A DNA stretch of 64,000 nucleotides from Gordonibacter massiliensis (ex Traore et al. 2017) (GTDB taxonomy: Bacteria; Actinomycetota; Coriobacteriia; Coriobacteriales; Eggerthellaceae). Below the pieces are notes generated by a model. That model was not told the DNA's origin. It did not search any database and saw only the letters and a list, made by a program, of their open reading frames with translations. The translations under genes and the position numbers were made by a program. Below, in pieces: positions 1 to 64,000 of this stretch; the stretch's first letter is position 1; each line of letters begins with the position of its first letter. Location: positions 2,662,168 through 2,726,167 of the forward strand of contig LT827128.1 in assembly GCA_900170005.1 (NCBI GenBank), in the 5' to 3' direction.

Positions 1-146
1 GCAAAGACGACGCGGGAACGTCGGCGACCATCGAGGTCACGCTCAAGGACGCGCTTGAGACGGAGGCCGGAGCGGCTGCCGGCGGAGCCGGGGCCGCAGC
101 GTCCGGCACGGCGGCGGGAGAGGGGGACGGCAATGGCGCGGCGTAG
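1..146 (+). CDS. C-terminal end of a protein upstream of PilO (possibly PilN-like)
   Basis: An open frame runs in from the left edge and stops at a TAG at 144-146. Only the last 47 residues are visible. They end in a low-complexity Ala/Gly tail after a short strand-like segment (ATIEVTLKDA). The reading frame overlaps the start of the next gene (ATG at 133) by 14 bases, which implies translational coupling. In pilus and type II secretion operons the gene before pilO is usually pilN, so a PilN-like inner-membrane protein is the best guess from context. The fragment itself carries no diagnostic motif. Confidence 0.45.
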   Translation, partial: KDDAGTSATIEVTLKDALETEAGAAAGGAGAAASGTAAGEGDGNGAA

Positions 147-735
147 CATGTTGAACCGGTCTTTCTCCACGCGCGAGAAAGTGCTCATGTTGGTGTTGGC
201 GGTGTTGCTCGTGGCGGCGTGCTACTACTTCCTCGTCATCAAGAACGTGGCCGACACGAAGCTCGAGAACGATCTGCAGCTGCAGGAGATTCAGCAGCAG
301 ATAGACACGCAAACGGCGCTGGCCATGGCGCGCACGCGCATGGAAGGCGAGCTGGAGAAGCTCGGCGACGTGAACAAGCTTCCCGTGGTGGCCACATACG
401 ACAACATCCGTAACGAGCTCGACGAGCTGAACGCGCTGCTCGCAGGCGTGGGCACCTACGATGTGAAGTTCGGCCAGCCTGAGCTCGAGGGCGAGCTGGT
501 GCGCCGCCCCGTCACCATCACGTACACCGTGCCGAGCTACGATGCGGCGCTCAATATCGTGCAGTCGCTTCAGAACGGCTCGTATCGCTGCGACATAACC
601 GATTTCACCCTCACCGGCAAGATGCTCGCCGACGGCAGCATCGAAAGCGTGAACGCCACGCTCGACGTCACCTATTTCGAAACGACGCGGGGCGCCACGA
701 ACCTCAGCGGATTGGCGGAGGGCAAGGCCTCCTAA
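133..735 (+). CDS. PilO-like type IV pilus assembly protein
   Basis: 200-residue protein with a short basic N-terminus, one membrane segment at about residues 17-37 (VLMLVLAVLLVAACYYFLVI), then a coiled-coil-like stretch (about 40-80) and an alpha/beta domain. This is the bitopic architecture of PilO/GspM proteins, which with PilN and PilM form the inner-membrane alignment complex of type IV pili. The start at 133 is preferred over an upstream ATG at 55 because of the purine-rich GAGAGGGGG just before it and because 133 puts the membrane segment at the usual distance from the N-terminus. Its stop lies five bases from the stop of the convergent next gene. Confidence 0.6.
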   Translation: MARRSMLNRSFSTREKVLMLVLAVLLVAACYYFLVIKNVADTKLENDLQLQEIQQQIDTQTALAMARTRMEGELEKLGDVNKLPVVATYDNIRNELDELNALLAGVGTYDVKFGQPELEGELVRRPVTITYTVPSYDAALNIVQSLQNGSYRCDITDFTLTGKMLADGSIESVNATLDVTYFETTRGATNLSGLAEGKAS

Positions 736-740
736 GCGCG

Positions 741-3290
741 CTATTTCCTTGCGACCTTCTCCAGCACGAACCGGTCCTTGCCCTCTTCCTTCGCGCGGTA
801 GAGGGCGCTGTCGGCTTGCTGGTAGGCGTTGCGATACGAGATGGGCTCATCCTTCAGTTCCACGCCGCCGATGCTGAGCGTGATCGAGTGCTCCATGTCG
901 GCCTGGTCGACGTACGCCACGCCCTCTCCCACGATGCGCGCGCACCGCTCGACCAGCTGGTCGTGGTCGATGGATCCGTTCAAGCACACGGCGAACTCGT
1001 CGCCGCCCAAGCGCCCGACCAAATCGTTCGGGCGGAAAGCCCGACGGAGGGCTTCGGCCGTCTGCCTGAGCGCTCCGTCGCCTGCCAGGTGCCCATACGT
1101 GTCGTTCACGCCCTTGAAGTTGTCGGCGTCGATGATGAGCAGCGCTCCCGCCTTGCCCGCGGCCAGAAGCTCTCCCGCGCGCTCCTTGAACGTCTCCCAA
1201 TTCAGCAGCCCGGTGAGGCCGTCGTGGTGCGCGCGCTTGGAAAGGTCCATGCGCTCGCGCACCTCGTCGTCGATGCGCACGACCTTCCCGATCACCGAGA
1301 TGGGCCGCCCCTCGTCGTTCGTCACCAGGTTCGAGATAATGCGGAGCCAGCCTTCGTCGCCGTTGGCGAAATGGTACGGCAAGTCGGTCACCAGGCGGTT
1401 CGGCGAGGTGAACGCGTCGAGCATCTCCGGGTCGGAGTTGACGGCTATTTGAGCATGGGCGTGGTGAAGGACGCGGTACGAGCCGTCTTCCGATTGCTCG
1501 CTGGCGGGTATCTCGGCGATGGCCTCGGGGCCCTTCGGATTCGACAGGATCAGCGTGTCGTTTTCCATGGAGTACTCGAAAAGCTGCTCGTTCGTCAAAC
1601 CGTACAGTTTTTGGAAGCGCCGGTTCTCTTCGCGCATGCGCCGTCCGGCGCGCGTGCGCGTGCGCAGGTACAGGGCCAGCAGCACGATAACGACCATCAG
1701 AAGCGTGATGCATCCCGCTGCGATTTCGAGCAGGTGGTCTTGCAGGAACAAATTCACCTGCTCGCTTTGGTCGATGAGCGCGTTGTCGTACATGATGGAG
1801 TCGCGTTGCTCGGCGGGCAGGCCGCGCAAAAGCTTGTCCACCACGAGCAGCAGCTCCGGCTCCACGGGGCGCACGAAACCGAAGGCGGTTGTGCTGGTGA
1901 TGGTGGATTGCGGCAGGGTGAGCACGTTGCCCAGGTTGCCGATGCTCGTGTAATACGGGGCCGTGTACGTGTTCGCGTACGTGTAGTCCGCCCCTCCGTT
2001 GTTCACGGCTTCGAGGCAGGCTTCGATCGTGTCGTACACCACGATGTTGTCCCTGTTCTTGGCAAGGGAGGAAAGTTCCCAAGGCACGGCGAGCTTCTTG
2101 GCGGGGAACTCGTCGGGGTTGATGAACTTGTTGTACACGATAAGCGTCGATGCGGTGAGGTAGGGGGCGGAAAGCGACAGGTCGAGGCTTTCGGAAACGC
2201 TGTAGTTCGCGTCGATGCCGGCCACCATATCCACGTCGGCCGCTTTGATGGCCGCCGCCATGTCGTCGGATCGCTCGAGCGGGACTATCTCGAACTTCAG
2301 GCCGGCCATGTCCGACAGGTAGTCCAACACGCCGCGCGTCACGCCCTTGAGCTCTCCCGTGGCAGGGTCGATGGATTGGACGGGCTGCTTGTCCGACAGC
2401 ACGCCCACGCGCAGCGACCGATGGTTTTGGGCGAACGCCAGCTCGTCTTCCGTCAGAGCGTAGTTCTCGTTCGATTCCATGAAGTACTTGCTGCGCAGTG
2501 TGTTCTGCAGCGTCGGATCGCTCTCGTTGATGCGGGCTATGGTCGCGTCGAGCTCGTCGATGATCTCGCGCTGCCCGTGCGGCGCGGCGAAGAAGTAGGG
2601 CCGGGCGGCGAACCAGGCCACCATGTCGAATCCGTCGTGCACGTTCACGTCGACGTCGAGGAGCGCGTCGGCCTCGCCGGAGAGCGTGAGATCTTGCATC
2701 TCCTCGAGCGACGTGCATTCCACGGTTTCGAGCTTCAGCTTGTTCTGGCTGCAGAAGTATTCTAGCTCCTCGCGGCGCTGCTTGGCGCTCTGGTACAGCG
2801 CCACGCGCAGCGTGCCGCGCGTGATCAGGTTCGTTTGCGTGAGGGCGCCGTTTGACGGCGCGAACAGCGCGGTGTGGGCCGTGCCGTAGCTGTTCTGGGG
2901 ATACTCGTACAGCTTGGCGAGCTGCTCGCTGTACACCATGTTGCCTTCGAGGTCCACCTCTCCGGTGTCGAGCATGTCCAGAAGGGTCAACGCGCGCTCG
3001 TTGTCGTTTTCACCCGGAGCTTCGACGAACTCGTAAGCCCAGCCGGTGTACTGGGCGACGTGCACAAGGTAATCGTAGGCGTAGCCGCTGAACGATCCGT
3101 CGTCGTTGCGCTCGATCATACCTTTCAGGTTGGTGTACCCCACCTTCACGACGCGCTGCTGCGCAGGCCCTTCGGCGTTCGAGGCGGCTTCGGCCGTTTG
3201 GGCGAAAGCCCGGCTGACCTCGGCGGTTGGGAGGATGGGCGCAAGGGCGAGCATGCATGCCAAAAGCATGGCGATCGCGGACCGCGTCAT
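741..3290 (-). CDS. Periplasmic-binding-domain sensor diguanylate cyclase
   Basis: 849 residues from the ATG at 3290, which begins a clear signal peptide (hydrophobic MLLACMLALAPIL). Two tandem bacterial extracellular solute-binding domains (family 3 type, about residues 45-270 and 285-520) are followed by a single membrane helix at about 537-557, a PAS-like region and a C-terminal GGDEF domain. The active-site motif is RLGGDEF and an RxxD inhibitory site (RPND) sits five residues ahead of it, so the cyclase should be active and feedback-inhibited by c-di-GMP. The layout implies that an extracellular amino-acid-like ligand controls c-di-GMP synthesis. The frame stays open upstream to 3584, but that part has no signal peptide or clear ribosome site. 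No strong Shine-Dalgarno is visible at 3290, so the exact start is uncertain. Confidence 0.85.
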   Translation of the reverse strand: MTRSAIAMLLACMLALAPILPTAEVSRAFAQTAEAASNAEGPAQQRVVKVGYTNLKGMIERNDDGSFSGYAYDYLVHVAQYTGWAYEFVEAPGENDNERALTLLDMLDTGEVDLEGNMVYSEQLAKLYEYPQNSYGTAHTALFAPSNGALTQTNLITRGTLRVALYQSAKQRREELEYFCSQNKLKLETVECTSLEEMQDLTLSGEADALLDVDVNVHDGFDMVAWFAARPYFFAAPHGQREIIDELDATIARINESDPTLQNTLRSKYFMESNENYALTEDELAFAQNHRSLRVGVLSDKQPVQSIDPATGELKGVTRGVLDYLSDMAGLKFEIVPLERSDDMAAAIKAADVDMVAGIDANYSVSESLDLSLSAPYLTASTLIVYNKFINPDEFPAKKLAVPWELSSLAKNRDNIVVYDTIEACLEAVNNGGADYTYANTYTAPYYTSIGNLGNVLTLPQSTITSTTAFGFVRPVEPELLLVVDKLLRGLPAEQRDSIMYDNALIDQSEQVNLFLQDHLLEIAAGCITLLMVVIVLLALYLRTRTRAGRRMREENRRFQKLYGLTNEQLFEYSMENDTLILSNPKGPEAIAEIPASEQSEDGSYRVLHHAHAQIAVNSDPEMLDAFTSPNRLVTDLPYHFANGDEGWLRIISNLVTNDEGRPISVIGKVVRIDDEVRERMDLSKRAHHDGLTGLLNWETFKERAGELLAAGKAGALLIIDADNFKGVNDTYGHLAGDGALRQTAEALRRAFRPNDLVGRLGGDEFAVCLNGSIDHDQLVERCARIVGEGVAYVDQADMEHSITLSIGGVELKDEPISYRNAYQQADSALYRAKEEGKDRFVLEKVARK

Positions 3291-3615
3291 AACGGTCGAA
3301 TATGGCGATCGGAACCGGCTTATGGCGAATACCCCCTCAGCGAAATGCGCGAACCCCGATGGGCTCGTCTCAATTCGTAGCGCATGAAGATGATTATAAC
3401 TCCCCCCTGTTGATGATACCGGCGGCGTAGCAGATATCGGTTGATTCAATATTTTGCTGGATGCGCGATGCCGCCGCCCGCCGCGCCCCGTTTGGCTCGA
3501 AGCGACGGCGTTGCGCATGGTCGGCGAAAAAGCTGAGGGAAATGCGGCGCGGTCGCTTGACCCGGACGCGGCCGACCGGTACAATATCGTTCCACGTCCT
3601 CACGGACGCTCATGT

Positions 3616-3691
3616 GGTCGGGTAGCTCAGTTGGTAGAGCAGCGGACTGAAAATCCGCGTGCCGAGGGTTCAAGTCCCCCTCCGACCACCA
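3616..3691 (+). tRNA. tRNA-Phe (GAA)
   Basis: 76-base cloverleaf with acceptor GGTCGGG paired to CTCCGACC, D-loop AGCTCAGTTGGTAGAGC, anticodon loop CTGAAAA (anticodon GAA), T-arm GGGTTCAAGTCCC and an encoded CCA at 3689-3691. A Rho-independent terminator follows directly. Confidence 0.97.
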
Positions 3692-3698
3692 CGCTATC

Positions 3699-3738
3699 AA
3701 AAGCGCCCCGCGAACCAACGGCTCGCGGGGCGCTTTTT
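3699..3738 (+). terminator. Rho-independent terminator after tRNA-Phe
   Basis: 12-bp stem AGCGCCCCGCGA / TCGCGGGGCGCT with a nine-base loop and a following T-run. The A-run on the left side makes it usable in both directions, so it may also end transcripts entering from the convergent GGDEF/EAL gene. Confidence 0.9.
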
Positions 3739-3762
3739 CGCCTGTGCGGTCGGCTTCCCGTC

Positions 3763-6700
3763 TCATTCCCGGTACAGGCAGACCTGGTTCTTGCCGCGCT
3801 CCTTGGCTAGGTACAGGGCCGCGTCGGCGTGCTTGTACAGGTCGTAGAACGAGCGGCCGTCTTCGGGGAAGCGCGCTATGCCCATGCTTGTGTGCAGGTC
3901 GACGGAAGGGTCCCCCTCCCTGCAAAGGCGCGCTATGCGTTCGATAACGTCTTCTCCATGGGAAAGAACCTCGGCCGACGACGCGCCGCACGGTTCGACC
4001 GTCACGAACTCGTCCCCTCCGATGCGCCCCACGAGCTTGTCGGCGTCCTGCTCCTGCAGCGCGCCCGCCACCGCAACGAGCATGCGATCGCCTACCAGGT
4101 GGCCGGCTCGGTCGTTGATGTCCTTGAAGTTGTCGATATCGATGATGGAGAATGCGAAGTGGTCGTCCGGCCCGGCGTGGTCGAGCGTGGTTTGCGCCAT
4201 ACTTTCGACGGTGATTTTGTTGTACACGTTGCACAGCAGGTCGGTGCGCGATTCGTGCACGAGCTCGTCGCGCTCGCGCTTCTCCGCGTCGATGTTCTTG
4301 ATGCGCCCGAACACGGTGGTGGGCTCGCCTTCGGATGTTTCGGCGCAGTTGACCGAGAGCGAGCACCAAAGGTACTCCTCGTCGCCTTTGGGCGCGATGC
4401 GCATCTCGATGGGGGAGGGAACCTCGCCACGCTTCGCCTGCTCGATGCTGTTCTCGATAACGGCGCGGTCGGCTTCGGGCGACAGCGCCAGCTGCTCGGC
4501 AAGCGTCTTGCGCGGCGGCGCTCCCAGCTCGTCTTCGTAGTTGTCCGTGAACTCGACGATTCCCGTGTCGACGTAGAGGTTGAACAGCACGTCGCCCCAG
4601 CTTTTCGAGGCGGTTTGGTAGCGGTTCTCCAAAAGCAGCCCTCCGCTTTGTGCATTGGGCCCTTCCACGGTCGTCACCACGGACACGAAATAGCATTCTC
4701 CGTTTTCGTCGGGCTCGCTCAGCTTGGTCTTCGTTTCGATCCAAAGCAGGCGCCCGTCGCTTGCGCGCAGGCGGTAGCACAGGCCGAACACCCGACCTGG
4801 TTTCGCCGCTTTCTTCACGGCGGCCAGCGCGGTTGGGATGTCGTCGGGATGCATGAGATTGAGATAGCTGTTGTCGAACCGGTCGCGCACCTCCTCGCGC
4901 GTGTAGCCGATGACGGCAAGGAACTCGGGCGACAGGTATTTGACGGTGAACCGGTCGTCGTCGGCAAGGCATTTGATGGCGGCCGGTGTTTCGTCGAGGA
5001 TCCCTCTGGTCATGGCAAGCTCTTTGGCGACGCGAAGGCTCTTGCGCTTGAAACGATCGGTGTCCATGATGACCACGACGAGGTACGGCGTGCCGATTTT
5101 CGGCCTTACGACGTTGCCCGTGCCAGTGATCCACAGGAAGCTGCCGTCGGCGCGCACGATTCTGAACTCGATGAGCACGGTGTCGCCCTGCCCGAGCTGC
5201 CGACGTATCTCCTCGTTCACGGAGGCCATGTCATCGGGGTGCACGATGGCGAGCGCGCGGTTGCCCAGCTTCGTGGCTATCTCGGGCGCCGTGTAGCCCA
5301 GCATGCGGCGGTAGCCTTCGTTGCAGGTGATGAACGTGAAGTTCTCGTCCATGGCCACCTGGAACACGCCCGCATGCGCGCGGTCGATGAGCTCGCTGGG
5401 CGACAGCGGCTGCACCGGCTGCGCGCGAGCGTACACCAGCGAGGCGACGTCGCTCGCAGCTTTGCCCTGCTTGCATCCGTGCAAGTGCTTCTCCTCGAAC
5501 GCCACGGCATCGAGCGGCCGATCATAGAGGTAACCTTGGATGTGGTCGGCTCCCAGCGCGCGCACCACACCGAGCACTTCCTCGGTCTCGACGCCCTCCA
5601 CGCACACGGACAGGTTCATGCGGTGGCACAGATCGATGATGCTCGACACGATGCGCTGGTCGTTCACGTCGTAGGTGATGCGCTCCAGAAAGCTGCGGTC
5701 CACCTTGAGCTCGTCGGCGGCGATGACGCGGAACAGGTTCAGCGACGCGTAGCCGGTTCCGAAATCGTCGAAGGCCACGCCGAAGCCCTGGCTGCGCAGG
5801 AAGTCGAACGTGCCGCCAAGGTCCGCCGCGTCGGTGATCATGCCGCTTTCCGTGAGCTCCAGCATGATGTTCCGCGGCTCGACGCGATGGCTTTTCGCGG
5901 CCTCCACGATGCGGAACTTGAAGGACGGGTCGTCCAGCACGTACTTCGAGAGGTTGATGTTCATGACGAACGAAGGGTCTTTCGCCGTCCAACGCGCGGC
6001 CTTCTCGAAAGCTTCGTCCATGAGCCACGAGGTGGCCATGCCGATGAGCCCGCTTTCCTCCAGGTACGGTATGAACTCGAAAGGCGTCACGCCCTCGGGG
6101 AACAGCTCGTCGCTCCAGCGCATGAGCACTTCGCAACCGTGCAGCTCTTCGGTTTGCGCGTCCACGATGGGCTGGTAGCGGGCGGAGAACCCTTCGAATC
6201 CATGGGCTATGCAGGCCTGAAGCGTTTCCATGAGAAGCAGCGTCTTGTGCGACGCTTCGCAGAGTTCGGGCGTGCACACGGTGCAACGCCCCCGGCCTCG
6301 GTGCTTGGCGTCGATGAGCGCAATGTGCAGGTTGCGGTAGAGCTCGTCGGGGGTCAGGACGTTGTCGGGGTAAACGCAGATGCCGCCCGAAACCTTGAAC
6401 GCCACAACCGCGCCCTCGATGGTGAACCCCGCTGTCGTTTCAGCGAGCACGCGCGCGAACAACGCGCGGAGCGCGTCGGCGTCGACGACGCTGGGGATGA
6501 TGGCACCGTAGCAATCGCCGTCGAATTGAAGCGTTTCGGCATCTTCGGGAAGCAGGTCGCTCACGAGCTCCGCCAGCTTGTCGAGAACCAGGTCGCCGAA
6601 CGCGTACGAGTACAGGTTGTTGATGCGGTCGAAGTTGTCGACCCCCACGGCCAGGACGCCGAACGGCGTGCCGGTCCGCACGTATTCGCCGAAGCGGGAG

Positions 6701-6795
6701 CGCAAGGTGCCCTCGCCGCTTGCTAAACCAGCGTGCGCGTCATCCGCATGCGAGACTCCCTGGCGGGGTTGGGCATCCGGGCGAGCTTCTCTCAT
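3763..6795 (-). CDS. GGDEF/EAL/PAS multidomain c-di-GMP protein
   Basis: 1010 residues. Order: an N-terminal GGDEF-like domain with a degenerate active site (FDGDCYG instead of GGDEF), an EAL domain with the expected residues (EVLMRW, ELTESG, DDFGTGYASLN, EGVETEE, QGYLYDRP), three PAS/PAC repeats (about residues 480-840) and a second GGDEF domain with an intact RIGGDEF. No RxxD inhibitory site precedes the second GGDEF. It should therefore both make and degrade c-di-GMP, with the PAS domains as likely sensory modules. No signal peptide or membrane helix is seen, so it is probably cytoplasmic. Having the EAL before the PAS-GGDEF is the reverse of the more common order. The start has a good ribosome site (GAGAGGAAG about 6 bases upstream). 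Confidence 0.9.
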   Translation of the reverse strand: MREARPDAQPRQGVSHADDAHAGLASGEGTLRSRFGEYVRTGTPFGVLAVGVDNFDRINNLYSYAFGDLVLDKLAELVSDLLPEDAETLQFDGDCYGAIIPSVVDADALRALFARVLAETTAGFTIEGAVVAFKVSGGICVYPDNVLTPDELYRNLHIALIDAKHRGRGRCTVCTPELCEASHKTLLLMETLQACIAHGFEGFSARYQPIVDAQTEELHGCEVLMRWSDELFPEGVTPFEFIPYLEESGLIGMATSWLMDEAFEKAARWTAKDPSFVMNINLSKYVLDDPSFKFRIVEAAKSHRVEPRNIMLELTESGMITDAADLGGTFDFLRSQGFGVAFDDFGTGYASLNLFRVIAADELKVDRSFLERITYDVNDQRIVSSIIDLCHRMNLSVCVEGVETEEVLGVVRALGADHIQGYLYDRPLDAVAFEEKHLHGCKQGKAASDVASLVYARAQPVQPLSPSELIDRAHAGVFQVAMDENFTFITCNEGYRRMLGYTAPEIATKLGNRALAIVHPDDMASVNEEIRRQLGQGDTVLIEFRIVRADGSFLWITGTGNVVRPKIGTPYLVVVIMDTDRFKRKSLRVAKELAMTRGILDETPAAIKCLADDDRFTVKYLSPEFLAVIGYTREEVRDRFDNSYLNLMHPDDIPTALAAVKKAAKPGRVFGLCYRLRASDGRLLWIETKTKLSEPDENGECYFVSVVTTVEGPNAQSGGLLLENRYQTASKSWGDVLFNLYVDTGIVEFTDNYEDELGAPPRKTLAEQLALSPEADRAVIENSIEQAKRGEVPSPIEMRIAPKGDEEYLWCSLSVNCAETSEGEPTTVFGRIKNIDAEKRERDELVHESRTDLLCNVYNKITVESMAQTTLDHAGPDDHFAFSIIDIDNFKDINDRAGHLVGDRMLVAVAGALQEQDADKLVGRIGGDEFVTVEPCGASSAEVLSHGEDVIERIARLCREGDPSVDLHTSMGIARFPEDGRSFYDLYKHADAALYLAKERGKNQVCLYRE

Positions 6796-6976
6796 GCGGC
6801 CACTTCCTCTCGAGGCACCAGTGCGGTTACGCGCTCGGCTCAGGTGCGGCGTTCCGGTCGGGTTCGTATGCGGGCGCCGGATCGTCGTTAAAACCTAAGC
6901 TGAAAAGTGGGATATAAGTATAGCGACTGGTTGGGGCGGAGAAAAGGGGGTGTTCGCTTTTGCTCGCGCAAGGCCA

Positions 6977-7010
6977 AACGGCCCTCGGAGCCGAAGCTTC
7001 GAGGGCCGTT
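6977..7010 (-). terminator. Hairpin terminator downstream of tatA
   Basis: 11-bp perfect inverted repeat AACGGCCCTCG / CGAGGGCCGTT with a 12-base loop. The T-tract is better on the plus strand than on the minus strand, but its position just past the tatA stop suggests it ends the tatA transcript. Confidence 0.65.
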
Positions 7011-7035
7011 TTCCGCGTTTTATACCAGGGAGGGC

Positions 7036-7212
7036 TTACGCTGTTTGCTTGCCGCTCGCGGGCGCGTCGTCGTCTTCCACGCGGCCGCGGATCTTCTTCA
7101 CGGTGCGACCGAGCATGCCGCCCAGCTTGGGGAGGTTCTTGGGGCCGAAGATGATGAGCACGACCGCAAGGATCAGGATCAGTTCGGGCAGTCCCATGCC
7201 GAAGATTTTCAT
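7036..7212 (-). CDS. tatA: Sec-independent translocase subunit TatA
   Basis: 58-residue protein: MKIFGMGLPELILILAVVL then the TatA/B signature IIFGPKNLPKLGGMLG, a short amphipathic helix and an acidic tail. Length and motif match minimal TatA proteins, which form the pore of the twin-arginine export pathway. The ATG at 7212 has AAAGGGG about eight bases upstream. No tatB or tatC is adjacent, so the gene stands alone here. A likely client in this window is the DmsA-like enzyme with an RR signal peptide at 55769. The gene is divergent from the TetR regulator at 7466, and a perfect palindrome lies between them. Confidence 0.92.
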   Translation of the reverse strand: MKIFGMGLPELILILAVVLIIFGPKNLPKLGGMLGRTVKKIRGRVEDDDAPASGKQTA

Positions 7213-7361
7213 TTGTCCGCCCCTTTCGCGGTCGATCGCGCTTGCGCATCTTGGTTTTCACGCGATACGGGTGCCGACGCGTTTGGTGCCGGCCGTGCGG
7301 GCCAGCACGCCGCCGCTCCTCGCATCGCGCGTTTCGCTTCCAATAGTATAGCAGCCATAAA

Positions 7362-7378
7362 TTTATAGTGACTATAAA
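7362..7378. promoter_or_regulatory. Perfect palindrome (candidate operator) between tatA and TetR gene
   Basis: TTTATAGTGACTATAAA is a 7-3-7 perfect inverted repeat in an AT-rich island between divergent genes. It lies near the -35 region of a likely tatA promoter (minus-strand -10 TATACT at 7341-7346) and upstream of the plus-strand -10 TATAAT at 7416. Size and place suit a TetR-family dimer site; the regulator at 7466 is the natural candidate. Confidence 0.6.
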
Positions 7379-7415
7379 ATTGATGCGAATAAACAGTTAC
7401 ATCGCAAAACTTCCG

Positions 7416-7421
7416 TATAAT
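7416..7421 (+). promoter_or_regulatory. -10 element of the TetR gene promoter
   Basis: Consensus TATAAT about 45 bases upstream of the ATG at 7466. The -35 is weak (AACAGT at an 18-base spacing is the best match). Confidence 0.55.
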
Positions 7422-7465
7422 GCAGGAAAAGCGCGAACGCGATTCGAGAAGGGGAGGGCCAAGGC

Positions 7466-8131
7466 ATGGCCAAGTCGGACCAGGCGGGAAGCATGTCGAC
7501 GGGTGTCGCTGGCGAGCCCCCTTCGGAAACCTTGCGGGAGCGGAAACGCCGCGAGACGCGCGCCGCCATCGAGCACGCGGCCATATCGCTGGTGGACGAG
7601 CTGGGCTACGACAACGTGACCGTGTCCATGATCAGCGAGCGCGCGGTGGTGTCGCAGGGCACGTTCTTCAACTATTTCCCCACCAAGGACGCCGCCATCG
7701 TGGGGCTGGGCCCCGTGAACCTCGATCCCGCCGCGGTCCACGCCGCCTACGACCGCCTGGCGCCCGCCACGCCGTACCACGCCACGCTCACGCTCTTCCT
7801 AAAGGTGGTGCGCGACCTGGACTGGACGAGCGAGATAGCCGCCATGCGCGCCCGCCTGGTGGCCCAGACGCCGGCGCTCATGAAGCTGTTCTTAGACGGC
7901 ACGTTCGGGTTCGTGTCCGACTTCCGCAGCATCCTCACCTCGTACCTTGAGCAGCATCCCGAGATCCGCACCTGCGCCGACGAGCTCACGCCCGCCGAGG
8001 AGGCCAACCTGGTGGTGGCGGAGGCGCTCGAGGCTGCCAAGTTCGCCCTCGCCCGCACGACGGCCGATCCCGGTGCCCCGCTCCCCGAAGCCGCCGAGGT
8101 GGAAGCCGTCGTCAGGAGGATCGTGGGGTAG
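7466..8131 (+). CDS. TetR/AcrR family transcriptional regulator
   Basis: 221 residues with a TetR_N DNA-binding domain at about 25-75: RERKRRETRAAIEHAAISLV, then the recognition-helix region VSQGTFFNYFPTKDAAIV. The C-terminal ligand-binding domain is all-helical and not recognisable by family. The start has GGGGAGGG upstream, and a short disordered segment precedes the HTH. It is divergent from tatA across a perfect palindrome, so autoregulation and possibly tatA control are plausible. Ligand unknown. Confidence 0.88.
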   Translation: MAKSDQAGSMSTGVAGEPPSETLRERKRRETRAAIEHAAISLVDELGYDNVTVSMISERAVVSQGTFFNYFPTKDAAIVGLGPVNLDPAAVHAAYDRLAPATPYHATLTLFLKVVRDLDWTSEIAAMRARLVAQTPALMKLFLDGTFGFVSDFRSILTSYLEQHPEIRTCADELTPAEEANLVVAEALEAAKFALARTTADPGAPLPEAAEVEAVVRRIVG

Positions 8132-8257
8132 GGCGCATCTCCTGCGGGAAAATGCGCGCGCGAGCGCACGCGGGCTTTCCGAAACCCGTACAATAGGAAT
8201 TGCGAATGGACAGGCGCCCCACCGCGGTCGGCGCGCCTCGTAGACGAAGGAGATCGT

Positions 8258-8728
8258 ATGTCTTGCGAACAGAAGAACCCGGTCATCGGCATCATCATGG
8301 GCTCCGAGAGCGACATGCCGGCCATGGAGCCGTGCATGAAGCAGCTCGACGAGTTCGGCGTGCCCTACGAGGTGAAGGTGGCCAGCGCCCACCGCAAGCC
8401 GACCGAAGTGCACGACTGGGCCAGCACGGCCCACGAGCGCGGCATCCGCGTGATCATTGCCGCGGCGGGCAAGGCAGCCCACCTGGGCGGCGTCGTGGCG
8501 GCTTACACACCCAACCCGGTTATCACCGTGCCCATGAAGACGAGCGACCTAGGCGGCTTGGACTCGCTGCTGTCCATGGTACAGATGCCCTCCGGCGTGC
8601 CCGTGGCGTGCGTGGCCATCAACGGCGCGAAGAACGCCGCCATCCTGGCCGTGCAGATCATGGGCACCGGCTGCGACGGCGCCCGCCAGAAGATCATCGA
8701 CTTCAAGAAGGCCATGGCCGAGGCGTAA
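8258..8728 (+). CDS. purE: 5-(carboxyamino)imidazole ribonucleotide mutase
   Basis: 156 residues, the usual length of class I PurE. Signature elements are [10 protein letters not shown] near the N-terminus, ASAHRKP (phosphate and active-site loop), [15 protein letters not shown] and the [20 protein letters not shown] segment. It converts N5-CAIR to CAIR in purine synthesis and is a soluble octamer in known homologues. Ribosome site GAAGGAG lies five bases before the ATG. It is followed by its own terminator, so it is probably monocistronic; purK is not nearby. Confidence 0.96.
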
Positions 8729-8750
8729 GCTGGAAAGCAATCACCTGGGA

Positions 8751-8777
8751 AGGGGGCGCTGCGGCGTCCCCTTTTTT
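8751..8777 (+). terminator. Rho-independent terminator after purE
   Basis: 9-bp stem (AGGGGGCGC with GCGTCCCCT, one G-T pair), tetraloop TGCG and a run of T residues. Confidence 0.85.
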
Positions 8778-8949
8778 GCACAGTGGGTCGAATGCGGCAT
8801 GTTTCAATGGATCGTTGTTCGACGGCAAGCGCCATCCGTTCGCGTCTGGTTTTCCCCGAATCCGCCGCGTGTCTATGAGATTGCCTTTGAAATCTCGCAA
8901 CAATTTCCGCAGCGCCGGCATATTCAGGTTAAGGAGGCGATCCGCGACG

Positions 8950-9501
8950 ATGACAGTTTTGCGCTCGGACGAGTTTATGACACGTGTCCTGCACGATTGG
9001 GAGGACATGGTGTATCGTCTGGCACTCAGCCAGACCCAATCGCCTGCCGATGCTGGTGATGTCTGCCAGGAAACGTTTATCAGCTTGCTAAAGGATGAGA
9101 CGGCGTTTCAAGACGACGAGCACCTCAAGGCGTGGCTTATCCGTGTTGCCATCAACAAATGCCGCCAGCTCCATCGCAGCGTTTCGAGGCATCGAACCCA
9201 GCCGCTCCCCGACGATGAGTCGCTATTGCCGCACGCTCCGTCAGCCTCGGCTGCATTGATGGCTAGCGAAGTATGGCGGGTTCTAGACACCCTTCCGCAG
9301 AAGTATCGTGCGACGGTGCACTTGCACTATGTCGAGGGATATTCGACGGAGGAGATTGCCGAAATCATGAAATGCCGGCCTACGACGGTGCGAAGTCGGC
9401 TGCATCGTGCCCGCGCCCAGCTCAAGATGCTTTTGGAACAGGAGGAGCCCCATGAAGAATTCGCCGATCGACGAGTATCGTGCTTTGATGGAGAACGTTA
9501 A
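8950..9501 (+). CDS. ECF-type RNA polymerase sigma factor
   Basis: 183 residues with sigma region 2 (about 10-75, including SPADAGDVCQETFISLLK) and region 4 (about 115-170: LPQKYRATVHLHYVEGYS then an HTH, TEEIAEIMKCRPTTVRSRLH). Region 3 is absent, as in ECF factors. AAGGAGG lies 13 bases before the ATG, slightly far, but no better start exists between them. Its 3' end overlaps the next gene by 50 bases. That neighbour is a membrane protein with a short cytoplasmic N-terminus, the usual arrangement of an ECF sigma factor with its membrane-bound partner. Confidence 0.92.
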   Translation: MTVLRSDEFMTRVLHDWEDMVYRLALSQTQSPADAGDVCQETFISLLKDETAFQDDEHLKAWLIRVAINKCRQLHRSVSRHRTQPLPDDESLLPHAPSASAALMASEVWRVLDTLPQKYRATVHLHYVEGYSTEEIAEIMKCRPTTVRSRLHRARAQLKMLLEQEEPHEEFADRRVSCFDGER

Positions 9502-11245
9502 AAGCCCGCGTTCGGTGCACGAGGGCATCTTGGCCGAAGTAGAACGCACTCGCCGTGACGAACGGTGCAAGGCGACGCCTCGTGTGCGCCGTGTGGGCGC
9601 GCGCATGAGGCAACGCCGGTGGGTGCCCGTAGTTGCGGTGGCGTGCATGCTCGCGATTGCCGTGGCGCTCGTGCCGCTGAGCGGCCAGCTTGCCGGAGTG
9701 CTGGGCGGTGCAGGCGGCCGTGCCGGCCATGGAGGCATCGATTCGCAAAGTTTTTCCGTGCGAGCGTATGCGTCGGACACGCGCACGCTGGTGCCGCCTA
9801 CTGACAACGGGATGATCGTGTTCGACCGCTCGGGCAGTTTGTCTATGACAGACAAGGATTGGTATCTGCGGTATGGGAAGTACACGGGCTGCATGTTCAC
9901 TGTCGAAGGCGACGGTATCGTGCGCATCCAAGCCACCACGTCGGCAGGTATGTTCTACCGCAACAGCTACGAGACGGTGAACGGGCGGGAAGACCCTGAG
10001 CGCGTCGCCGAGCTTAGCCTATGGAAGCCGTCGAAGGCCGGTCTGGGAGAATACTACGGCCTGTACGAAAACGTGCAGATCATCGACGGGTTCGGCTTGC
10101 CCGACTCCGATCGCGACATAACCGTGAAGCTCACGAAGATGCTCGGCTCCACCATCGACTTGCCCATAAGCGCGGACGACGACAGCGATGCGAAAAGCTT
10201 CGGTCTGTGGACCAACGCCGACTACGGCGACGTTTCCGATTCTGCGGACGATCCTCTTGCTACGACCGATGCGGTGTTCGACACGTTTGAAGGCCAGACC
10301 ATCACGGTGACGGCCTATTTCGAGGACGGCAGCTGTGCCACGCAGACCATCGAGCTGCATACGGCTGACTTCAAGGCGACGATGGACGACCCTTCGGCCT
10401 TCTACGGCTATGGGGCCATCACCGTGCATCCCGAAATCGTTGACCGCTCCACGCTGCCAAGCGCACTTGGAGAAGGTGTGGGCCAGGGCACTCCCTTCTA
10501 CTTGCATTCGCTGTACGGCGTCATCGTCGACGAGACCGACGAACCTCATCCATATCCTCTAGATAATGCCAACGAATGGCTCAACGACACCGTGCCGTTC
10601 ACATTCGAACGCCGGGATGCGTTTGAGAGCATGGGCGACGCAGTGCTTTCCGACGAGTCCATCAGCGATCCCGATGGGCAGCTGACGATCTCGGTGCCGG
10701 CAAATCCGTCGACCTTTACACAGGAAAGCGAGATGCGCGACATCGAGGTGGTAAACCCGCGTATTGAGCGAAGCGATCTTTTGCCGTTTGGGCTGGCTGT
10801 TGAGGACACCATCCAGTACGGCGGCTATCGAGGCGATTTCGCCTACGCGAACAAGGTGTCGGAAGAGTCGACGGGCTACCGCATTGAGGACGACGGTAGC
10901 TTGACGCCGGGATTCTCGTATCGCACGGTCACGTTCGCGGTAACGAATCCTGCCGACGAGGAGATTGCGTTCTTCGTGAGCGGATTGGGGCGGTTCGCTG
11001 TGCGCGACGATACCAAGGGCCACTACTCGATGTTGGCGGCGACGCCCGTATGGGCGACCGGCTACGACGGCCGCACGAATTCCGGTGATGATTGCACGCT
11101 CGCGCCGCACGAGACTCGGGATCTTTCGGTGGTCTACGTTGTGCCCGACGTGCTCGACGAGTTGGACGACCCGCTGTTCAGAATGTCATGGAACGGCAGC
11201 AACGAGGGCAGCAGCGGCGCCTTCCGCATTAAGTCGCTGCTGTAG
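9452..11245 (+). CDS. Membrane-anchored putative anti-sigma factor with large ectodomain
   Basis: 597 residues from an ATG with a perfect GGAGGAG site inside the sigma gene. About 55 cytoplasmic residues are followed by one membrane helix (about 54-72, WVPVVAVACMLAIAVALVPL) and roughly 520 extracellular residues rich in beta-strand pattern, with Asp/Thr-rich segments. This fits a DUF4179-like anti-sigma factor, though the ectodomain is unusually long. No zinc-binding HxxxCxxC motif is seen in the N-terminus. The 50-base overlap with the sigma gene and the shared operon support a sigma/anti-sigma pair responding to an envelope signal. Function of the outer part is unknown. Confidence 0.7.
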   Translation: MKNSPIDEYRALMENVKSPRSVHEGILAEVERTRRDERCKATPRVRRVGARMRQRRWVPVVAVACMLAIAVALVPLSGQLAGVLGGAGGRAGHGGIDSQSFSVRAYASDTRTLVPPTDNGMIVFDRSGSLSMTDKDWYLRYGKYTGCMFTVEGDGIVRIQATTSAGMFYRNSYETVNGREDPERVAELSLWKPSKAGLGEYYGLYENVQIIDGFGLPDSDRDITVKLTKMLGSTIDLPISADDDSDAKSFGLWTNADYGDVSDSADDPLATTDAVFDTFEGQTITVTAYFEDGSCATQTIELHTADFKATMDDPSAFYGYGAITVHPEIVDRSTLPSALGEGVGQGTPFYLHSLYGVIVDETDEPHPYPLDNANEWLNDTVPFTFERRDAFESMGDAVLSDESISDPDGQLTISVPANPSTFTQESEMRDIEVVNPRIERSDLLPFGLAVEDTIQYGGYRGDFAYANKVSEESTGYRIEDDGSLTPGFSYRTVTFAVTNPADEEIAFFVSGLGRFAVRDDTKGHYSMLAATPVWATGYDGRTNSGDDCTLAPHETRDLSVVYVVPDVLDELDDPLFRMSWNGSNEGSSGAFRIKSLL

Positions 11246-11393
11246 TTGCTGGATAATAAGCGTTGTTTCCCTCGCGCCCCTTGCGGATATGCCCGCGCGA
11301 GGGGCGCGCACGTGCGCTATCATGATTCAATGAACGCAAAGCACCGAATGTTTTAAAAGAAACGTGTAATACGTAATGGGGCGGGCGAGAATC

Positions 11394-13346
11394 ATGACGA
11401 AGAAACTGCTGATGGGAAACGAGGCGTTCGCGCACGCGGCGCTTGAGGCCGGGGTGCGCGTGGTGGCGGGGTATCCCGGCACGCCGTCGTCCGAGCTCGT
11501 CGAGACGGTGGCGAAGCTGCACGCGAGCGGTGCGGCGCGCGGCGTTCACGCGGAGTGGTCGACCAACGAGAAGAGCGCGCTCGAGCTGTTGGCCGGCGCG
11601 TCCTACGCCGGCGCGCGCTGCTTGTTCACCTGCAAGCAGGTCGGCCTGAACGTGGCCAGCGACCCGCTCATGAGCCTGAACTACGTGGGCGTAAAGGGCG
11701 GCACGGTGCTGTTCGTGGCCGACGATCCAGGTCCCATCTCGTCCCAAACCGAGCAGGACACGCGTCGCTTCGCGGCCTTCGCGAAGATGCCCGTGCTCGA
11801 TCCGTCCACGCCCGACGAGGGCTTCGCCATGATGCAGGCGGCGTTCGACCTGTCCGAGCGCTACCGCACGCCCGTCATCGTGAGGCCCACCACGCGCATC
11901 AACCATGCCTCGACGTTCTTCGACGTCGCGGACGCCACCGACGCGCGCCCGGTGCCCGAAGAGGGTTTCGAGCGCGATCCGAAGTGGATCATCTTCCCGC
12001 GTCGCGCCTACCAGGCGCACGGCGAGATCAACGAGCGGCTTGCGCAGATCGCGCACGACTTCGCGCACGAGCCCGCCTTTGCCGCGTTCAACCCGGTGGC
12101 CGAAGGCGGCGCGACGGACGAGGGTGCGCCGCGCTTGGGCATCGTGGCCGGCGGCGTGTCGGCGGCTTATGCGCGCGAGGCGCTGCGCATGGTGGAGGCG
12201 CGCGCGGCGGAGCGGGGTGCCCAGGTGCCGGCGTACCGCTTCTGGCAGGTGGGAACGCCGTACCCGTTCCCCGAGGAAACCGCCGTGCGTTTCGCCGAGG
12301 GCCTGGAGCAGGTGCTCGTGCTGGAAGAGCTCGACCACGTGCTGGAAGACGAGCTGCTCAAACACGCCGGTCGCGCGCATGCGCCCTATCAGGTGAAGGG
12401 CAAGCTCACGGGCGATGCGCGCGACCGCGGGGAAAACGACGTGGACGACGTCGCCGCCCGCATCGCGCGGTTCCTGGGCGTGCCCGAGGCTGTCGCGGCC
12501 GACGGGCCTCTGGCGTACGACGCCGCTGACGATCCGCTGCCGGTGCGGCCGCCCGTGCTGTGCGCCGGCTGCCCCCATCGCGGCAGCTTCTACGCGGTGA
12601 AGCGCGCGCTGGGCAAGGCGCCCGCCGTGTTGTGCGGCGACATCGGCTGCTACACGCTGGGCAACGCCATGCCGCTTGATGCGGTTGACACGTGCCTGTG
12701 CATGGGCGCGGGCATCACCATGGCGCAGGGCTTCGCCGTGGCCGAGCCGCACAAGAAGCACGTGGCGTTCGTGGGCGATTCCACGTTCTTCGCCAGCGGC
12801 CTGCCGGGCATCGTCAACGCCGTGTACAACGGCCACGACATAACGGTATGCGTGCTGGACAACGCCACCACGGCCATGACCGGCTCGCAACCGCATCCCG
12901 GCACCGGCGTCACGCTCATGGGCCCGAAGCGCGAGCCCATCTCCATCGAGCGCGTGCTGGAGGCCGTGGGCTTCGATTGCATCGTGCATGCCGATCCGCT
13001 CGACCTCGAAGGCTCCGTTGCGGCGGCGAAGGAGGCGCTCGACTACGAAGGTCCCAGCGCTATCCTGTTCGAGTCGCCGTGCGTGCAGCTGGTGAAGCCG
13101 GATGCCTCCGCGACCGTCGATGCCGACGCATGCACGGGCTGCAAGAAGTGCATCACCGAGATCGGCTGCCCCGGCATCGGCTTCGACGCCGACGCGCGCG
13201 GTCCGAAGAGCCGCGAGCGCGGCCAGGCGTTCGTCGACGCCAGCCTCTGCAACGGCTGCGGCCTATGCGTACAGGTATGCCCCTTTGACGCGTTGGGCGT
13301 GCCAACGGCGGAAAGCCCGTTGTCGGAAGGAGGTTCCCATGCGTAA
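11394..13346 (+). CDS. iorA: Indolepyruvate:ferredoxin oxidoreductase, alpha subunit
   Basis: 650 residues from the ATG at 11394 (MTKKLLMGNEAF, the typical IorA start). An in-frame ATG at 11376 would add six residues; neither start has a strong ribosome site. The N-terminal half is a pyruvate-ferredoxin-type TPP enzyme domain (GYPGTPSSELVE), followed by a TPP-binding domain (CAGCPHRGSFYAV, GDIGCYTLG, FVGDSTFFASGLPG). The C-terminus has two ferredoxin motifs, CTGCKKCITEIGC and CNGCGLCVQVCPF. With IorB it oxidatively decarboxylates aryl pyruvates from Phe/Tyr/Trp to aryl-acetyl-CoA and reduces ferredoxin. It overlaps iorB by eight bases. Confidence 0.95.
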   Translation: MTKKLLMGNEAFAHAALEAGVRVVAGYPGTPSSELVETVAKLHASGAARGVHAEWSTNEKSALELLAGASYAGARCLFTCKQVGLNVASDPLMSLNYVGVKGGTVLFVADDPGPISSQTEQDTRRFAAFAKMPVLDPSTPDEGFAMMQAAFDLSERYRTPVIVRPTTRINHASTFFDVADATDARPVPEEGFERDPKWIIFPRRAYQAHGEINERLAQIAHDFAHEPAFAAFNPVAEGGATDEGAPRLGIVAGGVSAAYAREALRMVEARAAERGAQVPAYRFWQVGTPYPFPEETAVRFAEGLEQVLVLEELDHVLEDELLKHAGRAHAPYQVKGKLTGDARDRGENDVDDVAARIARFLGVPEAVAADGPLAYDAADDPLPVRPPVLCAGCPHRGSFYAVKRALGKAPAVLCGDIGCYTLGNAMPLDAVDTCLCMGAGITMAQGFAVAEPHKKHVAFVGDSTFFASGLPGIVNAVYNGHDITVCVLDNATTAMTGSQPHPGTGVTLMGPKREPISIERVLEAVGFDCIVHADPLDLEGSVAAAKEALDYEGPSAILFESPCVQLVKPDASATVDADACTGCKKCITEIGCPGIGFDADARGPKSRERGQAFVDASLCNGCGLCVQVCPFDALGVPTAESPLSEGGSHA

Positions 13347-13947
13347 CGTTTTGCTTGCCGGCGTGGGCGGCCAGGGAACCGTGCTCGCGGCCAAGGTGCT
13401 GGCGCAGGCTGCCCAGAACAAAGGGTGGAAGGTGCGCACGGCCGAGACCATCGGCATGGCGCAGCGCGGCGGCAACGTGGTGTCGCACGTGCGCATGGGC
13501 GATCGCGGCGAGGACGTATTCGCACCTTTGCTGGCCGAGCGCTCGGCCGACCTCGTCATCGCGTTCGAGCCGGCCGAGGCCGCGCGCGTGCTGCCGTTCC
13601 TGGCTTCCGAGGGCGTGCTGGTCACGGCCACGACGGCGCTTCAGCCCGTTACGGCGGCGCTGGCGGCGAAACCCTACCGTGCGTCCGACATCGTGCAGCG
13701 CCTCGAAAGCCAGCTGGCAGAAACGGCCGCGACCTTCGTGGCCGTGGACGACGCCGCGCTCACCGGGCGCGTGGGCAGCCGGAAGGTGCTCAACACGGTG
13801 CTGCTCGCCAGCGCGTTGGCCGCCGGTCACATCGAGCTCGACTTGGACGATTTGCGCAGCGCCATCGAGGTGTGCGTCAAACCCCGCTTCGTTGCGCTCA
13901 ACCTTACCGCCATCGACGAGGTGGCCGCCTCCCGAAAAGGTGCGTAA
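13339..13947 (+). CDS. iorB: Indolepyruvate:ferredoxin oxidoreductase, beta subunit
   Basis: 202 residues of the pyruvate-ferredoxin oxidoreductase gamma-type fold: NVLLAGVGGQGTVLAAKVL at the N-terminus and the AETIGMAQRGGNVVSHVRMG motif. AAGGAGG precedes the ATG, which lies inside the 3' end of iorA, so the two subunits are translationally coupled. It is the partner subunit of IorA in aromatic amino acid fermentation. The length is normal. Confidence 0.95.
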   Translation: MRNVLLAGVGGQGTVLAAKVLAQAAQNKGWKVRTAETIGMAQRGGNVVSHVRMGDRGEDVFAPLLAERSADLVIAFEPAEAARVLPFLASEGVLVTATTALQPVTAALAAKPYRASDIVQRLESQLAETAATFVAVDDAALTGRVGSRKVLNTVLLASALAAGHIELDLDDLRSAIEVCVKPRFVALNLTAIDEVAASRKGA

Positions 13948-14114
13948 CGCGGGCCGTTTTCGCTTTCCCTCCCTTTTTAGCATCCCCCATGAGGTAAAAC
14001 GGGAGGGGATGCTGGTATACTGATGCGATTGAAGCATCGGTTGAAGCTCCGAGGGAAGAGCTCGGTACGCAATGAAGGGCTTGGGCGTTTCCCTAGGTCG
14101 AAAGCGAGGCGGCA

Positions 14115-15101
14115 ATGCGGCAGGAAATGGATCGTGCATGGCTCGACCAAGCGGTTCACATGACGCAAGCGCTGTGGCGCGCCTACGTCATCGAGCCCTC
14201 GGATGAAGGGCTTCAGTTCATTCTGGCGTCTCTTGATCCTGAAGAGCTCTCCCTTATCGGCACGGGCAAGCACGAGTTCTACCGCGACTTCGAGTCGTTC
14301 CTCCAGGGGTTCCAAAACGATCAGGCGGAATCGCAGGGTGTCACCTTCGAGATACTCGACGAGTACTACGAGGCTCGCCAGCTCGGTTCGGACTCGTGCA
14401 TCGTGTTCGGAACGCTCTGGGTGCGCGAGAAAACGGACCAGCCGAAACCGTTGCTCGTGGAGATGGACACGCGATTCACCCTGACGTTCCGGCGCGAGGG
14501 CGACCGATGGCTCGTGACCCATCTGCACCATTCCATGCCGAACGCCGACCAGCAGCGCGACGAGTACTATCCCAAAACCGTCACCGAGCAGGCGAACGCC
14601 GCGCTCAAATACTCCAAGGCGCTGGAGCGCAGGGCCGAGCTCGACTCCATGACCGAGTTGCTGAACCACGCCGCGTTCGAAAAGTACGTGTCGTCGGAGC
14701 TGATCGACGGCGGCACGGGCAGCGCGTTCTTCATGATCGACCTCGACTACTTCAAAGAGGTGAACGACACGCTGGGACACCCCGAGGGCGATCGGGTCAT
14801 CCGCGAGTTCGCCGACGTGCTGGGGCAGGTGTTCGCGCGCGACGCGCTGCTCGGGCGTCTGGGCGGCGACGAGTTCGCCGTGTTCACCACGTGCGCGGTC
14901 TCGGTCGAAGAGGCAGAGGCCAAGGCCCAGGAGCTCATCGACACTTGGAAAGGACGCTCGCAGGGCAGGCCGGTTCGCCTAGGGTGCTCGGTGGGCATCG
15001 TGCGGGCCGTTCGCGGCGACACGTTCTACGATCTGTACCGGGCGGCAGATGGCGCGCTGTACGAAAGCAAGCGCGGAGGCAGGGGCAGGTTCAGCTGGTA
15101 G
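14115..15101 (+). CDS. SnoaL/NTF2-like domain diguanylate cyclase
   Basis: 328 residues. The first about 150 form a cone-like SnoaL/DUF4440-type domain (pattern GTGKHEFYRDFESFLQGF and TFRREGDRWLVTHLHHSMP), which often carries a small-molecule pocket. A short helix leads into a GGDEF domain with MIDLDYFKEVNDTLGHPEGD and RLGGDEF. The usual RxxD inhibitory site is absent (ARDA in its place). No membrane segment. It probably makes c-di-GMP in response to a cytoplasmic ligand. The ribosome site is GAGG five bases before the ATG. It lies between iorB and the aryl-CoA ligase in the same direction but with gaps of 167 and 218 bases, so co-transcription is not shown. Confidence 0.85.
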   Translation: MRQEMDRAWLDQAVHMTQALWRAYVIEPSDEGLQFILASLDPEELSLIGTGKHEFYRDFESFLQGFQNDQAESQGVTFEILDEYYEARQLGSDSCIVFGTLWVREKTDQPKPLLVEMDTRFTLTFRREGDRWLVTHLHHSMPNADQQRDEYYPKTVTEQANAALKYSKALERRAELDSMTELLNHAAFEKYVSSELIDGGTGSAFFMIDLDYFKEVNDTLGHPEGDRVIREFADVLGQVFARDALLGRLGGDEFAVFTTCAVSVEEAEAKAQELIDTWKGRSQGRPVRLGCSVGIVRAVRGDTFYDLYRAADGALYESKRGGRGRFSW

Positions 15102-15145
15102 GCGCCCGAGAGGGCAGCGGCCGCTTTGTCCTTCGAAAAACGGCT

Positions 15146-15173
15146 TTGCTTTCGCCGTTCGTTCGCCTAAAAT
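15146..15173 (+). promoter_or_regulatory. Promoter for the aryl-CoA ligase gene, with structured leader
   Basis: -35 TTGCTT (15146-15151), 16-base spacer, -10 TAAAAT (15168-15173). The predicted leader of about 140 bases holds a hairpin at 15242-15272 (GCTTCAAG / CTTGAAGC plus an inner CGCG-type stem) before the ribosome site at about 15308. Confidence 0.65.
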
Positions 15174-15319
15174 GGACGCATGGAACACGCATCCGACATT
15201 CTCTCCTCCCCAGCCGTGGTTTCGGCGGGGCGATGGCTTTAGCTTCAAGACTCGCGTTCGCGGGCTTGAAGCATCTTCGTACCCGGTAGAAGACCATCGT
15301 CTGAGAAGAGGATACTCCC

Positions 15320-16555
15320 ATGCAGATCACCAACGATCAGTTCACGCTTATCAAAGACCAGTTCAAGACCCTGAAAGAGCGCTCGCCGTTCTACGCCATG
15401 AAGTTCGAGGGCATCGACCTTGCCGACGTGCAATCCCAGGAAGACTTCGAGAAGCTGCCGTTTTCCGAGAAGGACGACCTGCGCCGCGTGTACCCGCTGG
15501 GCCTGCAGGCCGTGCCCGACGAGGACGTCGTGCGCATCCACTCGTCCTCGGGCACCACGGGCACGCCGGTCATCATCCCCTACACGCAGCAGGACGTGAC
15601 CGATTGGGCCATCCAATTCGCGCGCTGCTACGAGATGGCGGGCATCACGAACCGCGATCGCATCCAGATCACGCCGGGCTACGGCCTGTGGACGGCGGGC
15701 ATCGGCTTCCAGCTGGGTGCCGAGCGCCTGGGCGCCATGGCCATCCCCATGGGGCCGGGCAACACCGAGAAGCAGCTGCGCATGATGCAGGACCTGAAGT
15801 CCACCGTGCTGTGCGCCACCAGCTCCTACGCGCTGCTTTTAGCTGAGGCCATCGCCGAGCAGGGCATCGGCGACAAGATCTGCCTGCGCAAGGGCGTCAT
15901 CGGCTCCGAGCGCTGGGGCGACAAGATGCGCAAGCGCATCGCCGACGAGCTGGGCGTGGAGCTGTACGACATCTACGGCCTGACCGAGGTGTACGGCCCC
16001 GGCATCGGCATCTCGTGCGACGAGCACAACGGCATGCACATCTGGGACGACTACGTGTACTGCGAGATCGTCGACCCCAAGACGGGCAAAAACGTGCCCG
16101 ACGGCGAATCGGGCGAGCTGGTCATCACCACGCTGCGCAAGCAGGGCGCGCCGCTCATCCGCTACCGCACGCACGACCTCACGCGCATCCTGCCGGGCGA
16201 CTGCGCCTGCGGCTCACATCATCCGCGCATCGACATCCTCATCGGCCGCACCGACGACATGGTGAAGGTGAAGGGCGTCAACATGTTCCCCGCGCAGATC
16301 GAGGAGGTCATCCGGTTCACCGACGGCGCCTCGTCGGAGTACCAGGTGATGATCGACCACCTGTTCGGCAAGGACATACTCACGGTGTTCTTCGAGACCG
16401 AAGCCACCGGCGAGGACAAGAAGCGTGTGGAGGAGGAACTGGCTTTCATCTTCAAGGGCAAGATCGGCTGCACGCCCGTTGCCAAGGGCGTAGCCATCGG
16501 CGAGCTGCCCCGCTCCGAGAAGAAGACCCAACGCATCTTCGACAACCGCTACTAA
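15320..16555 (+). CDS. Phenylacetate-CoA ligase family protein
   Basis: 411 residues, adenylate-forming enzyme of the PaaK type. AMP-binding motif SSSGTTGTPVIIPY (about 75-88), YDIYGLTEVYGPG, YRTHDLTRI and the C-terminal GRTDDMVKVKGVNMFPAQIE and EKKTQRIFDNRY. Length is slightly short of typical PaaK (about 430). It ligates an aryl or acyl acid to CoA with ATP, or runs in reverse to make ATP. Adjacency to iorAB suggests it acts on arylacetates from aromatic amino acid fermentation, possibly forming ATP from the aryl-acetyl-CoA made by IorAB. Exact substrate is not readable. AGAGGATA precedes the ATG. Confidence 0.9.
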   Translation: MQITNDQFTLIKDQFKTLKERSPFYAMKFEGIDLADVQSQEDFEKLPFSEKDDLRRVYPLGLQAVPDEDVVRIHSSSGTTGTPVIIPYTQQDVTDWAIQFARCYEMAGITNRDRIQITPGYGLWTAGIGFQLGAERLGAMAIPMGPGNTEKQLRMMQDLKSTVLCATSSYALLLAEAIAEQGIGDKICLRKGVIGSERWGDKMRKRIADELGVELYDIYGLTEVYGPGIGISCDEHNGMHIWDDYVYCEIVDPKTGKNVPDGESGELVITTLRKQGAPLIRYRTHDLTRILPGDCACGSHHPRIDILIGRTDDMVKVKGVNMFPAQIEEVIRFTDGASSEYQVMIDHLFGKDILTVFFETEATGEDKKRVEEELAFIFKGKIGCTPVAKGVAIGELPRSEKKTQRIFDNRY

Positions 16556-16568
16556 AGCGCCATTCAAC

Positions 16569-16618
16569 AAGCACTCGAGCGCCCGCCGCCCTCCAAAGGC
16601 GACGGGCGTTCGTGCTTT
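16569..16618 (+). terminator. Long hairpin terminator after the CoA ligase
   Basis: Near-perfect inverted repeat: AAGCAC pairs with GTGCTT, and an inner CGCCCG-rich arm (16576-16590) pairs with 16598-16612, with loop CTCCAAA. Only a short T-tract (TTTG) follows. Confidence 0.75.
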
Positions 16619-16690
16619 GTGACGGGGTGTGTCGCTGTCGCCATCCAGCGGTGTAAGCGTGAACTCAATGATATATGAGTAGAAGCATCA

Positions 16691-16820
16691 TGGACAAAAT
16701 TGCAACCTATGGCAATTCCTCCGTTTGCCAAGAAATTGCGACCTGGGCTTTTATCGGTCGCAAAAGCCGGCGGATGCGAAAAACGCTTCCCAAACATGCC
16801 ACAAGTCCAAATTTTGTCCA
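16691..16820. repeat. 130-bp segment bounded by 11-bp inverted repeats (MITE-like)
   Basis: TGGACAAAATT at 16691-16701 and its exact reverse complement AATTTTGTCCA at 16810-16820 bracket an AT-richer 130-bp segment that has no convincing gene. Short open frames start with MDKI at each end in opposite directions, a by-product of the inverted ends. This could be a small non-autonomous element. No clear target duplication was found, and a single copy in the window cannot prove mobility. Confidence 0.4.
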
Positions 16821-17408
16821 CGCCTCCGCCGATGCCGAAAGCGGTTTACGGATGTTTCACTTGAAACGTCCGTTCGCTATCAGGCTATTTTGCTTACTTT
16901 TTGCCTTGTGTCGATGCTCCACTGTGGTAAAGTATGCGCATGAATTCCGCGAAGGGACATATGGCCGTTGAGCAGCGCTGGCGCTTCGAGCTGGCCGTTG
17001 CGGCAGCTTGGAGGTCCTTCGCTCCCCGGTCTTCCGAGTCGTTGGCGACGTTCGCCTCGGGTCGGGCGGCTTCGTCCAACGAGGCTTCCGCCTACCGGGC
17101 CCTTCCTTATTATTCCTATCGATACCTCTAGCACATGGGTTTGCCCCGTGGTGCTGCGACGTGTCGGGTTCCGGCATGGCGCGCCCGCAGCCGGCAAAGT
17201 CATGTGCGCCTTGGATGTTCCGTCGCTCTGCCGAGCAACGGAACGTGCCGACGCTGCGAGCTGCTGCAGCGCCGATCCTCGGCTCCTTCATGCTTGCCCT
17301 CACGTGCGAAAGCACGCTCGGCCGCATGACAAGCCGATTATCGACTCTGCAGCAGCTCTCGCTGACGTTGGTTTGACCTGCAAGTAAACGAAGTAGAAGG
17401 ATTCCCTC
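16821..17408 (+). other. Long intergenic region before the symporter gene
   Basis: 588 bases without a convincing gene. A possible promoter (TTGTGT, 16-base spacer, TAAAGT, about 16906-16933) is followed by a GAAGGG site and a 56-codon frame at 16961-17131 of ordinary codon use; I do not trust it as a gene. Further on, 17200-17320 holds small hairpins (GTTCCGT / ACGGAAC, CGTGC / GCACG). It may be a structured leader RNA for the symporter, but it matches no riboswitch family I know. Confidence 0.35.
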
Positions 17409-18947
17409 ATGATAGAAAAGATATGCATGGTGCTCATTTTCGTGGGCGTGGCGGTGGGCGTGGGCATTTACTGCCGACGTCACACCGGCACTGTCGACGG
17501 GTTCATCCTGGGCGGGCGCAACGTGGGGCCGTGGCTTTCGGCGTTCGCGTTCGGCACGAGCTACTTCTCCGCCGTCATCTTCGTGGGCTACGCCGGCCAG
17601 TTCGGCTGGAAGTACGGCGTGGCCGCCACGTGGATCGGCATCGGCAACGCCATCTTGGGCAGCTTGCTGGCCTGGTGGGTGCTCGGTCCGCGCACGCGCG
17701 AGATGACGCACCGCCTGGGCGCGTCCACGATGCCCGAGTTCTTCGGCGCGCGCTACCAGTCGAAGGGTTTGCGCATCGCGGCCGCGGCCATCATCTTCGT
17801 GTTCCTCATTCCGTACACGGCCAGCGTGTACAACGGCTTGTCGCGCCTGTTCGGCATGGCGTTCGGGCTGCCGTACGAGTGGTGCGTCATCGGCATGGCC
17901 GTCATCACGTGCATCTACGTGGTGCTGGGCGGCTACATGGCCACCGTCATGAACGACTTCATCCAGGGCATCGTCATGCTGCTGGGCATCGTGGCCGTGA
18001 TCGTGGCGGTGCTGGTGAACAACGGCGGCTTCACCGAGGCCATCACCACGCTCTCGCTCATCCCGGCCGAGGGGTCCGAGATGGCCGGGCCCTTCGTGAG
18101 CTTCTTCGGGCCGAACCTGCCCGACCTCATCGGCGTGATCATCCTCACCAGCCTGGGCACGTGGGGCCTGCCCCAGATGGTGCAGAAGTTCTACGCCATC
18201 AAGAGCGGCCCGGCCATCAAGCAGGGCGCCATCATCTCCACGGTGTTCGCCATGATCGTGGCGGGCGGCAGCTACTTCCTGGGCGGTTTCGGGCGGCTGT
18301 ACGGCGGCCAGGTGGAGATGACCGCCGCGGGCACGCCGGTGTACGACTCCATCATCCCCACCATGCTGTCCACGCTGCCCGACCTGCTCATCGGTATCGT
18401 CATCGTGCTGGTGCTGAGCGCGTCCATGTCCACGCTGTCGTCGCTCGTGCTCACGTCGTCATCCACGCTCACGCTCGACCTCATCAAGGACAACCTGGTG
18501 AAGAACATGAGCGAGAAGAAGCAGCTCTCCTACATGCGCGTGCTGCTGGTGGTGTTCATCGTGATCTCGGCCGTGCTGGCGCTCGTGCAGTACAACTCGT
18601 CCATCACGTTCATCGCGCAGCTCATGTCCATATCGTGGGGCGCGTTGGCCGGCTCGTTCCTCGGCCCGTTCTTCTGGGGGCTGTTCTCCAAGCGCATCTC
18701 GCGTCCGGCCGTGTGGGCCAGCTTCTTCGTGGGCGTGGGCCTGACCACGGGTAACATGATCGCGGGTTTCGTGGGCACGCCGTTCATTGCCAGCCCCATC
18801 AACTGCGGCGCCATCGCCATGGTGCTGTCGCTGGTCATCGTGCCGCTGGTGAGCCTGTTCACCAAGCGCGTGGACTTCGAGGTTGACCCGCCGCACGTGG
18901 AGGGCGCCATCGACCGCGAGTATGAGCAGGAGCTGGAAGCGGAATAA
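17409..18947 (+). CDS. Sodium:solute symporter family transporter
   Basis: 512 residues with about 13 hydrophobic helices and the SSS family pattern: DGFILGGRNVGPWLSAFAFG near the N-terminus, TMPEFFGARY, and a late SASMSTLSSLVLTSSSTLTL that matches the Na2 site region. It imports a solute with sodium across the cytoplasmic membrane; the substrate cannot be read. AGAAGGA lies before the ATG. Preceded by an unusually long leader-like region; no adjacent enzyme gives the substrate away. Confidence 0.9.
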   Translation: MIEKICMVLIFVGVAVGVGIYCRRHTGTVDGFILGGRNVGPWLSAFAFGTSYFSAVIFVGYAGQFGWKYGVAATWIGIGNAILGSLLAWWVLGPRTREMTHRLGASTMPEFFGARYQSKGLRIAAAAIIFVFLIPYTASVYNGLSRLFGMAFGLPYEWCVIGMAVITCIYVVLGGYMATVMNDFIQGIVMLLGIVAVIVAVLVNNGGFTEAITTLSLIPAEGSEMAGPFVSFFGPNLPDLIGVIILTSLGTWGLPQMVQKFYAIKSGPAIKQGAIISTVFAMIVAGGSYFLGGFGRLYGGQVEMTAAGTPVYDSIIPTMLSTLPDLLIGIVIVLVLSASMSTLSSLVLTSSSTLTLDLIKDNLVKNMSEKKQLSYMRVLLVVFIVISAVLALVQYNSSITFIAQLMSISWGALAGSFLGPFFWGLFSKRISRPAVWASFFVGVGLTTGNMIAGFVGTPFIASPINCGAIAMVLSLVIVPLVSLFTKRVDFEVDPPHVEGAIDREYEQELEAE

Positions 18948-19008
18948 CCCGGAAGCGCACGCTTCGCCATTTGCTTCGATGGGCCTTGCTCGGTGCCCAG
19001 CGAATACC

Positions 19009-19038
19009 GGTTCGCAGGGTTAAACGACCCTGCGAACC
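19009..19038 (+). terminator. 12-bp perfect hairpin after the symporter
   Basis: GGTTCGCAGGGT and ACCCTGCGAACC with a six-base loop TAAACG. No T-run follows, so it may be a factor-dependent terminator or part of the repeated structured unit that starts at about 18965. Confidence 0.5.
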
Positions 19039-19142
19039 AGAGCGAGCCATACGAGCGTTTCGCATATCCGAATCCCGAAGATCAGGTATGCCCGTTGTTG
19101 CGAGATGAGGCGCAGCTCGACTCTCGTGCGTTTCGCATAATC

Positions 19143-19303
19143 TCACTTGCTCGCCATTTGCTTCGCTGGGCCCCGAACGGGGCCCAGTGGGCCCAAAAGG
19201 CAGGAACACGCGAACCTGCATCTCGATGAGTAGGGAAAACGCAAAGCATCTTTTCGAGTTGTCGCGCATTCTCACTTGCTTTTCACTTGCTCGCCATTTG
19301 CTT
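19143..19303. repeat. Left direct-repeat block flanking the AlbA_2 gene
   Basis: Two conserved parts: a 45-base core (19143-19187) that starts TCACTTGCTCGCCATTTGC and ends in the hairpin CTGGGCCCC-GAAC-GGGGCCCAG, and a 32-base part (19272-19303) built from TCACTTGCTTTTCACTTGCT. Both recur after the gene at 20814 and 20944 with almost the same spacing (129 versus 130). A more diverged relative begins at about 18965 (TTCGCCATTTGCTTCG). Read on the minus strand each copy contains ATGGCGAGCAAGTGA, a five-codon frame (M-A-S-K-stop). Confidence 0.85.
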
Positions 19304-19326
19304 TTCACTTGCTTCTTCGCTATGAT
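19298..19326 (+). promoter_or_regulatory. Promoter of the AlbA_2 gene inside the repeat block
   Basis: -35 TTGCTT (19298-19303), exact 17-base spacer, -10 TATGAT (19321-19326), 28 bases before the start codon. The -35 element is supplied by the repeated sequence. Confidence 0.7.
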
Positions 19327-19354
19327 GCTCTTCTTCCTACAATGAAGGAGCGAT

Positions 19355-20806
19355 ATGCAGAACCTCGGCGCCTTGATAGAAAACCTGAGGAGGCTGACGA
19401 ACGAAACCGAATACGTTGAGTTCAAACGCGATTTCTCAGAGCCCGAGAAAGAGGCGAAAGACATCTGCGCCCTCGCAAACGCGGCGGCGTCCCATGGCGT
19501 CAATGCAGCGTACAAAATATGGGGGATCGATGACACCACGCATGAAGTTGTTGGCACCACGTTCAACCCCAAGACGCGCAAAAAGGGAAATCAGGAATTA
19601 GAGCTGTGGCTGCGCCAGCACTTGAGCGCAAATGCGCATTTCGAGTTCATGGAGCATGTCCACCAAGGCGCTTCGATCGTCGTGCTCAAAATATGGCCCG
19701 CCTACCATCAACCGGTGCAGTACGACAACATCGTCTACATACGCACCGGAAGCTGTACGCAGAAGCTTGCGCACGGCTCGACGCGCGAATCCGAGTTATG
19801 GAAGAAGATCCAGCAAGAAGTATTTGAAGACCAGATTGCTCTGGAAGATGCGTCGGGTCAGGATATCCCTCATTTGCTGGATGTCGAGGCATATTTCAGG
19901 CTTTCTGGCACAACCGCGCCGGAAAGCCTCGAGACGCAAGTGCACTATTTAATTGAAGAGGGCATGCTGCTCCGTCAGGATAACGGTATGCTGTCCATCA
20001 CGAACCTCGGAGCCCTGCTCTTCGCGAAAAATCTTGAGGCGTTTCCTACCGTGAAGCGAAAAGCGGTACGCGTTATGCTCTACCAAGGCCGTGGACGTAT
20101 CGACCTACTGAAAGAGCGGACCTTTGGCCAAGGCTACGCAGTGTGCATGCAAGAGTTGTACGATTACGTCATGGCCCTCGTACCTGCGAAGGAGGATATT
20201 CGCGGCGCGCTGCGCACAACCGTGACCGCTTATCCCTCGATCGCCATCAGGGAGCTTATCGCGAATGCTCTCATTCACCAAGATTTCACGGTAACGGGTG
20301 CCGCTCCTCTCGTCGAACTGTTCGACAGCCGCATCGAGTTCACAAATCCGGGAAGCCCCTTGGTTGACGTCGATCGGATCGTGAATGATCCTCCTCGCTC
20401 TCGCAACGAAAAGCTGGCCTCCCTTATGCGGCGGCTTCGAATGTGCGAAGAGGCGGGAAGCGGCTGGGACAAGATCATCAGCGCGTGCGAGTATTTCCAA
20501 ATGCCGGCCCCAAAGATAGAAATCCGCGATGAGCGGAGCATGCGCGTTTCTCTGAGGCAGGCCGTTCCCTATAAAAATCTGAGCCCCCAAGAGCGTTTGG
20601 ATGCGTGCTATTGGCACGCGTGTATCTGCTATGCGCAAGAGGACTTCGCAACCAACCAAAGCTTGCGGGAGCGTTTTGGCTTGAAAACGTCTAATGCTTC
20701 GCAAATCTCTCGACTTATCAAAGAGGCTGTTGAAAACGGCCTCATCAAACCCGTCGACCCCGACACGTCGCCTCGTTACATGAAGTACGAACCAGCGTGG
20801 GCTTAG
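19355..20806 (+). CDS. AlbA_2 (Schlafen-type) DNA/RNA-binding protein with ATPase-like C-terminus
   Basis: 483 residues. N-terminal AlbA_2 domain (about 15-140): NETEYVEFKRDF, ICALANAAAS, then KIWGIDD and VYIRTGSCTQ. A middle HATPase-like region (AYPSIAIRELIANALIHQDF, ELFDSRIEFTNPGSP, RNEKLASLMRRLRMCEEAGSG) is followed by a winged-helix-like C-terminus. Such proteins are widespread putative regulators, and some are linked to phage defence or stress; no specific role is known here. Base composition is lower in GC than its neighbours, and the gene sits between direct repeats as if it were a cassette. The start is set by the GAAGGAG just upstream. Confidence 0.85.
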   Translation: MQNLGALIENLRRLTNETEYVEFKRDFSEPEKEAKDICALANAAASHGVNAAYKIWGIDDTTHEVVGTTFNPKTRKKGNQELELWLRQHLSANAHFEFMEHVHQGASIVVLKIWPAYHQPVQYDNIVYIRTGSCTQKLAHGSTRESELWKKIQQEVFEDQIALEDASGQDIPHLLDVEAYFRLSGTTAPESLETQVHYLIEEGMLLRQDNGMLSITNLGALLFAKNLEAFPTVKRKAVRVMLYQGRGRIDLLKERTFGQGYAVCMQELYDYVMALVPAKEDIRGALRTTVTAYPSIAIRELIANALIHQDFTVTGAAPLVELFDSRIEFTNPGSPLVDVDRIVNDPPRSRNEKLASLMRRLRMCEEAGSGWDKIISACEYFQMPAPKIEIRDERSMRVSLRQAVPYKNLSPQERLDACYWHACICYAQEDFATNQSLRERFGLKTSNASQISRLIKEAVENGLIKPVDPDTSPRYMKYEPAWA

Positions 20807-20813
20807 CATAATT

Positions 20814-20975
20814 TCACTTGCTCGCCATTTGCTTCGCTGGGCCCCGAACGGGGCCCAGCGGCCGAAGGCAGCCGAGCATTGTGAACGCACGCTGCGATGA
20901 TCAGGTATAACGCAGCACGGTTACTTTCAAGGCGGCGAAAATCTCACTTGCTTTTCACTTGCTCGCCATTTGCTT
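20814..20975. repeat. Right direct-repeat block flanking the AlbA_2 gene
   Basis: The 45-base core at 20814-20858 is identical base for base to 19143-19187, and 20944-20975 repeats the 32 bases at 19272-19303. The sequence between the two parts is diverged but keeps fragments such as GATCAGGTAT, also seen at 19079-19088. The rest of the gap to 21130 holds no gene I can support. Confidence 0.85.
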
Positions 20976-21130
20976 CTTTGATAGGAAACCGGGATTCGCT
21001 TTGAGATGGGCCGACGAAGGGAAGGGGGTTATGCTTCGTTTCGCGATGGAGATGGCATCGGCGATTCGCCTCTTGCGTTACGGTAAGCGCGTCTCCGGCG
21101 GTCGGTACCGTGTCGTCAGTCCGTTGATCG

Positions 21131-21853
21131 TCATAAAAGCTCTCCGTGCCTGCGCACCGATTCCGGTGCGCAGTTCTTTTTGTAGTACGGGCTTTTCGGG
21201 TCGAACATGCAATCGACGGTGTGCTTCATTTCCGTGTGGGCATAATTCCAGAATGGATCGAGGTCGTTTTGCATGATGAATTTCCGCGTGGTGGCGAAAT
21301 GCCACTGGAAGCGCCCGAAGATACCCATGACATGGTATTCGGCAAGGAAGTTCAGCACGTCGGCAGGTATCCTGCGTCCGTTGAGCAGGTAGACCAGGTC
21401 GCTTTTGAGGGCAGGTATGTATAGATTGACCAGGTAGTTAAATAAATTGCAGTAGCCGCGCTCATGATTGTGCAGAATGTTTTCGTAGTAGGCTCGATTG
21501 TCTTCCCAATGATACGTTGAAAGCTTGAAATAAGCTCCTTGCTCCAAAGTGTGGTTGGCGCCTTTGATCTGCACGTAGAAAGGCCAGTCGCCGTATCGGT
21601 CTTGTAGCGAAGGATCGGGCTTGATAAGCGGATACTCGGCGAAATGGGTCTCCAGCATGGTTTTGAGGTTGTGGCGGAATATCCAGATGATCAAATCGTC
21701 GATGTTCTCGAAATAGTAGTAGAACGTTTTGCGCTCGCAACCGACGTACGTGGTGATATCTACTACGTTAACCCGGCGGTTTCGCGGCGTGTCGACGATA
21801 AGCTGCATGAAGGCGTCGGCGAATTCCCTTTTTCTGTCCTCCTTGGTACACAC
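21131..21853 (-). CDS. TetR/AcrR family transcriptional regulator
   Basis: 240 residues from a GTG at 21853, chosen over the GTG at 21862 because GGGAG then lies nine bases upstream rather than touching the start. The N-terminal HTH includes NVVDITTYVGCERKTFYYYF. The C-terminal domain is long, with several aromatic residues, and resembles TetR proteins with a DhaS-like C-terminus. It is divergent from the FAD oxidoreductase gene across a 320-base region that holds four evenly spaced sites, which it probably binds. Ligand unknown. Confidence 0.85.
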   Translation of the reverse strand: MCTKEDRKREFADAFMQLIVDTPRNRRVNVVDITTYVGCERKTFYYYFENIDDLIIWIFRHNLKTMLETHFAEYPLIKPDPSLQDRYGDWPFYVQIKGANHTLEQGAYFKLSTYHWEDNRAYYENILHNHERGYCNLFNYLVNLYIPALKSDLVYLLNGRRIPADVLNFLAEYHVMGIFGRFQWHFATTRKFIMQNDLDPFWNYAHTEMKHTVDCMFDPKSPYYKKNCAPESVRRHGELL

Positions 21854-21954
21854 TGAAATCACTCCCGAAAAGACATAGTCGGCAAATGCTCAGGTGAAAA
21901 CCCTCCCGTGGTGCCCATTGTATACAGCGTTTTGCACGAGGCCGCGCATTCCGA

Positions 21955-22097
21955 ACCCACTTTCATAAATGTGGGTCAATTGACGCCGTTCCTTTACCCA
22001 GCTTGGGCCAAGTGGGTGTTTTCACTTTCGGAATCGACCCGATTTCCACATGGTGGGCATTCCTTTTACGGGTTCGACCCAGCCCGGTCGATGTGGG
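21955..22097. promoter_or_regulatory. Array of four ACCC-N12-GTGGG sites
   Basis: Sites begin at 21955, 21996, 22037 and 22077, each ACCC, exactly 12 bases, then GTGGG. Spacing is 41, 41 and 40 bases, about four helical turns. The outermost is a full inverted repeat (ACCCAC / GTGGGT). The spacers between the constant ends are not conserved. The array fills the gap between the divergent TetR and FAD oxidoreductase genes, so it is a strong candidate for a cooperative operator. Confidence 0.75.
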
Positions 22098-22180
22098 CAT
22101 TTCAACGCGTCTCTTCCGCACGCATAATCGAACCATCCCGGGGTGCAAGCAGAAACGCAAACCATTACAAAGGAGGAATC

Positions 22181-23761
22181 ATGGCTGGAGGAAAGTACGA
22201 CTTTGTCGTCCTCGGTGGCGGTCATAACGGACTGCTCACCACGATCTACCTTGCCAAAGCGGGCTTCAAGGTATGCTGCCTTGAAGCATTGGACGAATTC
22301 GGAGGCGGGACGCGATCCGGCGAAGTTATTCCGGGCTACGTCGCCGACATGGGCGGCATGGTTCACAACATGATCTCCAAAACGCCCATCGTTCGTGAAG
22401 ACGAGCTGGGCCTGTTCTCGAAATACGGTTTCGAGTACTGCTATCTCGATTCGCTGTTCTGCTCGATCTTCCCCGACAACACGAATCTGGTCATGACGAA
22501 AGACATTGACGAGTCGTGCAACAACATTGCCAAGTTCTCCGAAAAAGACGCCGTCACCTACCGCAAGTTCCACGACTACATGGTGAACATGCTCAACGTC
22601 GCCGGCATTGGCTCGCAGTCGCCCCCGCCGGCTTACGGTGCCATGATGAACGTGATGAGCATGAGCCCCGAGGGACGCGAGTTCCAGCGCGTGCTGAACT
22701 CCTCATCCCAGCAAATCGTCGAAGAATGGTTCGAAAGCGAGCAGGTGCGCGTGACGTTCACCCGTTGGTGCACGGAGATGATGATCGATCCGCGCGCCAT
22801 CGGCACCGCGTCCCTTCTTTACTTTACGGCCGGTCTGCACGATCCCGACAACCCCGGCGCGCCTTTCCCGAAGGGCGGTTGCATCAACTTCGTTAACGCA
22901 CTCGTTGCTTGTGCCGAGGACAACGGCGCCGACCTGTTCCTCAACGCGTGGGTCGACGATATCACCGTCGAGGGTGGAGAGGTGAAGAGCGTTCGAACGA
23001 AGAACGGCGACGAGTTCTTTGCCGAGAACGCCGTGGTGAGCACCATTCATATCGCCGATGTGTTCGAAATGCTCGGCGACGACGCTCCCGCCGACGATTC
23101 CCATTACGTGAAACTGCTCAAGCACTGCGATTTTGCCGCTTTGAACCAGGCATTCGCACTCGATACGATTCCCGAGTTCAAGACCGGCCCCGAGGTGCTG
23201 AACACGTTCTGCATAGAAGCCGCACCTTGGGAGCCTGAGTATCTGGAAACGTTCAGCACCTATACGCTGGGCAAGTTCAATCCGAAACTGCCCCTTATCA
23301 CTATTCCATCGCTGCATGACCCCACGCGCTGCCCCGAAGGCCATAGCGTGGTTAACGTGTACAGCTATGCTCCTTGGAACCTCTACGGTGACTGGCGCAA
23401 CTGGGAAAAGCACGGCGACGAGCTCAAGAAGCAGGTATGGGACTTCTTCAAGAGTATGACGACGAACATCACCGATGACAACGTGCTGGGCAAATGGGGG
23501 CTCACGCCGCTCGAGTATCAGGAATGGGACCCCGCTTTCCACGAAGGCGACATCGGCCAGATAGGAATGCAACCCAGCCAGATGTACGACATGCGTCCCA
23601 TTGTGGGCAAGGGCCACGAGTATCACGGCGACATCGAGAACCTGTACTTCTTGGGTTCCAGCAGCCATCCCGGCGGCGGTATCGCAGCCGGAGCGCGCGC
23701 GGGCGTTCAGAAGGTGCTTGAAGATTACGGTGTCGATTTCCGCGACGTCATCAGGAAGTAA
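22181..23761 (+). CDS. FAD-dependent oxidoreductase (phytoene-desaturase-like)
   Basis: 526 residues from the ATG with AAAGGAGG five bases upstream; the frame is open further 5' but that part covers the operator array. The N-terminus has the dinucleotide fold FVVLGGGHNGLLTTIYLAKA with FGGGTRSGE, and the C-terminus ends in the FAD-closing motif NLYFLGSSSHPGGGIAAGAR. This is the amine oxidase / phytoene dehydrogenase superfamily. No signal peptide or membrane helix, so probably cytoplasmic. Substrate unknown; co-oriented with a small protein and an MFS transporter, suggesting uptake and transformation of one compound. Confidence 0.85.
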   Translation: MAGGKYDFVVLGGGHNGLLTTIYLAKAGFKVCCLEALDEFGGGTRSGEVIPGYVADMGGMVHNMISKTPIVREDELGLFSKYGFEYCYLDSLFCSIFPDNTNLVMTKDIDESCNNIAKFSEKDAVTYRKFHDYMVNMLNVAGIGSQSPPPAYGAMMNVMSMSPEGREFQRVLNSSSQQIVEEWFESEQVRVTFTRWCTEMMIDPRAIGTASLLYFTAGLHDPDNPGAPFPKGGCINFVNALVACAEDNGADLFLNAWVDDITVEGGEVKSVRTKNGDEFFAENAVVSTIHIADVFEMLGDDAPADDSHYVKLLKHCDFAALNQAFALDTIPEFKTGPEVLNTFCIEAAPWEPEYLETFSTYTLGKFNPKLPLITIPSLHDPTRCPEGHSVVNVYSYAPWNLYGDWRNWEKHGDELKKQVWDFFKSMTTNITDDNVLGKWGLTPLEYQEWDPAFHEGDIGQIGMQPSQMYDMRPIVGKGHEYHGDIENLYFLGSSSHPGGGIAAGARAGVQKVLEDYGVDFRDVIRK

Positions 23762-23838
23762 TTCGGTTTGAAACGAGGGGGACGCCGGCACGACGGGCTT
23801 CCCCTTCGCTAACGACGCGCGAGGAAAGAGAGAAAGCC

Positions 23839-24132
23839 ATGGCTAAGAAAGTGGAAAAACGTCCGGCGATCGTCGCGACCACGGAAGACGGCAGCCCCGT
23901 GGTCGAGGTGTTCGCCATGAGAGTCGAAGGCGACAAGCTCGTCATGGATTGCAAGGCGCTGGGCAGCATGAGGATGGATGTGGTGGTGAGCGCGGAAGGC
24001 ATCGCCGCCGGTTGGCCCGTCATCAAAGAAAGCAGAAGCGCCATCATGGCGTTCGGCAAGCGAGTGCCGGGTGCCATCCGGGCTTTCAAGAAGGCTCATA
24101 AGGCGGCGGCCGTGCAGACTTCTCGACAGTGA
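23839..24132 (+). CDS. Small conserved-looking protein of unknown function
   Basis: 97 residues, basic (many Lys/Arg), no membrane helix, no cysteine motif except one Cys. It reads as a small beta-rich domain (EVFAMRVEGDKLVMDCKALG) followed by a helical basic tail. GAGGAAAGAGAG precedes the ATG. It sits 77 bases after the FAD oxidoreductase and 86 before the MFS gene in the same direction, so it is probably in their operon. I do not recognise the family. Confidence 0.75.
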   Translation: MAKKVEKRPAIVATTEDGSPVVEVFAMRVEGDKLVMDCKALGSMRMDVVVSAEGIAAGWPVIKESRSAIMAFGKRVPGAIRAFKKAHKAAAVQTSRQ

Positions 24133-24218
24133 GGTCCGCTTCCGTTCTTTCCCTGCGCGCTTCTCATGGGTTTTCGGGTATTCATATCTCCGGTCGACGC
24201 CGGTAAAGGGAGTGGGTG

Positions 24219-25487
24219 ATGGCAATGAGCGAAACCGGAACCAAGCGCAGCTTGTTTCCTTATGCGGTCGTAGCGACAGGCATCATGGGTTGTTTCGGAC
24301 CGTGCGCGTTGGCGCTGAGTTGCGCCGGAATATTCTTTACCCCTGTCAGTACTGCCTTGGGAGTGGGCAGGGGCGTGTTCGCGATCTATTTGACGGTTAT
24401 GCTCGTGGCGTGCGCCATAGCGTTGCCGTTCGAAGGCAAGCTCATGGAGAAGAAGGATCTGCGGGTGCTGCTTTCCGCGGCGGTGCTGTGCATCGGTGTG
24501 CCGCTCATCTGCATGTCCTTCTTTAACGAGGTGTGGCAGTTTTATATCGCCGGTGCGTTCATGGGCATTGGACTGGCATTCTTGCTCGTGCTGGCCGTGC
24601 CGACGCTCATCAACCGTTGGTTTAGAAAGAACGTGGGATTCTACATTGGTTTATGCATGGCATTTACCGGCATAGGAGGTGTGGTGTTCAATCTGGTGGG
24701 CGGCATGTTCATTGCCAGCGGCCCTGATGGGTGGCGTATGGGATACCTGGCGTTCGGCGTTCTCGCGCTCGTGCTGGCCCTGCCGTTCACGCTGTTCGGC
24801 ATAAGGAGCTACCCCGGCGACAAGGGCCTGACGCCCGTGGGCAGCGAGGCTGCGGTGGCGAATGGCGAAGCGGCGGTGGCGGCGCTCACGGGTCCCACCG
24901 CATCGCGCGCCATGAAGACGCTGTCGTTCTTTGCGTTGGCGATTTTCGCCGGGTTCATCAACCTGGCCATCAATTTCTACCAGTATCTTCCATCCTATGC
25001 GTCGTCGCTGACGCAGTATCCTGACATCGTGGCCATCGCCGCCACGCTTGCGTCTGCGGCCATGCTGGGTCAAGCCATCGGCAAAGTGCTTTTGGGCATC
25101 ATCAACGACAAGCTGAGCGTGTACGCGGGGCTCGGACTGTCCACAGGGTGCGGGGCTGTGGGCCTGCTGGTCATGTGGCTGGTTCCTTCCTCGGTGCCGG
25201 CGATGCTTGCAGGTGGGTTCCTGTTCGGCGTGTTCTACGCCAGCGCGACCGTGCTTGCGCCGCTTATCACGCGTACGATCTTCGGTACGCGCGAGTACTC
25301 GACCATATACTCGCGCGTTGCGATGGTTGGCTCTCTGTGCGGCGCGTTCGCAGCAAGCGTTTGGGGTTTCATCGTTGACGGCACGGGCTTCTCGTTCGTG
25401 TTCGCCATCGGCATCGGCGGTGCTGTCATCGTGTTCTTGCTGGGCTTGCTGGCATTGAGGTCTGGGAAGGGACTTGCCGACGAGTAG
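24219..25487 (+). CDS. MFS transporter (oxalate/formate antiporter-like)
   Basis: 422 residues, 12 predicted helices. The pattern resembles OFA/monocarboxylate MFS members, with a central loop at about 205-225 and ALLASRSG-type ends. Starts at GTG 24216, ATG 24219 and ATG 24225 are all possible; ATG 24219 is best placed after AAAGGGAG. It likely carries the substrate or product of the FAD oxidoreductase two genes upstream. Substrate unknown. Confidence 0.85.
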   Translation: MAMSETGTKRSLFPYAVVATGIMGCFGPCALALSCAGIFFTPVSTALGVGRGVFAIYLTVMLVACAIALPFEGKLMEKKDLRVLLSAAVLCIGVPLICMSFFNEVWQFYIAGAFMGIGLAFLLVLAVPTLINRWFRKNVGFYIGLCMAFTGIGGVVFNLVGGMFIASGPDGWRMGYLAFGVLALVLALPFTLFGIRSYPGDKGLTPVGSEAAVANGEAAVAALTGPTASRAMKTLSFFALAIFAGFINLAINFYQYLPSYASSLTQYPDIVAIAATLASAAMLGQAIGKVLLGIINDKLSVYAGLGLSTGCGAVGLLVMWLVPSSVPAMLAGGFLFGVFYASATVLAPLITRTIFGTREYSTIYSRVAMVGSLCGAFAASVWGFIVDGTGFSFVFAIGIGGAVIVFLLGLLALRSGKGLADE

Positions 25488-25498
25488 GCATGTCGGGC

Positions 25499-25504
25499 TA
25501 TAAT
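25499..25504 (+). promoter_or_regulatory. -10 element upstream of the YdcF-like gene
   Basis: Consensus TATAAT 24 bases before the ATG at 25529. The nearest -35 candidate is TTGCCG with a long 19-base spacer inside the end of the MFS gene. Confidence 0.5.
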
Positions 25505-25528
25505 GGGGCCGATTAGCCGTCCTGTTCG

Positions 25529-26566
25529 ATGGGCGGCGGTGTCGGCCCCGTCGAAAGCGCTCGCATGGTCTTCCAGCTCGTTGCCATATACTTTCCCGCG
25601 CTGGTGTTCGGCTTCCTGTTCGTGCGGAATTACCGCAAGGAGCCGCGGCAGTTCCGCAACGCGCTGTACTTCCTGTTGCTGTGCCTGTTCGCGTTCTACG
25701 GCCTATCCGTTCAGTTCGACGCTCCGGGGCTCGTGCTCTTGGGCCTGGCTGCGATCCCGTTCGGCACGGTGGCGTTGGTCGTGTTCCTGTTCGCCAACGC
25801 CGTTGTGGTGGTGAAGCGCGAGGGCTTCTCGCTCGCGCACGTGCTGCCGGGGCTGTTCGCGCTGTTCATCGTGGCGGTGTGCGTAGCCATGCCGGTGTTC
25901 GTGATGTTGCAGGCCCCGCCGCTCGTTTTGCTACTGTCCCTGTTGGTGGTTATGGAAGGCTCGTATGTGGCGTTCACGTTCGCGGCGCTGCTGCTGTACT
26001 CGTGGCTGTACCGGCGCCTGCCCAAACGCCTCGACTACGATTACATCGTCGTGCACGGCGCGGGCCTGTCGGGCACGAAGCCCACGCCGCTTCTGGCGGC
26101 TCGACTCGACAAGGGGGTCGAGCTGTGGAAGGCGGGCGGCAGCCGTGCGCTCATCGTGGCATCGGGCGGGCAGGGCGCCGACGAGCAGGTTTCGGAGGCC
26201 CGTGCCATGCGCGACTACCTGGTGGAAGAGCGCGGCGTGCCGGTCGACGCGGTGATCATGGAGGACCGATCCGCCACCACTATGGAGAACCTGCGCAACT
26301 CCAAGGCCATCATGGACGCGCGCTCGGGTGCGAACGCTTACCGCGCCGCCGTGGTCACGAGCGACTACCACGTGTTCCGCACGGCCGAGTACGCCCACAA
26401 GATCGGCCTGGCCGCCGACGGCGTGGGCAGCAAGACCGCCCGCTACTACTGGCCCACGGCCTTCATCCGCGAGTACGTGGCCGTGAGCGCCGCACACAAA
26501 TGGCCGTTCGTGGTTATCTTCGCGTTGTGGCTGGTGCCGGCTGCTTTGGTGCTGTTCCGGCTGTAG
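25529..26566 (+). CDS. YdcF/ElyC family membrane protein (DUF218)
   Basis: 345 residues. About five helices in the first 165 residues, then a DUF218 domain (YDYIVVHGAGLSG, LIVASGGQGADE, EDRSATTMENLRNSK, VVTSDYHVFRTAEYA), then a final helix near the C-terminus. DUF218 proteins such as ElyC and SanA affect envelope precursor and surface-polysaccharide metabolism; the precise reaction is not settled. The start at 25529 lacks a strong ribosome site; ATG 25565 (MVFQLVAIYF) is an alternative that would begin right at the first helix. Confidence 0.8.
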   Translation: MGGGVGPVESARMVFQLVAIYFPALVFGFLFVRNYRKEPRQFRNALYFLLLCLFAFYGLSVQFDAPGLVLLGLAAIPFGTVALVVFLFANAVVVVKREGFSLAHVLPGLFALFIVAVCVAMPVFVMLQAPPLVLLLSLLVVMEGSYVAFTFAALLLYSWLYRRLPKRLDYDYIVVHGAGLSGTKPTPLLAARLDKGVELWKAGGSRALIVASGGQGADEQVSEARAMRDYLVEERGVPVDAVIMEDRSATTMENLRNSKAIMDARSGANAYRAAVVTSDYHVFRTAEYAHKIGLAADGVGSKTARYYWPTAFIREYVAVSAAHKWPFVVIFALWLVPAALVLFRL

Positions 26567-26830
26567 TCGAACGCGCGATCGGCGTTCGGGCGGCCGTCTT
26601 CGGGCGCCGTGCCCGCCGCCGATGCCCCGGTGGTTTTCAGGCGTCGCGCGCTGCGAGCGTCCGCACGGCGAGCAACGCGCGCCGCACTCGCCACGGCGCG
26701 TCGTGTCCGAAACGCCGCAAAACGCCGCGTCTTTGCTGCCCGAATCCTTCTAATACCGTATACTTATGCGCATAATTCGGCGTTGGGGTCATCGACGCCC
26801 ATGGATCCGATGCGACTAAAGGGGACGCAT

Positions 26831-28489
26831 ATGGAAGGTTTCGACCTTATCAGCACGGGCGTGTGGTCCATCATCCCGCCCATCCTTGCGCTGGGGCTGG
26901 CGCTCATCACGAAGGAGGTGTACTCCTCGCTCGCCATCGGCGTGTTCACCGGCATGGTCATCTACCAGTTCAGCCTGAACGGCGCCGGGTTCGAGCAGCT
27001 GGTCGACTCGTTCACCATGGTGCCGCAGATGATGGCCGAGCAGATAGCCGGCAACGGGGCGCTGCTCTTGTTCCTTGCGTTGTTGGGGGCGCTCGTGGTG
27101 GTCATAGCCGGCGCGGGCGGTTCGCGCGCGTACGGCGAGTGGGTGGCCACGCACATCAAGAACGCGAAGATGGCGCAGATCCTCACGGCGGTGCTGGGCA
27201 TCATCATCTTCGTGGACGACTACTTCAACTGCCTCACGGTGGGCGCGGTCATGCGTCCCGTGACCGATCGCTTCCACATCAGCCACGAGAAGCTGGCGTG
27301 GATCATCGACTCCACGGCGGCGCCCATCTGCATCATCGCGCCCGTGTCGTCATGGGCTGTGGCCGTGGGCGGCTACCTGGGCGAAGGCGGCTTCACCACG
27401 TTCGTGCAGTCCATCCCGTACAACTTCTACGCGCTGCTCACCATCGTGTTCGTGTTCTTCATGTGCGCCACGAAGAAGGACTTCGGCCCCATGCGCGTGG
27501 CCGAGGCCGAGGTACAGCAACCGGCCGAGCAGCAGCGTCGCATTCCGCCGAAGGAGAGCGCGCTCGAGTCCATGTCCACGGTGGGGCTGGACGCGAGCGA
27601 GGCCGACACGCTGCCGCCGTTCAACATGGAGACGGTGGTTGCCGAGCGCGACGAGCTGGACGAGGCCGCGCAGACGGCGGTGGAGGAGTTCAAGGGCATC
27701 GCCATCTCCGAGAAGGGCCGCGTGTTCGACCTCATCGTTCCCATCGTGGTGCTCATCATCTTCTCCATTCTGGGCATGCTGTACGCCGGCGGGTTCTTCA
27801 AGGGCGTGGACTTCTCCACGGCCGTGGGCGAGAACCCCGTGTTCGGCCTGTGCATCGGCGTGTGCGTGTCGCTGGTGGTGGCCGCCATCATGTTCCTGCC
27901 GCGCAAGCTCATGACGCTGTCGGGCTACATGGAGGGCATTTCGGAAGGCGTGCGCTCCATGGTGGGCGCCATCATGATCCTCGTGCTGGCGTGGAGCCTG
28001 GGCGGCACCTGCCGCTATCTGCTGGGCACGGGCGAGTTCGTGAGCGGCTTCTTGAACGGCATCGGCGTGGGGCTGGCGCTGTTGCCGGCCGTGATCTTCG
28101 TGGTGGCCGCGTTCATCGGCTTCGCCATGGGCACGTCGTGGGGCACCATCGCGCTCATCCTGCCCATCGTGATCGGCGTCTTTCCCGCCGACAACCCGCT
28201 GTTCCTGGTGGCCATCGGCGCCACGCTCGGCGGCGCGGTGTACGGCGACCACGTGTCGCCCATATCCGACACCACCATCCTGTCGTCGGCCGGCGCGCAG
28301 TGCAACCACCTGCGCCACGTGGCCACGCAGCTGCCCTACGCGTCGGTGGTGGCTGTGGTGTGCCTGGTGGGTTACCTCATAGCCGGTTTCACGGGCAATC
28401 CGTGGATATCGCTTGCGGTGGGCGTCGTGCTCATGGTGGTCGCCGTGCTGGTGCTGCACAAGTCGAAGTACGGAGCCGCGAAAGCGTAG
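26831..28489 (+). CDS. NhaC-family Na+/H+ antiporter
   Basis: 552 residues from an ATG with AAAGGGG six bases ahead. About 11 helices, with family motifs IIIFVDDYFNCLTVGAVMRP and GGAVYGDHVSPISDTTILSS and a late LRHVATQLPYA. A cytoplasmic loop of about 75 charged residues (about 218-295) separates the two halves and is longer than usual. It exchanges Na+ for H+ across the membrane; some relatives exchange organic acids or amines. Probably monocistronic. Confidence 0.88.
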   Translation: MEGFDLISTGVWSIIPPILALGLALITKEVYSSLAIGVFTGMVIYQFSLNGAGFEQLVDSFTMVPQMMAEQIAGNGALLLFLALLGALVVVIAGAGGSRAYGEWVATHIKNAKMAQILTAVLGIIIFVDDYFNCLTVGAVMRPVTDRFHISHEKLAWIIDSTAAPICIIAPVSSWAVAVGGYLGEGGFTTFVQSIPYNFYALLTIVFVFFMCATKKDFGPMRVAEAEVQQPAEQQRRIPPKESALESMSTVGLDASEADTLPPFNMETVVAERDELDEAAQTAVEEFKGIAISEKGRVFDLIVPIVVLIIFSILGMLYAGGFFKGVDFSTAVGENPVFGLCIGVCVSLVVAAIMFLPRKLMTLSGYMEGISEGVRSMVGAIMILVLAWSLGGTCRYLLGTGEFVSGFLNGIGVGLALLPAVIFVVAAFIGFAMGTSWGTIALILPIVIGVFPADNPLFLVAIGATLGGAVYGDHVSPISDTTILSSAGAQCNHLRHVATQLPYASVVAVVCLVGYLIAGFTGNPWISLAVGVVLMVVAVLVLHKSKYGAAKA

Positions 28490-28497
28490 CGTTCGAA

Positions 28498-28531
28498 GTG
28501 AGCGCGTGCGCCGTGCGGCTCACGCGCTCAC
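28498..28531. terminator. 11-bp hairpin between convergent nhaC and cyclo-ligase genes
   Basis: GTGAGCGCGTG and CACGCGCTCAC pair perfectly with a 12-base loop. The right arm overlaps the last codons of the minus-strand gene. There is no T-run in either direction, so termination is inferred only from position. Confidence 0.45.
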
Positions 28532-29143
28532 GATATGCGGCAGCGGACGGTCGTGCGGCTCGCACGGAACGGCGTCCGTGCGCTGCACGTCGAACGCCAC
28601 GCCGACGACGAGCGCGTCGGCTCGCAAGCGCGGCAGCAGGCGGTCGTAGTTGCCGCCGCCGTAACCCAGGCGGTTGCCCGCATCGTCGAACGCCACCAAC
28701 GGCACGACCACCACGTCCAAATCCGCCGGGTCCACTTCCTCGTAGCCGTGCTCGGCGAGCTCGCTGCAAGGCAGGCAGCGCAACGGGTGATCCAGGAACT
28801 CCGCGCGCGCTCCGTTGAAGCGGTCGATCGGTACGGGGTAGAACGCCATGCGGCTTTCGGCGTGCGGCTCGTCGCGCACCATGCAGGGGAAGCAGGGAAT
28901 CCAGCCGCGGGCATACACCGTTTCAACAAACGGTTGCAGGTCCACTTCGCTGCGCATGGCGGCGTATACGGCAACGCGCGGCTTCCGCCCCTCTCGCTCC
29001 GTCACAGGGGGGTGATCCAAAGCCTCGGCCGCCAAGGCGGCGACCTTCGCGCATACGTTTCCGCTCTTGCGGGCGCGTGTTTCACCGTCCAGCGCATCGC
29101 GTTGGGCAAGCTTGTTCGCGCGCAGGTTTCTCTTCTCGTCCAT
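28520..29143 (-). CDS. 5-formyltetrahydrofolate cyclo-ligase
   Basis: 207 residues: KRNLRANKLAQRDAL near the N-terminus and the family motif VVPLVAFDDAGNRLGYGGGNYDRLL near the C-terminus (here in two pieces: LVAFDDAGNRLGYGGG and NYDRLL). It converts 5-formyl-THF to 5,10-methenyl-THF with ATP in the cytoplasm. The middle has an unusual Cys pair (PCFPCMV) and LPCSE. The ATG at 29143 is only six bases from a -10 element, so the mRNA is probably leaderless; no ribosome site is present. Confidence 0.92.
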   Translation of the reverse strand: MDEKRNLRANKLAQRDALDGETRARKSGNVCAKVAALAAEALDHPPVTEREGRKPRVAVYAAMRSEVDLQPFVETVYARGWIPCFPCMVRDEPHAESRMAFYPVPIDRFNGARAEFLDHPLRCLPCSELAEHGYEEVDPADLDVVVVPLVAFDDAGNRLGYGGGNYDRLLPRLRADALVVGVAFDVQRTDAVPCEPHDRPLPHIVSA

Positions 29144-29149
29144 GCGGCC

Positions 29150-29158
29150 AGTATAACA
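29150..29158 (-). promoter_or_regulatory. Extended -10 promoter, leaderless start
   Basis: Minus-strand TGTTATACT (TGn plus TATACT) ends six bases before the ATG at 29143, placing the expected transcription start on or next to the start codon. Confidence 0.6.
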
Positions 29159-29288
29159 TTTTGGCAACATGGCAGACGTTCGCTGGCACCGGGTGTTGAA
29201 AAGTTATCAACAGTCGATAACTGCAGGTCAAGATTGCGTAGACGTAACCGTTTCGATTCGATTTGCTATGCAAACGGCTCAATGAGCT

Positions 29289-29389
29289 TGCTATAATCAT
29301 TCTGCTTTCGGTACACTCAAAACGTCCTGGATCGCTCTGCCGCTGCCGGAGCGGAACGGTCGGAAAGGCGCTGTTTCACAGCGTCTTTT
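29289..29389 (+). promoter_or_regulatory. Extended -10 promoter and attenuator-like hairpin upstream of Rrf2 gene
   Basis: TTGCTATAAT gives an extended -10 (TATAAT 29292-29297). About 70 bases later a short hairpin GGCGCTG / CAGCGTC (29367-29385) is followed by TTTT, the form of a weak intrinsic terminator, still about 100 bases before the GTG start at 29492. This could be a leader attenuator; no leader peptide or known riboswitch is evident. Confidence 0.5.
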
Positions 29390-29491
29390 GTGCTATCAGG
29401 GACAAAGTAAAGTAACCGACTAATATATATGGAAGCAGCTCATCGGATGCTGGCAATGCGAAGCCGGTGCAGCAGCGAGTTAGGAGACAAC

Positions 29492-29965
29492 GTGCAATTC
29501 AAGGCATCGACGGACTATGGCATGCGCGCCATCTTGTACCTGGCCGCACAAGGTACCACGTGCTCCTCGAAAGACATTGCGCAGGACATGTCCATACCGC
29601 GGGACTATCTCATACAGCTGGCCCAGTTGCTGCGCAACGCCGGCCTCATCGAGGCGCGGCCGGGCAAGCACGGCGGCTACCGGTTGGCCAAGGAGCCGTC
29701 CGACATCACCGTGCTGCAGATCATGTCGGCGCTCGAAGAGGATGCGAAGGCGTCCACCCGAGCCAAGCGCTCTTCGCGCAAAGGCGGCGCCATGGTGCAG
29801 GGCGTCAAGCAAACCTACCAGCTCATCGAAGAGAGCTTCGACGCGTACCTGGACAGTCTGACCATCGAGATGCTGCTCGAAAGCGTGAAGAACGGCGACA
29901 ACCGCCGCACGTTCTTGGCCGAGCGCCTCGAAGATGAGGGCAAGCGCCTCGCTCAGACCGCTTAG
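29492..29965 (+). CDS. Rrf2 family transcriptional regulator lacking Fe-S cysteines
   Basis: 157 residues from a GTG with TAGGAGA upstream (an ATG at 29429 lies in the untranslated leader). Rrf2 winged helix: FKASTDYGMRAILYLAAQG, SIPRDYLIQLAQLLRNAGLI, PGKHGGYRLAKEP. The three Cys that bind the Fe-S cluster in IscR/NsrR-type members (normally about residues 90-106) are missing; the segment instead reads DAKASTRAKRSSRKGG. It may sense by another means. Its neighbours do not include isc or suf genes. Confidence 0.9.
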   Translation: MQFKASTDYGMRAILYLAAQGTTCSSKDIAQDMSIPRDYLIQLAQLLRNAGLIEARPGKHGGYRLAKEPSDITVLQIMSALEEDAKASTRAKRSSRKGGAMVQGVKQTYQLIEESFDAYLDSLTIEMLLESVKNGDNRRTFLAERLEDEGKRLAQTA

Positions 29966-30034
29966 CCAACGGAAGCGCGCACGGTCGGCGAAGGGCGGAG
30001 CCCGCCCAACTTCAGCCGCAGCGCGCCTCTGACG

Positions 30035-31414
30035 CTACCCTATGCCCATCAGCTGCATGATCAGCAATGCGGCCGTGAGCACCGTGACGATACCCACGGT
30101 CAACCATATGAGCACCCGCGAGACCGGCCGCGAGCGATACTTCCCCATGACGCGCTTGTCGGCCGAGATGATGGCCATGAACACCAGCAACACGGGCAGG
30201 ATGAGGCCGTTCACGAACTGCGCGGTGAGCATGACCCCCATGAGGTCGATTCCCGGAACGAGCACCACGATCGCCGAGAACGCGATGACGAACGTGAAGA
30301 TGCTCTTGAACAGCGGCGCTTCCTTCCATTTGAACGACACGCCCGCTTCCCAGCCGAACGCCTCGCAAATCACGAACGACGTGGTGAGCGGCAGCACGCA
30401 CGCCGCCAGAAACGAAGCCGCGATGAGCCCGATGGCGAACAGCGCCTCGGCGTAATGTCCCGCGAACGGCGCGAGGGCCTTGGCGGCGTCGGCGGCCGAT
30501 TCGATCTCGATGCCCTGCGGGAACAGCACCGCGCCGGTGGTCACGATGATGAACCATGCCACGAGGCACGCGGCGATGGTGCCCGCCACCACATCCACCT
30601 TTTGCGAGAAGAAGTCCTTCACGCTCACGCCCTTCTCCACCACGTTGCTCTGGTTGAAGAACATCATCCACGGGGCGATGGTCGTGCCTATCATGGCTAT
30701 GACGAGCGACACGAAGCTCTGGTCCTGCACGATGTGCGGCACCACGGTGCTGGTGAGGGCCTCGTCCCAGTTCGGATCGGCCATGAACGCGGCCACGATG
30801 TACGTGACGAACACGAGCGACAGGATAAGGAACACCTTCTCCACGCGCTTGTAGCTGCCGCCCACCACCAAAAGCCATACGGCGACGGCGGCCACGGGCA
30901 CGGCCAGGTACTTCGACACGCCGAACATCTCCATGCCGCTGGCGATGCCGGCGAATTCCGAGAACGTGGTGGCCACGTTGCCCACGAGCAGGGCCAGCAT
31001 GGCCAGCGCGGTGAGCCGGATGCCGAACCGCTCGCGGATGAGCGCGGCGAAGCCCTTGCCCGTGACGGCGCCCATGCGCGCTGCCGTCATCTGCACCACG
31101 ATGAGCAGCACGCACATGATGGGGATGACCCAGAGCGTGGCGAAGCCGAACTTCGCCCCCACGGTGGAGTACGTGGATATGCCGCCGGCGTCGTTGCCGG
31201 CCATGGCCGTGACGATGCCGGGCCCGAGCGCCGCCAGCAGAAGCCAGAGCTTGCTCGGCTTCTTCGGTTGCTCGATCGGCTCCGCCTGGTCGTCGACCAC
31301 GGCGATGCCGGTTTCGGCCTCGGAGCCTATCTGGCCGGTTTTGAAGCTGCTCCACTCGCGTCCGCCGCGCTTTCCGGCCCCGGTCTTGCGCGCGTCGGTG
31401 TTCTTCACCATCAT
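30035..31414 (-). CDS. NRAMP-related Mg2+ transporter (NRMT type)
   Basis: 459 residues, about 11 helices after a 55-residue charged N-terminus. In the metal-binding helix 1 the NRAMP consensus DPGN is replaced by GNDAGG (AMAGNDAGGIST), and in helix 6 the usual MPHN region reads GTTIAPWMMFF. These replacements mark the NRMT clade, which moves Mg2+ rather than Mn2+/Fe2+; a structurally characterised NRMT came from Eggerthella lenta. The gene starts four bases after the stop of an MgtE-like gene, so the two are one operon. An end hairpin is not obvious. Confidence 0.88.
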   Translation of the reverse strand: MMVKNTDARKTGAGKRGGREWSSFKTGQIGSEAETGIAVVDDQAEPIEQPKKPSKLWLLLAALGPGIVTAMAGNDAGGISTYSTVGAKFGFATLWVIPIMCVLLIVVQMTAARMGAVTGKGFAALIRERFGIRLTALAMLALLVGNVATTFSEFAGIASGMEMFGVSKYLAVPVAAVAVWLLVVGGSYKRVEKVFLILSLVFVTYIVAAFMADPNWDEALTSTVVPHIVQDQSFVSLVIAMIGTTIAPWMMFFNQSNVVEKGVSVKDFFSQKVDVVAGTIAACLVAWFIIVTTGAVLFPQGIEIESAADAAKALAPFAGHYAEALFAIGLIAASFLAACVLPLTTSFVICEAFGWEAGVSFKWKEAPLFKSIFTFVIAFSAIVVLVPGIDLMGVMLTAQFVNGLILPVLLVFMAIISADKRVMGKYRSRPVSRVLIWLTVGIVTVLTAALLIMQLMGIG

Positions 31415-31418
31415 GACG

Positions 31419-32771
31419 CTACCTTCCGGTGTAGCCGATTACTTGCAGCAGCACCAGCGTGTACAGGCCCAGAAACAACAGCGAGGCCAGCACGATGCCC
31501 ACCACCTTGAGGGCGGTGGCCTTCGTCTTGTCGCCGCTCACATCCTCCTCAATGGCATCCCACGCGTCGTCCACCGTGACGATGCCCAGCAGCATGTTGT
31601 GCTCGTCCACCACCGGCATGGCGGGCAGCTCGTATTTGAAGATGTCCGCCGCCACGTCCTCCTCGGTCTCGTCGGGCGTCGCGGAGATCACGTCCTCGTA
31701 CATGACGTCGCCCACCGGCTTCGCGTCGTCGGTGAGCACGAGGGTGCGCAGGCTCAGCACGCCTTCGAACTCGTCGTACTCGTTGAGCACGTACACGTAG
31801 TGCACGGTGGGGTGGTCTTCGGGCAGCTCGCGCAGCACTTCGATGGTCTGGCCCACGGTGTCGGTGGCGTGCACGGCCACGAACTGCGTGGTCATCATGC
31901 CGCCGGCCGTGCCGTCCTTGTAGCCCAAAAGGCGGCGGATCTCGGTGGCGTCCTCAACGCCCATCAGGCGCAGCAGCGTCTCGGCCTTCTCGTAGGACAA
32001 ATCGCGCACGATGTCGGCCGCGTCGTCCGGATCCATGTTGCCCAGAAGGCCGGCGGCGCGGGCATCGTCCAAGTCCTCGATGAAGTCGGCCTGGTACTCG
32101 TCCTCCATCTCGGAGATGGCCTCGGTGGCCTGCGCCTCGTCCAGGTGCTGGAACACGTTGGCGCGCTGCTGCGGGTCCAGCTGCTCCAGGATGTCCGCCA
32201 CGTCGGCAGGGTGCAGCTCGTCCAGGCGCTTGTGCGTCACGGACAGCTGCACTTCGGACAGGTCGCGGTCGAGCAGGTCCATGTAGTTCCAGGCGATGAT
32301 CTGCTCGTCGATCTTCTTGCCGAATACCTTCGCCACGGCCACGACGGCGCGCTCGAGCCACGGGGCCAAGCCGCGCAGGATGCCGCGCGTGCCCACTTCG
32401 GCGCCCAGCAGGCGCAGCTGCGTGCCCGATATGGACAGTTTCAAGTCGTTCACGCGCACGACCTTCAGGCCCTGCGTGTCCACGATCTGGCGGTTCAGCA
32501 GGTCGCGTGCGAGCAGCACCTCGTCGGGCTGCAGGTAGCTGAAGCGGATGTCGTGGGCTTCCACGGTGAGCGTGATGCCCTCGTCGTCGAACTCGTCGAC
32601 GTACTTGCGCCACGAGATCATGAAGGGGACTTTGCCCGGCCCTTGGAAGGCCAGGCTCGTGATGCGCGGAAACACCTCGCCGGTGGAGATGGCGAGATCG
32701 GAGATCGTGCCGATCTTCTCGCCGGACGCATCGACGACGGGTTTCCCCATTATTTGAGAGAGATAGAGCAT
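31419..32771 (-). CDS. PRC-barrel / MgtE_N / CBS protein without transport domain
   Basis: 450 residues. Two PRC-barrel-like segments (about 1-70 and 80-140), an MgtE N-domain superhelix (about 185-290, with LHPADVADILEQLDPQQR and MDPDDAADIVRDLS), a CBS pair (about 300-420) and a single C-terminal helix (VVGIVLASLLFLGLYTLVL). The five-helix pore of MgtE is absent. MgtE N and CBS domains are Mg2+ sensors in MgtE, so this is best seen as a Mg2+-sensing membrane-tethered partner of the NRMT encoded next. Its ribosome site (TAAGGGA) is inside a strong leader hairpin. Confidence 0.88.
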   Translation of the reverse strand: MLYLSQIMGKPVVDASGEKIGTISDLAISTGEVFPRITSLAFQGPGKVPFMISWRKYVDEFDDEGITLTVEAHDIRFSYLQPDEVLLARDLLNRQIVDTQGLKVVRVNDLKLSISGTQLRLLGAEVGTRGILRGLAPWLERAVVAVAKVFGKKIDEQIIAWNYMDLLDRDLSEVQLSVTHKRLDELHPADVADILEQLDPQQRANVFQHLDEAQATEAISEMEDEYQADFIEDLDDARAAGLLGNMDPDDAADIVRDLSYEKAETLLRLMGVEDATEIRRLLGYKDGTAGGMMTTQFVAVHATDTVGQTIEVLRELPEDHPTVHYVYVLNEYDEFEGVLSLRTLVLTDDAKPVGDVMYEDVISATPDETEEDVAADIFKYELPAMPVVDEHNMLLGIVTVDDAWDAIEEDVSGDKTKATALKVVGIVLASLLFLGLYTLVLLQVIGYTGR

Positions 32772-32776
32772 GTGAG

Positions 32777-32831
32777 TTCCCTTACGTGTTTGCTCGCAGG
32801 CAGTCGTCCTTCGACTGCCGACGTAAGGGAA
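32777..32831 (-). promoter_or_regulatory. Leader hairpin that sequesters the ribosome site of the Mg2+ operon
   Basis: On the minus strand TTCCCTTACGT (32831-32821) pairs perfectly with ACGTAAGGGAA (32787-32777), an 11-bp outer stem; an inner 8-bp stem GGCAGTCG / CGACTGCC has loop AAGGA. The ribosome site TAAGGGA, six bases before the ATG at 32771, lies in the outer stem. The fold would block translation unless opened. It does not match the M-box layout. Confidence 0.7.
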
Positions 32832-32953
32832 TCGAAGGAGGACTACTTACTGTGAGGTTTCGATTTTCGAACCTTCAACAAAGTCCCTTTCGTTCGACCA
32901 ATAAAAAAACCGCACGTGCTGCTGCCAGTCGTTGCGGAATGAAAGTGCTGAAA

Positions 32954-33030
32954 TGGTGCGCCGTGAGGGATTCGAACCCCCGACGTACTGATTCGTAGTC
33001 AGTCCCTCTATCCAGCTGAGGTAACGGCGC
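32954..33030 (-). tRNA. tRNA-Arg (ACG)
   Basis: 77 bases with acceptor GCGCCGT / ACGGCGC, anticodon stem ACTGA / TCAGT with loop CTACGAA (anticodon ACG), T-arm GGGGGTTCGAATCCC and encoded CCA (32954-32956 on the plus strand as TGG). Confidence 0.97.
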
Positions 33031-33205
33031 ACGTCGAAACAGCAAAAGTTATTATGCCGGTAATGTCGGGCGCTGTCAACGACTATTTTCAGGAAGTTGC
33101 TAAATCACAAACCGCTTGCGTGAGGTCGGACGCCGAAAGCGAGCGGGGTCGAGTATCGATGTTGGCAAGGGAGGTGGAAAACGCGCTCCGGACGGGGCGC
33201 TTCGG

Positions 33206-33231
33206 CTGGCGCCGCGCGGGATCCTTCGACG
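33206..33231. repeat. Partial copy of an interspersed repeat
   Basis: GGCGCCGCGCGGGATCCTTC plus GAC matches 34401-34423 in the opuCA gene base for base. The copy then diverges. The gap between tRNA-Arg and the small acidic gene holds nothing else but a terminator. Confidence 0.7.
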
Positions 33232-33270
33232 CCGAGCCGGCTGCGCGCGACGGAAGCCGTTGAACGAAGG

Positions 33271-33300
33271 CGGCCCCGCGTCGAGGGAGACGCGGGGCCG
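33271..33300 (-). terminator. Hairpin terminator after the small acidic gene
   Basis: 11-bp stem GGCCCCGCGTC / GACGCGGGGCC, loop GAGGGA. On the minus strand a weak T-containing tract (CCTTCGTTC) follows. Confidence 0.65.
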
Positions 33301-33329
33301 TGGGCTTGAGGTGCGGAGGACTCGGGAGG

Positions 33330-33497
33330 CTACTTGGCTTCCGGCCAGTCCTCGATGATCTTGGCGGACTCCTTGTTGCCCACGTCGATGACGTCGATCT
33401 CGTCGGGCGTCTCGATGACCTCCAGGACCTCTTCGTTGCTGGGGACGACGATCTTTTCCTCGGAGATATTCTCGTCGGACGGCTTCTTGTCTGGCAT
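33330..33497 (-). CDS. Small acidic protein of unknown function
   Basis: 55 residues, starting MPDKKPSDENISEEK and ending AKIIEDWPEAK. Very acidic, with a Val/Ile-Glu/Asp repeating stretch in the middle and no Cys or membrane segment. Third-codon positions are almost all G or C, as in neighbouring genes, and TTGGAG lies six bases before the ATG, both good signs that it is real. It is the last gene after the OpuC genes (143-base gap) and is followed by a hairpin. I do not recognise it. Confidence 0.7.
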   Translation of the reverse strand: MPDKKPSDENISEEKIVVPSNEEVLEVIETPDEIDVIDVGNKESAKIIEDWPEAK

Positions 33498-33640
33498 GGT
33501 TGGCTCCAATCACTCGAACGAACGGATACGTGCATCCAAGGTACGCCGTGCGCTTTGCACGGGCAGCGCGCACGGCGTATCGTTCACGGTTGCGTAGCGA
33601 TTGCGTTGAGGGGGCGTTGCCGCCGAGTGCGCCCCTTCCG

Positions 33641-34624
33641 CTAGCGGGCGTACACGGTGCGTTTGCGGGTGACCAGGCGGTCGACGAACGCGGTGGCGGG
33701 CGCGCGTAGGATATCGCAGGGCGGCGCGAACTGCACGGCGCGGCCGGCCTCCATGACCAGCACCTTGTCGCCCAGGTCGAGGGCTTCGTCGATGTCGTGC
33801 GTCACGAACAGGACGGTGATGCCCGTTTGCCGGTGAATGCGCTTGATCTCGTCTTGCAGGCTGGCGCGGGTGATGGCGTCCACGGCGCTGAACGGCTCGT
33901 CGGCGAGCAGCACGTCGGGGCTGGCTGCCAACGCACGGGCGATGCCGACGCGCTGCGCCTGGCCGCCCGACAGCTCGGCGGGGTAGCGGTCCATGATGTC
34001 GCGCGGCAGCCCGATGATGTCCATCCACTTCGCCACGGCCGCCTCGGTTCGATCCTTGTCTCCGCTGTTCAGCAGCGTGGGAACGTACGCGATGTTCTGC
34101 TCGACGGTGAGGTGGGGGAACAGCACGCTGCCCTGGATGGCGTAGCCGATGTTGCGGCGCAGTTCGATGGGGTCGGCGCTCGACGTGGCCTGACCGTGCA
34201 CGAGCACCCGGCCTTCGTCGGGCATCACGAGGGCGTTCACCGTTTTCAGCAGCGTGGTCTTGCCGCAGCCGGAGCTGCCGATAATGGCGACGAACGCGCC
34301 ATCGTCGATGCGCAGGTCCACGTCGTCCACGGCTATCGCATCGCCAAAGCGCTTGGTCACGTGTTCGAACACCACGGCCGGCTCGGGGGATGCAGGGGCT
34401 GGCGCCGCGCGGGATCCTTCGACTCCGCGCTGCGCGCTCCGCTCAGGATGACAACCCGCGACGCTTTCCCCACCACCGTCTCGTATGCAACTCGCCAAGC
34501 TGCTCCCGCTGCCACCCCGAGCGCAGGCGTCGAATCGCCTCCCCTTGTCATCCTGAGCGGAGGCGACGGAGTCGCCGGAGTCGAAGGATCCCGTGGGGCG
34601 CATGTGCGCGGACGAGTTTTCCAT
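33641..34624 (-). CDS. opuCA: OpuC-type osmolyte ABC transporter, ATP-binding protein
   Basis: 327 residues. Walker A GSSGCGKTTLLK, Q-loop GYAIQGSVLFPHLTV, signature LSGGQAQRVGIARALA, Walker B VLLADEPFSAVD and switch His in VTHD. It energises uptake of glycine betaine, carnitine or choline with the fused permease/binding protein encoded just upstream. The C-terminal CBS pair of many OpuCA proteins is missing. The ATG at 34624 begins one base after the permease stop codon. The first about 80 residues before the ATPase core are low-complexity and encoded largely by two inverted copies of an interspersed repeat, so they are probably an acquired insertion kept in frame. Confidence 0.88.
   Translation of the reverse strand: MENSSAHMRPTGSFDSGDSVASAQDDKGRRFDACARGGSGSSLASCIRDGGGESVAGCHPERSAQRGVEGSRAAPAPASPEPAVVFEHVTKRFGDAIAVDDVDLRIDDGAFVAIIGSSGCGKTTLLKTVNALVMPDEGRVLVHGQATSSADPIELRRNIGYAIQGSVLFPHLTVEQNIAYVPTLLNSGDKDRTEAAVAKWMDIIGLPRDIMDRYPAELSGGQAQRVGIARALAASPDVLLADEPFSAVDAITRASLQDEIKRIHRQTGITVLFVTHDIDEALDLGDKVLVMEAGRAVQFAPPCDILRAPATAFVDRLVTRKRTVYAR
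34411..34454. repeat. Interspersed repeat copy A inside opuCA
   Basis: 44 bases starting GGGATCCTTCGACTCC and ending GCTCAGGATGACAA, with an internal GC-rich palindrome. Inverted relative to copy B at 34545. The two together form a large inverted repeat in the 5' part of the ATPase gene. Confidence 0.85.
34545..34592. repeat. Interspersed repeat copy B inside opuCA
   Basis: 48 bases, starting TTGTCATCCTGAGCGGAG and ending GGAGTCGAAGGATCCC, the reverse complement pattern of copy A with a different central palindrome (GCGACGGAGTCGC). Confidence 0.85.
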
Positions 34625-34625
34625 G

Positions 34626-36422
34626 CTATATCAGCCCCTTCTCGGCAAGGAACGTGTCGGCCACCGTTTTCGGCTCCTGGCCCTGCGTCTCCACGGCGTT
34701 GTTCATGCGGGCCATGTCGACATCGGAAATGGTGCCTTGCAGCTTCAGCAGCTCGTCGCGCAGCTCGGGATGCTTCTCCAGCGTGTCCATCCGCACGACG
34801 TTGCAACACAGATACGACGGATAGAAGCCCTTGTCGTCTTCCAGCACCACCAATCGGTCGTCGGCCACCTGTCCGTCGGTGGTGGACACCACGATCGCGT
34901 CCACCTGCCCCTCGAACAGCGCCTGGTACTTCAAGCTGATGTCCATGTCGCGCGTGCTGGCGAAGCTCATGCCGTAGGCTTGCTGCAGGCCGGGGTATCC
35001 GTCTTGGCGGTCGAAGAAGTCGGGCTCGGCGCCCAAGGTCAGCTCGCCGGCCGCCCGCGCAAGGTCGGAATACGTGCGCAGGTTGAACCGGTTGGCCACG
35101 TCTTTGCTCACCGCCAGGCCGTACGTGTTGTTGAAGCCGTACGTGCCCACCCAGGTCAGCCCCAGCTGCGATTCGTACTCCTGTTGCATGGTGTCGAACA
35201 GCGACTCGTCGTAGGTGTCTTCGTGCTTGAGCACGGCGTTCCAACCGGTGCCCGTGTACTCGGGATACAGGTCGAAATCGCCTTGCTCCATGCCGGGTTC
35301 GATGTTCGACGTGCCTCCGCCCACCCCTTGCGTGAGCTCCACGTTCAGGTCGGTGTCATGCTCGATGAGCGTGTTGAGCATCTCGCCGAGGATGTACTGC
35401 TCGGTCATGGGTTTCGTGGCGATGTTCACGGTATCGCCGCCCGAGCCTCCGCGGTTGGCGAAGGCGAAGGCGCCTCCTACCACTATCGCCAAAGCGGCGA
35501 CGAGGGCGATCACGGTGACGCCCCGCCGTCGCGGGGTGAGGGCGGCTGCGATCGCGCGACGGGACTCGGCCGCATCGGCGTTCTGGAATTCCGGCATGCG
35601 CCCCGCTTCGCCGTCGTCGAGCAGCACGTCTGCGGCGTCGAGGGCCGTGTCGGAGACGGAGACGGAGGCGCCCGCGCCCGCGCTGTCGGCGCTGTGGCCC
35701 GAGGTGCCGGCCGCGGCGCCGAGCGTCGCGTGCTGCGGGCGCAGGATCCCGCCGAACGCCGCGCGGGCGCGCGATCGGCGCGGCTTCGGCTCCATGTGCC
35801 TCCGCGTGGCCTTTTCGGCAACGCCCAGCAGCAGGTCGACCGCTATGGCCAGCGCCGCGATGAGCACGCTGCCCGCCAACGTCATGGCGAGGTTGTTCGT
35901 GGTGATGCCGCGGTAGATGGCCACGCCCAGCCCGCCCGCGCCGATGAACGACGCGATGCCGGCAAGCGCGATGGTCATGGTTGCCATGCTGCGGATGCCG
36001 CTCATGATAACGGGCGCGGCCAGCGGCAGCTCAATGCGGTAGAGCAGCTGCCGGTCAGTGGATCCCATGCCGCGCGCCGCTTCGACGATGGCGGGCTCGA
36101 TGGTGGTGAGGCCGGTGTAGGTGTTGCGCACCATGGGCAGCAGCGCGTACACGGTCAGCGCCACCACGGCCGTGAGGTCGCCGATGCCCGTTACGGGAAT
36201 AAGGAAGCCGAACAGCGCGATGGACGGGATGGTGTACACGAAGTTCACCAGCGCCAGCACCGGCTTCGCCCCGCGCCGCCATTGCGCGATGGCGATGCCC
36301 AGCGTCAAGCCGATGAGCGCGGCCAGCACGATGGATACGAGCGATATGCCTATATGCTGCAACAGCAGGTCGAAAAACCAGTCGCGACGTTCGACGAGCA
36401 GGGAAAACATGGTGGATATCAC
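34626..36422 (-). CDS. OpuC-type permease fused to substrate-binding protein
   Basis: 598 residues from a GTG at 36422 with GCGAGG upstream; ATG 36410 (MFSLLVERRDW) is a close alternative. N-terminal half: ABC permease with six helices (about 20-220) and the coupling motif EAARGMGSTDRQLLYRIELP. A linker rich in Ala/Ser/Asp is followed by another helix (about 300-320) and a periplasmic glycine-betaine-binding domain (OpuAC type), with NIATKPMTEQYILGEM and the pocket region DLYPEYTGTGWNAVL. Fusion of pore and receptor is known in OpuA/OpuC relatives. It overlaps none of opuCA but is directly coupled to it. Confidence 0.9.
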   Translation of the reverse strand: MISTMFSLLVERRDWFFDLLLQHIGISLVSIVLAALIGLTLGIAIAQWRRGAKPVLALVNFVYTIPSIALFGFLIPVTGIGDLTAVVALTVYALLPMVRNTYTGLTTIEPAIVEAARGMGSTDRQLLYRIELPLAAPVIMSGIRSMATMTIALAGIASFIGAGGLGVAIYRGITTNNLAMTLAGSVLIAALAIAVDLLLGVAEKATRRHMEPKPRRSRARAAFGGILRPQHATLGAAAGTSGHSADSAGAGASVSVSDTALDAADVLLDDGEAGRMPEFQNADAAESRRAIAAALTPRRRGVTVIALVAALAIVVGGAFAFANRGGSGGDTVNIATKPMTEQYILGEMLNTLIEHDTDLNVELTQGVGGGTSNIEPGMEQGDFDLYPEYTGTGWNAVLKHEDTYDESLFDTMQQEYESQLGLTWVGTYGFNNTYGLAVSKDVANRFNLRTYSDLARAAGELTLGAEPDFFDRQDGYPGLQQAYGMSFASTRDMDISLKYQALFEGQVDAIVVSTTDGQVADDRLVVLEDDKGFYPSYLCCNVVRMDTLEKHPELRDELLKLQGTISDVDMARMNNAVETQGQEPKTVADTFLAEKGLI

Positions 36423-36804
36423 GCGCGCCTCGCTTTCTCGCAGGTCGAAGGTGGAGGGGGAGCACGCCGGGGACGCACGCCCGATGCTAGCGCATTTCAA
36501 GCAAGGGCTTGTTCGAACGGCATACTCGAAGACGAACCGTCATCGATCGGTGAAGTGCGCACCGTGGTCGAAAACGTGTTCGGTGGAAACTGATCAGCGG
36601 TTATGCGCTTAAGATGTTGGGATTCCCTCTGTTATTCGCCTAAAAGTACTGTTGCGAGGTGCTACGAGGCTTTATCATACTAAAGCACGAACGGACGACT
36701 ATCCGATTTCCCAGCCAATCGCCCAGCGCCGCAACCGGCTCCTGCCGGCTGTTCGGCGATGCGCGAGGGGAGCCGACGGCCGTCCATGACGCAGGGAGGT
36801 TTGC
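36423..36804. other. Divergent intergenic region between opuC operon and citrate synthase
   Basis: 382 bases with no gene. Near 36650 a candidate plus-strand promoter is TTGCGA, an 18-base spacer and CATACT. The region near 36600-36660 is AT-richer than its surroundings. Confidence 0.4.
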
Positions 36805-38154
36805 ATGCACGACGAAGAAAAGAAGATCGCTCTCTACGAGAATTTCAAAACCATCAACTCCATCGATCCCACCTACTATGAACAGTACGACGTGAAGCGA
36901 GGCTTGCGCAACGCGGACGGCACCGGCGTGGTGGCCGGCTTGACGAACATCGCGAACGTGCACGGCTACATCGTGTCGGACAACGAGAAGATCGCCGACG
37001 AGGGGCATCTGCGCTATCGCGGCTACGACATCTACGATCTTTTGGGCGACCAGTCGGCCGAGCACCGCTTCAACTTCGAAGAAGTGGCTTATCTGCTGCT
37101 CATGGGCGATTTGCCCACGCGCGAGCAGCTCGATCGCTTCATCAGCGTGCTCGATTCCGAGCGCGAGCTGCCCGACGGCTTCACCGCGTCCATGATCATG
37201 CGCGACACGCCGCCCGACATCATGAACGTGCTGGCCCGCACCATCCTGCTGCTGTACGCCTACGACCCCGACGCCGAGGATCGCTCGGCCCACCACGAGA
37301 TACACACCGCCATCTCGCTCATCTCGCGCCTGCCGCGCATCATGGTGCTCACGTACTACGCCAAGCGCGCCCGTTACAACAACGAGTCCATGATCATGCA
37401 CCGCTTCATTCCCGGCCAGTCCACGGCCGAGACCATCCTGTCCATGCTGCGTGCCGACCGTCAGTTCACGCCCGAGGAGGCGCGCATGCTCGACGTCATG
37501 CTGTGCCTGCACGCGGAGCACGGCGGCGGCAACAACTCCACGTTCACCACGCGCGTGCTGACCTCGTCGGACACCGACCCGTACTCCACGTACGCCGGCG
37601 CCATCGGCTCGCTGAAGGGCTGGAAGCACGGTGGCGCGAACCATCAGGTGCTGGCCATGCAGCAGGAGATCAAGGAGAACGTGGCCGACTGGTCCGACGA
37701 GGGCCAGGTGGCCGATTACCTGGCGAAGATCGTGCGCAAGGAGGCCTTCGACAACACGGGCCTGGTGTACGGCATGGGCCATGCGGTGTACACGAAGTCC
37801 GACCCGCGCGCCATCATCTGCAAGCAGTTCGCCCAGAACCTGGCCGCCGGCACGGAGTACGAAGCCGAGTTCAACCTGCTCAAAACCGTGGAGCGCCTTG
37901 CGCCGGAAGTCATTTTGCGCGAGAAGGGCACGAGCAAGGACATGTGCGCGAACATCGACATGTACTCCGGCTTCGTGTACTCCATGATGGGCATTCCCGA
38001 GGACCTGTTCACACCGTTGTTCGCATGCGCCCGCATGTCCGGCTGGGCTGCCCACCGCTTCGAGGAGATCGTCTCCGGCAAGCGCATCATCCGCCCCGCC
38101 TACAAGTCCACCCGCAGCGGCAAACGCGACTACGTGCCCATGGACGAGCGGTAA
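36805..38154 (+). CDS. Citrate synthase
   Basis: 449 residues with the three catalytic elements: HGGGNNSTFTTR, GMGHAVYTKSDPRA and the Asp region SKDMCANIDMYSGF, plus the N-terminal RYRGYDIYDL. It condenses oxaloacetate and acetyl-CoA to citrate in the cytoplasm. In a fermentative anaerobe it would feed 2-oxoglutarate and glutamate synthesis. CAGGGAGG precedes the ATG. Followed by a hairpin at 38293. Confidence 0.95.
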   Translation: MHDEEKKIALYENFKTINSIDPTYYEQYDVKRGLRNADGTGVVAGLTNIANVHGYIVSDNEKIADEGHLRYRGYDIYDLLGDQSAEHRFNFEEVAYLLLMGDLPTREQLDRFISVLDSERELPDGFTASMIMRDTPPDIMNVLARTILLLYAYDPDAEDRSAHHEIHTAISLISRLPRIMVLTYYAKRARYNNESMIMHRFIPGQSTAETILSMLRADRQFTPEEARMLDVMLCLHAEHGGGNNSTFTTRVLTSSDTDPYSTYAGAIGSLKGWKHGGANHQVLAMQQEIKENVADWSDEGQVADYLAKIVRKEAFDNTGLVYGMGHAVYTKSDPRAIICKQFAQNLAAGTEYEAEFNLLKTVERLAPEVILREKGTSKDMCANIDMYSGFVYSMMGIPEDLFTPLFACARMSGWAAHRFEEIVSGKRIIRPAYKSTRSGKRDYVPMDER

Positions 38155-38292
38155 GGAGCGCCGCCTCGAAGCGCGTGTGCGCAGCCAAGGGCGTACGACG
38201 CGGCGGCAACGTCGCGGTTATCGGGGGAACGCGCTGCGGCGAGCGGCGATAGCAGTGCCGAAGGCGTTCCGAATCGAAGATGTTTACCGAAG

Positions 38293-38321
38293 GCGAGCAC
38301 GGGCGAAATGCCCGTGCTCGC
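38293..38321 (+). terminator. Hairpin terminator after citrate synthase
   Basis: 12-bp perfect stem GCGAGCACGGGC / GCCCGTGCTCGC, loop GAAAT, followed by TTGCTTCC. Confidence 0.75.
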
Positions 38322-38762
38322 TTGCTTCCTCCGCGTTTTCGTACGTTTTACCGGCTTTCCACCTCGCGTGCAACACCAAAGAACAACCGGTCACTCTCGA
38401 TGCAAGTCCGCTTCGCGAAGAGGCGAGGTCGTTGAAAGTTTGGGAGCACTTCTCGTTGCCGCGCTTTCGGGAGTCGTTCGTCTACGTGTTTTGGGACGTG
38501 CAGCCTGTACGCATCGCGAATATGCTTCGCGGAAGTCATTTCTGCTGCAAAATGACGGTTGTGCATGATCATGTTCGAGAATAAATGAAAACGGAAATAC
38601 TCTCACCTGATCTTTTTATTTAATTACTCTATTACTAATATATAAAAGCTCTCAAAAAACCGTTCACAAACGCCCTTTTGAAGCGCATATGGAAGAATAC
38701 GACGATTTTTCCTCTGCATGCGAACGGAATAAACGGGAACGAGGGAGGAAGGACTCAAATTC
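38322..38762. other. Intergenic region with an AT-rich island
   Basis: 441 bases without a supported gene. 38584-38660 is strongly AT-rich (for example TTTTTATTTAATTACTC) inside a GC-rich genome. At 38533-38554 there is a small palindrome (GTCATTT / AAATGAC). A 74-codon minus-strand frame (38348-38572) starts next to it, but its codon use is poor. It could be a promoter region or an insertion scar. Confidence 0.4.
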
Positions 38763-38850
38763 TGGCGGAGGCGGTAGGATTTGAACCCACGAAGCCTTGC
38801 GGCTTAACAGTTTTCAAGACTGCCGCCTTCAACCACTCGGCCACGCCTCC
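38763..38850 (-). tRNA. tRNA-Ser (TGA)
   Basis: 88 bases with a long variable arm (GCCGCAAGGC), acceptor GGAGGCG / CGCCTCC, anticodon loop CTTGAAA (anticodon TGA), T-arm GGGTTCAAATCCT and encoded CCA. Confidence 0.96.
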
Positions 38851-38939
38851 GCATCGATGGGCGCATGTCGGAACGAACGCGCAGCGCGTGCGCGCGGTGC
38901 TTTTCGCATCGTATTCCCGAATGCACAGGTAGGATACCA

Positions 38940-38945
38940 TATAAT
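38940..38945 (+). promoter_or_regulatory. -10 element of tadA, leaderless start
   Basis: TATAAT followed by seven bases and then the ATG at 38953. There is no ribosome site, so the transcript probably begins at the start codon. Confidence 0.65.
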
Positions 38946-38952
38946 AGACGGT

Positions 38953-39441
38953 ATGACCGATGAAGACTACATGCGCCTGGCGCTGGAGGAAGCGCGGCGC
39001 GCCGCCGAGCTGGACGAGGTTCCCATTGGGGCCGTGGTGGTGTACGAGCCCATCGACCCGGCCACGCGTCGGCCTTTGGCCGAGCCCCGGGTGATCGCGC
39101 GGGCATGCAACCTACGCGAGACGACGCGCGATCCGGCCGGGCATGCGGAGTTCCTGGCCATGAAGCAGGCGTCGGCTGAGCTCGACGCATGGCGGCTCAC
39201 GGGGTGCACGGTCTACGTGACGCTGGAGCCGTGCATCATGTGCGCGGGCCTCATGCATCAAGCGCGTATCGACCGGTGCGTGTTCGGCGCACCCGACCCC
39301 AAAGCCGGTGCCTTGGGCACGCTGTACCGCATTCACGAAGACGAACGGCTCAACCACAGCTTCGAGGTGGTTTCCGGCGTGTTGGGTGACGAATGCGCCG
39401 ATGCGCTGCGGGCGTTCTTCGCGCGCAAGAGAAGGAAATGA
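38953..39441 (+). CDS. tadA: tRNA(adenine34) deaminase
   Basis: 162 residues with the zinc-dependent deaminase motifs GHAEFLAM (His and catalytic Glu) and EPCIMCAG (two Cys). It converts A34 to inosine in tRNA-Arg(ACG), the very tRNA encoded at 32954. The insertion VVYEPIDPATRRPLAEPRV after the first strand is longer than in most TadA. The start MTDEDYMRLAL is typical. It is followed 13 bases later by ispE. Confidence 0.93.
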   Translation: MTDEDYMRLALEEARRAAELDEVPIGAVVVYEPIDPATRRPLAEPRVIARACNLRETTRDPAGHAEFLAMKQASAELDAWRLTGCTVYVTLEPCIMCAGLMHQARIDRCVFGAPDPKAGALGTLYRIHEDERLNHSFEVVSGVLGDECADALRAFFARKRRK

Positions 39442-39454
39442 ACGGAGTTCTGCG

Positions 39455-40531
39455 ATGACGCAATCGAATGAAGACAACCGCCTCGACAGCCTATCGGGCA
39501 CCGCGCTGCCGACGCCGCCCGCGCCAGCCGCTGCGGGCGCGGGCGATCCGCACGCGGTCGACATGCTGGCCGCGGCGCGCGCGGCCCAGAAGGTCGACGT
39601 CGCCCCGTTCTCCGGTCCCGATGCCGTGAAGCTCATCGCGCCCGCGAAGGTCAACCTGTTTTTGGGCATCGGCGAACGGCGCGACGATGGGTACCATGAG
39701 GCGCTGAGCGTCATGCATGCGCTCACCATGCATGACGTGCTTCGCATGAAGCTGCTCCCGGCTCGCCCCGGCCCTGCGGGTTTGAGCATCGACCTGGAGT
39801 GCCGTTTGGCCGAAGGGCTCGCGCCGCTGGACGTGGCGCTCGAGGACAACATCGTGAGCAAGGCCATCCGCCTGCTCGCGCAGGCCGTGGGGAGAGACGT
39901 CGACGAGACCATGGCCGTTCACGTGGAGAAGCGCATTCCCGCCGAAGCGGGCTTGGGCGGAGGCTCGTCCGATGCGGCTGCCGCGCTGGTGGGCGCCGCA
40001 CGGTTGTGGGGGCTGCGTGCCGACGATCCCCGCATAGAGGAGACCTCGCGCTGCTTGGGTGCCGACGTGCCGTTCTTCCTGCATGGCGGATGCGCCGTGT
40101 TCGACGGGGTGGGCGATGCGTTCGTGCATGAGATCGCGCCCATGGGCTCACCGGTCGTGCTGGTGAAGCCCGAAGGAGGCGTTTCCACATCGGCCGCGTA
40201 CCGCGCGTTCGACGAGCGCCCCGTGCCGGTTTCGCCAGCCGACCGCGAGGCGGCGCTCGGGGCCATGCGCGCGCAGGACGTGCCGTTGCGCAACAACCTG
40301 GTGGGCGCCTCCGAGTCGTTGCTGCCCGCGCTTGCCGACGTGCGCGCCTGGGCGGAAGAATGCCCCGACGTGGAGCAGGCGCTCATGTCGGGGAGCGGGT
40401 CCGCAGTTTTCGCTCTGTGCGACACGTTCGAGGCCGCTGGCCGCGCGGCTGCTCAGGCGCGCATGCGCGGATGGTGGGCGCACGCCACCACGTTCGGACG
40501 CGTGCGAGCCGCGGAAGTCCCTGCAAGCTAG
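39455..40531 (+). CDS. ispE: 4-diphosphocytidyl-2-C-methyl-D-erythritol kinase
   Basis: 358 residues. GHMP kinase motifs: LIAPAKVNLFLGIGERRDDG, the ATP loop AGLGGGSSDAAAAL and the C-terminal LMSGSGSAVFAL. It phosphorylates CDP-methylerythritol in the MEP isoprenoid pathway. About 50 residues of Ala/Pro-rich sequence precede the catalytic core; the ATG at 39455 has AACGGAG eight bases upstream. An alternative start closer to the core cannot be excluded. Likely co-transcribed with tadA. Confidence 0.94.
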   Translation: MTQSNEDNRLDSLSGTALPTPPAPAAAGAGDPHAVDMLAAARAAQKVDVAPFSGPDAVKLIAPAKVNLFLGIGERRDDGYHEALSVMHALTMHDVLRMKLLPARPGPAGLSIDLECRLAEGLAPLDVALEDNIVSKAIRLLAQAVGRDVDETMAVHVEKRIPAEAGLGGGSSDAAAALVGAARLWGLRADDPRIEETSRCLGADVPFFLHGGCAVFDGVGDAFVHEIAPMGSPVVLVKPEGGVSTSAAYRAFDERPVPVSPADREAALGAMRAQDVPLRNNLVGASESLLPALADVRAWAEECPDVEQALMSGSGSAVFALCDTFEAAGRAAAQARMRGWWAHATTFGRVRAAEVPAS

Positions 40532-40752
40532 CCGTTTTCCGGCGGTCGCTCCATTGGGCGGCTCTCCTTCAGGGGAGCCGCCGTGCCGACGATGCGGCGT
40601 TGGGACGGTGGGCCGACGGGCCGCGTTCGGTACCCTTTCGAAAGTTTTTTCCAAAATCCAGTGGGATAGTTATATTTACAAAACCATTCCTTATTCCTCT
40701 TATATGCCTTGTGATGATAGAATCCCAGTTACGTAATAGCTAAGGAGGACTT

Positions 40753-41307
40753 ATGAGCATCCCACTGATCGTCATCCTCGTCATCGTCGTTGTTCTGGTT
40801 ATCGCGATAATCGGCCTGTACAACAACCTGGTGAAGCTGCGCAACATGGTGGACAACGCCTGGGCGCAGATCGACGTACAGTTGCAACGCCGTCTCGATC
40901 TCATTCCGAACTTGGTGGAGACCGTCAAGGGTTATGCCTCGCACGAGCGCGGCACGTTGGAAGAGGTCACCCAGGCACGCACGGCCGTGATGAACGCGCC
41001 TACGCCCGAAGGCAAGATGCAGGCCGACGGCATTCTGACCGGTGCGCTCAAAAACCTGTTCGCCGTGGCCGAAGCCTACCCCGATCTCAAGGCCAATACG
41101 AACTTCCAGCAGCTTCAGTCCGAGCTGTCGAACACCGAGGACAAAATCAGCTACATGCGTCAAAGCTACAACGACACGGTCATGAAGTTCAACACGGCTA
41201 TCCAGACGTTTCCGGCCGTGCTGTTCGCCGGCATGATGGGCTTCAAGCAGCGTGACAGCTTCGACGCTGAGGCAGGGGCGGAAGTCGCTCCAAAGGTCCA
41301 GTTTTAG
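40753..41307 (+). CDS. lemA: LemA family protein
   Basis: 184 residues: N-terminal helix (3-22) and the LemA signature YNNLVKLRNMVDNAWAQIDV, then QLQRRLDLIPNLVETVKGYA, and helical segments to the end. Bitopic membrane protein of unclear function, often linked to DUF2207 proteins such as the one at 44419. AAGGAGG precedes the ATG. Followed by a strong terminator. Confidence 0.94.
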   Translation: MSIPLIVILVIVVVLVIAIIGLYNNLVKLRNMVDNAWAQIDVQLQRRLDLIPNLVETVKGYASHERGTLEEVTQARTAVMNAPTPEGKMQADGILTGALKNLFAVAEAYPDLKANTNFQQLQSELSNTEDKISYMRQSYNDTVMKFNTAIQTFPAVLFAGMMGFKQRDSFDAEAGAEVAPKVQF

Positions 41308-41320
41308 CAGCGAACATTCA

Positions 41321-41355
41321 GCGCCCGCCCAGCATACGCGGCGGGCGCCTTTTTT
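41321..41355 (+). terminator. Rho-independent terminator after lemA
   Basis: 9-bp stem GCGCCCGCC / GGCGGGCGC, ten-base loop, followed by CTTTTTT. Confidence 0.92.
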
Positions 41356-41466
41356 CAGTCAAAACTCTGTCTCCGCATCGTCGTTGGGCGGCGGTGCGGA
41401 CGGGCCCGCCCGGGGTTGACCCTGCCTTGGCGCGCTTACCGCAGACAAGAGGTCGGAAGTGGTTCT

Positions 41467-43017
41467 ATGACGCGCGTATCCCATAGAGTGAGAGGGCTTG
41501 GTCGCGAACATGTTGCGCAGGTCTTCGACGCTCGCATGCTCTCGTTTGCAACAACGGTCGTTCTCGTGGTTCTGCTCGTGGTGTTCTACGCGGTGATGAT
41601 GGTGAACATGAAGGCGATCTCCGACAGGATCGACGAGATCAACACGCACCCGTACCCGGTGACCGTGGCCGCCGGCGAGGCGGAGACCTATCTGGTGCAG
41701 CTGCGCACCCTGGCCGAGCGCCTTGCCTACGTGAGGACGCCCGAGGCCGTCGACGCCGTGGAGGCCGAGTACGAGAACATCGATCGGGAGATAGCCGAGC
41801 CGCTTGACGTTATCGCCAGCCAATGCAGGTCCACTCCCGAAGCCGCCGCCGCGCTCGTCGCGCGCTATGACGAGTTGAAGGCGGAGCAGCGGCATCTGAT
41901 AGCCCAGTGCCGCGATCCCCTCATCACGGACGCCGGCGTGCAGCACACGGTCGACGAGCAGGTCGATCCTCTGATCGACGGCATGCTGGAGCTCAACGCA
42001 GAGGTTATCGACCACTCGCGCCAGTCGTTCTCGTCGTTGTTCGACCTGGCGGTCAAGGCCTGCACCGAGACGGCGGTGTACGCCAGCGTCCTTATGGCCG
42101 GCGTGCTGGCCGTGCTCGCCATTTTCCTGGTTACCGTCAAGCGCAGGAACGCCGAGCGCGACCGGCTGCAGAAGAATCTCGAGGCCGCCCTCGAAACGGC
42201 GCGTTACGCGAACAAGGCCAAATCCCAGTTCCTCGCCAGCATGTCGCACGACATCCGCACGCCCTGCTCGGCCATCGTGGGATTGACGGAGATAGCGGAA
42301 CGCCACGTAGACGACGTGGAGCGGGTGAGCGAATGCCTATCGAAGATATCGCTTTCATCGCATCATCTGATCAGCCTGATAAACGACGTGCTCGACATGA
42401 GCAAGATCGAAAGCGGGCAGCTCATGCTGAGCGACGAGCCGTTCAGTTTGGAAGAGCTCATTTCCATCATCGACGTGATCGCGCAGCAGCAGGCGCATAC
42501 GAAGCAGCTCTCGTTCGTCGTGGAGGCTGCGAACGTCGCCGGGGTTTACGTGCGCGGCGACGCCCTGCGCGTGCAGCAGGTGCTGCTGAATCTTATCGGC
42601 AACGCCGTGAAGTACACCGAGCCCGGTGGCAGGGTGTGCCTGCGCGTAGACTTGGAAAGGTTGGGTTGCGTTTCGGTCGACCGGGCACGTTGCAGGGAGT
42701 CGATCATGGTCTTGCGCGACGAGCTTCCCACCAGCGGTTTTCCGAATATTCCGTGCGGCGGGCAAGGGTCGTGCGGAATCGTGCTGTACCGGTTCGAGAT
42801 CGAAGACAACGGCATAGGCATGACGGCGGATTTCGTCGGCCGCATATTCGATCCGTTCGAGCGGGAACGCACCGACGAGACGCGCGGCATCGAGGGAACC
42901 GGCCTCGGCATGTCCATCACGAAAAGCATCATCGACCAGATGGGCGGTATCATCGAAGTGAGCAGCGAACGGCATCGCGGCACGAAGTTCACCGTCGAGC
43001 TGCCGTTGCGCCTGTAA
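41467..43017 (+). CDS. Membrane sensor histidine kinase
   Basis: 516 residues from the ATG at 41467 (GGAAGTGG upstream). Two membrane helices (about 27-48 and 212-233) bracket a helical extracellular domain, followed by a dimerisation/phosphoacceptor domain (SMSHDIRTPCSAIVG) and a catalytic ATPase domain with N-box NLIGNAVKYTE, G1 EDNGIGM and G2 GTGLGMSITK. It ends at TAA 43015-43017, after which the same frame continues directly into a receiver domain. It therefore looks like a hybrid kinase cut by one stop codon. Confidence 0.9.
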   Translation: MTRVSHRVRGLGREHVAQVFDARMLSFATTVVLVVLLVVFYAVMMVNMKAISDRIDEINTHPYPVTVAAGEAETYLVQLRTLAERLAYVRTPEAVDAVEAEYENIDREIAEPLDVIASQCRSTPEAAAALVARYDELKAEQRHLIAQCRDPLITDAGVQHTVDEQVDPLIDGMLELNAEVIDHSRQSFSSLFDLAVKACTETAVYASVLMAGVLAVLAIFLVTVKRRNAERDRLQKNLEAALETARYANKAKSQFLASMSHDIRTPCSAIVGLTEIAERHVDDVERVSECLSKISLSSHHLISLINDVLDMSKIESGQLMLSDEPFSLEELISIIDVIAQQQAHTKQLSFVVEAANVAGVYVRGDALRVQQVLLNLIGNAVKYTEPGGRVCLRVDLERLGCVSVDRARCRESIMVLRDELPTSGFPNIPCGGQGSCGIVLYRFEIEDNGIGMTADFVGRIFDPFERERTDETRGIEGTGLGMSITKSIIDQMGGIIEVSSERHRGTKFTVELPLRL

Positions 43018-43038
43018 ACCACCGACGTCGCCACGGCG

Positions 43039-43491
43039 TTGTCGTCCAAAGACGAGCCTCCCGTGCTTCCGAAGCGCGTCGATTTTTCGGGCGCTCGCGT
43101 GCTGCTGGCCGAGGACAACGACATCAACGCCGAGATAGCCTGCGACATCATCGGTCGCACGCGCGCCGAGGTCACGTGGGCGCACGACGGCGCCGAAGCG
43201 GTTAAAGCCGTGCTGGAGGTGCCCGAAGGCTGGTTCGACATCGTGTTCATGGACGTGGAGATGCCGAACATGGACGGATTGGAAGCGTCCCGCGTGTTGC
43301 ACGAGACCTGCGAGCGCGAGGGCCGTGCCCGGCCGGTCATCGTCGCCATGACGGCGAACGCCTACGTGGAGGACCGGACGCGCGCCTTCGAAGCCGGCAT
43401 GGACGACTACGTGGTGAAGCCCTTCGGGTTCGCCGACCTGTGCGACGTGATGGACGCGCATGTGCCCGCACGCACCGTGTCGAGTACGTAG
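43039..43491 (+). CDS. Receiver domain separated from the kinase by a stop codon
   Basis: About 150 residues of a response-regulator receiver domain: LLAEDNDINAEIACDII, phosphoacceptor region FMDVEMPNMDG, MTANAY and VVKPF. The frame is the same as the kinase before it and runs on from the TAA at 43015. No ATG lies ahead of the domain; the first possible start is TTG at 43039 without a ribosome site. Either it is translated by readthrough or from a weak start, or the stop is a recent mutation (CAA to TAA would restore a hybrid kinase). Confidence 0.65.
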   Translation: MSSKDEPPVLPKRVDFSGARVLLAEDNDINAEIACDIIGRTRAEVTWAHDGAEAVKAVLEVPEGWFDIVFMDVEMPNMDGLEASRVLHETCEREGRARPVIVAMTANAYVEDRTRAFEAGMDDYVVKPFGFADLCDVMDAHVPARTVSST

Positions 43492-43585
43492 CGCCCGGTG
43501 AACGAGCAGGCAAAGCGCGCCGCAGCTTTGGTATGATGGTCGTGTTGAACGGAAAGGCTGCAAACGCGTTGAAAGGAGCGGGGCG

Positions 43586-43963
43586 ATGATAGCTAGGCTT
43601 TCGCGCATCGTGCCGCTGCTCATCGTTTTGGCCGTGGTCGCGGCCATCGTGTACTTGGTGGCGGCATGGCGCTACTCGCCCAACCGCGGCAAAGAGATAC
43701 TCATCAAGGCCTTCACCTGGCTGACGGGGATTCTCTCGGGCGTTTTCGCGCTGGTGAGCCTGTACGCGCTTCTCGACGGCAACGAGCTCATACTCGACTT
43801 GGGGCTGAGCTTTCTCGTCGCCGCGCTCATCGGCCTGGCGATCACGCGCATCTGCCGCGCCGTGTTCGTGCGGAACCACCCTGGCTGGAAGAAGAAGCCC
43901 ATGAAAACGACGCGGCCGGACGACCACCCCCGGCGCCCGTTCACCCCGCCGTGGAAAAGGTAA
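43586..43963 (+). CDS. Small membrane protein of unknown function
   Basis: 125 residues with three helices (about 7-27, 42-62, 70-90) and a basic, proline-rich tail (KKKPMKTTRPDDHPRRP). AAAGGAG precedes the ATG. No motif I recognise. It stands alone between the receiver and an intergenic repeat. Confidence 0.75.
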   Translation: MIARLSRIVPLLIVLAVVAAIVYLVAAWRYSPNRGKEILIKAFTWLTGILSGVFALVSLYALLDGNELILDLGLSFLVAALIGLAITRICRAVFVRNHPGWKKKPMKTTRPDDHPRRPFTPPWKR

Positions 43964-44034
43964 GACACCCGAGAGGGACAGGCCCTTTTCCGAGATAATC
44001 CCACCCTATGAGGCTTGGATCCACGAAAACCCCG

Positions 44035-44137
44035 TAGGGGCGATCTCCAGATCGCCCGTTCCGGCGTCAGCCGTAAAACCAACCGAGGGCTGCGTTCTCG
44101 CGCTTCGCACGAGCGGGCGCTCTGGAAAGCGCCCCTA
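44035..44137. repeat. Pair of inverted 24-bp palindromic repeats
   Basis: TAGGGGCGATCTCCAGATCG plus CCCG (44035-44058) and its inverted relative at 44114-44137 match at 21 of 24 positions. Each is itself nearly palindromic. They sit in a 455-base gap that otherwise contains only a tRNA and its terminator. This resembles a REP/BIME-like intergenic family. Confidence 0.7.
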
Positions 44138-44223
44138 TGAAAGTCGCGCGAGGGTGCGAGCTTTCTCAAAAGGGGACGATCCCTCTTTTGGTGCGCGTGC
44201 CTACAACCCGGCGGTGGCTCCTG

Positions 44224-44250
44224 AAAAAGAAAACATCCCCGGTGGGGATG
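44224..44250 (-). terminator. Rho-independent terminator after tRNA-Ser (GCT)
   Basis: Minus-strand stem CATCCCC / GGGGATG, loop ACC, then TTTTCTTTTT. Confidence 0.9.
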
Positions 44251-44265
44251 TAGATGACAAATAGG

Positions 44266-44356
44266 TGGCGGAGAAGCAGGGATTCGAACCCTGGATACCC
44301 TTGTGGGGTATACTCACTTAGCAGGCGAGCACCTTCGGCCTCTCGGTCACTTCTCC
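44266..44356 (-). tRNA. tRNA-Ser (GCT)
   Basis: 91 bases with acceptor GGAGAAG / CTTCTCC, anticodon stem CTCGC / GTGAG with loop CTGCTAA (anticodon GCT), a long variable arm (ATACCCCACAAGGGTAT), T-arm GGGTTCGAATCCC and encoded CCA. Confidence 0.96.
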
Positions 44357-44418
44357 GCTATAATAGGTGCGATTCGCTATGATACCGTGACCACCTCGAA
44401 CTTGCAAGGAGATTGACC

Positions 44419-46440
44419 GTGCAAATCACGAGTGATCCTCATAATGCCGCTGTCGCGCCCGTCCGGCGCTTCCTTGCGACCCGCGTCGCGCTGATTCTCG
44501 CTGCGGCGGTTCTTGCGGCGGTTGCGCTGTTGGCCGTATCGCCCTCGTCGGCGTTCGCCAAATCGTACGACATGACGAAGGTGGACATAACCGCCCAGGC
44601 CGAGACAGACGGTTCGCTGCATGCGGTGGAGCAGCGCACGTTTGACTTCAACGGCGACTTCACAGCCGTGTGGTGGACGTTCAGCGGGCTGCCTGCGAAC
44701 GCCGAGCTCAAGGTGAACTCCATGCGCATGGCCCAGGTGGACGCAAGCGGCAACGTGACGGGGGAGTGGGAGACGCTGCCCAGCGTGCCGTTCGTGCTGA
44801 GCTGGCGCGATTCCGGCGGGCCCGGCACCGACGCGTACTCCGTCGACCTGCCGAAGAACACGGTGTACGCCTTCTTCAACGTGTCGGACGAGAAGGCGGT
44901 GATAGAGCTGGACTACACCGTGGTCAACGGCGTGCAGGCGTACAAGGACGTGGGCGAGGTGACTTGGAAATACGTTGCCGACCAGTGGGAGGAGGCGTCC
45001 GAGAACGTCACAATGACGCTGGCGCTGCCGGTTCCGCAGGGAGCGGACGTGGTGCCCGGCGAGAACGTGCGCGCTTGGGGGCACGGTCCGCTTGACGGAT
45101 CGCTTTCCATCAACGCCGACGGCAGCATCACGTACACGGTGCCCCGGGTGAACGCCGGGCAATACGCCGAGGCGCGCGTCGTGTTCCCTGTGGAGTGGCT
45201 CACGAACCTTTCGCCCGAAGCCGCGAAGCTCCATTCGAACGTAACCCATCTCGACCAGGTGCTCACCGAAGAAGCGGCCTGGGCCGACAAGGCCAACCGC
45301 GATCGCGTGCTGTCGCTGGCCTTCATCATAGGGTGCGGCGTGGTGTGCGTGCTGCTCATCGCATGGGCGCTGTGGTCCTACTTCAGGTTCGGCAAAGAGC
45401 ACGAGCCCGATTTCACCGAAGAGTATTGGCGCGACGTGCCCGATCCGAGCGTGCATCCCGCCGTTATCGGGCGGTTGTGGCGTTGGGATCGCGAAAGCCA
45501 AGACGACTTCACGGCCACGCTCATGCACCTATCGCACGTGGGGGCCATCCGCATCGACCGCGGCAGCTACGAGAAGCCCAAGAAGTTCGGCGGCACGGAA
45601 ACGGTGGAGGACTACTACCTCACGCGCATGCCTGCCGTGGCCGATACGATGACGAACCCCATAGACACCCAGACGCTCGGACTGCTGTTCGGCACGATAG
45701 CCGGCGGACGCGATTCGCTGTGGTTCGGCACCATCCAGCAGTACGGCAAAGACCACCCCGACGACTTCGTCAGCTCCATGAAAGGATGGCAGGGCATCCT
45801 GTCGGCCGAAACCAACCGTTGCGATTTCTTCGAGGCCAAGGGCAAACGCTACCAAGGGTATCTCGTGGCCCTCGCCATCGTGGTGGCGCTGGCGGGCGTG
45901 GGCATCGGCGTTATGACGGAGAACTTCATCCCGCTCGTGTTCATGCTGCCCACGGCTATCGCGCTGGGTGTGATAGGCAACTACATGCCGCGCCGCAGCG
46001 TGGCGGGCAACAACCTGGTGGCGAAGTGCAAGGCGTTGCGCAATTGGCTGCGCGACTTCTCGTCGCTCGACGAACGTCCGCCCACCGACGTGAAGGTGTG
46101 GGGCGAGTTCATGGTGTACGCCTACGTGTTCGGCATTGCGAAGCAGGTCATGCACGAGTTGCAGACGCGGGTGCCCGAGCTGTTCGAGCCCGATGCGGGT
46201 ATGGCGTACGGCTACGGTTACGTGCCGTGGTGGTTCTGGTACGCGCCCACGCACGGCGCCAGCGGCGCGATCATGCCCTCGGCGAGCGACCTGTTGAACA
46301 CATCCGTGACGAACACCATGAACACCGCGCAGGCTGCGATCTCCGGTGCGAGCGGCAACTTCTCGAGCGGCGGCGGCTTCGGCGGCGGCTTCTCCGGCGG
46401 CGGAGGCGGCGGCTTCGGCGGAGGCGGCGGCGCGCGATAA
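44419..46440 (+). CDS. DUF2207 family membrane protein
   Basis: 673 residues from a GTG with AAGGAG seven bases upstream. Signal-like helix (about 18-45), a DUF2207 beta-domain outside (about 48-290), then a helix (about 295-315), a cytoplasmic domain, two more helices (about 480-525) and a glycine-rich tail (GGGFGGGFSGGGGGGFGGG). DUF2207 proteins are of unknown function and often pair with LemA, encoded 3.7 kb upstream. The Gly tail is typical of the family. Confidence 0.88.
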   Translation: MQITSDPHNAAVAPVRRFLATRVALILAAAVLAAVALLAVSPSSAFAKSYDMTKVDITAQAETDGSLHAVEQRTFDFNGDFTAVWWTFSGLPANAELKVNSMRMAQVDASGNVTGEWETLPSVPFVLSWRDSGGPGTDAYSVDLPKNTVYAFFNVSDEKAVIELDYTVVNGVQAYKDVGEVTWKYVADQWEEASENVTMTLALPVPQGADVVPGENVRAWGHGPLDGSLSINADGSITYTVPRVNAGQYAEARVVFPVEWLTNLSPEAAKLHSNVTHLDQVLTEEAAWADKANRDRVLSLAFIIGCGVVCVLLIAWALWSYFRFGKEHEPDFTEEYWRDVPDPSVHPAVIGRLWRWDRESQDDFTATLMHLSHVGAIRIDRGSYEKPKKFGGTETVEDYYLTRMPAVADTMTNPIDTQTLGLLFGTIAGGRDSLWFGTIQQYGKDHPDDFVSSMKGWQGILSAETNRCDFFEAKGKRYQGYLVALAIVVALAGVGIGVMTENFIPLVFMLPTAIALGVIGNYMPRRSVAGNNLVAKCKALRNWLRDFSSLDERPPTDVKVWGEFMVYAYVFGIAKQVMHELQTRVPELFEPDAGMAYGYGYVPWWFWYAPTHGASGAIMPSASDLLNTSVTNTMNTAQAAISGASGNFSSGGGFGGGFSGGGGGGFGGGGGAR

Positions 46441-46449
46441 GGAAATGAT

Positions 46450-47037
46450 GTGGCCCGACCGAGAAAAGACCAGCAAGAGCCAAGTGCCAAAGAGCGCCTA
46501 TCAGATGCGTTTTGGGACATGCTCGAGCGCATGCCGTATTCGAAGATCACGGTGGCCGCGCTCTCGGCGCGGGCGGGTGTGAACCATAATACTTTCTATC
46601 GGCATTTCGGCTGCATCGACGACATGGCGAAAGAGCTCTTCGACGAGAACATGCTTCCCGAACTGCCCGAGAAGATACTGCCTCTGTTTCTCCAAGGAGA
46701 GGTGGGACAAGGTGCGGACCTTTTCGATGCCGATATCAGATTTCGTTTCGAGAGAGCTCGGCTTTTTGCCTGTAGCGACTCAGTGCAGTTGAACGTCATT
46801 CTGAAGGAGTCGCTTACCAATCTGTGGCTCAACATGGTCGGTCTTGTCGAAGACGACTTGACGCAGAGCGACCGGGACAAGATCTCGTTCATCTTCGGGG
46901 GCTTGGTGTCTCTTCTGGGCGCCAGCAAAGAGCCTTTCAAGCCTGAACGGCTGATGAGCATTGCAGAGAGCTCTCTCGGACGAGGCATCTTCGAAACCCT
47001 CGCGGAGCTTGCTTCGAGAAGGTTCGTCGCAAACTAG
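46450..47037 (+). CDS. TetR/AcrR family transcriptional regulator
   Basis: 195 residues from a GTG (AAGGAAA upstream). HTH region: KERLSDAFWDMLERMPYSKI, then VAALSARAGVNHNTFYRHFG. C-terminal domain without recognisable family. It precedes the SDR gene in the same direction by about 100 bases and may regulate it. Base composition is a little lower in GC than its surroundings. Confidence 0.88.
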   Translation: MARPRKDQQEPSAKERLSDAFWDMLERMPYSKITVAALSARAGVNHNTFYRHFGCIDDMAKELFDENMLPELPEKILPLFLQGEVGQGADLFDADIRFRFERARLFACSDSVQLNVILKESLTNLWLNMVGLVEDDLTQSDRDKISFIFGGLVSLLGASKEPFKPERLMSIAESSLGRGIFETLAELASRRFVAN

Positions 47038-47139
47038 ACGATATCGAAAGACTCTCTCTTTAACTATATTACGTGTCTATTTACCATGGAGGCACAGGAC
47101 GTACCAACATGCAACTCCATGAAAGGACGCGTGATCACC

Positions 47140-48420
47140 ATGGCTGCATCTCTATTCTCCATTCCCGAGCCGAAGCCCTTCGACCAGCTTCTCTCCCTTA
47201 AAGGTAAAACCGCTATCGTCACGGGCGGAGGCAGGGGCATTGGCAAGCAGGTCGTTCGCCGCTTCGCAGAGGCGGGAGCAAACGTTGTATTCTGCGCTCG
47301 CCATGCAGACCAGCTCGATGCCGTGAAGCGAGAATTCGAGAGTTTGGGCTTGCCCGGCGCGTTGCTCCCCGTGACGGCCGACGTGAGCAGTTCCGCCGAC
47401 CGACTGAAGCTGATCGACGCCGCCAAAGCCGAGTTCGGGGGCATCGACATCCTTGTCAACTGCGCCGCTATCTACCCTCCCGGTCCTGCGATGGGCGTGA
47501 CCGAAAAAGTTTGGGACGACATGCACGACATCGACACCAAGGGTGCGTTTTTCCTATCGCAGAGCGCGGCCGCAGAGATGATCTCCCAAGGAAGGGGCGG
47601 GCGTATCATCAACTTCCTGTCCACCGCCTTCATGAACGCGGCTCCTGCATTCGCTGCATATGCCATCGCCAAGGCTGGCCTGTGGGAAGCGACGCGCGTC
47701 ATGTCCAAAGAGCTTGCGCCGCATCGGATCACCGTGAACGCGGTAACGCCGGGCGCCACCTTGACCGAGGAGAAGGCGGCCGCTCTGGCCAGCGGAAACA
47801 TTCCTGACGATCTTGGGGTGGACGTTGGCGAGGATCTGCAGGAGCACCTGTCTCATTTGGCTGAGAGCGGCGGCGTGGCTTCCATGATGAAGCAGATGAT
47901 TCCCATGGGCAGGCCAGGGCTGCCGGACGACTTGGCGAAGTCGGTGTTGTTCCTAGCCTCCGACATGGGCGAGTACGTCACAGGCCAGAACATCGAGACG
48001 TGTGGTGGTCAGAAGGATAACAGCGCGATCGACCTTTCGGGCATCGGCGCGGGCGCGCAGCCTCAAAGCGCGGCGCCTGAACAAGCTGCGGTCGATCCGT
48101 CGGATTCGACCGAGCCCGACTCTGGGCTCGATGGTATGTACACTGCCACGGTCAACACCCCCATGGGCGCGCAGCAGATAGAGATCGACTTGAAAACCGA
48201 CGGCACCGCGCTTTCGGGAACCATGGTGTTCATGGGCAAGAAGCTCGACATCCAAGAGGGTGTTGCCACTCAGGCAGGCTTTTCCTACAAGATAGTCGTT
48301 AAGGCGATGCTCAAGAAGATGGAGGCGAAGGTTCACGGCACGCGCGAAGGTGACGCCATCAAGGGAGCCGTGCAAAGCCCCATGGGCACGTTCGACCTCG
48401 AAGGAAAACGCGTGGGTTAG
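47140..48420 (+). CDS. SDR oxidoreductase with C-terminal beta-domain
   Basis: 426 residues from ATG 47140. N-terminal short-chain dehydrogenase (about 1-280): TGGGRGIGKQVVRRFAEAG, NCAAIYPP, and the catalytic YxxxK as YAIAK, with C-terminal LASDMGEYVTGQNIETCGG. A linker rich in Ala/Ser/Pro/Asp leads to a beta-rich domain of about 100 residues (MYTATVNTPMGAQQIEIDL onward) unlike any standard SDR part. The reaction is NAD(P)-dependent oxidation or reduction of an alcohol or ketone; substrate unknown. Earlier in-frame starts (GTG 47131, ATG 47119, ATG 47086) are possible. A terminator follows at 48480. Confidence 0.85.
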   Translation: MAASLFSIPEPKPFDQLLSLKGKTAIVTGGGRGIGKQVVRRFAEAGANVVFCARHADQLDAVKREFESLGLPGALLPVTADVSSSADRLKLIDAAKAEFGGIDILVNCAAIYPPGPAMGVTEKVWDDMHDIDTKGAFFLSQSAAAEMISQGRGGRIINFLSTAFMNAAPAFAAYAIAKAGLWEATRVMSKELAPHRITVNAVTPGATLTEEKAAALASGNIPDDLGVDVGEDLQEHLSHLAESGGVASMMKQMIPMGRPGLPDDLAKSVLFLASDMGEYVTGQNIETCGGQKDNSAIDLSGIGAGAQPQSAAPEQAAVDPSDSTEPDSGLDGMYTATVNTPMGAQQIEIDLKTDGTALSGTMVFMGKKLDIQEGVATQAGFSYKIVVKAMLKKMEAKVHGTREGDAIKGAVQSPMGTFDLEGKRVG

Positions 48421-48479
48421 CGCCATTGGGTTTGCGATAGAATGCGTGGCTGTTCCGCAAACGCCTGCAATCAGAATGC

Positions 48480-48506
48480 AAAGAGCCCCGGACTTCGGGG
48501 CTCTTT
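48480..48506. terminator. Bidirectional terminator between SDR gene and tRNA-Leu
   Basis: 10-bp perfect stem AAAGAGCCCC / GGGGCTCTTT with loop GGACTTC. T-tracts on both sides serve both the SDR gene and the minus-strand tRNA. Confidence 0.88.
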
Positions 48507-48516
48507 CAATTTCAAA

Positions 48517-48603
48517 TGGTGCGGGTGAAAGGACTTGAACCTTCATGGGGTTGCCCCCATACGGACCTGAACCGTACGCGTCTGCCAATTCCGCCACACC
48601 CGC
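48517..48603 (-). tRNA. tRNA-Leu (CAG)
   Basis: 87 bases with acceptor GCGGGTG / CACCCGC, anticodon loop TTCAGGT (anticodon CAG), a long variable arm (TGGGGGCAACCCCA), T-arm GGTTCAAGTCC and encoded CCA. Confidence 0.96.
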
Positions 48604-48730
48604 ACAACGCGGCTTCTTATCGAAGCGGTTGAATATGATACCTTAGTCCACCGTTTGTGACAAGAAGAATTTTGCATGACGCCCGTAGCGGCGCATTTCG
48701 CACGATCTTGCGCCGACCAGGGTGTCTGGT

Positions 48731-49312
48731 TTATTCGACATCGTTTTCCAGCTCCTTCACGACCCGTGCGGGCACGCCCGCCACCACGCAGTTGTCCGGC
48801 ACGTCCTTGGTCACCACGGCCCCGGCGGCCACAACGACGTTGCTGCCGATGGTCACCCCGGGCAGGATGGTGCAGTTGCCGCCGATCCACACGTCGTCGC
48901 CGATGGTCACGGGCTCTCCCTTCGCCAGTTTCCGACGGCGACCCGCCGGAGATAGCGGGTGCCCTACCGACGTGATGAGCGTGTTCGGGCCGATCATGCA
49001 GAAGTCGCCTATCCTCACCGGCGCGATGTCTAGGATAGTAACGTTGTAGTTGGCCAGGAAGTCCTCGCCCACGTGGATGTTCTTGCCGCTGTCGCAGTTG
49101 AAGCCCGGCAGCACGTTGGCCACCTCGCCCACGGAGCCGAACAGCTCCTTGACGATGGCGTAGTGCCCCTCGTAGTCGTTGGGGTCGAGCGCGCGCAGCC
49201 GGGCGCATTGGGCGGCGGCGTGTTTCTTGCGCGCATCGACCTCGGGATCGAGCACGCAGAACTCGAGCCCCGCATCCAGCTTCTCCAGTTCGGTCAGACG
49301 TTCAGCGTTCAT
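48731..49312 (-). CDS. Maltose/galactoside O-acetyltransferase family protein
   Basis: 193 residues. N-terminal Mac-type helical segment followed by left-handed beta-helix hexapeptide repeats (IGDDVWIGGNCTILPGVTIG, VVVAAGAVVTKDVPDNCVVA). The catalytic His is in TSVGHPLSP. It transfers acetyl from acetyl-CoA to a sugar or similar acceptor in the cytoplasm; the true acceptor is unknown. The ATG has AAAGGAA ahead. It lies 19 bases after an MFS efflux gene in the same operon. Confidence 0.92.
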   Translation of the reverse strand: MNAERLTELEKLDAGLEFCVLDPEVDARKKHAAAQCARLRALDPNDYEGHYAIVKELFGSVGEVANVLPGFNCDSGKNIHVGEDFLANYNVTILDIAPVRIGDFCMIGPNTLITSVGHPLSPAGRRRKLAKGEPVTIGDDVWIGGNCTILPGVTIGSNVVVAAGAVVTKDVPDNCVVAGVPARVVKELENDVE

Positions 49313-49331
49313 GGCATTCCTTTCGTTCGCG

Positions 49332-50597
49332 TTACGAGCGCGCGCCTTCCGGCGATGCGTCCCGTTCTTTCGGGGTCGAGGTCGCTGCCAGCTTGATGCG
49401 AAGCAGCGCGGCCGCTCCGCATGCCGCCGCAGCCAGTGCCGCTCCCACCGGCCCCAACCAGGCGTAGCCGCCGACGCCGGCCAGCGCAGTGCCGCCCACG
49501 AGCGAGCCGACCGTGATGCCGATGTTGTAGAACGTCGGGTTCAGCGAGGACGCGAAGTTGAGCGCCTGCGGGAAGCTTTCCTCGGCAACCTCCATGAACA
49601 GCACCTGTACCTGGGAGTTGTGCAGCGCGGTGACGTAGGCGAGCGCCAGGCAGTTGGCCATGCCGAGCACAGGGCCCGCCTCGGTGCTGAAGGGGAGCGC
49701 CAGCAAGAGCGCGGCCAGCGCACCGTACACGAACGGCAGCGCGCGCTGGCCCCAGCGATCCGCGACGACGCCCGCCGACAGGTTCGAGAGGATGGCCATC
49801 GCACCGTAGGCGGAAAGCGCCAGGGGTAAGGCCGCCTCCGGCACGCCAACCACCTGCACGAGCAAGGGGTTCAGATAGGTGTAGTAGACGTAGAGCCCCG
49901 CCATGGAAAGCAGGATCTGCAGGGCGTTCAGCACGGTGCGCGGGTCCTTGAGCACCGCCAGCTGCGAAAGCAGGAAGGCCGTACCGCCTTTGGAGCCGGG
50001 CACAGCGTCGTGGGCTCCCTCCTCTTCCCCTCCTTCGCGCGGGAGCACCGCCGCCAGCACGCCCGTCACCACAACCAGCAGCGCGCTGATCGCCCAGAAC
50101 GCCGCATGCCATCCCGCGATCTGCGTGATGGCGGTCCCCAGCGGAACGCCCAGAACAGAGGCCACGCTGAACCCCGCGAAGATCACCGCGATCACCTTGG
50201 GGCGCATTGCTGGTGCGGCGATGTCCTTCACGAAGGTCATCGACACCGTGCACGCGGCCCCCGACACGCTGGCCGCCAGAACCCGCGCGACCAGCATCAC
50301 CTCGTACGACGGCGCGAGGGCCGCCGCCACGTTGCCGACGATGAACACCGCGCACAGGGCCATGAGCAAGCGGAACTTCCGCACGCGGGCGGTCGCCAGC
50401 GCCAGCACGGGCGTGCAGACGGCGTACACGCCCGCGAACACCCCCACCAGGTTGCCCACGAGCGTGATCTCCACCGCAAGCGATCCCGCGATCTCGGGCA
50501 GGATGCCCACGACGATGAACTCGCTGCAGCCCAGCGCAAAGCTCAAGGCCACCAGCGCCACTACCGGGATCGAGAGAATGCCGCGTTTCGTTTCCAT
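49332..50597 (-). CDS. MFS transporter (AraJ/DHA1-like efflux)
   Basis: 421 residues, 12 helices. N-terminal FALGCSEFIVVGILPEIAGS and the loop ATARVRKFRLL match DHA1-type sugar/drug efflux proteins such as AraJ and the NarK-unrelated SotB group. TAAGGAG precedes the ATG. Co-transcribed with the acetyltransferase downstream, and divergent from an AraC regulator, which suggests detoxification of a sugar-like or small compound by acetylation and export. Confidence 0.88.
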   Translation of the reverse strand: METKRGILSIPVVALVALSFALGCSEFIVVGILPEIAGSLAVEITLVGNLVGVFAGVYAVCTPVLALATARVRKFRLLMALCAVFIVGNVAAALAPSYEVMLVARVLAASVSGAACTVSMTFVKDIAAPAMRPKVIAVIFAGFSVASVLGVPLGTAITQIAGWHAAFWAISALLVVVTGVLAAVLPREGGEEEGAHDAVPGSKGGTAFLLSQLAVLKDPRTVLNALQILLSMAGLYVYYTYLNPLLVQVVGVPEAALPLALSAYGAMAILSNLSAGVVADRWGQRALPFVYGALAALLLALPFSTEAGPVLGMANCLALAYVTALHNSQVQVLFMEVAEESFPQALNFASSLNPTFYNIGITVGSLVGGTALAGVGGYAWLGPVGAALAAAACGAAALLRIKLAATSTPKERDASPEGARS

Positions 50598-50737
50598 GCT
50601 GCCTGCTCCTTAAACTGTCGATTCGGCCACCTATGGTATGCTTCGCCCTGTTCGAAGACAGCGCTAAAAGTTCAGGTGCTGGTGGCTATTCGTAAGGCGG
50701 CGCACCCGCGGATTTCGAAAAGGGAGGGAGCACGCTC

Positions 50738-51694
50738 ATGGCGCAAGGGCAGCTCGAAGCGGCCATCGAGGAGCTGAAGGCCCAATACCCGAAGCTCGAT
50801 TTCACGTACCGGGACTTCCCCTTGGGCAAGCCGGGGGAGAAGATGTTCGCCTGGCCGGGCCTTCCCGACGAGGATGTGCTCGTGGTGGTCCATCAGTGCG
50901 CCGGCGTGCGCGAGCTGTTCCATCGGCACGACTTCTTCTACTTCAACTACACGTACCGCGGATGCTACGAATCTCTCAGCCAGCGCTACGACAACCGCAT
51001 CACCGTGCGCGAGGGCGAACTGTACGCCGGCCAGCCGTTCGCCGGGCACGCCCTGCTGGCGCACGACGACGCGGACGTCGTCATCATCGGCGTGCTGGTG
51101 AAGAAGGAGGCGTTCTTCCGGTCGTTTTTGCCCATGCTGTCGCCCGATTCGCGCTTCATGCGGTTCCTGCTCGACCCGTCCACCGACTGCTTCGCCGACG
51201 AGTTCATCCACTTCGAGCTGGAGGACCAGTGCACGACGCGCGCCCTCCTCGAGATGATGGTGGTGGAGTACGCGAACAAGCGCGACGACACCCAGGAGGT
51301 GCTCAAGCCGCTCGTGCTGTCGTTCCTCATGCAGGTGGCGCGGCAGTACGCCTGCAGCGGCGGCGGGCAGGAGTCGGACAAGCTGTCCGAGCGCATCGTG
51401 CGCTACATGAGCGAGCATGTGGACACCGTCACGCTGAAGGCGGTCGCCGACAAGTTCTCGTACCACCCTAACTACGTTTCCACGCTGCTGCGGAAGGAGA
51501 CGGGCAAAAGTTTCTCCGAGTTGCTGCGCGAGCAGCGCATGGACCGCGCCGCGGTCCTGCTGGGTGGCACCGACCTCCCCGTGTCCGAGATCGCGCGGCT
51601 TCTGGGGTACTCCAACACCTCGAATTTCCACAAGGCGTTCCGCGCGCACTACGGCACTTCGCCGCGCTCGTACGTCCGAGGCCGCGGCGTCTGA
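50738..51694 (+). CDS. AraC family transcriptional regulator
   Basis: 318 residues. N-terminal cupin-like sensor domain (FHRHDFFYFNYTYRG), C-terminal AraC double HTH (about 215-315): VTLKAVADKFSYHPNYVSTL and the second half SEIARLLGYSNTSNFHKAFR. AGGGAGG lies before the ATG. Divergent from the MFS/acetyltransferase operon and probably its regulator. Confidence 0.9.
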   Translation: MAQGQLEAAIEELKAQYPKLDFTYRDFPLGKPGEKMFAWPGLPDEDVLVVVHQCAGVRELFHRHDFFYFNYTYRGCYESLSQRYDNRITVREGELYAGQPFAGHALLAHDDADVVIIGVLVKKEAFFRSFLPMLSPDSRFMRFLLDPSTDCFADEFIHFELEDQCTTRALLEMMVVEYANKRDDTQEVLKPLVLSFLMQVARQYACSGGGQESDKLSERIVRYMSEHVDTVTLKAVADKFSYHPNYVSTLLRKETGKSFSELLREQRMDRAAVLLGGTDLPVSEIARLLGYSNTSNFHKAFRAHYGTSPRSYVRGRGV

Positions 51695-51704
51695 CGCGGC
51701 GTCG

Positions 51705-51714
51705 CCCCCCCCCC
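51705..51714. repeat. Run of ten C residues
   Basis: Homopolymer 11 bases after the AraC stop codon. Outside any gene; it could vary in length. Confidence 0.8.
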
Positions 51715-51912
51715 TAGAACGTCGCGTGAAGCGACCCCTTCCGACCAAGGGCGGCGCCGTCGCCGTTTCCAAGGGGCGCGCACGGGGGGCTTTCGCGCAA
51801 AAGAACGCGGCCGGTGTTTCTAAACGGGTCCGTCTGTTGAAAGGAGACAAAAACAGCTACAATAGAATATACGCAGGTGGAGCGCACGAGGGCAAGGCTG
51901 GAGGCGTAGCAT

Positions 51913-52266
51913 ATGGGGATGCGTGAACTGTACGATGCGATGGGGGTCGAATACGACGACGTGCTCGCGTTGTTGCGGAGGGAAGATCGCATCGAGCTGT
52001 ATTTCACGCAGATGATGGACGACCCTTCGTTCGGCGAGCTCGAGCGGACGATGGAGGAGAGGGACTATCCGGCGGCCTTCAGGGCGGCCCATACGATCAA
52101 GGGCATGTGCGTGAACCTGATGATCGAGCCTCTTGCCAAAGCGTCCATCGCCTTGGTGGAGTGCCTTCGTACCGACCCGGTCGACGAAGCCGAGGCGACT
52201 TCGCTCTACGCGCAGGTTCGCAACGAGCACAACCTGCTTCTGTCTCGATGGGACGACCTGCTATGA
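51913..52266 (+). CDS. HPt (histidine phosphotransfer) protein
   Basis: 117 residues, all helical. The phosphoacceptor is in AFRAAHTIKGMCVNL. It would relay phosphate between a hybrid sensor kinase and a response regulator. GGAGG is eight bases before the ATG. It lies 52 bases upstream of a receiver/HD-GYP gene, its likely target. The nearest hybrid kinase is the split one at 41467. Confidence 0.9.
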   Translation: MGMRELYDAMGVEYDDVLALLRREDRIELYFTQMMDDPSFGELERTMEERDYPAAFRAAHTIKGMCVNLMIEPLAKASIALVECLRTDPVDEAEATSLYAQVRNEHNLLLSRWDDLL

Positions 52267-52318
52267 AGGTGATTTTTCGGGTGCAGGGGCCAAGGCCGTC
52301 GACGGAAGGCGCGCAGCA

Positions 52319-53845
52319 ATGGGTGTAGCCGCACGACAGACCATTCTCATCGCAGACGACGCGAAGCTCAATCGCACGATGCTCTCCGACATCCTCTCGG
52401 ACGATTACGACGTCATCGAGGCTTGCGATGGCCGCGAGGCGGTGGAATTGCTGCGTGACCGGGAGGGCGCGATCTCGCTGCTCCTGCTCGACATCGTCAT
52501 GCCGAACATGGACGGGTTCGAAGTTCTCGCGTATCTGCATCGCAGCCGATGGAACAACGATCTTCCGGTGATGATCATCTCTGCCGAAACGTCGCCGGCG
52601 TACATTCGCAAGGGCTTCGAACTCGGGGTGAGCGATTACATCAGCCGCCCGTTCGATCCCGAAGTCGTGCTGCAGCGCGTGCGCAACACCATCGCGTTGT
52701 ACGCGAAGCAGAACAAGCTCAAGGACGTGATAACCGAGCAGGTGATGGAGCGTGAGAAGGCGAACACGCTCATGGTGGACATCTTGAGCACTATCGTGGA
52801 GTTCCGCAACGGCGAATCGGGCTTGCATGTCACGCGCATCCGCATCATCGCCGAGCTCCTGCTCGAGGCGTTGAAGCGCCGCTTTCCGGAATACGGGCTT
52901 ACCAGTTCGAAGATCGCGCTCATATCGAACGCGGCGGCACTGCACGACATCGGCAAGATCGTCGTGCCCGACGAGATACTCAACAAACCGGGTAAGCTCA
53001 CGCCGGAAGAGTTCGAGATCATGAAGACCCATGCGGCCTTGGGCGACGAGATGCTCGACGGGCTCCACTTCGGCAAGGACGAAGAGCTGGTGAAGTACGC
53101 TCGCCAGATATGCCGCTGGCACCACGAGCGCTGGGACGGCAGAGGATATCCCGACGGCCTCAAAGGCTCCGAGATTCCCATTGCCGCTCAGGCGGTGGCG
53201 CTCGCCGACGTCTACGACGCCCTCGTGAGCGAGCGCGTGTACAAAAAGGCGTACTCGCACGAGACGGCCGTCTCGATGATAGAGAACGGCGAATGCGGCA
53301 TGTTCAACCCCGATCTTATGCAGTGCTTTCGCGCTGAGGCCGACAGCTTGAACGAGATCATCTTCATTCGAAGCGATCCGGCGAAAGCCCTCTTCGATGC
53401 GGACAAGCTCTCGCGCGAAGTCCTCGAGCGCAGCGAACCGGGCCTGTCGGGCAGGACGGTGCTTCTGCTCGAGCGCGAACGGGCCAAGTTCACGTTCGCC
53501 GCGTCGTTTTCCGACGGCTTGCTGTTCGATTACGATTCCGAAAGCGACACGGTCGCGTTCTCGGGAAAGGATCGCGAGCGCTTCGGCTACCCGAAGATCA
53601 TCGCAGACAGCGCGGCCTCGCTGATGGGAGAGGAATCCCCCGAAGCGCTCGCCGTGTTGCAGCAGCGCATAGCGAGCACCTCGCCCGGAGATCCCGTGAC
53701 GAACGCCTGCGTGAAGTTGACGTTGGCAGACGGAATACGCCGAGCGTGCGAAGTGACATGCCTGGTCGTGTGGGCCGAGGACGGAGAGGAGCCGAGAAGG
53801 CTCGGAGTCGTCGGCCGCGTAGCCGTGAGAGAGTCGTGCGCATAA
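52319..53845 (+). CDS. Response regulator with HD-GYP phosphodiesterase domain
   Basis: 508 residues from an ATG with GGAAGG nine bases upstream. Receiver (about 5-125): TILIADDAKLNR, phosphoacceptor LLLLDIVMPNMDG, and RPF in place of the usual KPF, so the conserved Lys is Arg. HD-GYP domain (about 145-340): ALHDIGKIVVPDEILNKPGK, then HHERWDGRGYPDGLKG. A C-terminal domain of about 150 residues resembles PAS. It should hydrolyse c-di-GMP, opposing the GGDEF proteins at 741, 3763 and 14115. Confidence 0.9.
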   Translation: MGVAARQTILIADDAKLNRTMLSDILSDDYDVIEACDGREAVELLRDREGAISLLLLDIVMPNMDGFEVLAYLHRSRWNNDLPVMIISAETSPAYIRKGFELGVSDYISRPFDPEVVLQRVRNTIALYAKQNKLKDVITEQVMEREKANTLMVDILSTIVEFRNGESGLHVTRIRIIAELLLEALKRRFPEYGLTSSKIALISNAAALHDIGKIVVPDEILNKPGKLTPEEFEIMKTHAALGDEMLDGLHFGKDEELVKYARQICRWHHERWDGRGYPDGLKGSEIPIAAQAVALADVYDALVSERVYKKAYSHETAVSMIENGECGMFNPDLMQCFRAEADSLNEIIFIRSDPAKALFDADKLSREVLERSEPGLSGRTVLLLERERAKFTFAASFSDGLLFDYDSESDTVAFSGKDRERFGYPKIIADSAASLMGEESPEALAVLQQRIASTSPGDPVTNACVKLTLADGIRRACEVTCLVVWAEDGEEPRRLGVVGRVAVRESCA

Positions 53846-53896
53846 CCGACGCCGCCGGTCCTGTCAGAGACGGCTGCGTCCGTCGGGCGAGAGCGC

Positions 53897-55432
53897 TCAC
53901 GCTTCCATCTGGTCGATCAGCACCAGCAGCTCCTGCTTCTTGTGGATGCCCAACTTGGCGTAGATGCGCTTGTTGTGCGTGCGCATGGTGTTTTCGGAAA
54001 TGAACAGCATCTCGGCGATGGCGGGCCCGGAGTGGCCGCGGGCGATGAGCTCCATAACCTCGGTCTCGCGTCCCGACAGGCCGTACAGCTCGCTCAGCTG
54101 TTGGCAGCGCTTCGAAAGGCGGTCCACAATGGGCGCTTCGCCGCCGTCGTGCGCAGACCGGCGTTCGACTTTATCGCGCACGGCTTGGGTCACGGCTATC
54201 TCGGCCGACGTGTCCTTCTCGCGCGCCCGCGGGGTCAGCATCAAGAATTCCAGCCGGTTGGTGTGCAGCTTGCCCACGCGCCGGCCGAACAGCGCCGCCA
54301 GCAGCATCACGTACAGCGACACCAACGCCACGAGCGACAGCTGTTCCACGCCCAGCGTGTTCTCGCTGCCCGATACATAGCCCACCAGGTAGCCGCACAT
54401 CTGCAGGAAGTACGTGATGGTGCCGTAGAATGCGAACACGAACACGGGGTTGATGCCGCTGTCGCGCGAGATCTGCCCGCAATGCATCATCATGAGCACG
54501 GTGGCCAGCATGAAGCACGCGTACGTGATGCCGATGCCCGCGTCCGCGAACGCCTCGCCGACGAACGGCAACACGATCAGGCACGTTGCCACCACGGGGA
54601 ACAGCACCCGGAACACGCTCATCAAATCCACGTGCAGCGTGCGCCTGCGCCACACGAGGTAGAAGGCCGCCACCACAGCCAGCAGCGCGAACATGGAGAA
54701 GATGTTCAGCGTGCTCATCAGCTCCTGGTGGGTGACGGCGATGAAGCGAATGGCCCCCGAGCAGAACCCGAGCGCTCCGATGGACAGGGCGGGCAGGAAG
54801 CTCTCGCGCAGCGCGTTGCGGTACACGAGGGCGTGCTCGCGCGGCACGTCTTGGAACATGGGCTGCTCGCTCACCGTGGCGCGCGCCGCAAGCCACAGGC
54901 ACAATCCGGCCAGCGGCACGAGGACGAGCGGAATGAGGTAGGCGGTGAGCGCGGCGGGAATGAAGCACAGCCCGAAGTACAGAAGCGCCGAGAACCCGGT
55001 TCCCTTGATGAGCGCCAGGTTCCCGGCGGCGCTCTCAGACGCCGCGAACACGCGCTGCCAGCTCATGAGGAATCCAGCGGAGCCTGCGCCGATGAGTGCC
55101 GCTGCGCACACGATGAGCGCGGGTGCTGCAGATTCCAAGTACATGGCTCCGATGAGCATGAGCGGTCCGAAGGCCAGCGGCAGTGAGAACGCCAGCACGT
55201 GAGCCCGCTTCGCAAGACCCGGGCGTTTCCAAGTGAGCGCCATGGCCGTGCAGAACGCCAGCCAGAACACGGCGATCTGCACGGTGTAGAACACGATGGT
55301 GGTGAGCGAGGTCTGGCAGGAAGACGGAAGGTACGGGAAGATACCGCCCCATATGGACGTTGCGTTGATGGACAGGAACGTGGCGTAGCCGAAGCTGGGC
55401 ACGTCGGGTCGAGCCGCCGAAGCCGAGCGCAT
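53897..55432 (-). CDS. LuxR-type regulator with about 12 membrane helices
   Basis: 511 residues. The first about 400 are a polytopic membrane domain of about 12 helices, followed by a LuxR HTH (about 440-505): LSGRETEVMELIARGHSGPA and SENTMRTHNKRIYAKLGIHK. Such membrane LuxR proteins are abundant in Eggerthella, often beside molybdoenzyme operons. The ATG at 55432 follows AAGGGAC; an upstream ATG at 55510 lacks a ribosome site. Divergent from the dms-like operon and its likely regulator, perhaps sensing the substrate in the membrane. Confidence 0.88.
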   Translation of the reverse strand: MRSASAARPDVPSFGYATFLSINATSIWGGIFPYLPSSCQTSLTTIVFYTVQIAVFWLAFCTAMALTWKRPGLAKRAHVLAFSLPLAFGPLMLIGAMYLESAAPALIVCAAALIGAGSAGFLMSWQRVFAASESAAGNLALIKGTGFSALLYFGLCFIPAALTAYLIPLVLVPLAGLCLWLAARATVSEQPMFQDVPREHALVYRNALRESFLPALSIGALGFCSGAIRFIAVTHQELMSTLNIFSMFALLAVVAAFYLVWRRRTLHVDLMSVFRVLFPVVATCLIVLPFVGEAFADAGIGITYACFMLATVLMMMHCGQISRDSGINPVFVFAFYGTITYFLQMCGYLVGYVSGSENTLGVEQLSLVALVSLYVMLLAALFGRRVGKLHTNRLEFLMLTPRAREKDTSAEIAVTQAVRDKVERRSAHDGGEAPIVDRLSKRCQQLSELYGLSGRETEVMELIARGHSGPAIAEMLFISENTMRTHNKRIYAKLGIHKKQELLVLIDQMEA

Positions 55433-55624
55433 GTCCCTTGCAACCCCCTCTCGAAACGGCGTCCGCAAAAGCGTCCGCAGCGCCTCGTTTGCTGCGGGCC
55501 GTGGCGTCATTCTAGCAGACGCGCACGGCGTCACCTGTGTGGCTTGGCATATGGTGATGCAATCTACCTGCGGAAACGCAAATATCACAACATTCTGGTG
55601 ACAACGGTGCGCGCTGCGATTTCG

Positions 55625-55648
55625 TATAGTGGGGTCGGTTCGAACCGA
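55625..55648 (+). promoter_or_regulatory. -10 and adjacent 14-bp palindrome upstream of the dms-like operon
   Basis: TATAGT (55625-55630) is followed within five bases by TCGGTTCGAACCGA (55635-55648), a perfect palindrome. The -35 is not clear. An operator just downstream of the -10 would suit a regulator-controlled promoter. The rest of the 336-base gap holds no gene. Confidence 0.5.
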
Positions 55649-55768
55649 TGGATCGACTGCGAATGCGGTGCGCAGGGGCACTCCGACGCCAAGGGGCAAG
55701 GGCCGTCTGGCGCGAATCCCGCAGTCGGGATACGATTGAAACGACCAAGAGGAATCGGAGGGGGTTGC

Positions 55769-58201
55769 ATGTTGGATACGAGCATGACGTTGAACCGCCG
55801 CACGTTCGTCAAGGCGACCGGCGCGCTGGGCGCGCTGGCGGCGGCGGGCGGCGTGGCGTCGAGCGCGCTGTTCTCGGGCGGGGCCGAGCCGGCCTTCGCG
55901 GACGGCGAAGAGCACATCGTTTGGAGCCACTGCCATGTCAACTGCGGCGGCGCATGCGTGCTGCAGTGCCATGTGAAGGACGGCGAGCTGGCCTACGTGG
56001 AGTCGGACAACACCGGCGACGCGTCGTTCGGGGGCGTCCAGGCGCGCGCCTGCCTGCGCGGCCGGTCCATCCGCCCGTGGCTGGGCAGCGCCGACCGCTT
56101 GAACTACCCCATGAAGCGCGCGCAAGGCACGAAGCGCGGCGACGGCCAGTACGAGCGCATCAGCTGGGACGAGGCGCTCGACACCATCGCCAGCGAGTTC
56201 ACGCGCATCAAGGAGCAGTACGGCAACGAAGCCATCTTCATCCAGGAATGCTCGGGCGTCGAGCAGAACATCATGATGAACAACCCGTTCTTCCGCCTGT
56301 TCAACCTGCTGGGCGGAGAGGTCACGCGCTATGGCAGCTATTCCAGCGCGTCCATCTCCTTCGGCGCGTACCCCTACGTGTACGGCAAGTCGTGGGGCAA
56401 CCGCTCGTTCAAGACGCTGCAGGACGACCAGCTGGTGGTCATGTTCGGCTTCGCGCCCAACGACATGCGCATGGCGGGCGACGGCCCCGGGTACGACCTG
56501 AACGTCGCACGCGAGAAGAAGCGCGTGCGCATCATCAACATCGACCCGCGCCGCACCGAGACGTGCACGAACCTGGGCGCCGAGTGGATCCCCATCGTGC
56601 CGGGAACCGACGCCGCGCTGGTGGCGGGCCTTACGCACGAGCTGATCGAGAGCAACCTGGTGGACCTCGAATTCCTGCACACGTACGTGACGGGTTTCGA
56701 CGAGGACACCATGCCCGAAGATGCCAAGGGCGCCAACGCCTCGTACTACGATTACGTCATGGGCACGGGCTACGACAAGGTTGAGAAAACCCCCGCCTGG
56801 GCAAGCTCCATCACGCGCATCCCCGAGGAGCGCATCAAGCGGCTGGCCCACGAGATCGGCGAGGCCAAGCCGTGCTTCATCTGCCAAGGTCTGGGCATGC
56901 AGCGCCACGCCAACGGCGACAACGCCTCGCGCGCCGTCATGGCGCTGGCGCTCATGGTGGGCCAGGTGGGCAAGCCGGGCACCACGTCGGGCGGCACCAT
57001 CGGCAACGGCGGCATCGGCTTGGACTCGCTGCCCACGGGCACCAACCCCGTGAAGACGAAGATCCCGCAGTACCTGTGGCCCGAGGCCATTCGCGACGGC
57101 GCGAAGCTGACGCGCGAGCACGACGGTGTCCAGAACGCCGACGCGCTCAAGGTGGGCATCAAGATGCTGGTGAACTACGGCAACAACATGATGGCCAACC
57201 AGAACGGCGACATCAACTTCACCACCGACATCCTGCGCGACGAGAGCCTGTGCGAGTTCATCGTGCAGTACGACGTGGCGTGGACCGACTCGTGCAACTG
57301 GGCCGACATCGTCCTGCCCGACCTCACGCCGCAGGAGACCTACAGCCTAACGGCCGCCGGCGAGACGAACGACGTGGCGGGCATCCGCTTCGGCCAGCCG
57401 CTCTACGAGCCGAAGTTCGAGCGCCGCGAGGTCTACGAGGTGTGCGGCGAGCTGGCACGGCGCCTGGGCGTGTACGACGAATACTCCGCAGGCGGCATGA
57501 CCCGCGAGGATTGGTGCCGCAAGCTCTACGACGAGCTGCGCGAAGACGCCGGCGACGACTACGACCTGCCCACCTACGACGAGGGCGTCGCCATGGGCGC
57601 GTTCACCTACGACATCGAGCCCTCCGCGAAGGTCGACCCGTTCATCGAGGACCCCGTCGCCAATCCGCTTAAAACGGCAACGGGCAAGGCGCAGATATTC
57701 TCCCCCGAAATCGCCGAGATGGCGAAAACGTGGAAGCTCGACGAGAGCGAGAAGAACGCGATCACGCCCATCCCCGTGTACGTTCCCGGCCCCGACAGCG
57801 CCGAGGACGTGACGGACGAGTACCCGTTCCAGATCCTCGACTATCACTGCAAGGGCACCACGCACTCCACGTACGCGCACAACCCGGTGCTGAACAAGAT
57901 CACCCCGTTCCAAGCGTGGATCAACCCGATCGACGCCGAGCGCATGGGCATCGCAGACCTCGATCGCGTGCGTTTGACCAGCGCCCAGGGCAGCATGATC
58001 ACGCAGGCGCGCGTGACCAACCGCGTTATTCCCGGCGTCATCGTGCACCCGCAGGGCGCGTGGCACCGCGCCCCCGCCGAAGGCGACCGCACCGACGAGG
58101 GCAGCTGCACCAACACGCTCACCAGCCGCCAGCGCAATCCCATTTCCAAGGGCACGGGCCAGCACAGCGTGATCGGCACGATCGAGAAAGTGGAGGGGTA
58201 A
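55769..58201 (+). CDS. DmsA-like molybdopterin oxidoreductase catalytic subunit
   Basis: 810 residues with a Tat signal peptide (NRRTFVKATGALGALAAAGG). [4Fe-4S] site CHVNCGGACVLQC plus a later Cys in RACLRGR. The region RYGSYSSASISFGAY puts Ser at the molybdenum-ligand position, as in DMSO reductase. Molybdopterin-binding domains extend to the C-terminus (TSRQRNPISKGTGQHSVIG). It is exported folded by Tat and reduces an unknown oxidised substrate as terminal acceptor. GGAGGGGG precedes the ATG. Operon with the next two genes. Confidence 0.92.
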   Translation: MLDTSMTLNRRTFVKATGALGALAAAGGVASSALFSGGAEPAFADGEEHIVWSHCHVNCGGACVLQCHVKDGELAYVESDNTGDASFGGVQARACLRGRSIRPWLGSADRLNYPMKRAQGTKRGDGQYERISWDEALDTIASEFTRIKEQYGNEAIFIQECSGVEQNIMMNNPFFRLFNLLGGEVTRYGSYSSASISFGAYPYVYGKSWGNRSFKTLQDDQLVVMFGFAPNDMRMAGDGPGYDLNVAREKKRVRIINIDPRRTETCTNLGAEWIPIVPGTDAALVAGLTHELIESNLVDLEFLHTYVTGFDEDTMPEDAKGANASYYDYVMGTGYDKVEKTPAWASSITRIPEERIKRLAHEIGEAKPCFICQGLGMQRHANGDNASRAVMALALMVGQVGKPGTTSGGTIGNGGIGLDSLPTGTNPVKTKIPQYLWPEAIRDGAKLTREHDGVQNADALKVGIKMLVNYGNNMMANQNGDINFTTDILRDESLCEFIVQYDVAWTDSCNWADIVLPDLTPQETYSLTAAGETNDVAGIRFGQPLYEPKFERREVYEVCGELARRLGVYDEYSAGGMTREDWCRKLYDELREDAGDDYDLPTYDEGVAMGAFTYDIEPSAKVDPFIEDPVANPLKTATGKAQIFSPEIAEMAKTWKLDESEKNAITPIPVYVPGPDSAEDVTDEYPFQILDYHCKGTTHSTYAHNPVLNKITPFQAWINPIDAERMGIADLDRVRLTSAQGSMITQARVTNRVIPGVIVHPQGAWHRAPAEGDRTDEGSCTNTLTSRQRNPISKGTGQHSVIGTIEKVEG

Positions 58202-58204
58202 GCC

Positions 58205-58822
58205 ATGACGCAATACGGTTTCTACTTCGACGCGACGCGCTGCACGGGTTGCAAGACCTGCGAAGCGGCTTGCCGCGACTACCATGACCTGCCGCTCGAC
58301 CTCACGTACCGCCATGTGTACGAACTGGAGGGCGGCACGTGGACCCAGGCGGCCGACGGCACTTGGACCACGGATTCCTATACCTTCTACACCTCGTTCG
58401 CCTGCAGCCATTGTGACGATCCCGCCTGCACGCAGGTGTGCCCGACGGGCGCCATGCACAAGGGCGACGACGGGCTGGTGTCGGTGGACACGCACCGCTG
58501 CATCGGCTGCGGCTACTGCGAGCTGGCCTGCCCCTACGGCAATCCGCACGTGGACCGCGACAAGGGCCACAGCGTGAAATGCGACGGTTGCGCCTCGCGC
58601 GTGGCGGCGGGAGAGCAGCCCGTGTGCGTTGAGGCGTGCTCCATGCGCGCCCTCGAGTTCGGCCCCGTGGAGAAGCTGAACCAGGGGGACGGGCGCGCCG
58701 CCGTGGCGCCGCTGCCCGACCCAAGCGTGACCACGCCGAACTTCTACATCAAGAACTGCGCCGCGGCGCAGCCGAGCGGCTCGACCTCCTGCGTCGTGGC
58801 CAACGAAGCGGAGGTGAAGTAG
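58205..58822 (+). CDS. DmsB-like ferredoxin subunit
   Basis: 205 residues with four [4Fe-4S] motifs: CTGCKTCEAAC, CSHCDDPACTQVC, CIGCGYCELAC and CDGCASRVAAGEQPVCVEAC. It carries electrons from the membrane subunit to the molybdenum enzyme. Starts three bases after the catalytic subunit's stop. Confidence 0.94.
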   Translation: MTQYGFYFDATRCTGCKTCEAACRDYHDLPLDLTYRHVYELEGGTWTQAADGTWTTDSYTFYTSFACSHCDDPACTQVCPTGAMHKGDDGLVSVDTHRCIGCGYCELACPYGNPHVDRDKGHSVKCDGCASRVAAGEQPVCVEACSMRALEFGPVEKLNQGDGRAAVAPLPDPSVTTPNFYIKNCAAAQPSGSTSCVVANEAEVK

Positions 58823-58823
58823 C

Positions 58824-59672
58824 ATGGGTTTCGGATTCGAGCACGCCGCCCTGGCGGTGTTCACCACGCTCGCGCCCATGGGCGCGGCGTCCTTCATCGC
58901 GCTGGCCTACGCGTTCGTCGCGGGCAAGCCCGATGCCGAGACGGCGAAGCGCCTGGACCGGTGGACGGCCGTTCCCGCCATCGTGATGGTCGCGGGCTTC
59001 GTCGGCGCGTTCATGCATCTGGCGAACCCGCTGAACGCGTTCGGTGTGTTCGCCGGCGTGGGCTCCTCGCCGCTGTCGAACGAGATCGTGGCGGGCCTCG
59101 TGTTCGCCGTGGCGGCTCTGGTGTACTGGGTGCTGGCGCTGGCCGGCAAGCTCTCGGGCGGTGCGCGCAACGGGTTCTTGGTCGTGCTGTCGGTGCTGGC
59201 GCTGGTGTTCGCCGTGTTCTGCGGCCTTGCGTACATGATGGGCACCATTCCCACGTGGAACACCCCGCTGTCCATCGTGCAGATGGTGGGTTACGCGTTG
59301 GCCGGCGGCGCGGTGCTCGGCTTCTGCGTGGTGGGGCTGGCGCATGCGGAGATGCCGAAGGGCGCTCCCGCCGTGGCCCTGGCGCTCGCGCTGGTCGGCG
59401 TGCTGGTGGGCGCCGTCGGATTCGGCGCGCAGATCGCCGGACTAGACGCCATCCGCAATATCTGGGGAAGCGCCGCCGCGCTCGTTCCGGCCATCTGGGG
59501 CTTGTTCGGCACCTTCGCGGTCTGCGGCATCGTGGCCGCGGGGTTGACCTACGCGGCGGGGAAGAAGGCGTTCTCGCCCGCATTCATGATCGTGGCCTGC
59601 GTTGTAGTGGCGATCGGCATCTTCGTTGCCCGCATCGGTTTCTACGGTTTGTACATGGGCGTGGCGCTGTAA
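58824..59672 (+). CDS. DmsC-like membrane anchor subunit
   Basis: 282 residues, eight helices. Pattern FMHLANPLNAFGVFAGVGSS and SPLSNEI matches DmsC anchors, which oxidise menaquinol and hold the complex in the membrane. Starts one base after the dmsB-like stop. A terminator follows. Confidence 0.92.
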   Translation: MGFGFEHAALAVFTTLAPMGAASFIALAYAFVAGKPDAETAKRLDRWTAVPAIVMVAGFVGAFMHLANPLNAFGVFAGVGSSPLSNEIVAGLVFAVAALVYWVLALAGKLSGGARNGFLVVLSVLALVFAVFCGLAYMMGTIPTWNTPLSIVQMVGYALAGGAVLGFCVVGLAHAEMPKGAPAVALALALVGVLVGAVGFGAQIAGLDAIRNIWGSAAALVPAIWGLFGTFAVCGIVAAGLTYAAGKKAFSPAFMIVACVVVAIGIFVARIGFYGLYMGVAL

Positions 59673-59695
59673 TCGGAAGTTCGTCTTATTCTTCG

Positions 59696-59731
59696 GCGGG
59701 CGAGCGGCAGGTTGCCGTCCGCCCGCTTTCT
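59696..59731 (+). terminator. Terminator after the dmsC-like gene
   Basis: Stem GCGGGCG / CGCCCGC with an inner CGGCA / TGCCG stem, followed by TTTCTTCT. Its right arm overlaps the -35 of the next promoter. Confidence 0.85.
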
Positions 59732-59739
59732 TCTATACT
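59712..59739 (+). promoter_or_regulatory. Promoter of the second DmsC-like gene
   Basis: -35 TTGCCG, 16-base spacer, -10 TATACT; 42 bases ahead of the ATG at 59781. The -35 lies within the preceding terminator stem. Confidence 0.7.
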
Positions 59740-59780
59740 TGAGAGCGCATTGCAGGCTCGGAGACGAAACGGGGAGGGGC

Positions 59781-60683
59781 ATGGATACCGCGCTCGCTGA
59801 GATCACGCTCGTGCTGTTCACCACCATCGCGCCGGCGGGCGTCGTGGGCTACTTGGTCATGGCTCTAGCTGCCATCTGCTCGCGCGAGCGGGAGCGCGCC
59901 GATCGCGTCAGCCACTACTTAGTGGTTCCCCTGGTTCTAGTCATCTCGGGTCTTATCGCGTCGGCCACGCATCTGGGCACTCCGGCGAACGCCCTCTATG
60001 TGATAACCGGTGTGGGGCGCTCGCCGCTGTCCAACGAGGTGGTGGCGGCCGTCGCCTTCCTCGTGCTGGGCGGCGTGTACTGGATCGTGTCGTTCCGCGA
60101 TGACATCGGACGCGCGATTCGCGTCGCGTGGCTTGCGGCGACGATGCTCGCGGGGCTCGTGCTGGTAGGGTTCGTCGCGGTGGCGTACACGGTTCCGTCC
60201 GTGCCCACGTGGAGCCTGCCCACGGCGCCGGCCACGCTGTGGCTGAACGCCCTGTCGAGCGGGCCGGCCGTCGGGTTGTTCGGTTTGCTGTTGGCCGGTG
60301 TCGATCCCGGCAGGAAGATGTCGGCCGTCGTGCTGGCTGTGGCGACGGTCGCCGCCGTTGCGAACGTCATCGTGCTCGCGTTGGAATGGCAGGTGCTCGC
60401 CGGGGTGGTTACCACCACGACGCGCGCCGTCGATCTCGTGCCCGCCTTTCCGGGCGTCGTCGCCGGTTACGCGCTGCTGGAAGCGGTGTCCGTCGCTCTG
60501 TCCGCCGCAGCGTTGCTGCGTCGCCCGCGCAAGACGGCCGATCCGTTCGCGGCGGCCGCGTCGGCTTCTCGCGAGCGCCGGGGGCGCCTCGTGCTCGTCG
60601 GCGCCGGCACGTTGCTGGCCCTGATCGCCTGCTTCGCGGTTCGCTTCGCCTTCTACGCCATGCACATGACCTTGGGCGTGTAG
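59781..60683 (+). CDS. Second DmsC-like membrane anchor protein
   Basis: 300 residues, eight helices. The start MDTALAEITLVLFTTIAPAG and the motif GRSPLSNEVVAAV match DmsC anchors, with about the same layout as the previous gene but low identity. GGGGAGGGG precedes the ATG. It has its own promoter and no catalytic or ferredoxin subunit beside it. It may be an alternative anchor for the same complex, or the remnant of a second dms operon cut by the IS element that follows. Confidence 0.85.
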   Translation: MDTALAEITLVLFTTIAPAGVVGYLVMALAAICSRERERADRVSHYLVVPLVLVISGLIASATHLGTPANALYVITGVGRSPLSNEVVAAVAFLVLGGVYWIVSFRDDIGRAIRVAWLAATMLAGLVLVGFVAVAYTVPSVPTWSLPTAPATLWLNALSSGPAVGLFGLLLAGVDPGRKMSAVVLAVATVAAVANVIVLALEWQVLAGVVTTTTRAVDLVPAFPGVVAGYALLEAVSVALSAAALLRRPRKTADPFAAAASASRERRGRLVLVGAGTLLALIACFAVRFAFYAMHMTLGV

Positions 60684-60888
60684 GATTGCCGCACGGCGTG
60701 CCGACGCCTTCGCGCGCATAGCACCCCCTTTGCGCTGAATCGCCGCCGACGCAACCCGAGTCGGCTGCCGTTGTGCGGCGATGCGCCGCTGAGACGCGAT
60801 CGCTCGGCCGCGATTCGCCGAATGCAAGCGGAAGGTCGTTTTTTGAGCAGAAATGACGGTAGGGCCTGCGGCAGCCAGCTTGGACCGT

Positions 60889-61848
60889 TTACACGGCGTA
60901 TCCGAGCCGCCTCCTGCGGCCCGCTATCGTGTCGTACACCGTCCGGCCCCCTTCGCGGAAGGCCTTGAGCCTGCCGTCGCGGTACCACTCGATGTAGGCG
61001 TCGAGCTCCTCCGCGAAGCGCCCGGGGGGCACCGCGGACCAGTCGCGGCCGTTGTAGAACTCCTCCTTGAGCGCGCCGAAGAAGCCCTCCGCCCGCGCGT
61101 TGTCCGGGCAGCACCCCTTCCTCGACATCGAGCGGACGACGCCGTTCTCGGCGCAGATCCTCTTCCAGGATCCCGCCCGGTACGGCCCGCCGCCGTCGGA
61201 GTGCTCGGTCACGGGGGCGTGGCCCTCCGGCAGCGTGCCCAGGTAGGACAGCAGCGACGAGTCGCACAGGGCCGAGTCGGGGTGCAGGGAGACCGACCAG
61301 GCCGCGGGCATGCCGTCGAGGCAGTCGACGACCGGGGAGAGGTAGACCTTGGCCCTGCCGGCCCTGAACTCGGTGACGTCGGTGACCACGAGCTCGTCGG
61401 GGCGCGCGGCGGAGAAGTCGTGGGCCCCGTCCCCGCCGAGCGGGACGTTGCCCGGCCTCTCGTCGGGCTCGCCCTCGTAGGAGCTGTAGCGCAGCCTCGC
61501 GCGCGTGCGCCTCGCGACCATGCCGCCCTCCCTCATGGCGCGGCGCACCTCGCGCTCCGAGACGGCCATGGGCTCCCCGCCGTCGGCCCCCGAGAGGATC
61601 GAGGCGCGCACGCGCCGGTAGCCGTAGGCGCGCCCGCTCCGCTCGAAGGCGCGCCTCGCGCGCCCCCGCACGGCCTCGGCGCGCGCCTCATCCCTCGCGA
61701 TCGCGCCCTTGCCGTACTCGTAGGTGCTCTTCGAGATGCCCAAGAAACCCAGGATCGTACGCAGGGAGTACCCGAAGTCCCTCCTCAAACTCTCTCCTAA
61801 CGCGGTCTTGCGCTTGTTGGAGAGGCTCCCCGGGTCCCCGCTTTTGGG
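60889..61848 (-). CDS. IS3-family transposase OrfB (frameshift product)
   Basis: About 319 residues in the frame reached by -1 frameshift. Integrase core with the three acidic residues in LVVTDVTEF, TEHSDGGGPYR and DNARAEGFFGALKEEFY. HTH_21-like segment (AYGYRRVRASIL) before it. No good independent start, as expected for a frameshifted product. Looks intact. Confidence 0.9.
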   Translation of the reverse strand, partial: PKSGDPGSLSNKRKTALGESLRRDFGYSLRTILGFLGISKSTYEYGKGAIARDEARAEAVRGRARRAFERSGRAYGYRRVRASILSGADGGEPMAVSEREVRRAMREGGMVARRTRARLRYSSYEGEPDERPGNVPLGGDGAHDFSAARPDELVVTDVTEFRAGRAKVYLSPVVDCLDGMPAAWSVSLHPDSALCDSSLLSYLGTLPEGHAPVTEHSDGGGPYRAGSWKRICAENGVVRSMSRKGCCPDNARAEGFFGALKEEFYNGRDWSAVPPGRFAEELDAYIEWYRDGRLKAFREGGRTVYDTIAGRRRRLGYAV

Positions 61849-62306
61849 TCGCGCATCAGCTCCTGCAGGACCCTCGCCTGCAGCTCGGACTCGGCGACGC
61901 GGGCCTCGAGCTCGGCGCGCGACATGTCCTCGGGCCTCCTGTCCGCCATGCGAACCGCCTCCTTCGAGGCCATTGTAGCCCTTTCCGCGGCCTTCGCCCA
62001 GGACGCGACGGTGCCGCCGTCCGGAACCCCCAGCCTGCGGGCGATGTCGCACCAGCGCATGCCCTTGCGCCTCAGCGCGAGCGCCTCGCGCTTGGTGGCG
62101 TCGGGGTAGGCCGCGTGCTTCCTGTGCCCGACGCGCCCGCGCACCTCGCGCGCGGGGACGTCGAGCGCCCCGGCCTCCGCCTGGCGGCGCCACTCGTAGA
62201 GGCTCCGCCTGGCGGGGTTGCCCGGCAGCCTCGCGAACGCCGCCGCGGGAAGCCCGCTGGCGTCCAGGTCGGCCAGTATCCTCTCCCTTTCCTCCTTCGA
62301 GTACAC
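61797..62306 (-). CDS. IS3-family transposase OrfA
   Basis: 169 residues: helical, with an HTH (CDIARRLGVPDGGTVASWAK) and a C-terminal leucine-zipper-like helix (AELEARVAESELQARVLQEL). DNA-binding partner fused to OrfB by frameshift. AAGGAAGGGAG precedes the ATG at 62306. It overlaps orfB by 52 bases. Confidence 0.85.
   Translation of the reverse strand: MYSKEERERILADLDASGLPAAAFARLPGNPARRSLYEWRRQAEAGALDVPAREVRGRVGHRKHAAYPDATKREALALRRKGMRWCDIARRLGVPDGGTVASWAKAAERATMASKEAVRMADRRPEDMSRAELEARVAESELQARVLQELMRDPKAGTRGASPTSARPR
61842..61848 (-). other. Programmed -1 frameshift site in the IS element
   Basis: Minus-strand C-CCA-AAA (CCCAAAA) is a canonical X-XXY-YYZ heptamer. OrfA reads CCA AAA; slipping back one base gives CCC AAA and enters the orfB frame. 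Confidence 0.75.
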
Positions 62307-62558
62307 GATGCAGCTCCCTTCCTTGGATAAGAACCAGTGCGTTCGCCGCAGGGGGTGTCCCCCTACGGTCCAAGAAACCGCCGCACTCCCGTAGGGTACG
62401 GATTACGCAGCTCCAAACCCGGTTTGGAGGAACAAGAACACCTTCTGAAGACTCTTTGCATCCACGGGCTTGATTGCCAAACCGCGCGACCAAGGGAAAC
62501 GTTGCTGCCTAGTCCAAGTGCCAAAGCTTCGGCGGTACCCTACCGTGATTTTTGCTCA

Positions 62559-62912
62559 GGAAACCGGGTTCGTTTTGCACGGAGCTGATTCTCGATACCG
62601 CGTTTCGCTTTGTGGTGCACCAAGAGAGCACCGTTGGCTTTGAAGCAAAGCCGCTCGGACAAGGTTGGGGTTGCGCCGCAGGATCGGCCTCGGCACGACC
62701 GCCGAATGGCTCACCAGCAACGCGGCAAGGCGCAACGCGTTGCCCATGAGCGTGCCGGCAGCGATTTGATCCGGGAGCCGCGGCCTTCGCTGGCCGTCTG
62801 GCGGGTGCTGTGCTCTGAAGGAGAATGCGAAATGCGTTATCATGGTCGTCGCAGGCTCGAAACCCCGTCTGCCGCTTTCTGAAACGAACCCAAACGACCG
62901 CAGAGAAGGCGC
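62559..62912 (+). other. Intergenic region between IS element and kinase gene
   Basis: 354 bases without a supported gene. A candidate -10 (TTATCAT) lies near 62836, with AGAGAAGG before the kinase ATG. Nothing else stands out. Confidence 0.4.
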
Positions 62913-64000
62913 ATGGCACGCAACCAGCTCATATTGGATCGGTACCGGCCCATTGGAGAGTCGCGCTCGGGCGGCTTTGGCACGGTGCGCGTGGCATGGG
63001 ACACGCGCATCCAGCGCAAGGTTGCCATCAAATGCATCGAGCTCGACGAGGGCGATGCGGCGCGCGCGGCGCTGCCGGGAGTCGATGCGGTGCGCCGGCC
63101 CCCCTCCGATGCGGACGACTACGCCTATCTCGAACAGGCGGACACAGCCGCCATGCCCAGCTTCGACGAAGTGGATTGGGACGACGTGCCGCCGTGGGAG
63201 GATCCTGTCGAAGCCGACGCGTTTCCATGGGATTCGTCCGACGTGCCCCCTTGGGAAGACCTCCCCGCCGCTCCGCCCCCCGACTTCGAAAGCCCCTTCC
63301 GCAAGAGGGACGAGGCTGAAGCGCGTCGAGCCGCAACTGGGAAGCACGGCAACCGCTCCGCCGCACGCTTGGCCTATGACGATTCGGCCGCTGGTCGTCG
63401 GGAAGGGAGAGCCGCCTCCGCCCGACGCGATCCGGCCGATGACCTTCAACCGGTGCGCTCGCTTTCGCGCATCCCCGGTTTAGACGAGGCTCGCACGGCC
63501 GCCATGCTCACCGATCCGAACATCGTCACCGTGTACGACTTCGAGGTGCAGGGGCGCACGGCCTACCTTATTATGGAGTACATCGAGGGCATCACCCTCA
63601 CCGAGCTTCTGCGCGATTACGCCAGCTACCTCACGCTCGACATGGTCGCCGCCGTGTTCGGTTCGATCGCCCACGCGTTGGAGGTGGCTCACGAGAACCA
63701 GGTGCTCCACCTGGACATCAAGCCCGACAACGTGCTCATCAACCGTCAGGGGCAGGTGAAGGTCACGGACTTCGGCCTGGCCACGTTGGCCGATGCCGGC
63801 GGCTTCGGTGCGGCTGGCGGCGGCACCATCGGCTACATGCCGCTCGAGCAGATGCGCGGCCAGAACCTGGACGCGCGCTGCGACGAGTGGGCGCTCGCCT
63901 CCGTCACCTACGAGATGCTGGCGGGAGAGAACCCGTTCATCGCTCCCGACCTGACCCGTGCGGAATCCGCCATCGAAGACGCGGAGCTCGTGCTGCCGTC
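62913..64000 (+). CDS. Ser/Thr protein kinase with N-lobe insertion (C-terminus outside window)
   Basis: 363 residues visible; the gene runs off the right edge. Starts MARNQLILDRYRPIGE. Glycine loop GESRSGGFGTVRVA, ATP-binding Lys in KVAIK (residue 40), alpha-C Glu in LDEARTAAML (about 192), catalytic loop HLDIKPDN (HLD rather than HRD), DFG in VTDFGLA and a GTIGYMPLEQM activation segment. Between the VAIK strand and the alpha-C helix lies an insertion of about 135 residues (50-186), acidic and Trp/Pro-rich with two VPPWED repeats, probably disordered. PknB-like kinase, cytoplasmic at least at the N-terminus. Immediately downstream of an IS element. Confidence 0.85.
   Translation, partial: MARNQLILDRYRPIGESRSGGFGTVRVAWDTRIQRKVAIKCIELDEGDAARAALPGVDAVRRPPSDADDYAYLEQADTAAMPSFDEVDWDDVPPWEDPVEADAFPWDSSDVPPWEDLPAAPPPDFESPFRKRDEAEARRAATGKHGNRSAARLAYDDSAAGRREGRAASARRDPADDLQPVRSLSRIPGLDEARTAAMLTDPNIVTVYDFEVQGRTAYLIMEYIEGITLTELLRDYASYLTLDMVAAVFGSIAHALEVAHENQVLHLDIKPDNVLINRQGQVKVTDFGLATLADAGGFGAAGGGTIGYMPLEQMRGQNLDARCDEWALASVTYEMLAGENPFIAPDLTRAESAIEDAELVLP

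Follow-up and report, generated by a model that had tools for sequence, protein, structure and literature searches.

An evenly spaced array of predicted operators between a DhaS-like TetR-type regulator gene and an FAD oxidoreductase operon in Gordonibacter massiliensis

Among the TetR-family regulators that act through several dimers, EthR of Mycobacterium tuberculosis binds a 55-bp operator cooperatively as an octamer (PMC9210681). QacR, CgmR and RolR bind as pairs of dimers, the operator being 32 bp long for CgmR and 29 bp for RolR (PMC9210681). In Streptomyces, the TetR-family protein AtrA was described to activate an enzyme gene that is divergent from its own, over a distance of 425 bp (PMC3511530). 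One paper tested nine TetR-type regulators of this genus: the five with less than 200 bp to the divergent gene all repressed it, and of the four with more than 200 bp AtrA activated and three were without effect; exceptions to the 200-bp rule are repressors acting over 280, 409 and 898 bp (PMC3511530). DhaS, the closest characterised relative of the regulator analyzed here, has been cited as activating the dha operon (PMC6534649).

In our study we analyzed a stretch of 64,000 nucleotides of G. massiliensis (the window), which carries a TetR-type regulator gene (tetR) divergent from an FAD oxidoreductase operon. The regulator resembles EthR in its TetR-family fold and in the several dimers per divergent intergenic region, four of which would bind in the window. 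However, the EthR sites are packed in 55 bp (PMC9210681), whereas the window holds four separate palindromes that extend over 144 bp, with gaps of 18-19 bp between neighbours. More than one dimer per regulatory region is also predicted here as in QacR, CgmR and RolR, but these use one compact operator (PMC9210681) instead of a 41-bp repeat. With AtrA the locus shares the long intergenic region, the enzyme target and activation (PMC3511530), the latter being only proposed for the window; an even operator array is not mentioned for AtrA in the accessible text of that source. In the literature searched, a 41-bp TetR operator array appeared in no title or abstract opening among the matches listed. 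The evenly spaced array would be the new element within an already known type of multi-operator control by TetR-type proteins, with a mechanism that is proposed here. The original prediction had called such cooperative binding by several dimers rare for TetR proteins, which is partly right in view of the EthR octamer and the dimer pairs of QacR, CgmR and RolR (PMC9210681).

The intergenic DNA between tetR and the FAD gene is 327 bp long and contains four ACCC-N12-GTGGG sites, starting at 21955, 21996, 22037 and 22077, which corresponds to start-to-start distances of 41, 41 and 40 bp. All four were found between the divergent genes exactly as the original prediction had claimed. The features of the locus are:

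21131..21853, minus strand: TetR-type regulator, DhaS-like, 240 aa, predicted binder of the array (from sequence, fold and orthologue alignment)
21917..21922, minus strand: predicted -10 of the tetR promoter, TACAAT, 32 nt from site 1
21955..21976, no strand: predicted operator site 1, ACCCACTTTCATAAATGTGGGT, 27.3 bits, top score of the four, tetR-proximal
21996..22017, no strand: predicted operator site 2, ACCCAGCTTGGGCCAAGTGGGT, 20.9 bits
22037..22058, no strand: predicted operator site 3, ACCCGATTTCCACATGGTGGGC, 13.8 bits, lowest of the four
22077..22098, no strand: predicted operator site 4, ACCCAGCCCGGTCGATGTGGGC, 17.0 bits, FAD-promoter-proximal
22123..22128, plus strand: predicted -10 of the FAD-operon promoter, CATAAT, 24 nt past site 4
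22181..23761, plus strand: FAD-dependent oxidoreductase, CrtI/CrtO-like, 526 aa, 85-88% identical at five orthologous loci
23839..24132, plus strand: conserved 97-aa protein, family not assigned, found close to the FAD gene in 12 of 15 examined loci
24216..25487, plus strand: MFS transporter, also encoded at the five orthologous loci (the copy at L072 is cut by the locus end)

Around these genes, a strong GC-rich hairpin followed by T-rich sequence lies at the tetR 3' end (21150-21173, plus strand), and the gene at 19355-20806, past this end, encodes AlbA_2 and RecG-C-terminal-like ATPase domains (Pfam). At another locus (L081:4817-8084) two tandem FAD oxidoreductase genes of the same family stand behind a single tetR.

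On both strands of the window the ACCC-N12-GTGGG pattern matched six times, compared with 0.55 expected (100 shuffles, maximum 2); one of the six is site 1 read on the minus strand and another stands alone at 45949. At least two matches occurred in none of 20,000 dinucleotide-shuffled versions of the intergenic region, and a fourfold occurrence of any 4+5 gapped word (gap 0-20) in none of 400 shuffles. A generic detector for evenly spaced three-copy gapped words was positive in one of 2000 mononucleotide shuffles. In the whole genome the single-site pattern was not enriched, with 38 matches when the array is counted, compared with 35 for the reversed control. The signal is the clustering and spacing of the sites rather than the frequency of the single site.

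The sites had been thought to repeat at almost the same helical phase, and this was partly right. At 10.5 bp per turn sites 1 to 4 lie at 0, 326, 291 and 223 degrees; the steps between successive sites amount to 34, 35 and 68 degrees, and site 1 is turned by 137 degrees against site 4. Therefore, the array is not strictly on one DNA face. Moreover, the 18-19 bp between palindromes mean that dimer-dimer contact would require DNA bending, and this separation speaks against the suggested filament-like binding.

For comparison, 138 genomes of the family were searched. At E <= 1e-150, 13 genomes contributed 17 FAD genes, counting the window's own, and the combination with the TetR hits gave 16 loci. 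Among these, five are orthologues of the window locus, with a divergent tetR and a TetR identity of 57-63% over the main aligned segment. All five carry three sites, spaced 41/41 bp in four loci and 40/41 bp in one, and the window thus has one whole unit more. Over the six array loci 11 of the 13 spacings are 41 bp and two are 40 bp, and ACCC and TGG are kept at all 19 sites. Neither the ends nor the spacing was missing at any of the five orthologues, although the right-hand end is TGG and not the full GTGGG at most of their sites. It should be considered that the five loci are not independent, as two are 92% identical in the intergenic region and all come from two genera (three and two loci). 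The view that the sites are selected, operator-like and part of the tetR/FAD divergent pair was borne out at these orthologues.

After alignment, the intergenic region of the window is 48-52% identical to those of the orthologues. The flanks contain many indels and the leader from the last site to the start codon ranges from 78 to 114 nt among loci, but the distance from site to site changes by at most 1 bp. A functional selection of the 41-bp spacing is highly likely. Alternatively, a 41-bp unit could recently have been duplicated in tandem, the spacing having no role. In favour of this, 14 of 32 non-motif positions agree between units 3 and 4 of the window, 13 between units 1 and 2 and 12 between units 2 and 4; however, the remaining three pairs share 7 of 32, and the spacing is kept (net change of at most 1 bp) at loci that are about 50% identical and whose flanks are full of indels. 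Duplication may be the origin of the array, but it is hardly the reason for its persistence, and we regard it as a highly unlikely account of the spacing.

A pattern of two neighbouring sites with start-to-start distances of 39-42 matched in 17 of the 138 genomes. Overlapping pairs, meaning three or more sites, were found in six of them, always at the tetR/FAD locus; the other 11 contain isolated pairs or, in one case, six copies of a repeated sequence. The detector for evenly spaced gapped words was positive at all six array loci, at none of nine paralogous loci and at two of 41 other TetR relatives, where the positive sequence is a T-run or AT-rich. Upstream of the TetR gene of L022 there are AT-rich repeats like ATGCAAAATT with a 22-bp spacing. 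A single clade for the array loci was not supported by the tree, which requires two changes and places the paralogues L080 and L082 within the same group of eight as the array loci. Overall, the array is real, beyond chance, conserved and evenly spaced.

We also considered a wider regulon. A longer pattern with one mismatch gave 44 rows in the six genomes. Of these, 17 belong to array loci or to the operator of L080, and the other 27 lie elsewhere, six of the latter being one sequence that occurs a single time in each genome. With the reversed control 24 rows were obtained in total. Since the single site was not enriched in the genome and the 44 rows stand against 24 in the control, no wider regulon is claimed and this candidate was dropped.

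The 19 sites yield a symmetric 22-bp palindrome with the consensus ACCCACTTTCCGGAAAGTGGGT. The operator of DhaS from L. lactis is likewise a 22-bp inverted repeat. The N12 spacers, which had been described as not conserved, are in fact not free, as T is prevalent at positions 7-9 and A at positions 14-15 of the 19 sites. A matrix from the 15 orthologue sites placed the four window sites, and no other, above the 95% shuffle threshold. Conversely, a matrix from the four window sites recovered three sites at three of the five orthologues, at two of which it also gave one or two additional hits. At the remaining two orthologues it detected two sites of three.

The palindrome is also found beyond the array loci. 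While all six array loci, as the training set, have it beside the regulator gene, the 19-site matrix exceeded its own 95% shuffle threshold at eight of ten held-out paralogous loci (seven of nine, and L133), compared with three of 39 other TetR relatives without an FAD neighbour, which is near the 5% expected. The controls comprise the TetR relatives L017-L040 and L054-L070 (41 loci, two of them with FAD neighbours), a part of all TetR hits. With this matrix a significant site was absent at L073 (5.9 against a threshold of 6.0) and at L083. L078 leaves its contig before any FAD gene, so that only the region upstream of tetR could be covered, and its FAD relative is on another contig. The paralogous loci have the operator but not the 41-bp array (none of nine). 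Since the palindrome occurs at eight of ten held-out paralogous loci and at three of 39 other relatives, the adjacent TetR-type protein very probably uses it as its operator; in sequence terms the palindrome goes with one TetR branch and its FAD partners.

The L133 site has perfect 10-bp arms around 2 bp and scores 28.5 bits, higher than every training site. It forms the core of a 48-bp inverted repeat with two 23-bp arms (L133:2180-2227), which might also be an RNA hairpin. In the gene order of L133 the 97-aa gene is placed before the FAD gene. Besides, operator-like pairs at 32-34 bp, several of them sub-threshold, were seen in the intergenic regions of L071, L079, L133 and L084; this distance is near three helical turns and is a hint, not a test. 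The recognition helix covaries with the operator flank, CERKTFY going with ACCCAC and xDRKTFY with CCCCA. However, this pairing largely follows the tree and was therefore not counted as evidence.

The start of tetR at 21853 is supported by the orthologue alignment. The Pfam TetR_N domain was sub-threshold in the regulator (14.1 bits against 24). An AlphaFold2 model (mean pLDDT 86.7, 11 helices) predicts an N-terminal HTH of helices 1-3 followed by a helical ligand and dimer domain, as in the TetR fold. The 50 structural matches listed are all transcriptional regulators, most of them titled or known as TetR family, and the closest solved relatives by sequence and fold are 4mk6 (the top match; Z 16.1, rmsd 2.8, 185 residues) and 2iu5 (Z 14.2, rmsd 4.1, 175 residues) of the DhaS group. 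We therefore place the regulator in the broader DhaS-like group (DHSK_reg, TIGR02366). It is not DhaS itself, since it scores 36.5 bits against the TIGR02366 cut-off of 129 and is not linked to a dihydroxyacetone kinase operon. It further differs from DhaS in its length (240 aa versus about 190), in its partner, an FAD oxidoreductase/MFS operon, and in its four evenly spaced operators.

Two of the six array loci, which belong to one genus, have a broken tetR, with a frameshift in L074 (L074:2928-3577, minus strand) and a frameshift and two stops in L072 (L072:3186-3829, minus strand). The frameshifts are at different positions and the arrays are intact. This weakens the direct link between regulator and array and could reflect recent decay, sequence error or binding by a paralogue in trans. 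For L072 the latter is possible, because its genome also encodes the paralogue L080, whose recognition helix is nearly identical to that of the window (CERKTFYRYF and CERKTFYYYF) and whose operator is of the same sequence type as the array sites. The persistence of arrays beside a broken tetR would also suit an unrelated binding protein with the adjacent TetR being incidental, and 12-TM LuxR-type proteins were reported to activate catechol dehydroxylase genes in Eggerthella lenta (PMC9734109). However, this is highly improbable given that the palindrome follows the paralogous tetR/FAD loci, that arrays of three or more sites occur nowhere else in the 138 genomes and that a dimeric TetR-type protein would fit a 22-bp palindrome. 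On the sequence evidence we are strongly confident that the binder is the adjacent TetR or a close paralogue.

The position of the array relative to the predicted promoters was nearly constant. In the window the -10-like hexamer of the FAD operon starts 24 nt past site 4; in the five orthologues it starts 25 nt past site 3. The distance from the tetR -10 to site 1 is 32 nt in the window and 34 nt in the five orthologues. A hexamer with at least four of six matches to TATAAT was present 24-26 nt past the proximal site at ten of 13 loci (all six arrays, four of seven paralogues), L083, L078 and L133 being left out of this count. The mean TATAAT match in the 24-26 bin was 3.92 of 6, compared with 1.69-2.77 in the other bins (3-59 nt). 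L080, L082 and L084 do not follow this rule. The proximal sites at L071, L073 and L081 were chosen by eye below the matrix threshold; without these three the rule holds at seven of ten loci, six of which are orthologues and thus not independent. L133 has a TAAAAC 24 nt past a second site that scores just under the threshold (7.0 against 7.3).

By reading of the sequences, the -35 paired with the FAD -10 at 16-18 nt has at most three of six matches at the six array loci, and in L076 and L077 a rival pair (TTCACA, 17 nt, TCCAGT or TCCAAT) scores equal or better. A consensus promoter scan of the window region found no promoter. All sites are located upstream of the two predicted -35 positions and none overlaps a predicted -10, while 1-2 bp separate the end of the last site from the -35 position. 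The array would accordingly fill the space between two predicted promoters with nearly fixed distances at both end sites. Just past site 3, between the last operator and the -10, L072 and L075 have a palindrome-like element, TTGTGCAT-N2-GCACAA, which is possibly the site of another regulator; it is less perfect in L074, L076 and L077 and was not seen in the window.

The predicted promoters would put the array outside both transcripts, which speaks against the repeats acting as RNA hairpins of an attenuator or riboswitch-like leader. Each site could self-pair as a short stem, and a terminator-like match lies over site 3, in a scan with seven matches against 4.9 (sd 2.2) expected. However, the folding energy was ordinary (z -0.35), as 63 of 200 shuffles were at least as stable. 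We rejected this reading on the folding energy and consider it extremely unlikely.

The location of the sites upstream of the -35 positions, the poor FAD -35 and the kept -10 distance together fit an activator that touches RNA polymerase. The activator role of DhaS as the closest characterised relative was also counted for activation, and the intergenic length of 327 bp speaks weakly against simple repression in the light of the Streptomyces regulators. Alternatively, the TetR protein without ligand may cover the array and block the -35 of the FAD operon as well as that of its own promoter until a ligand releases it, with the extra sites tightening repression. Most studied TetR-family regulators are indeed repressors, some over long intergenic regions (PMC3511530), and the end of the last site beside the -35 position would allow occlusion. 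On the other hand, the predicted -10s are free of sites, all sites are upstream of the -35 positions, the -10 distance is also kept at four of seven paralogous loci and DhaS activates. Repression is possible, but we see it as rather doubtful. It might also be argued that the array serves the autoregulation of tetR and leaves the FAD operon unaffected, as did three of the four Streptomyces regulators at more than 200 bp (PMC3511530), and the highest-scoring window site is the tetR-proximal one. This is very improbable, since the last site holds its place beside the FAD promoter at six of six loci and the FAD gene accompanies the operator at paralogous loci. We therefore somewhat favour activation of the FAD operon by RNA polymerase contact, perhaps cooperative, over repression.

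In the activation model, dimers of the regulator would occupy the sites, and the dimer at the last site, centred near -48 of the FAD promoter, would contact RNA polymerase and thereby activate transcription. The other sites may raise the occupancy, or DNA bending may let the dimers meet, which would lead to a steeper response to a ligand. Site 1 would control tetR itself. Taken as a whole, the explanation that the array represents four 22-bp palindromic operators of the divergent DhaS-like TetR regulator between two core promoters is reasonably probable. A more tentative extension, which we consider rather unlikely, is a modular array in which 41-bp units are added or removed whole, with nearly fixed distances from the end sites to the two promoters, and phased dimers form one higher-order complex that switches or activates both divergent promoters simultaneously.

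Natural arrays with a fixed spacing and a differing copy number are good tests of how spacing and site number affect the sharpness of a switch. The Eggerthella family comprises gut bacteria that are known to transform drugs and diet compounds. For this family the palindrome provides a ready motif for a TetR branch beside FAD-oxidoreductase operons, and with a reporter it would make the inducer of the operon findable.
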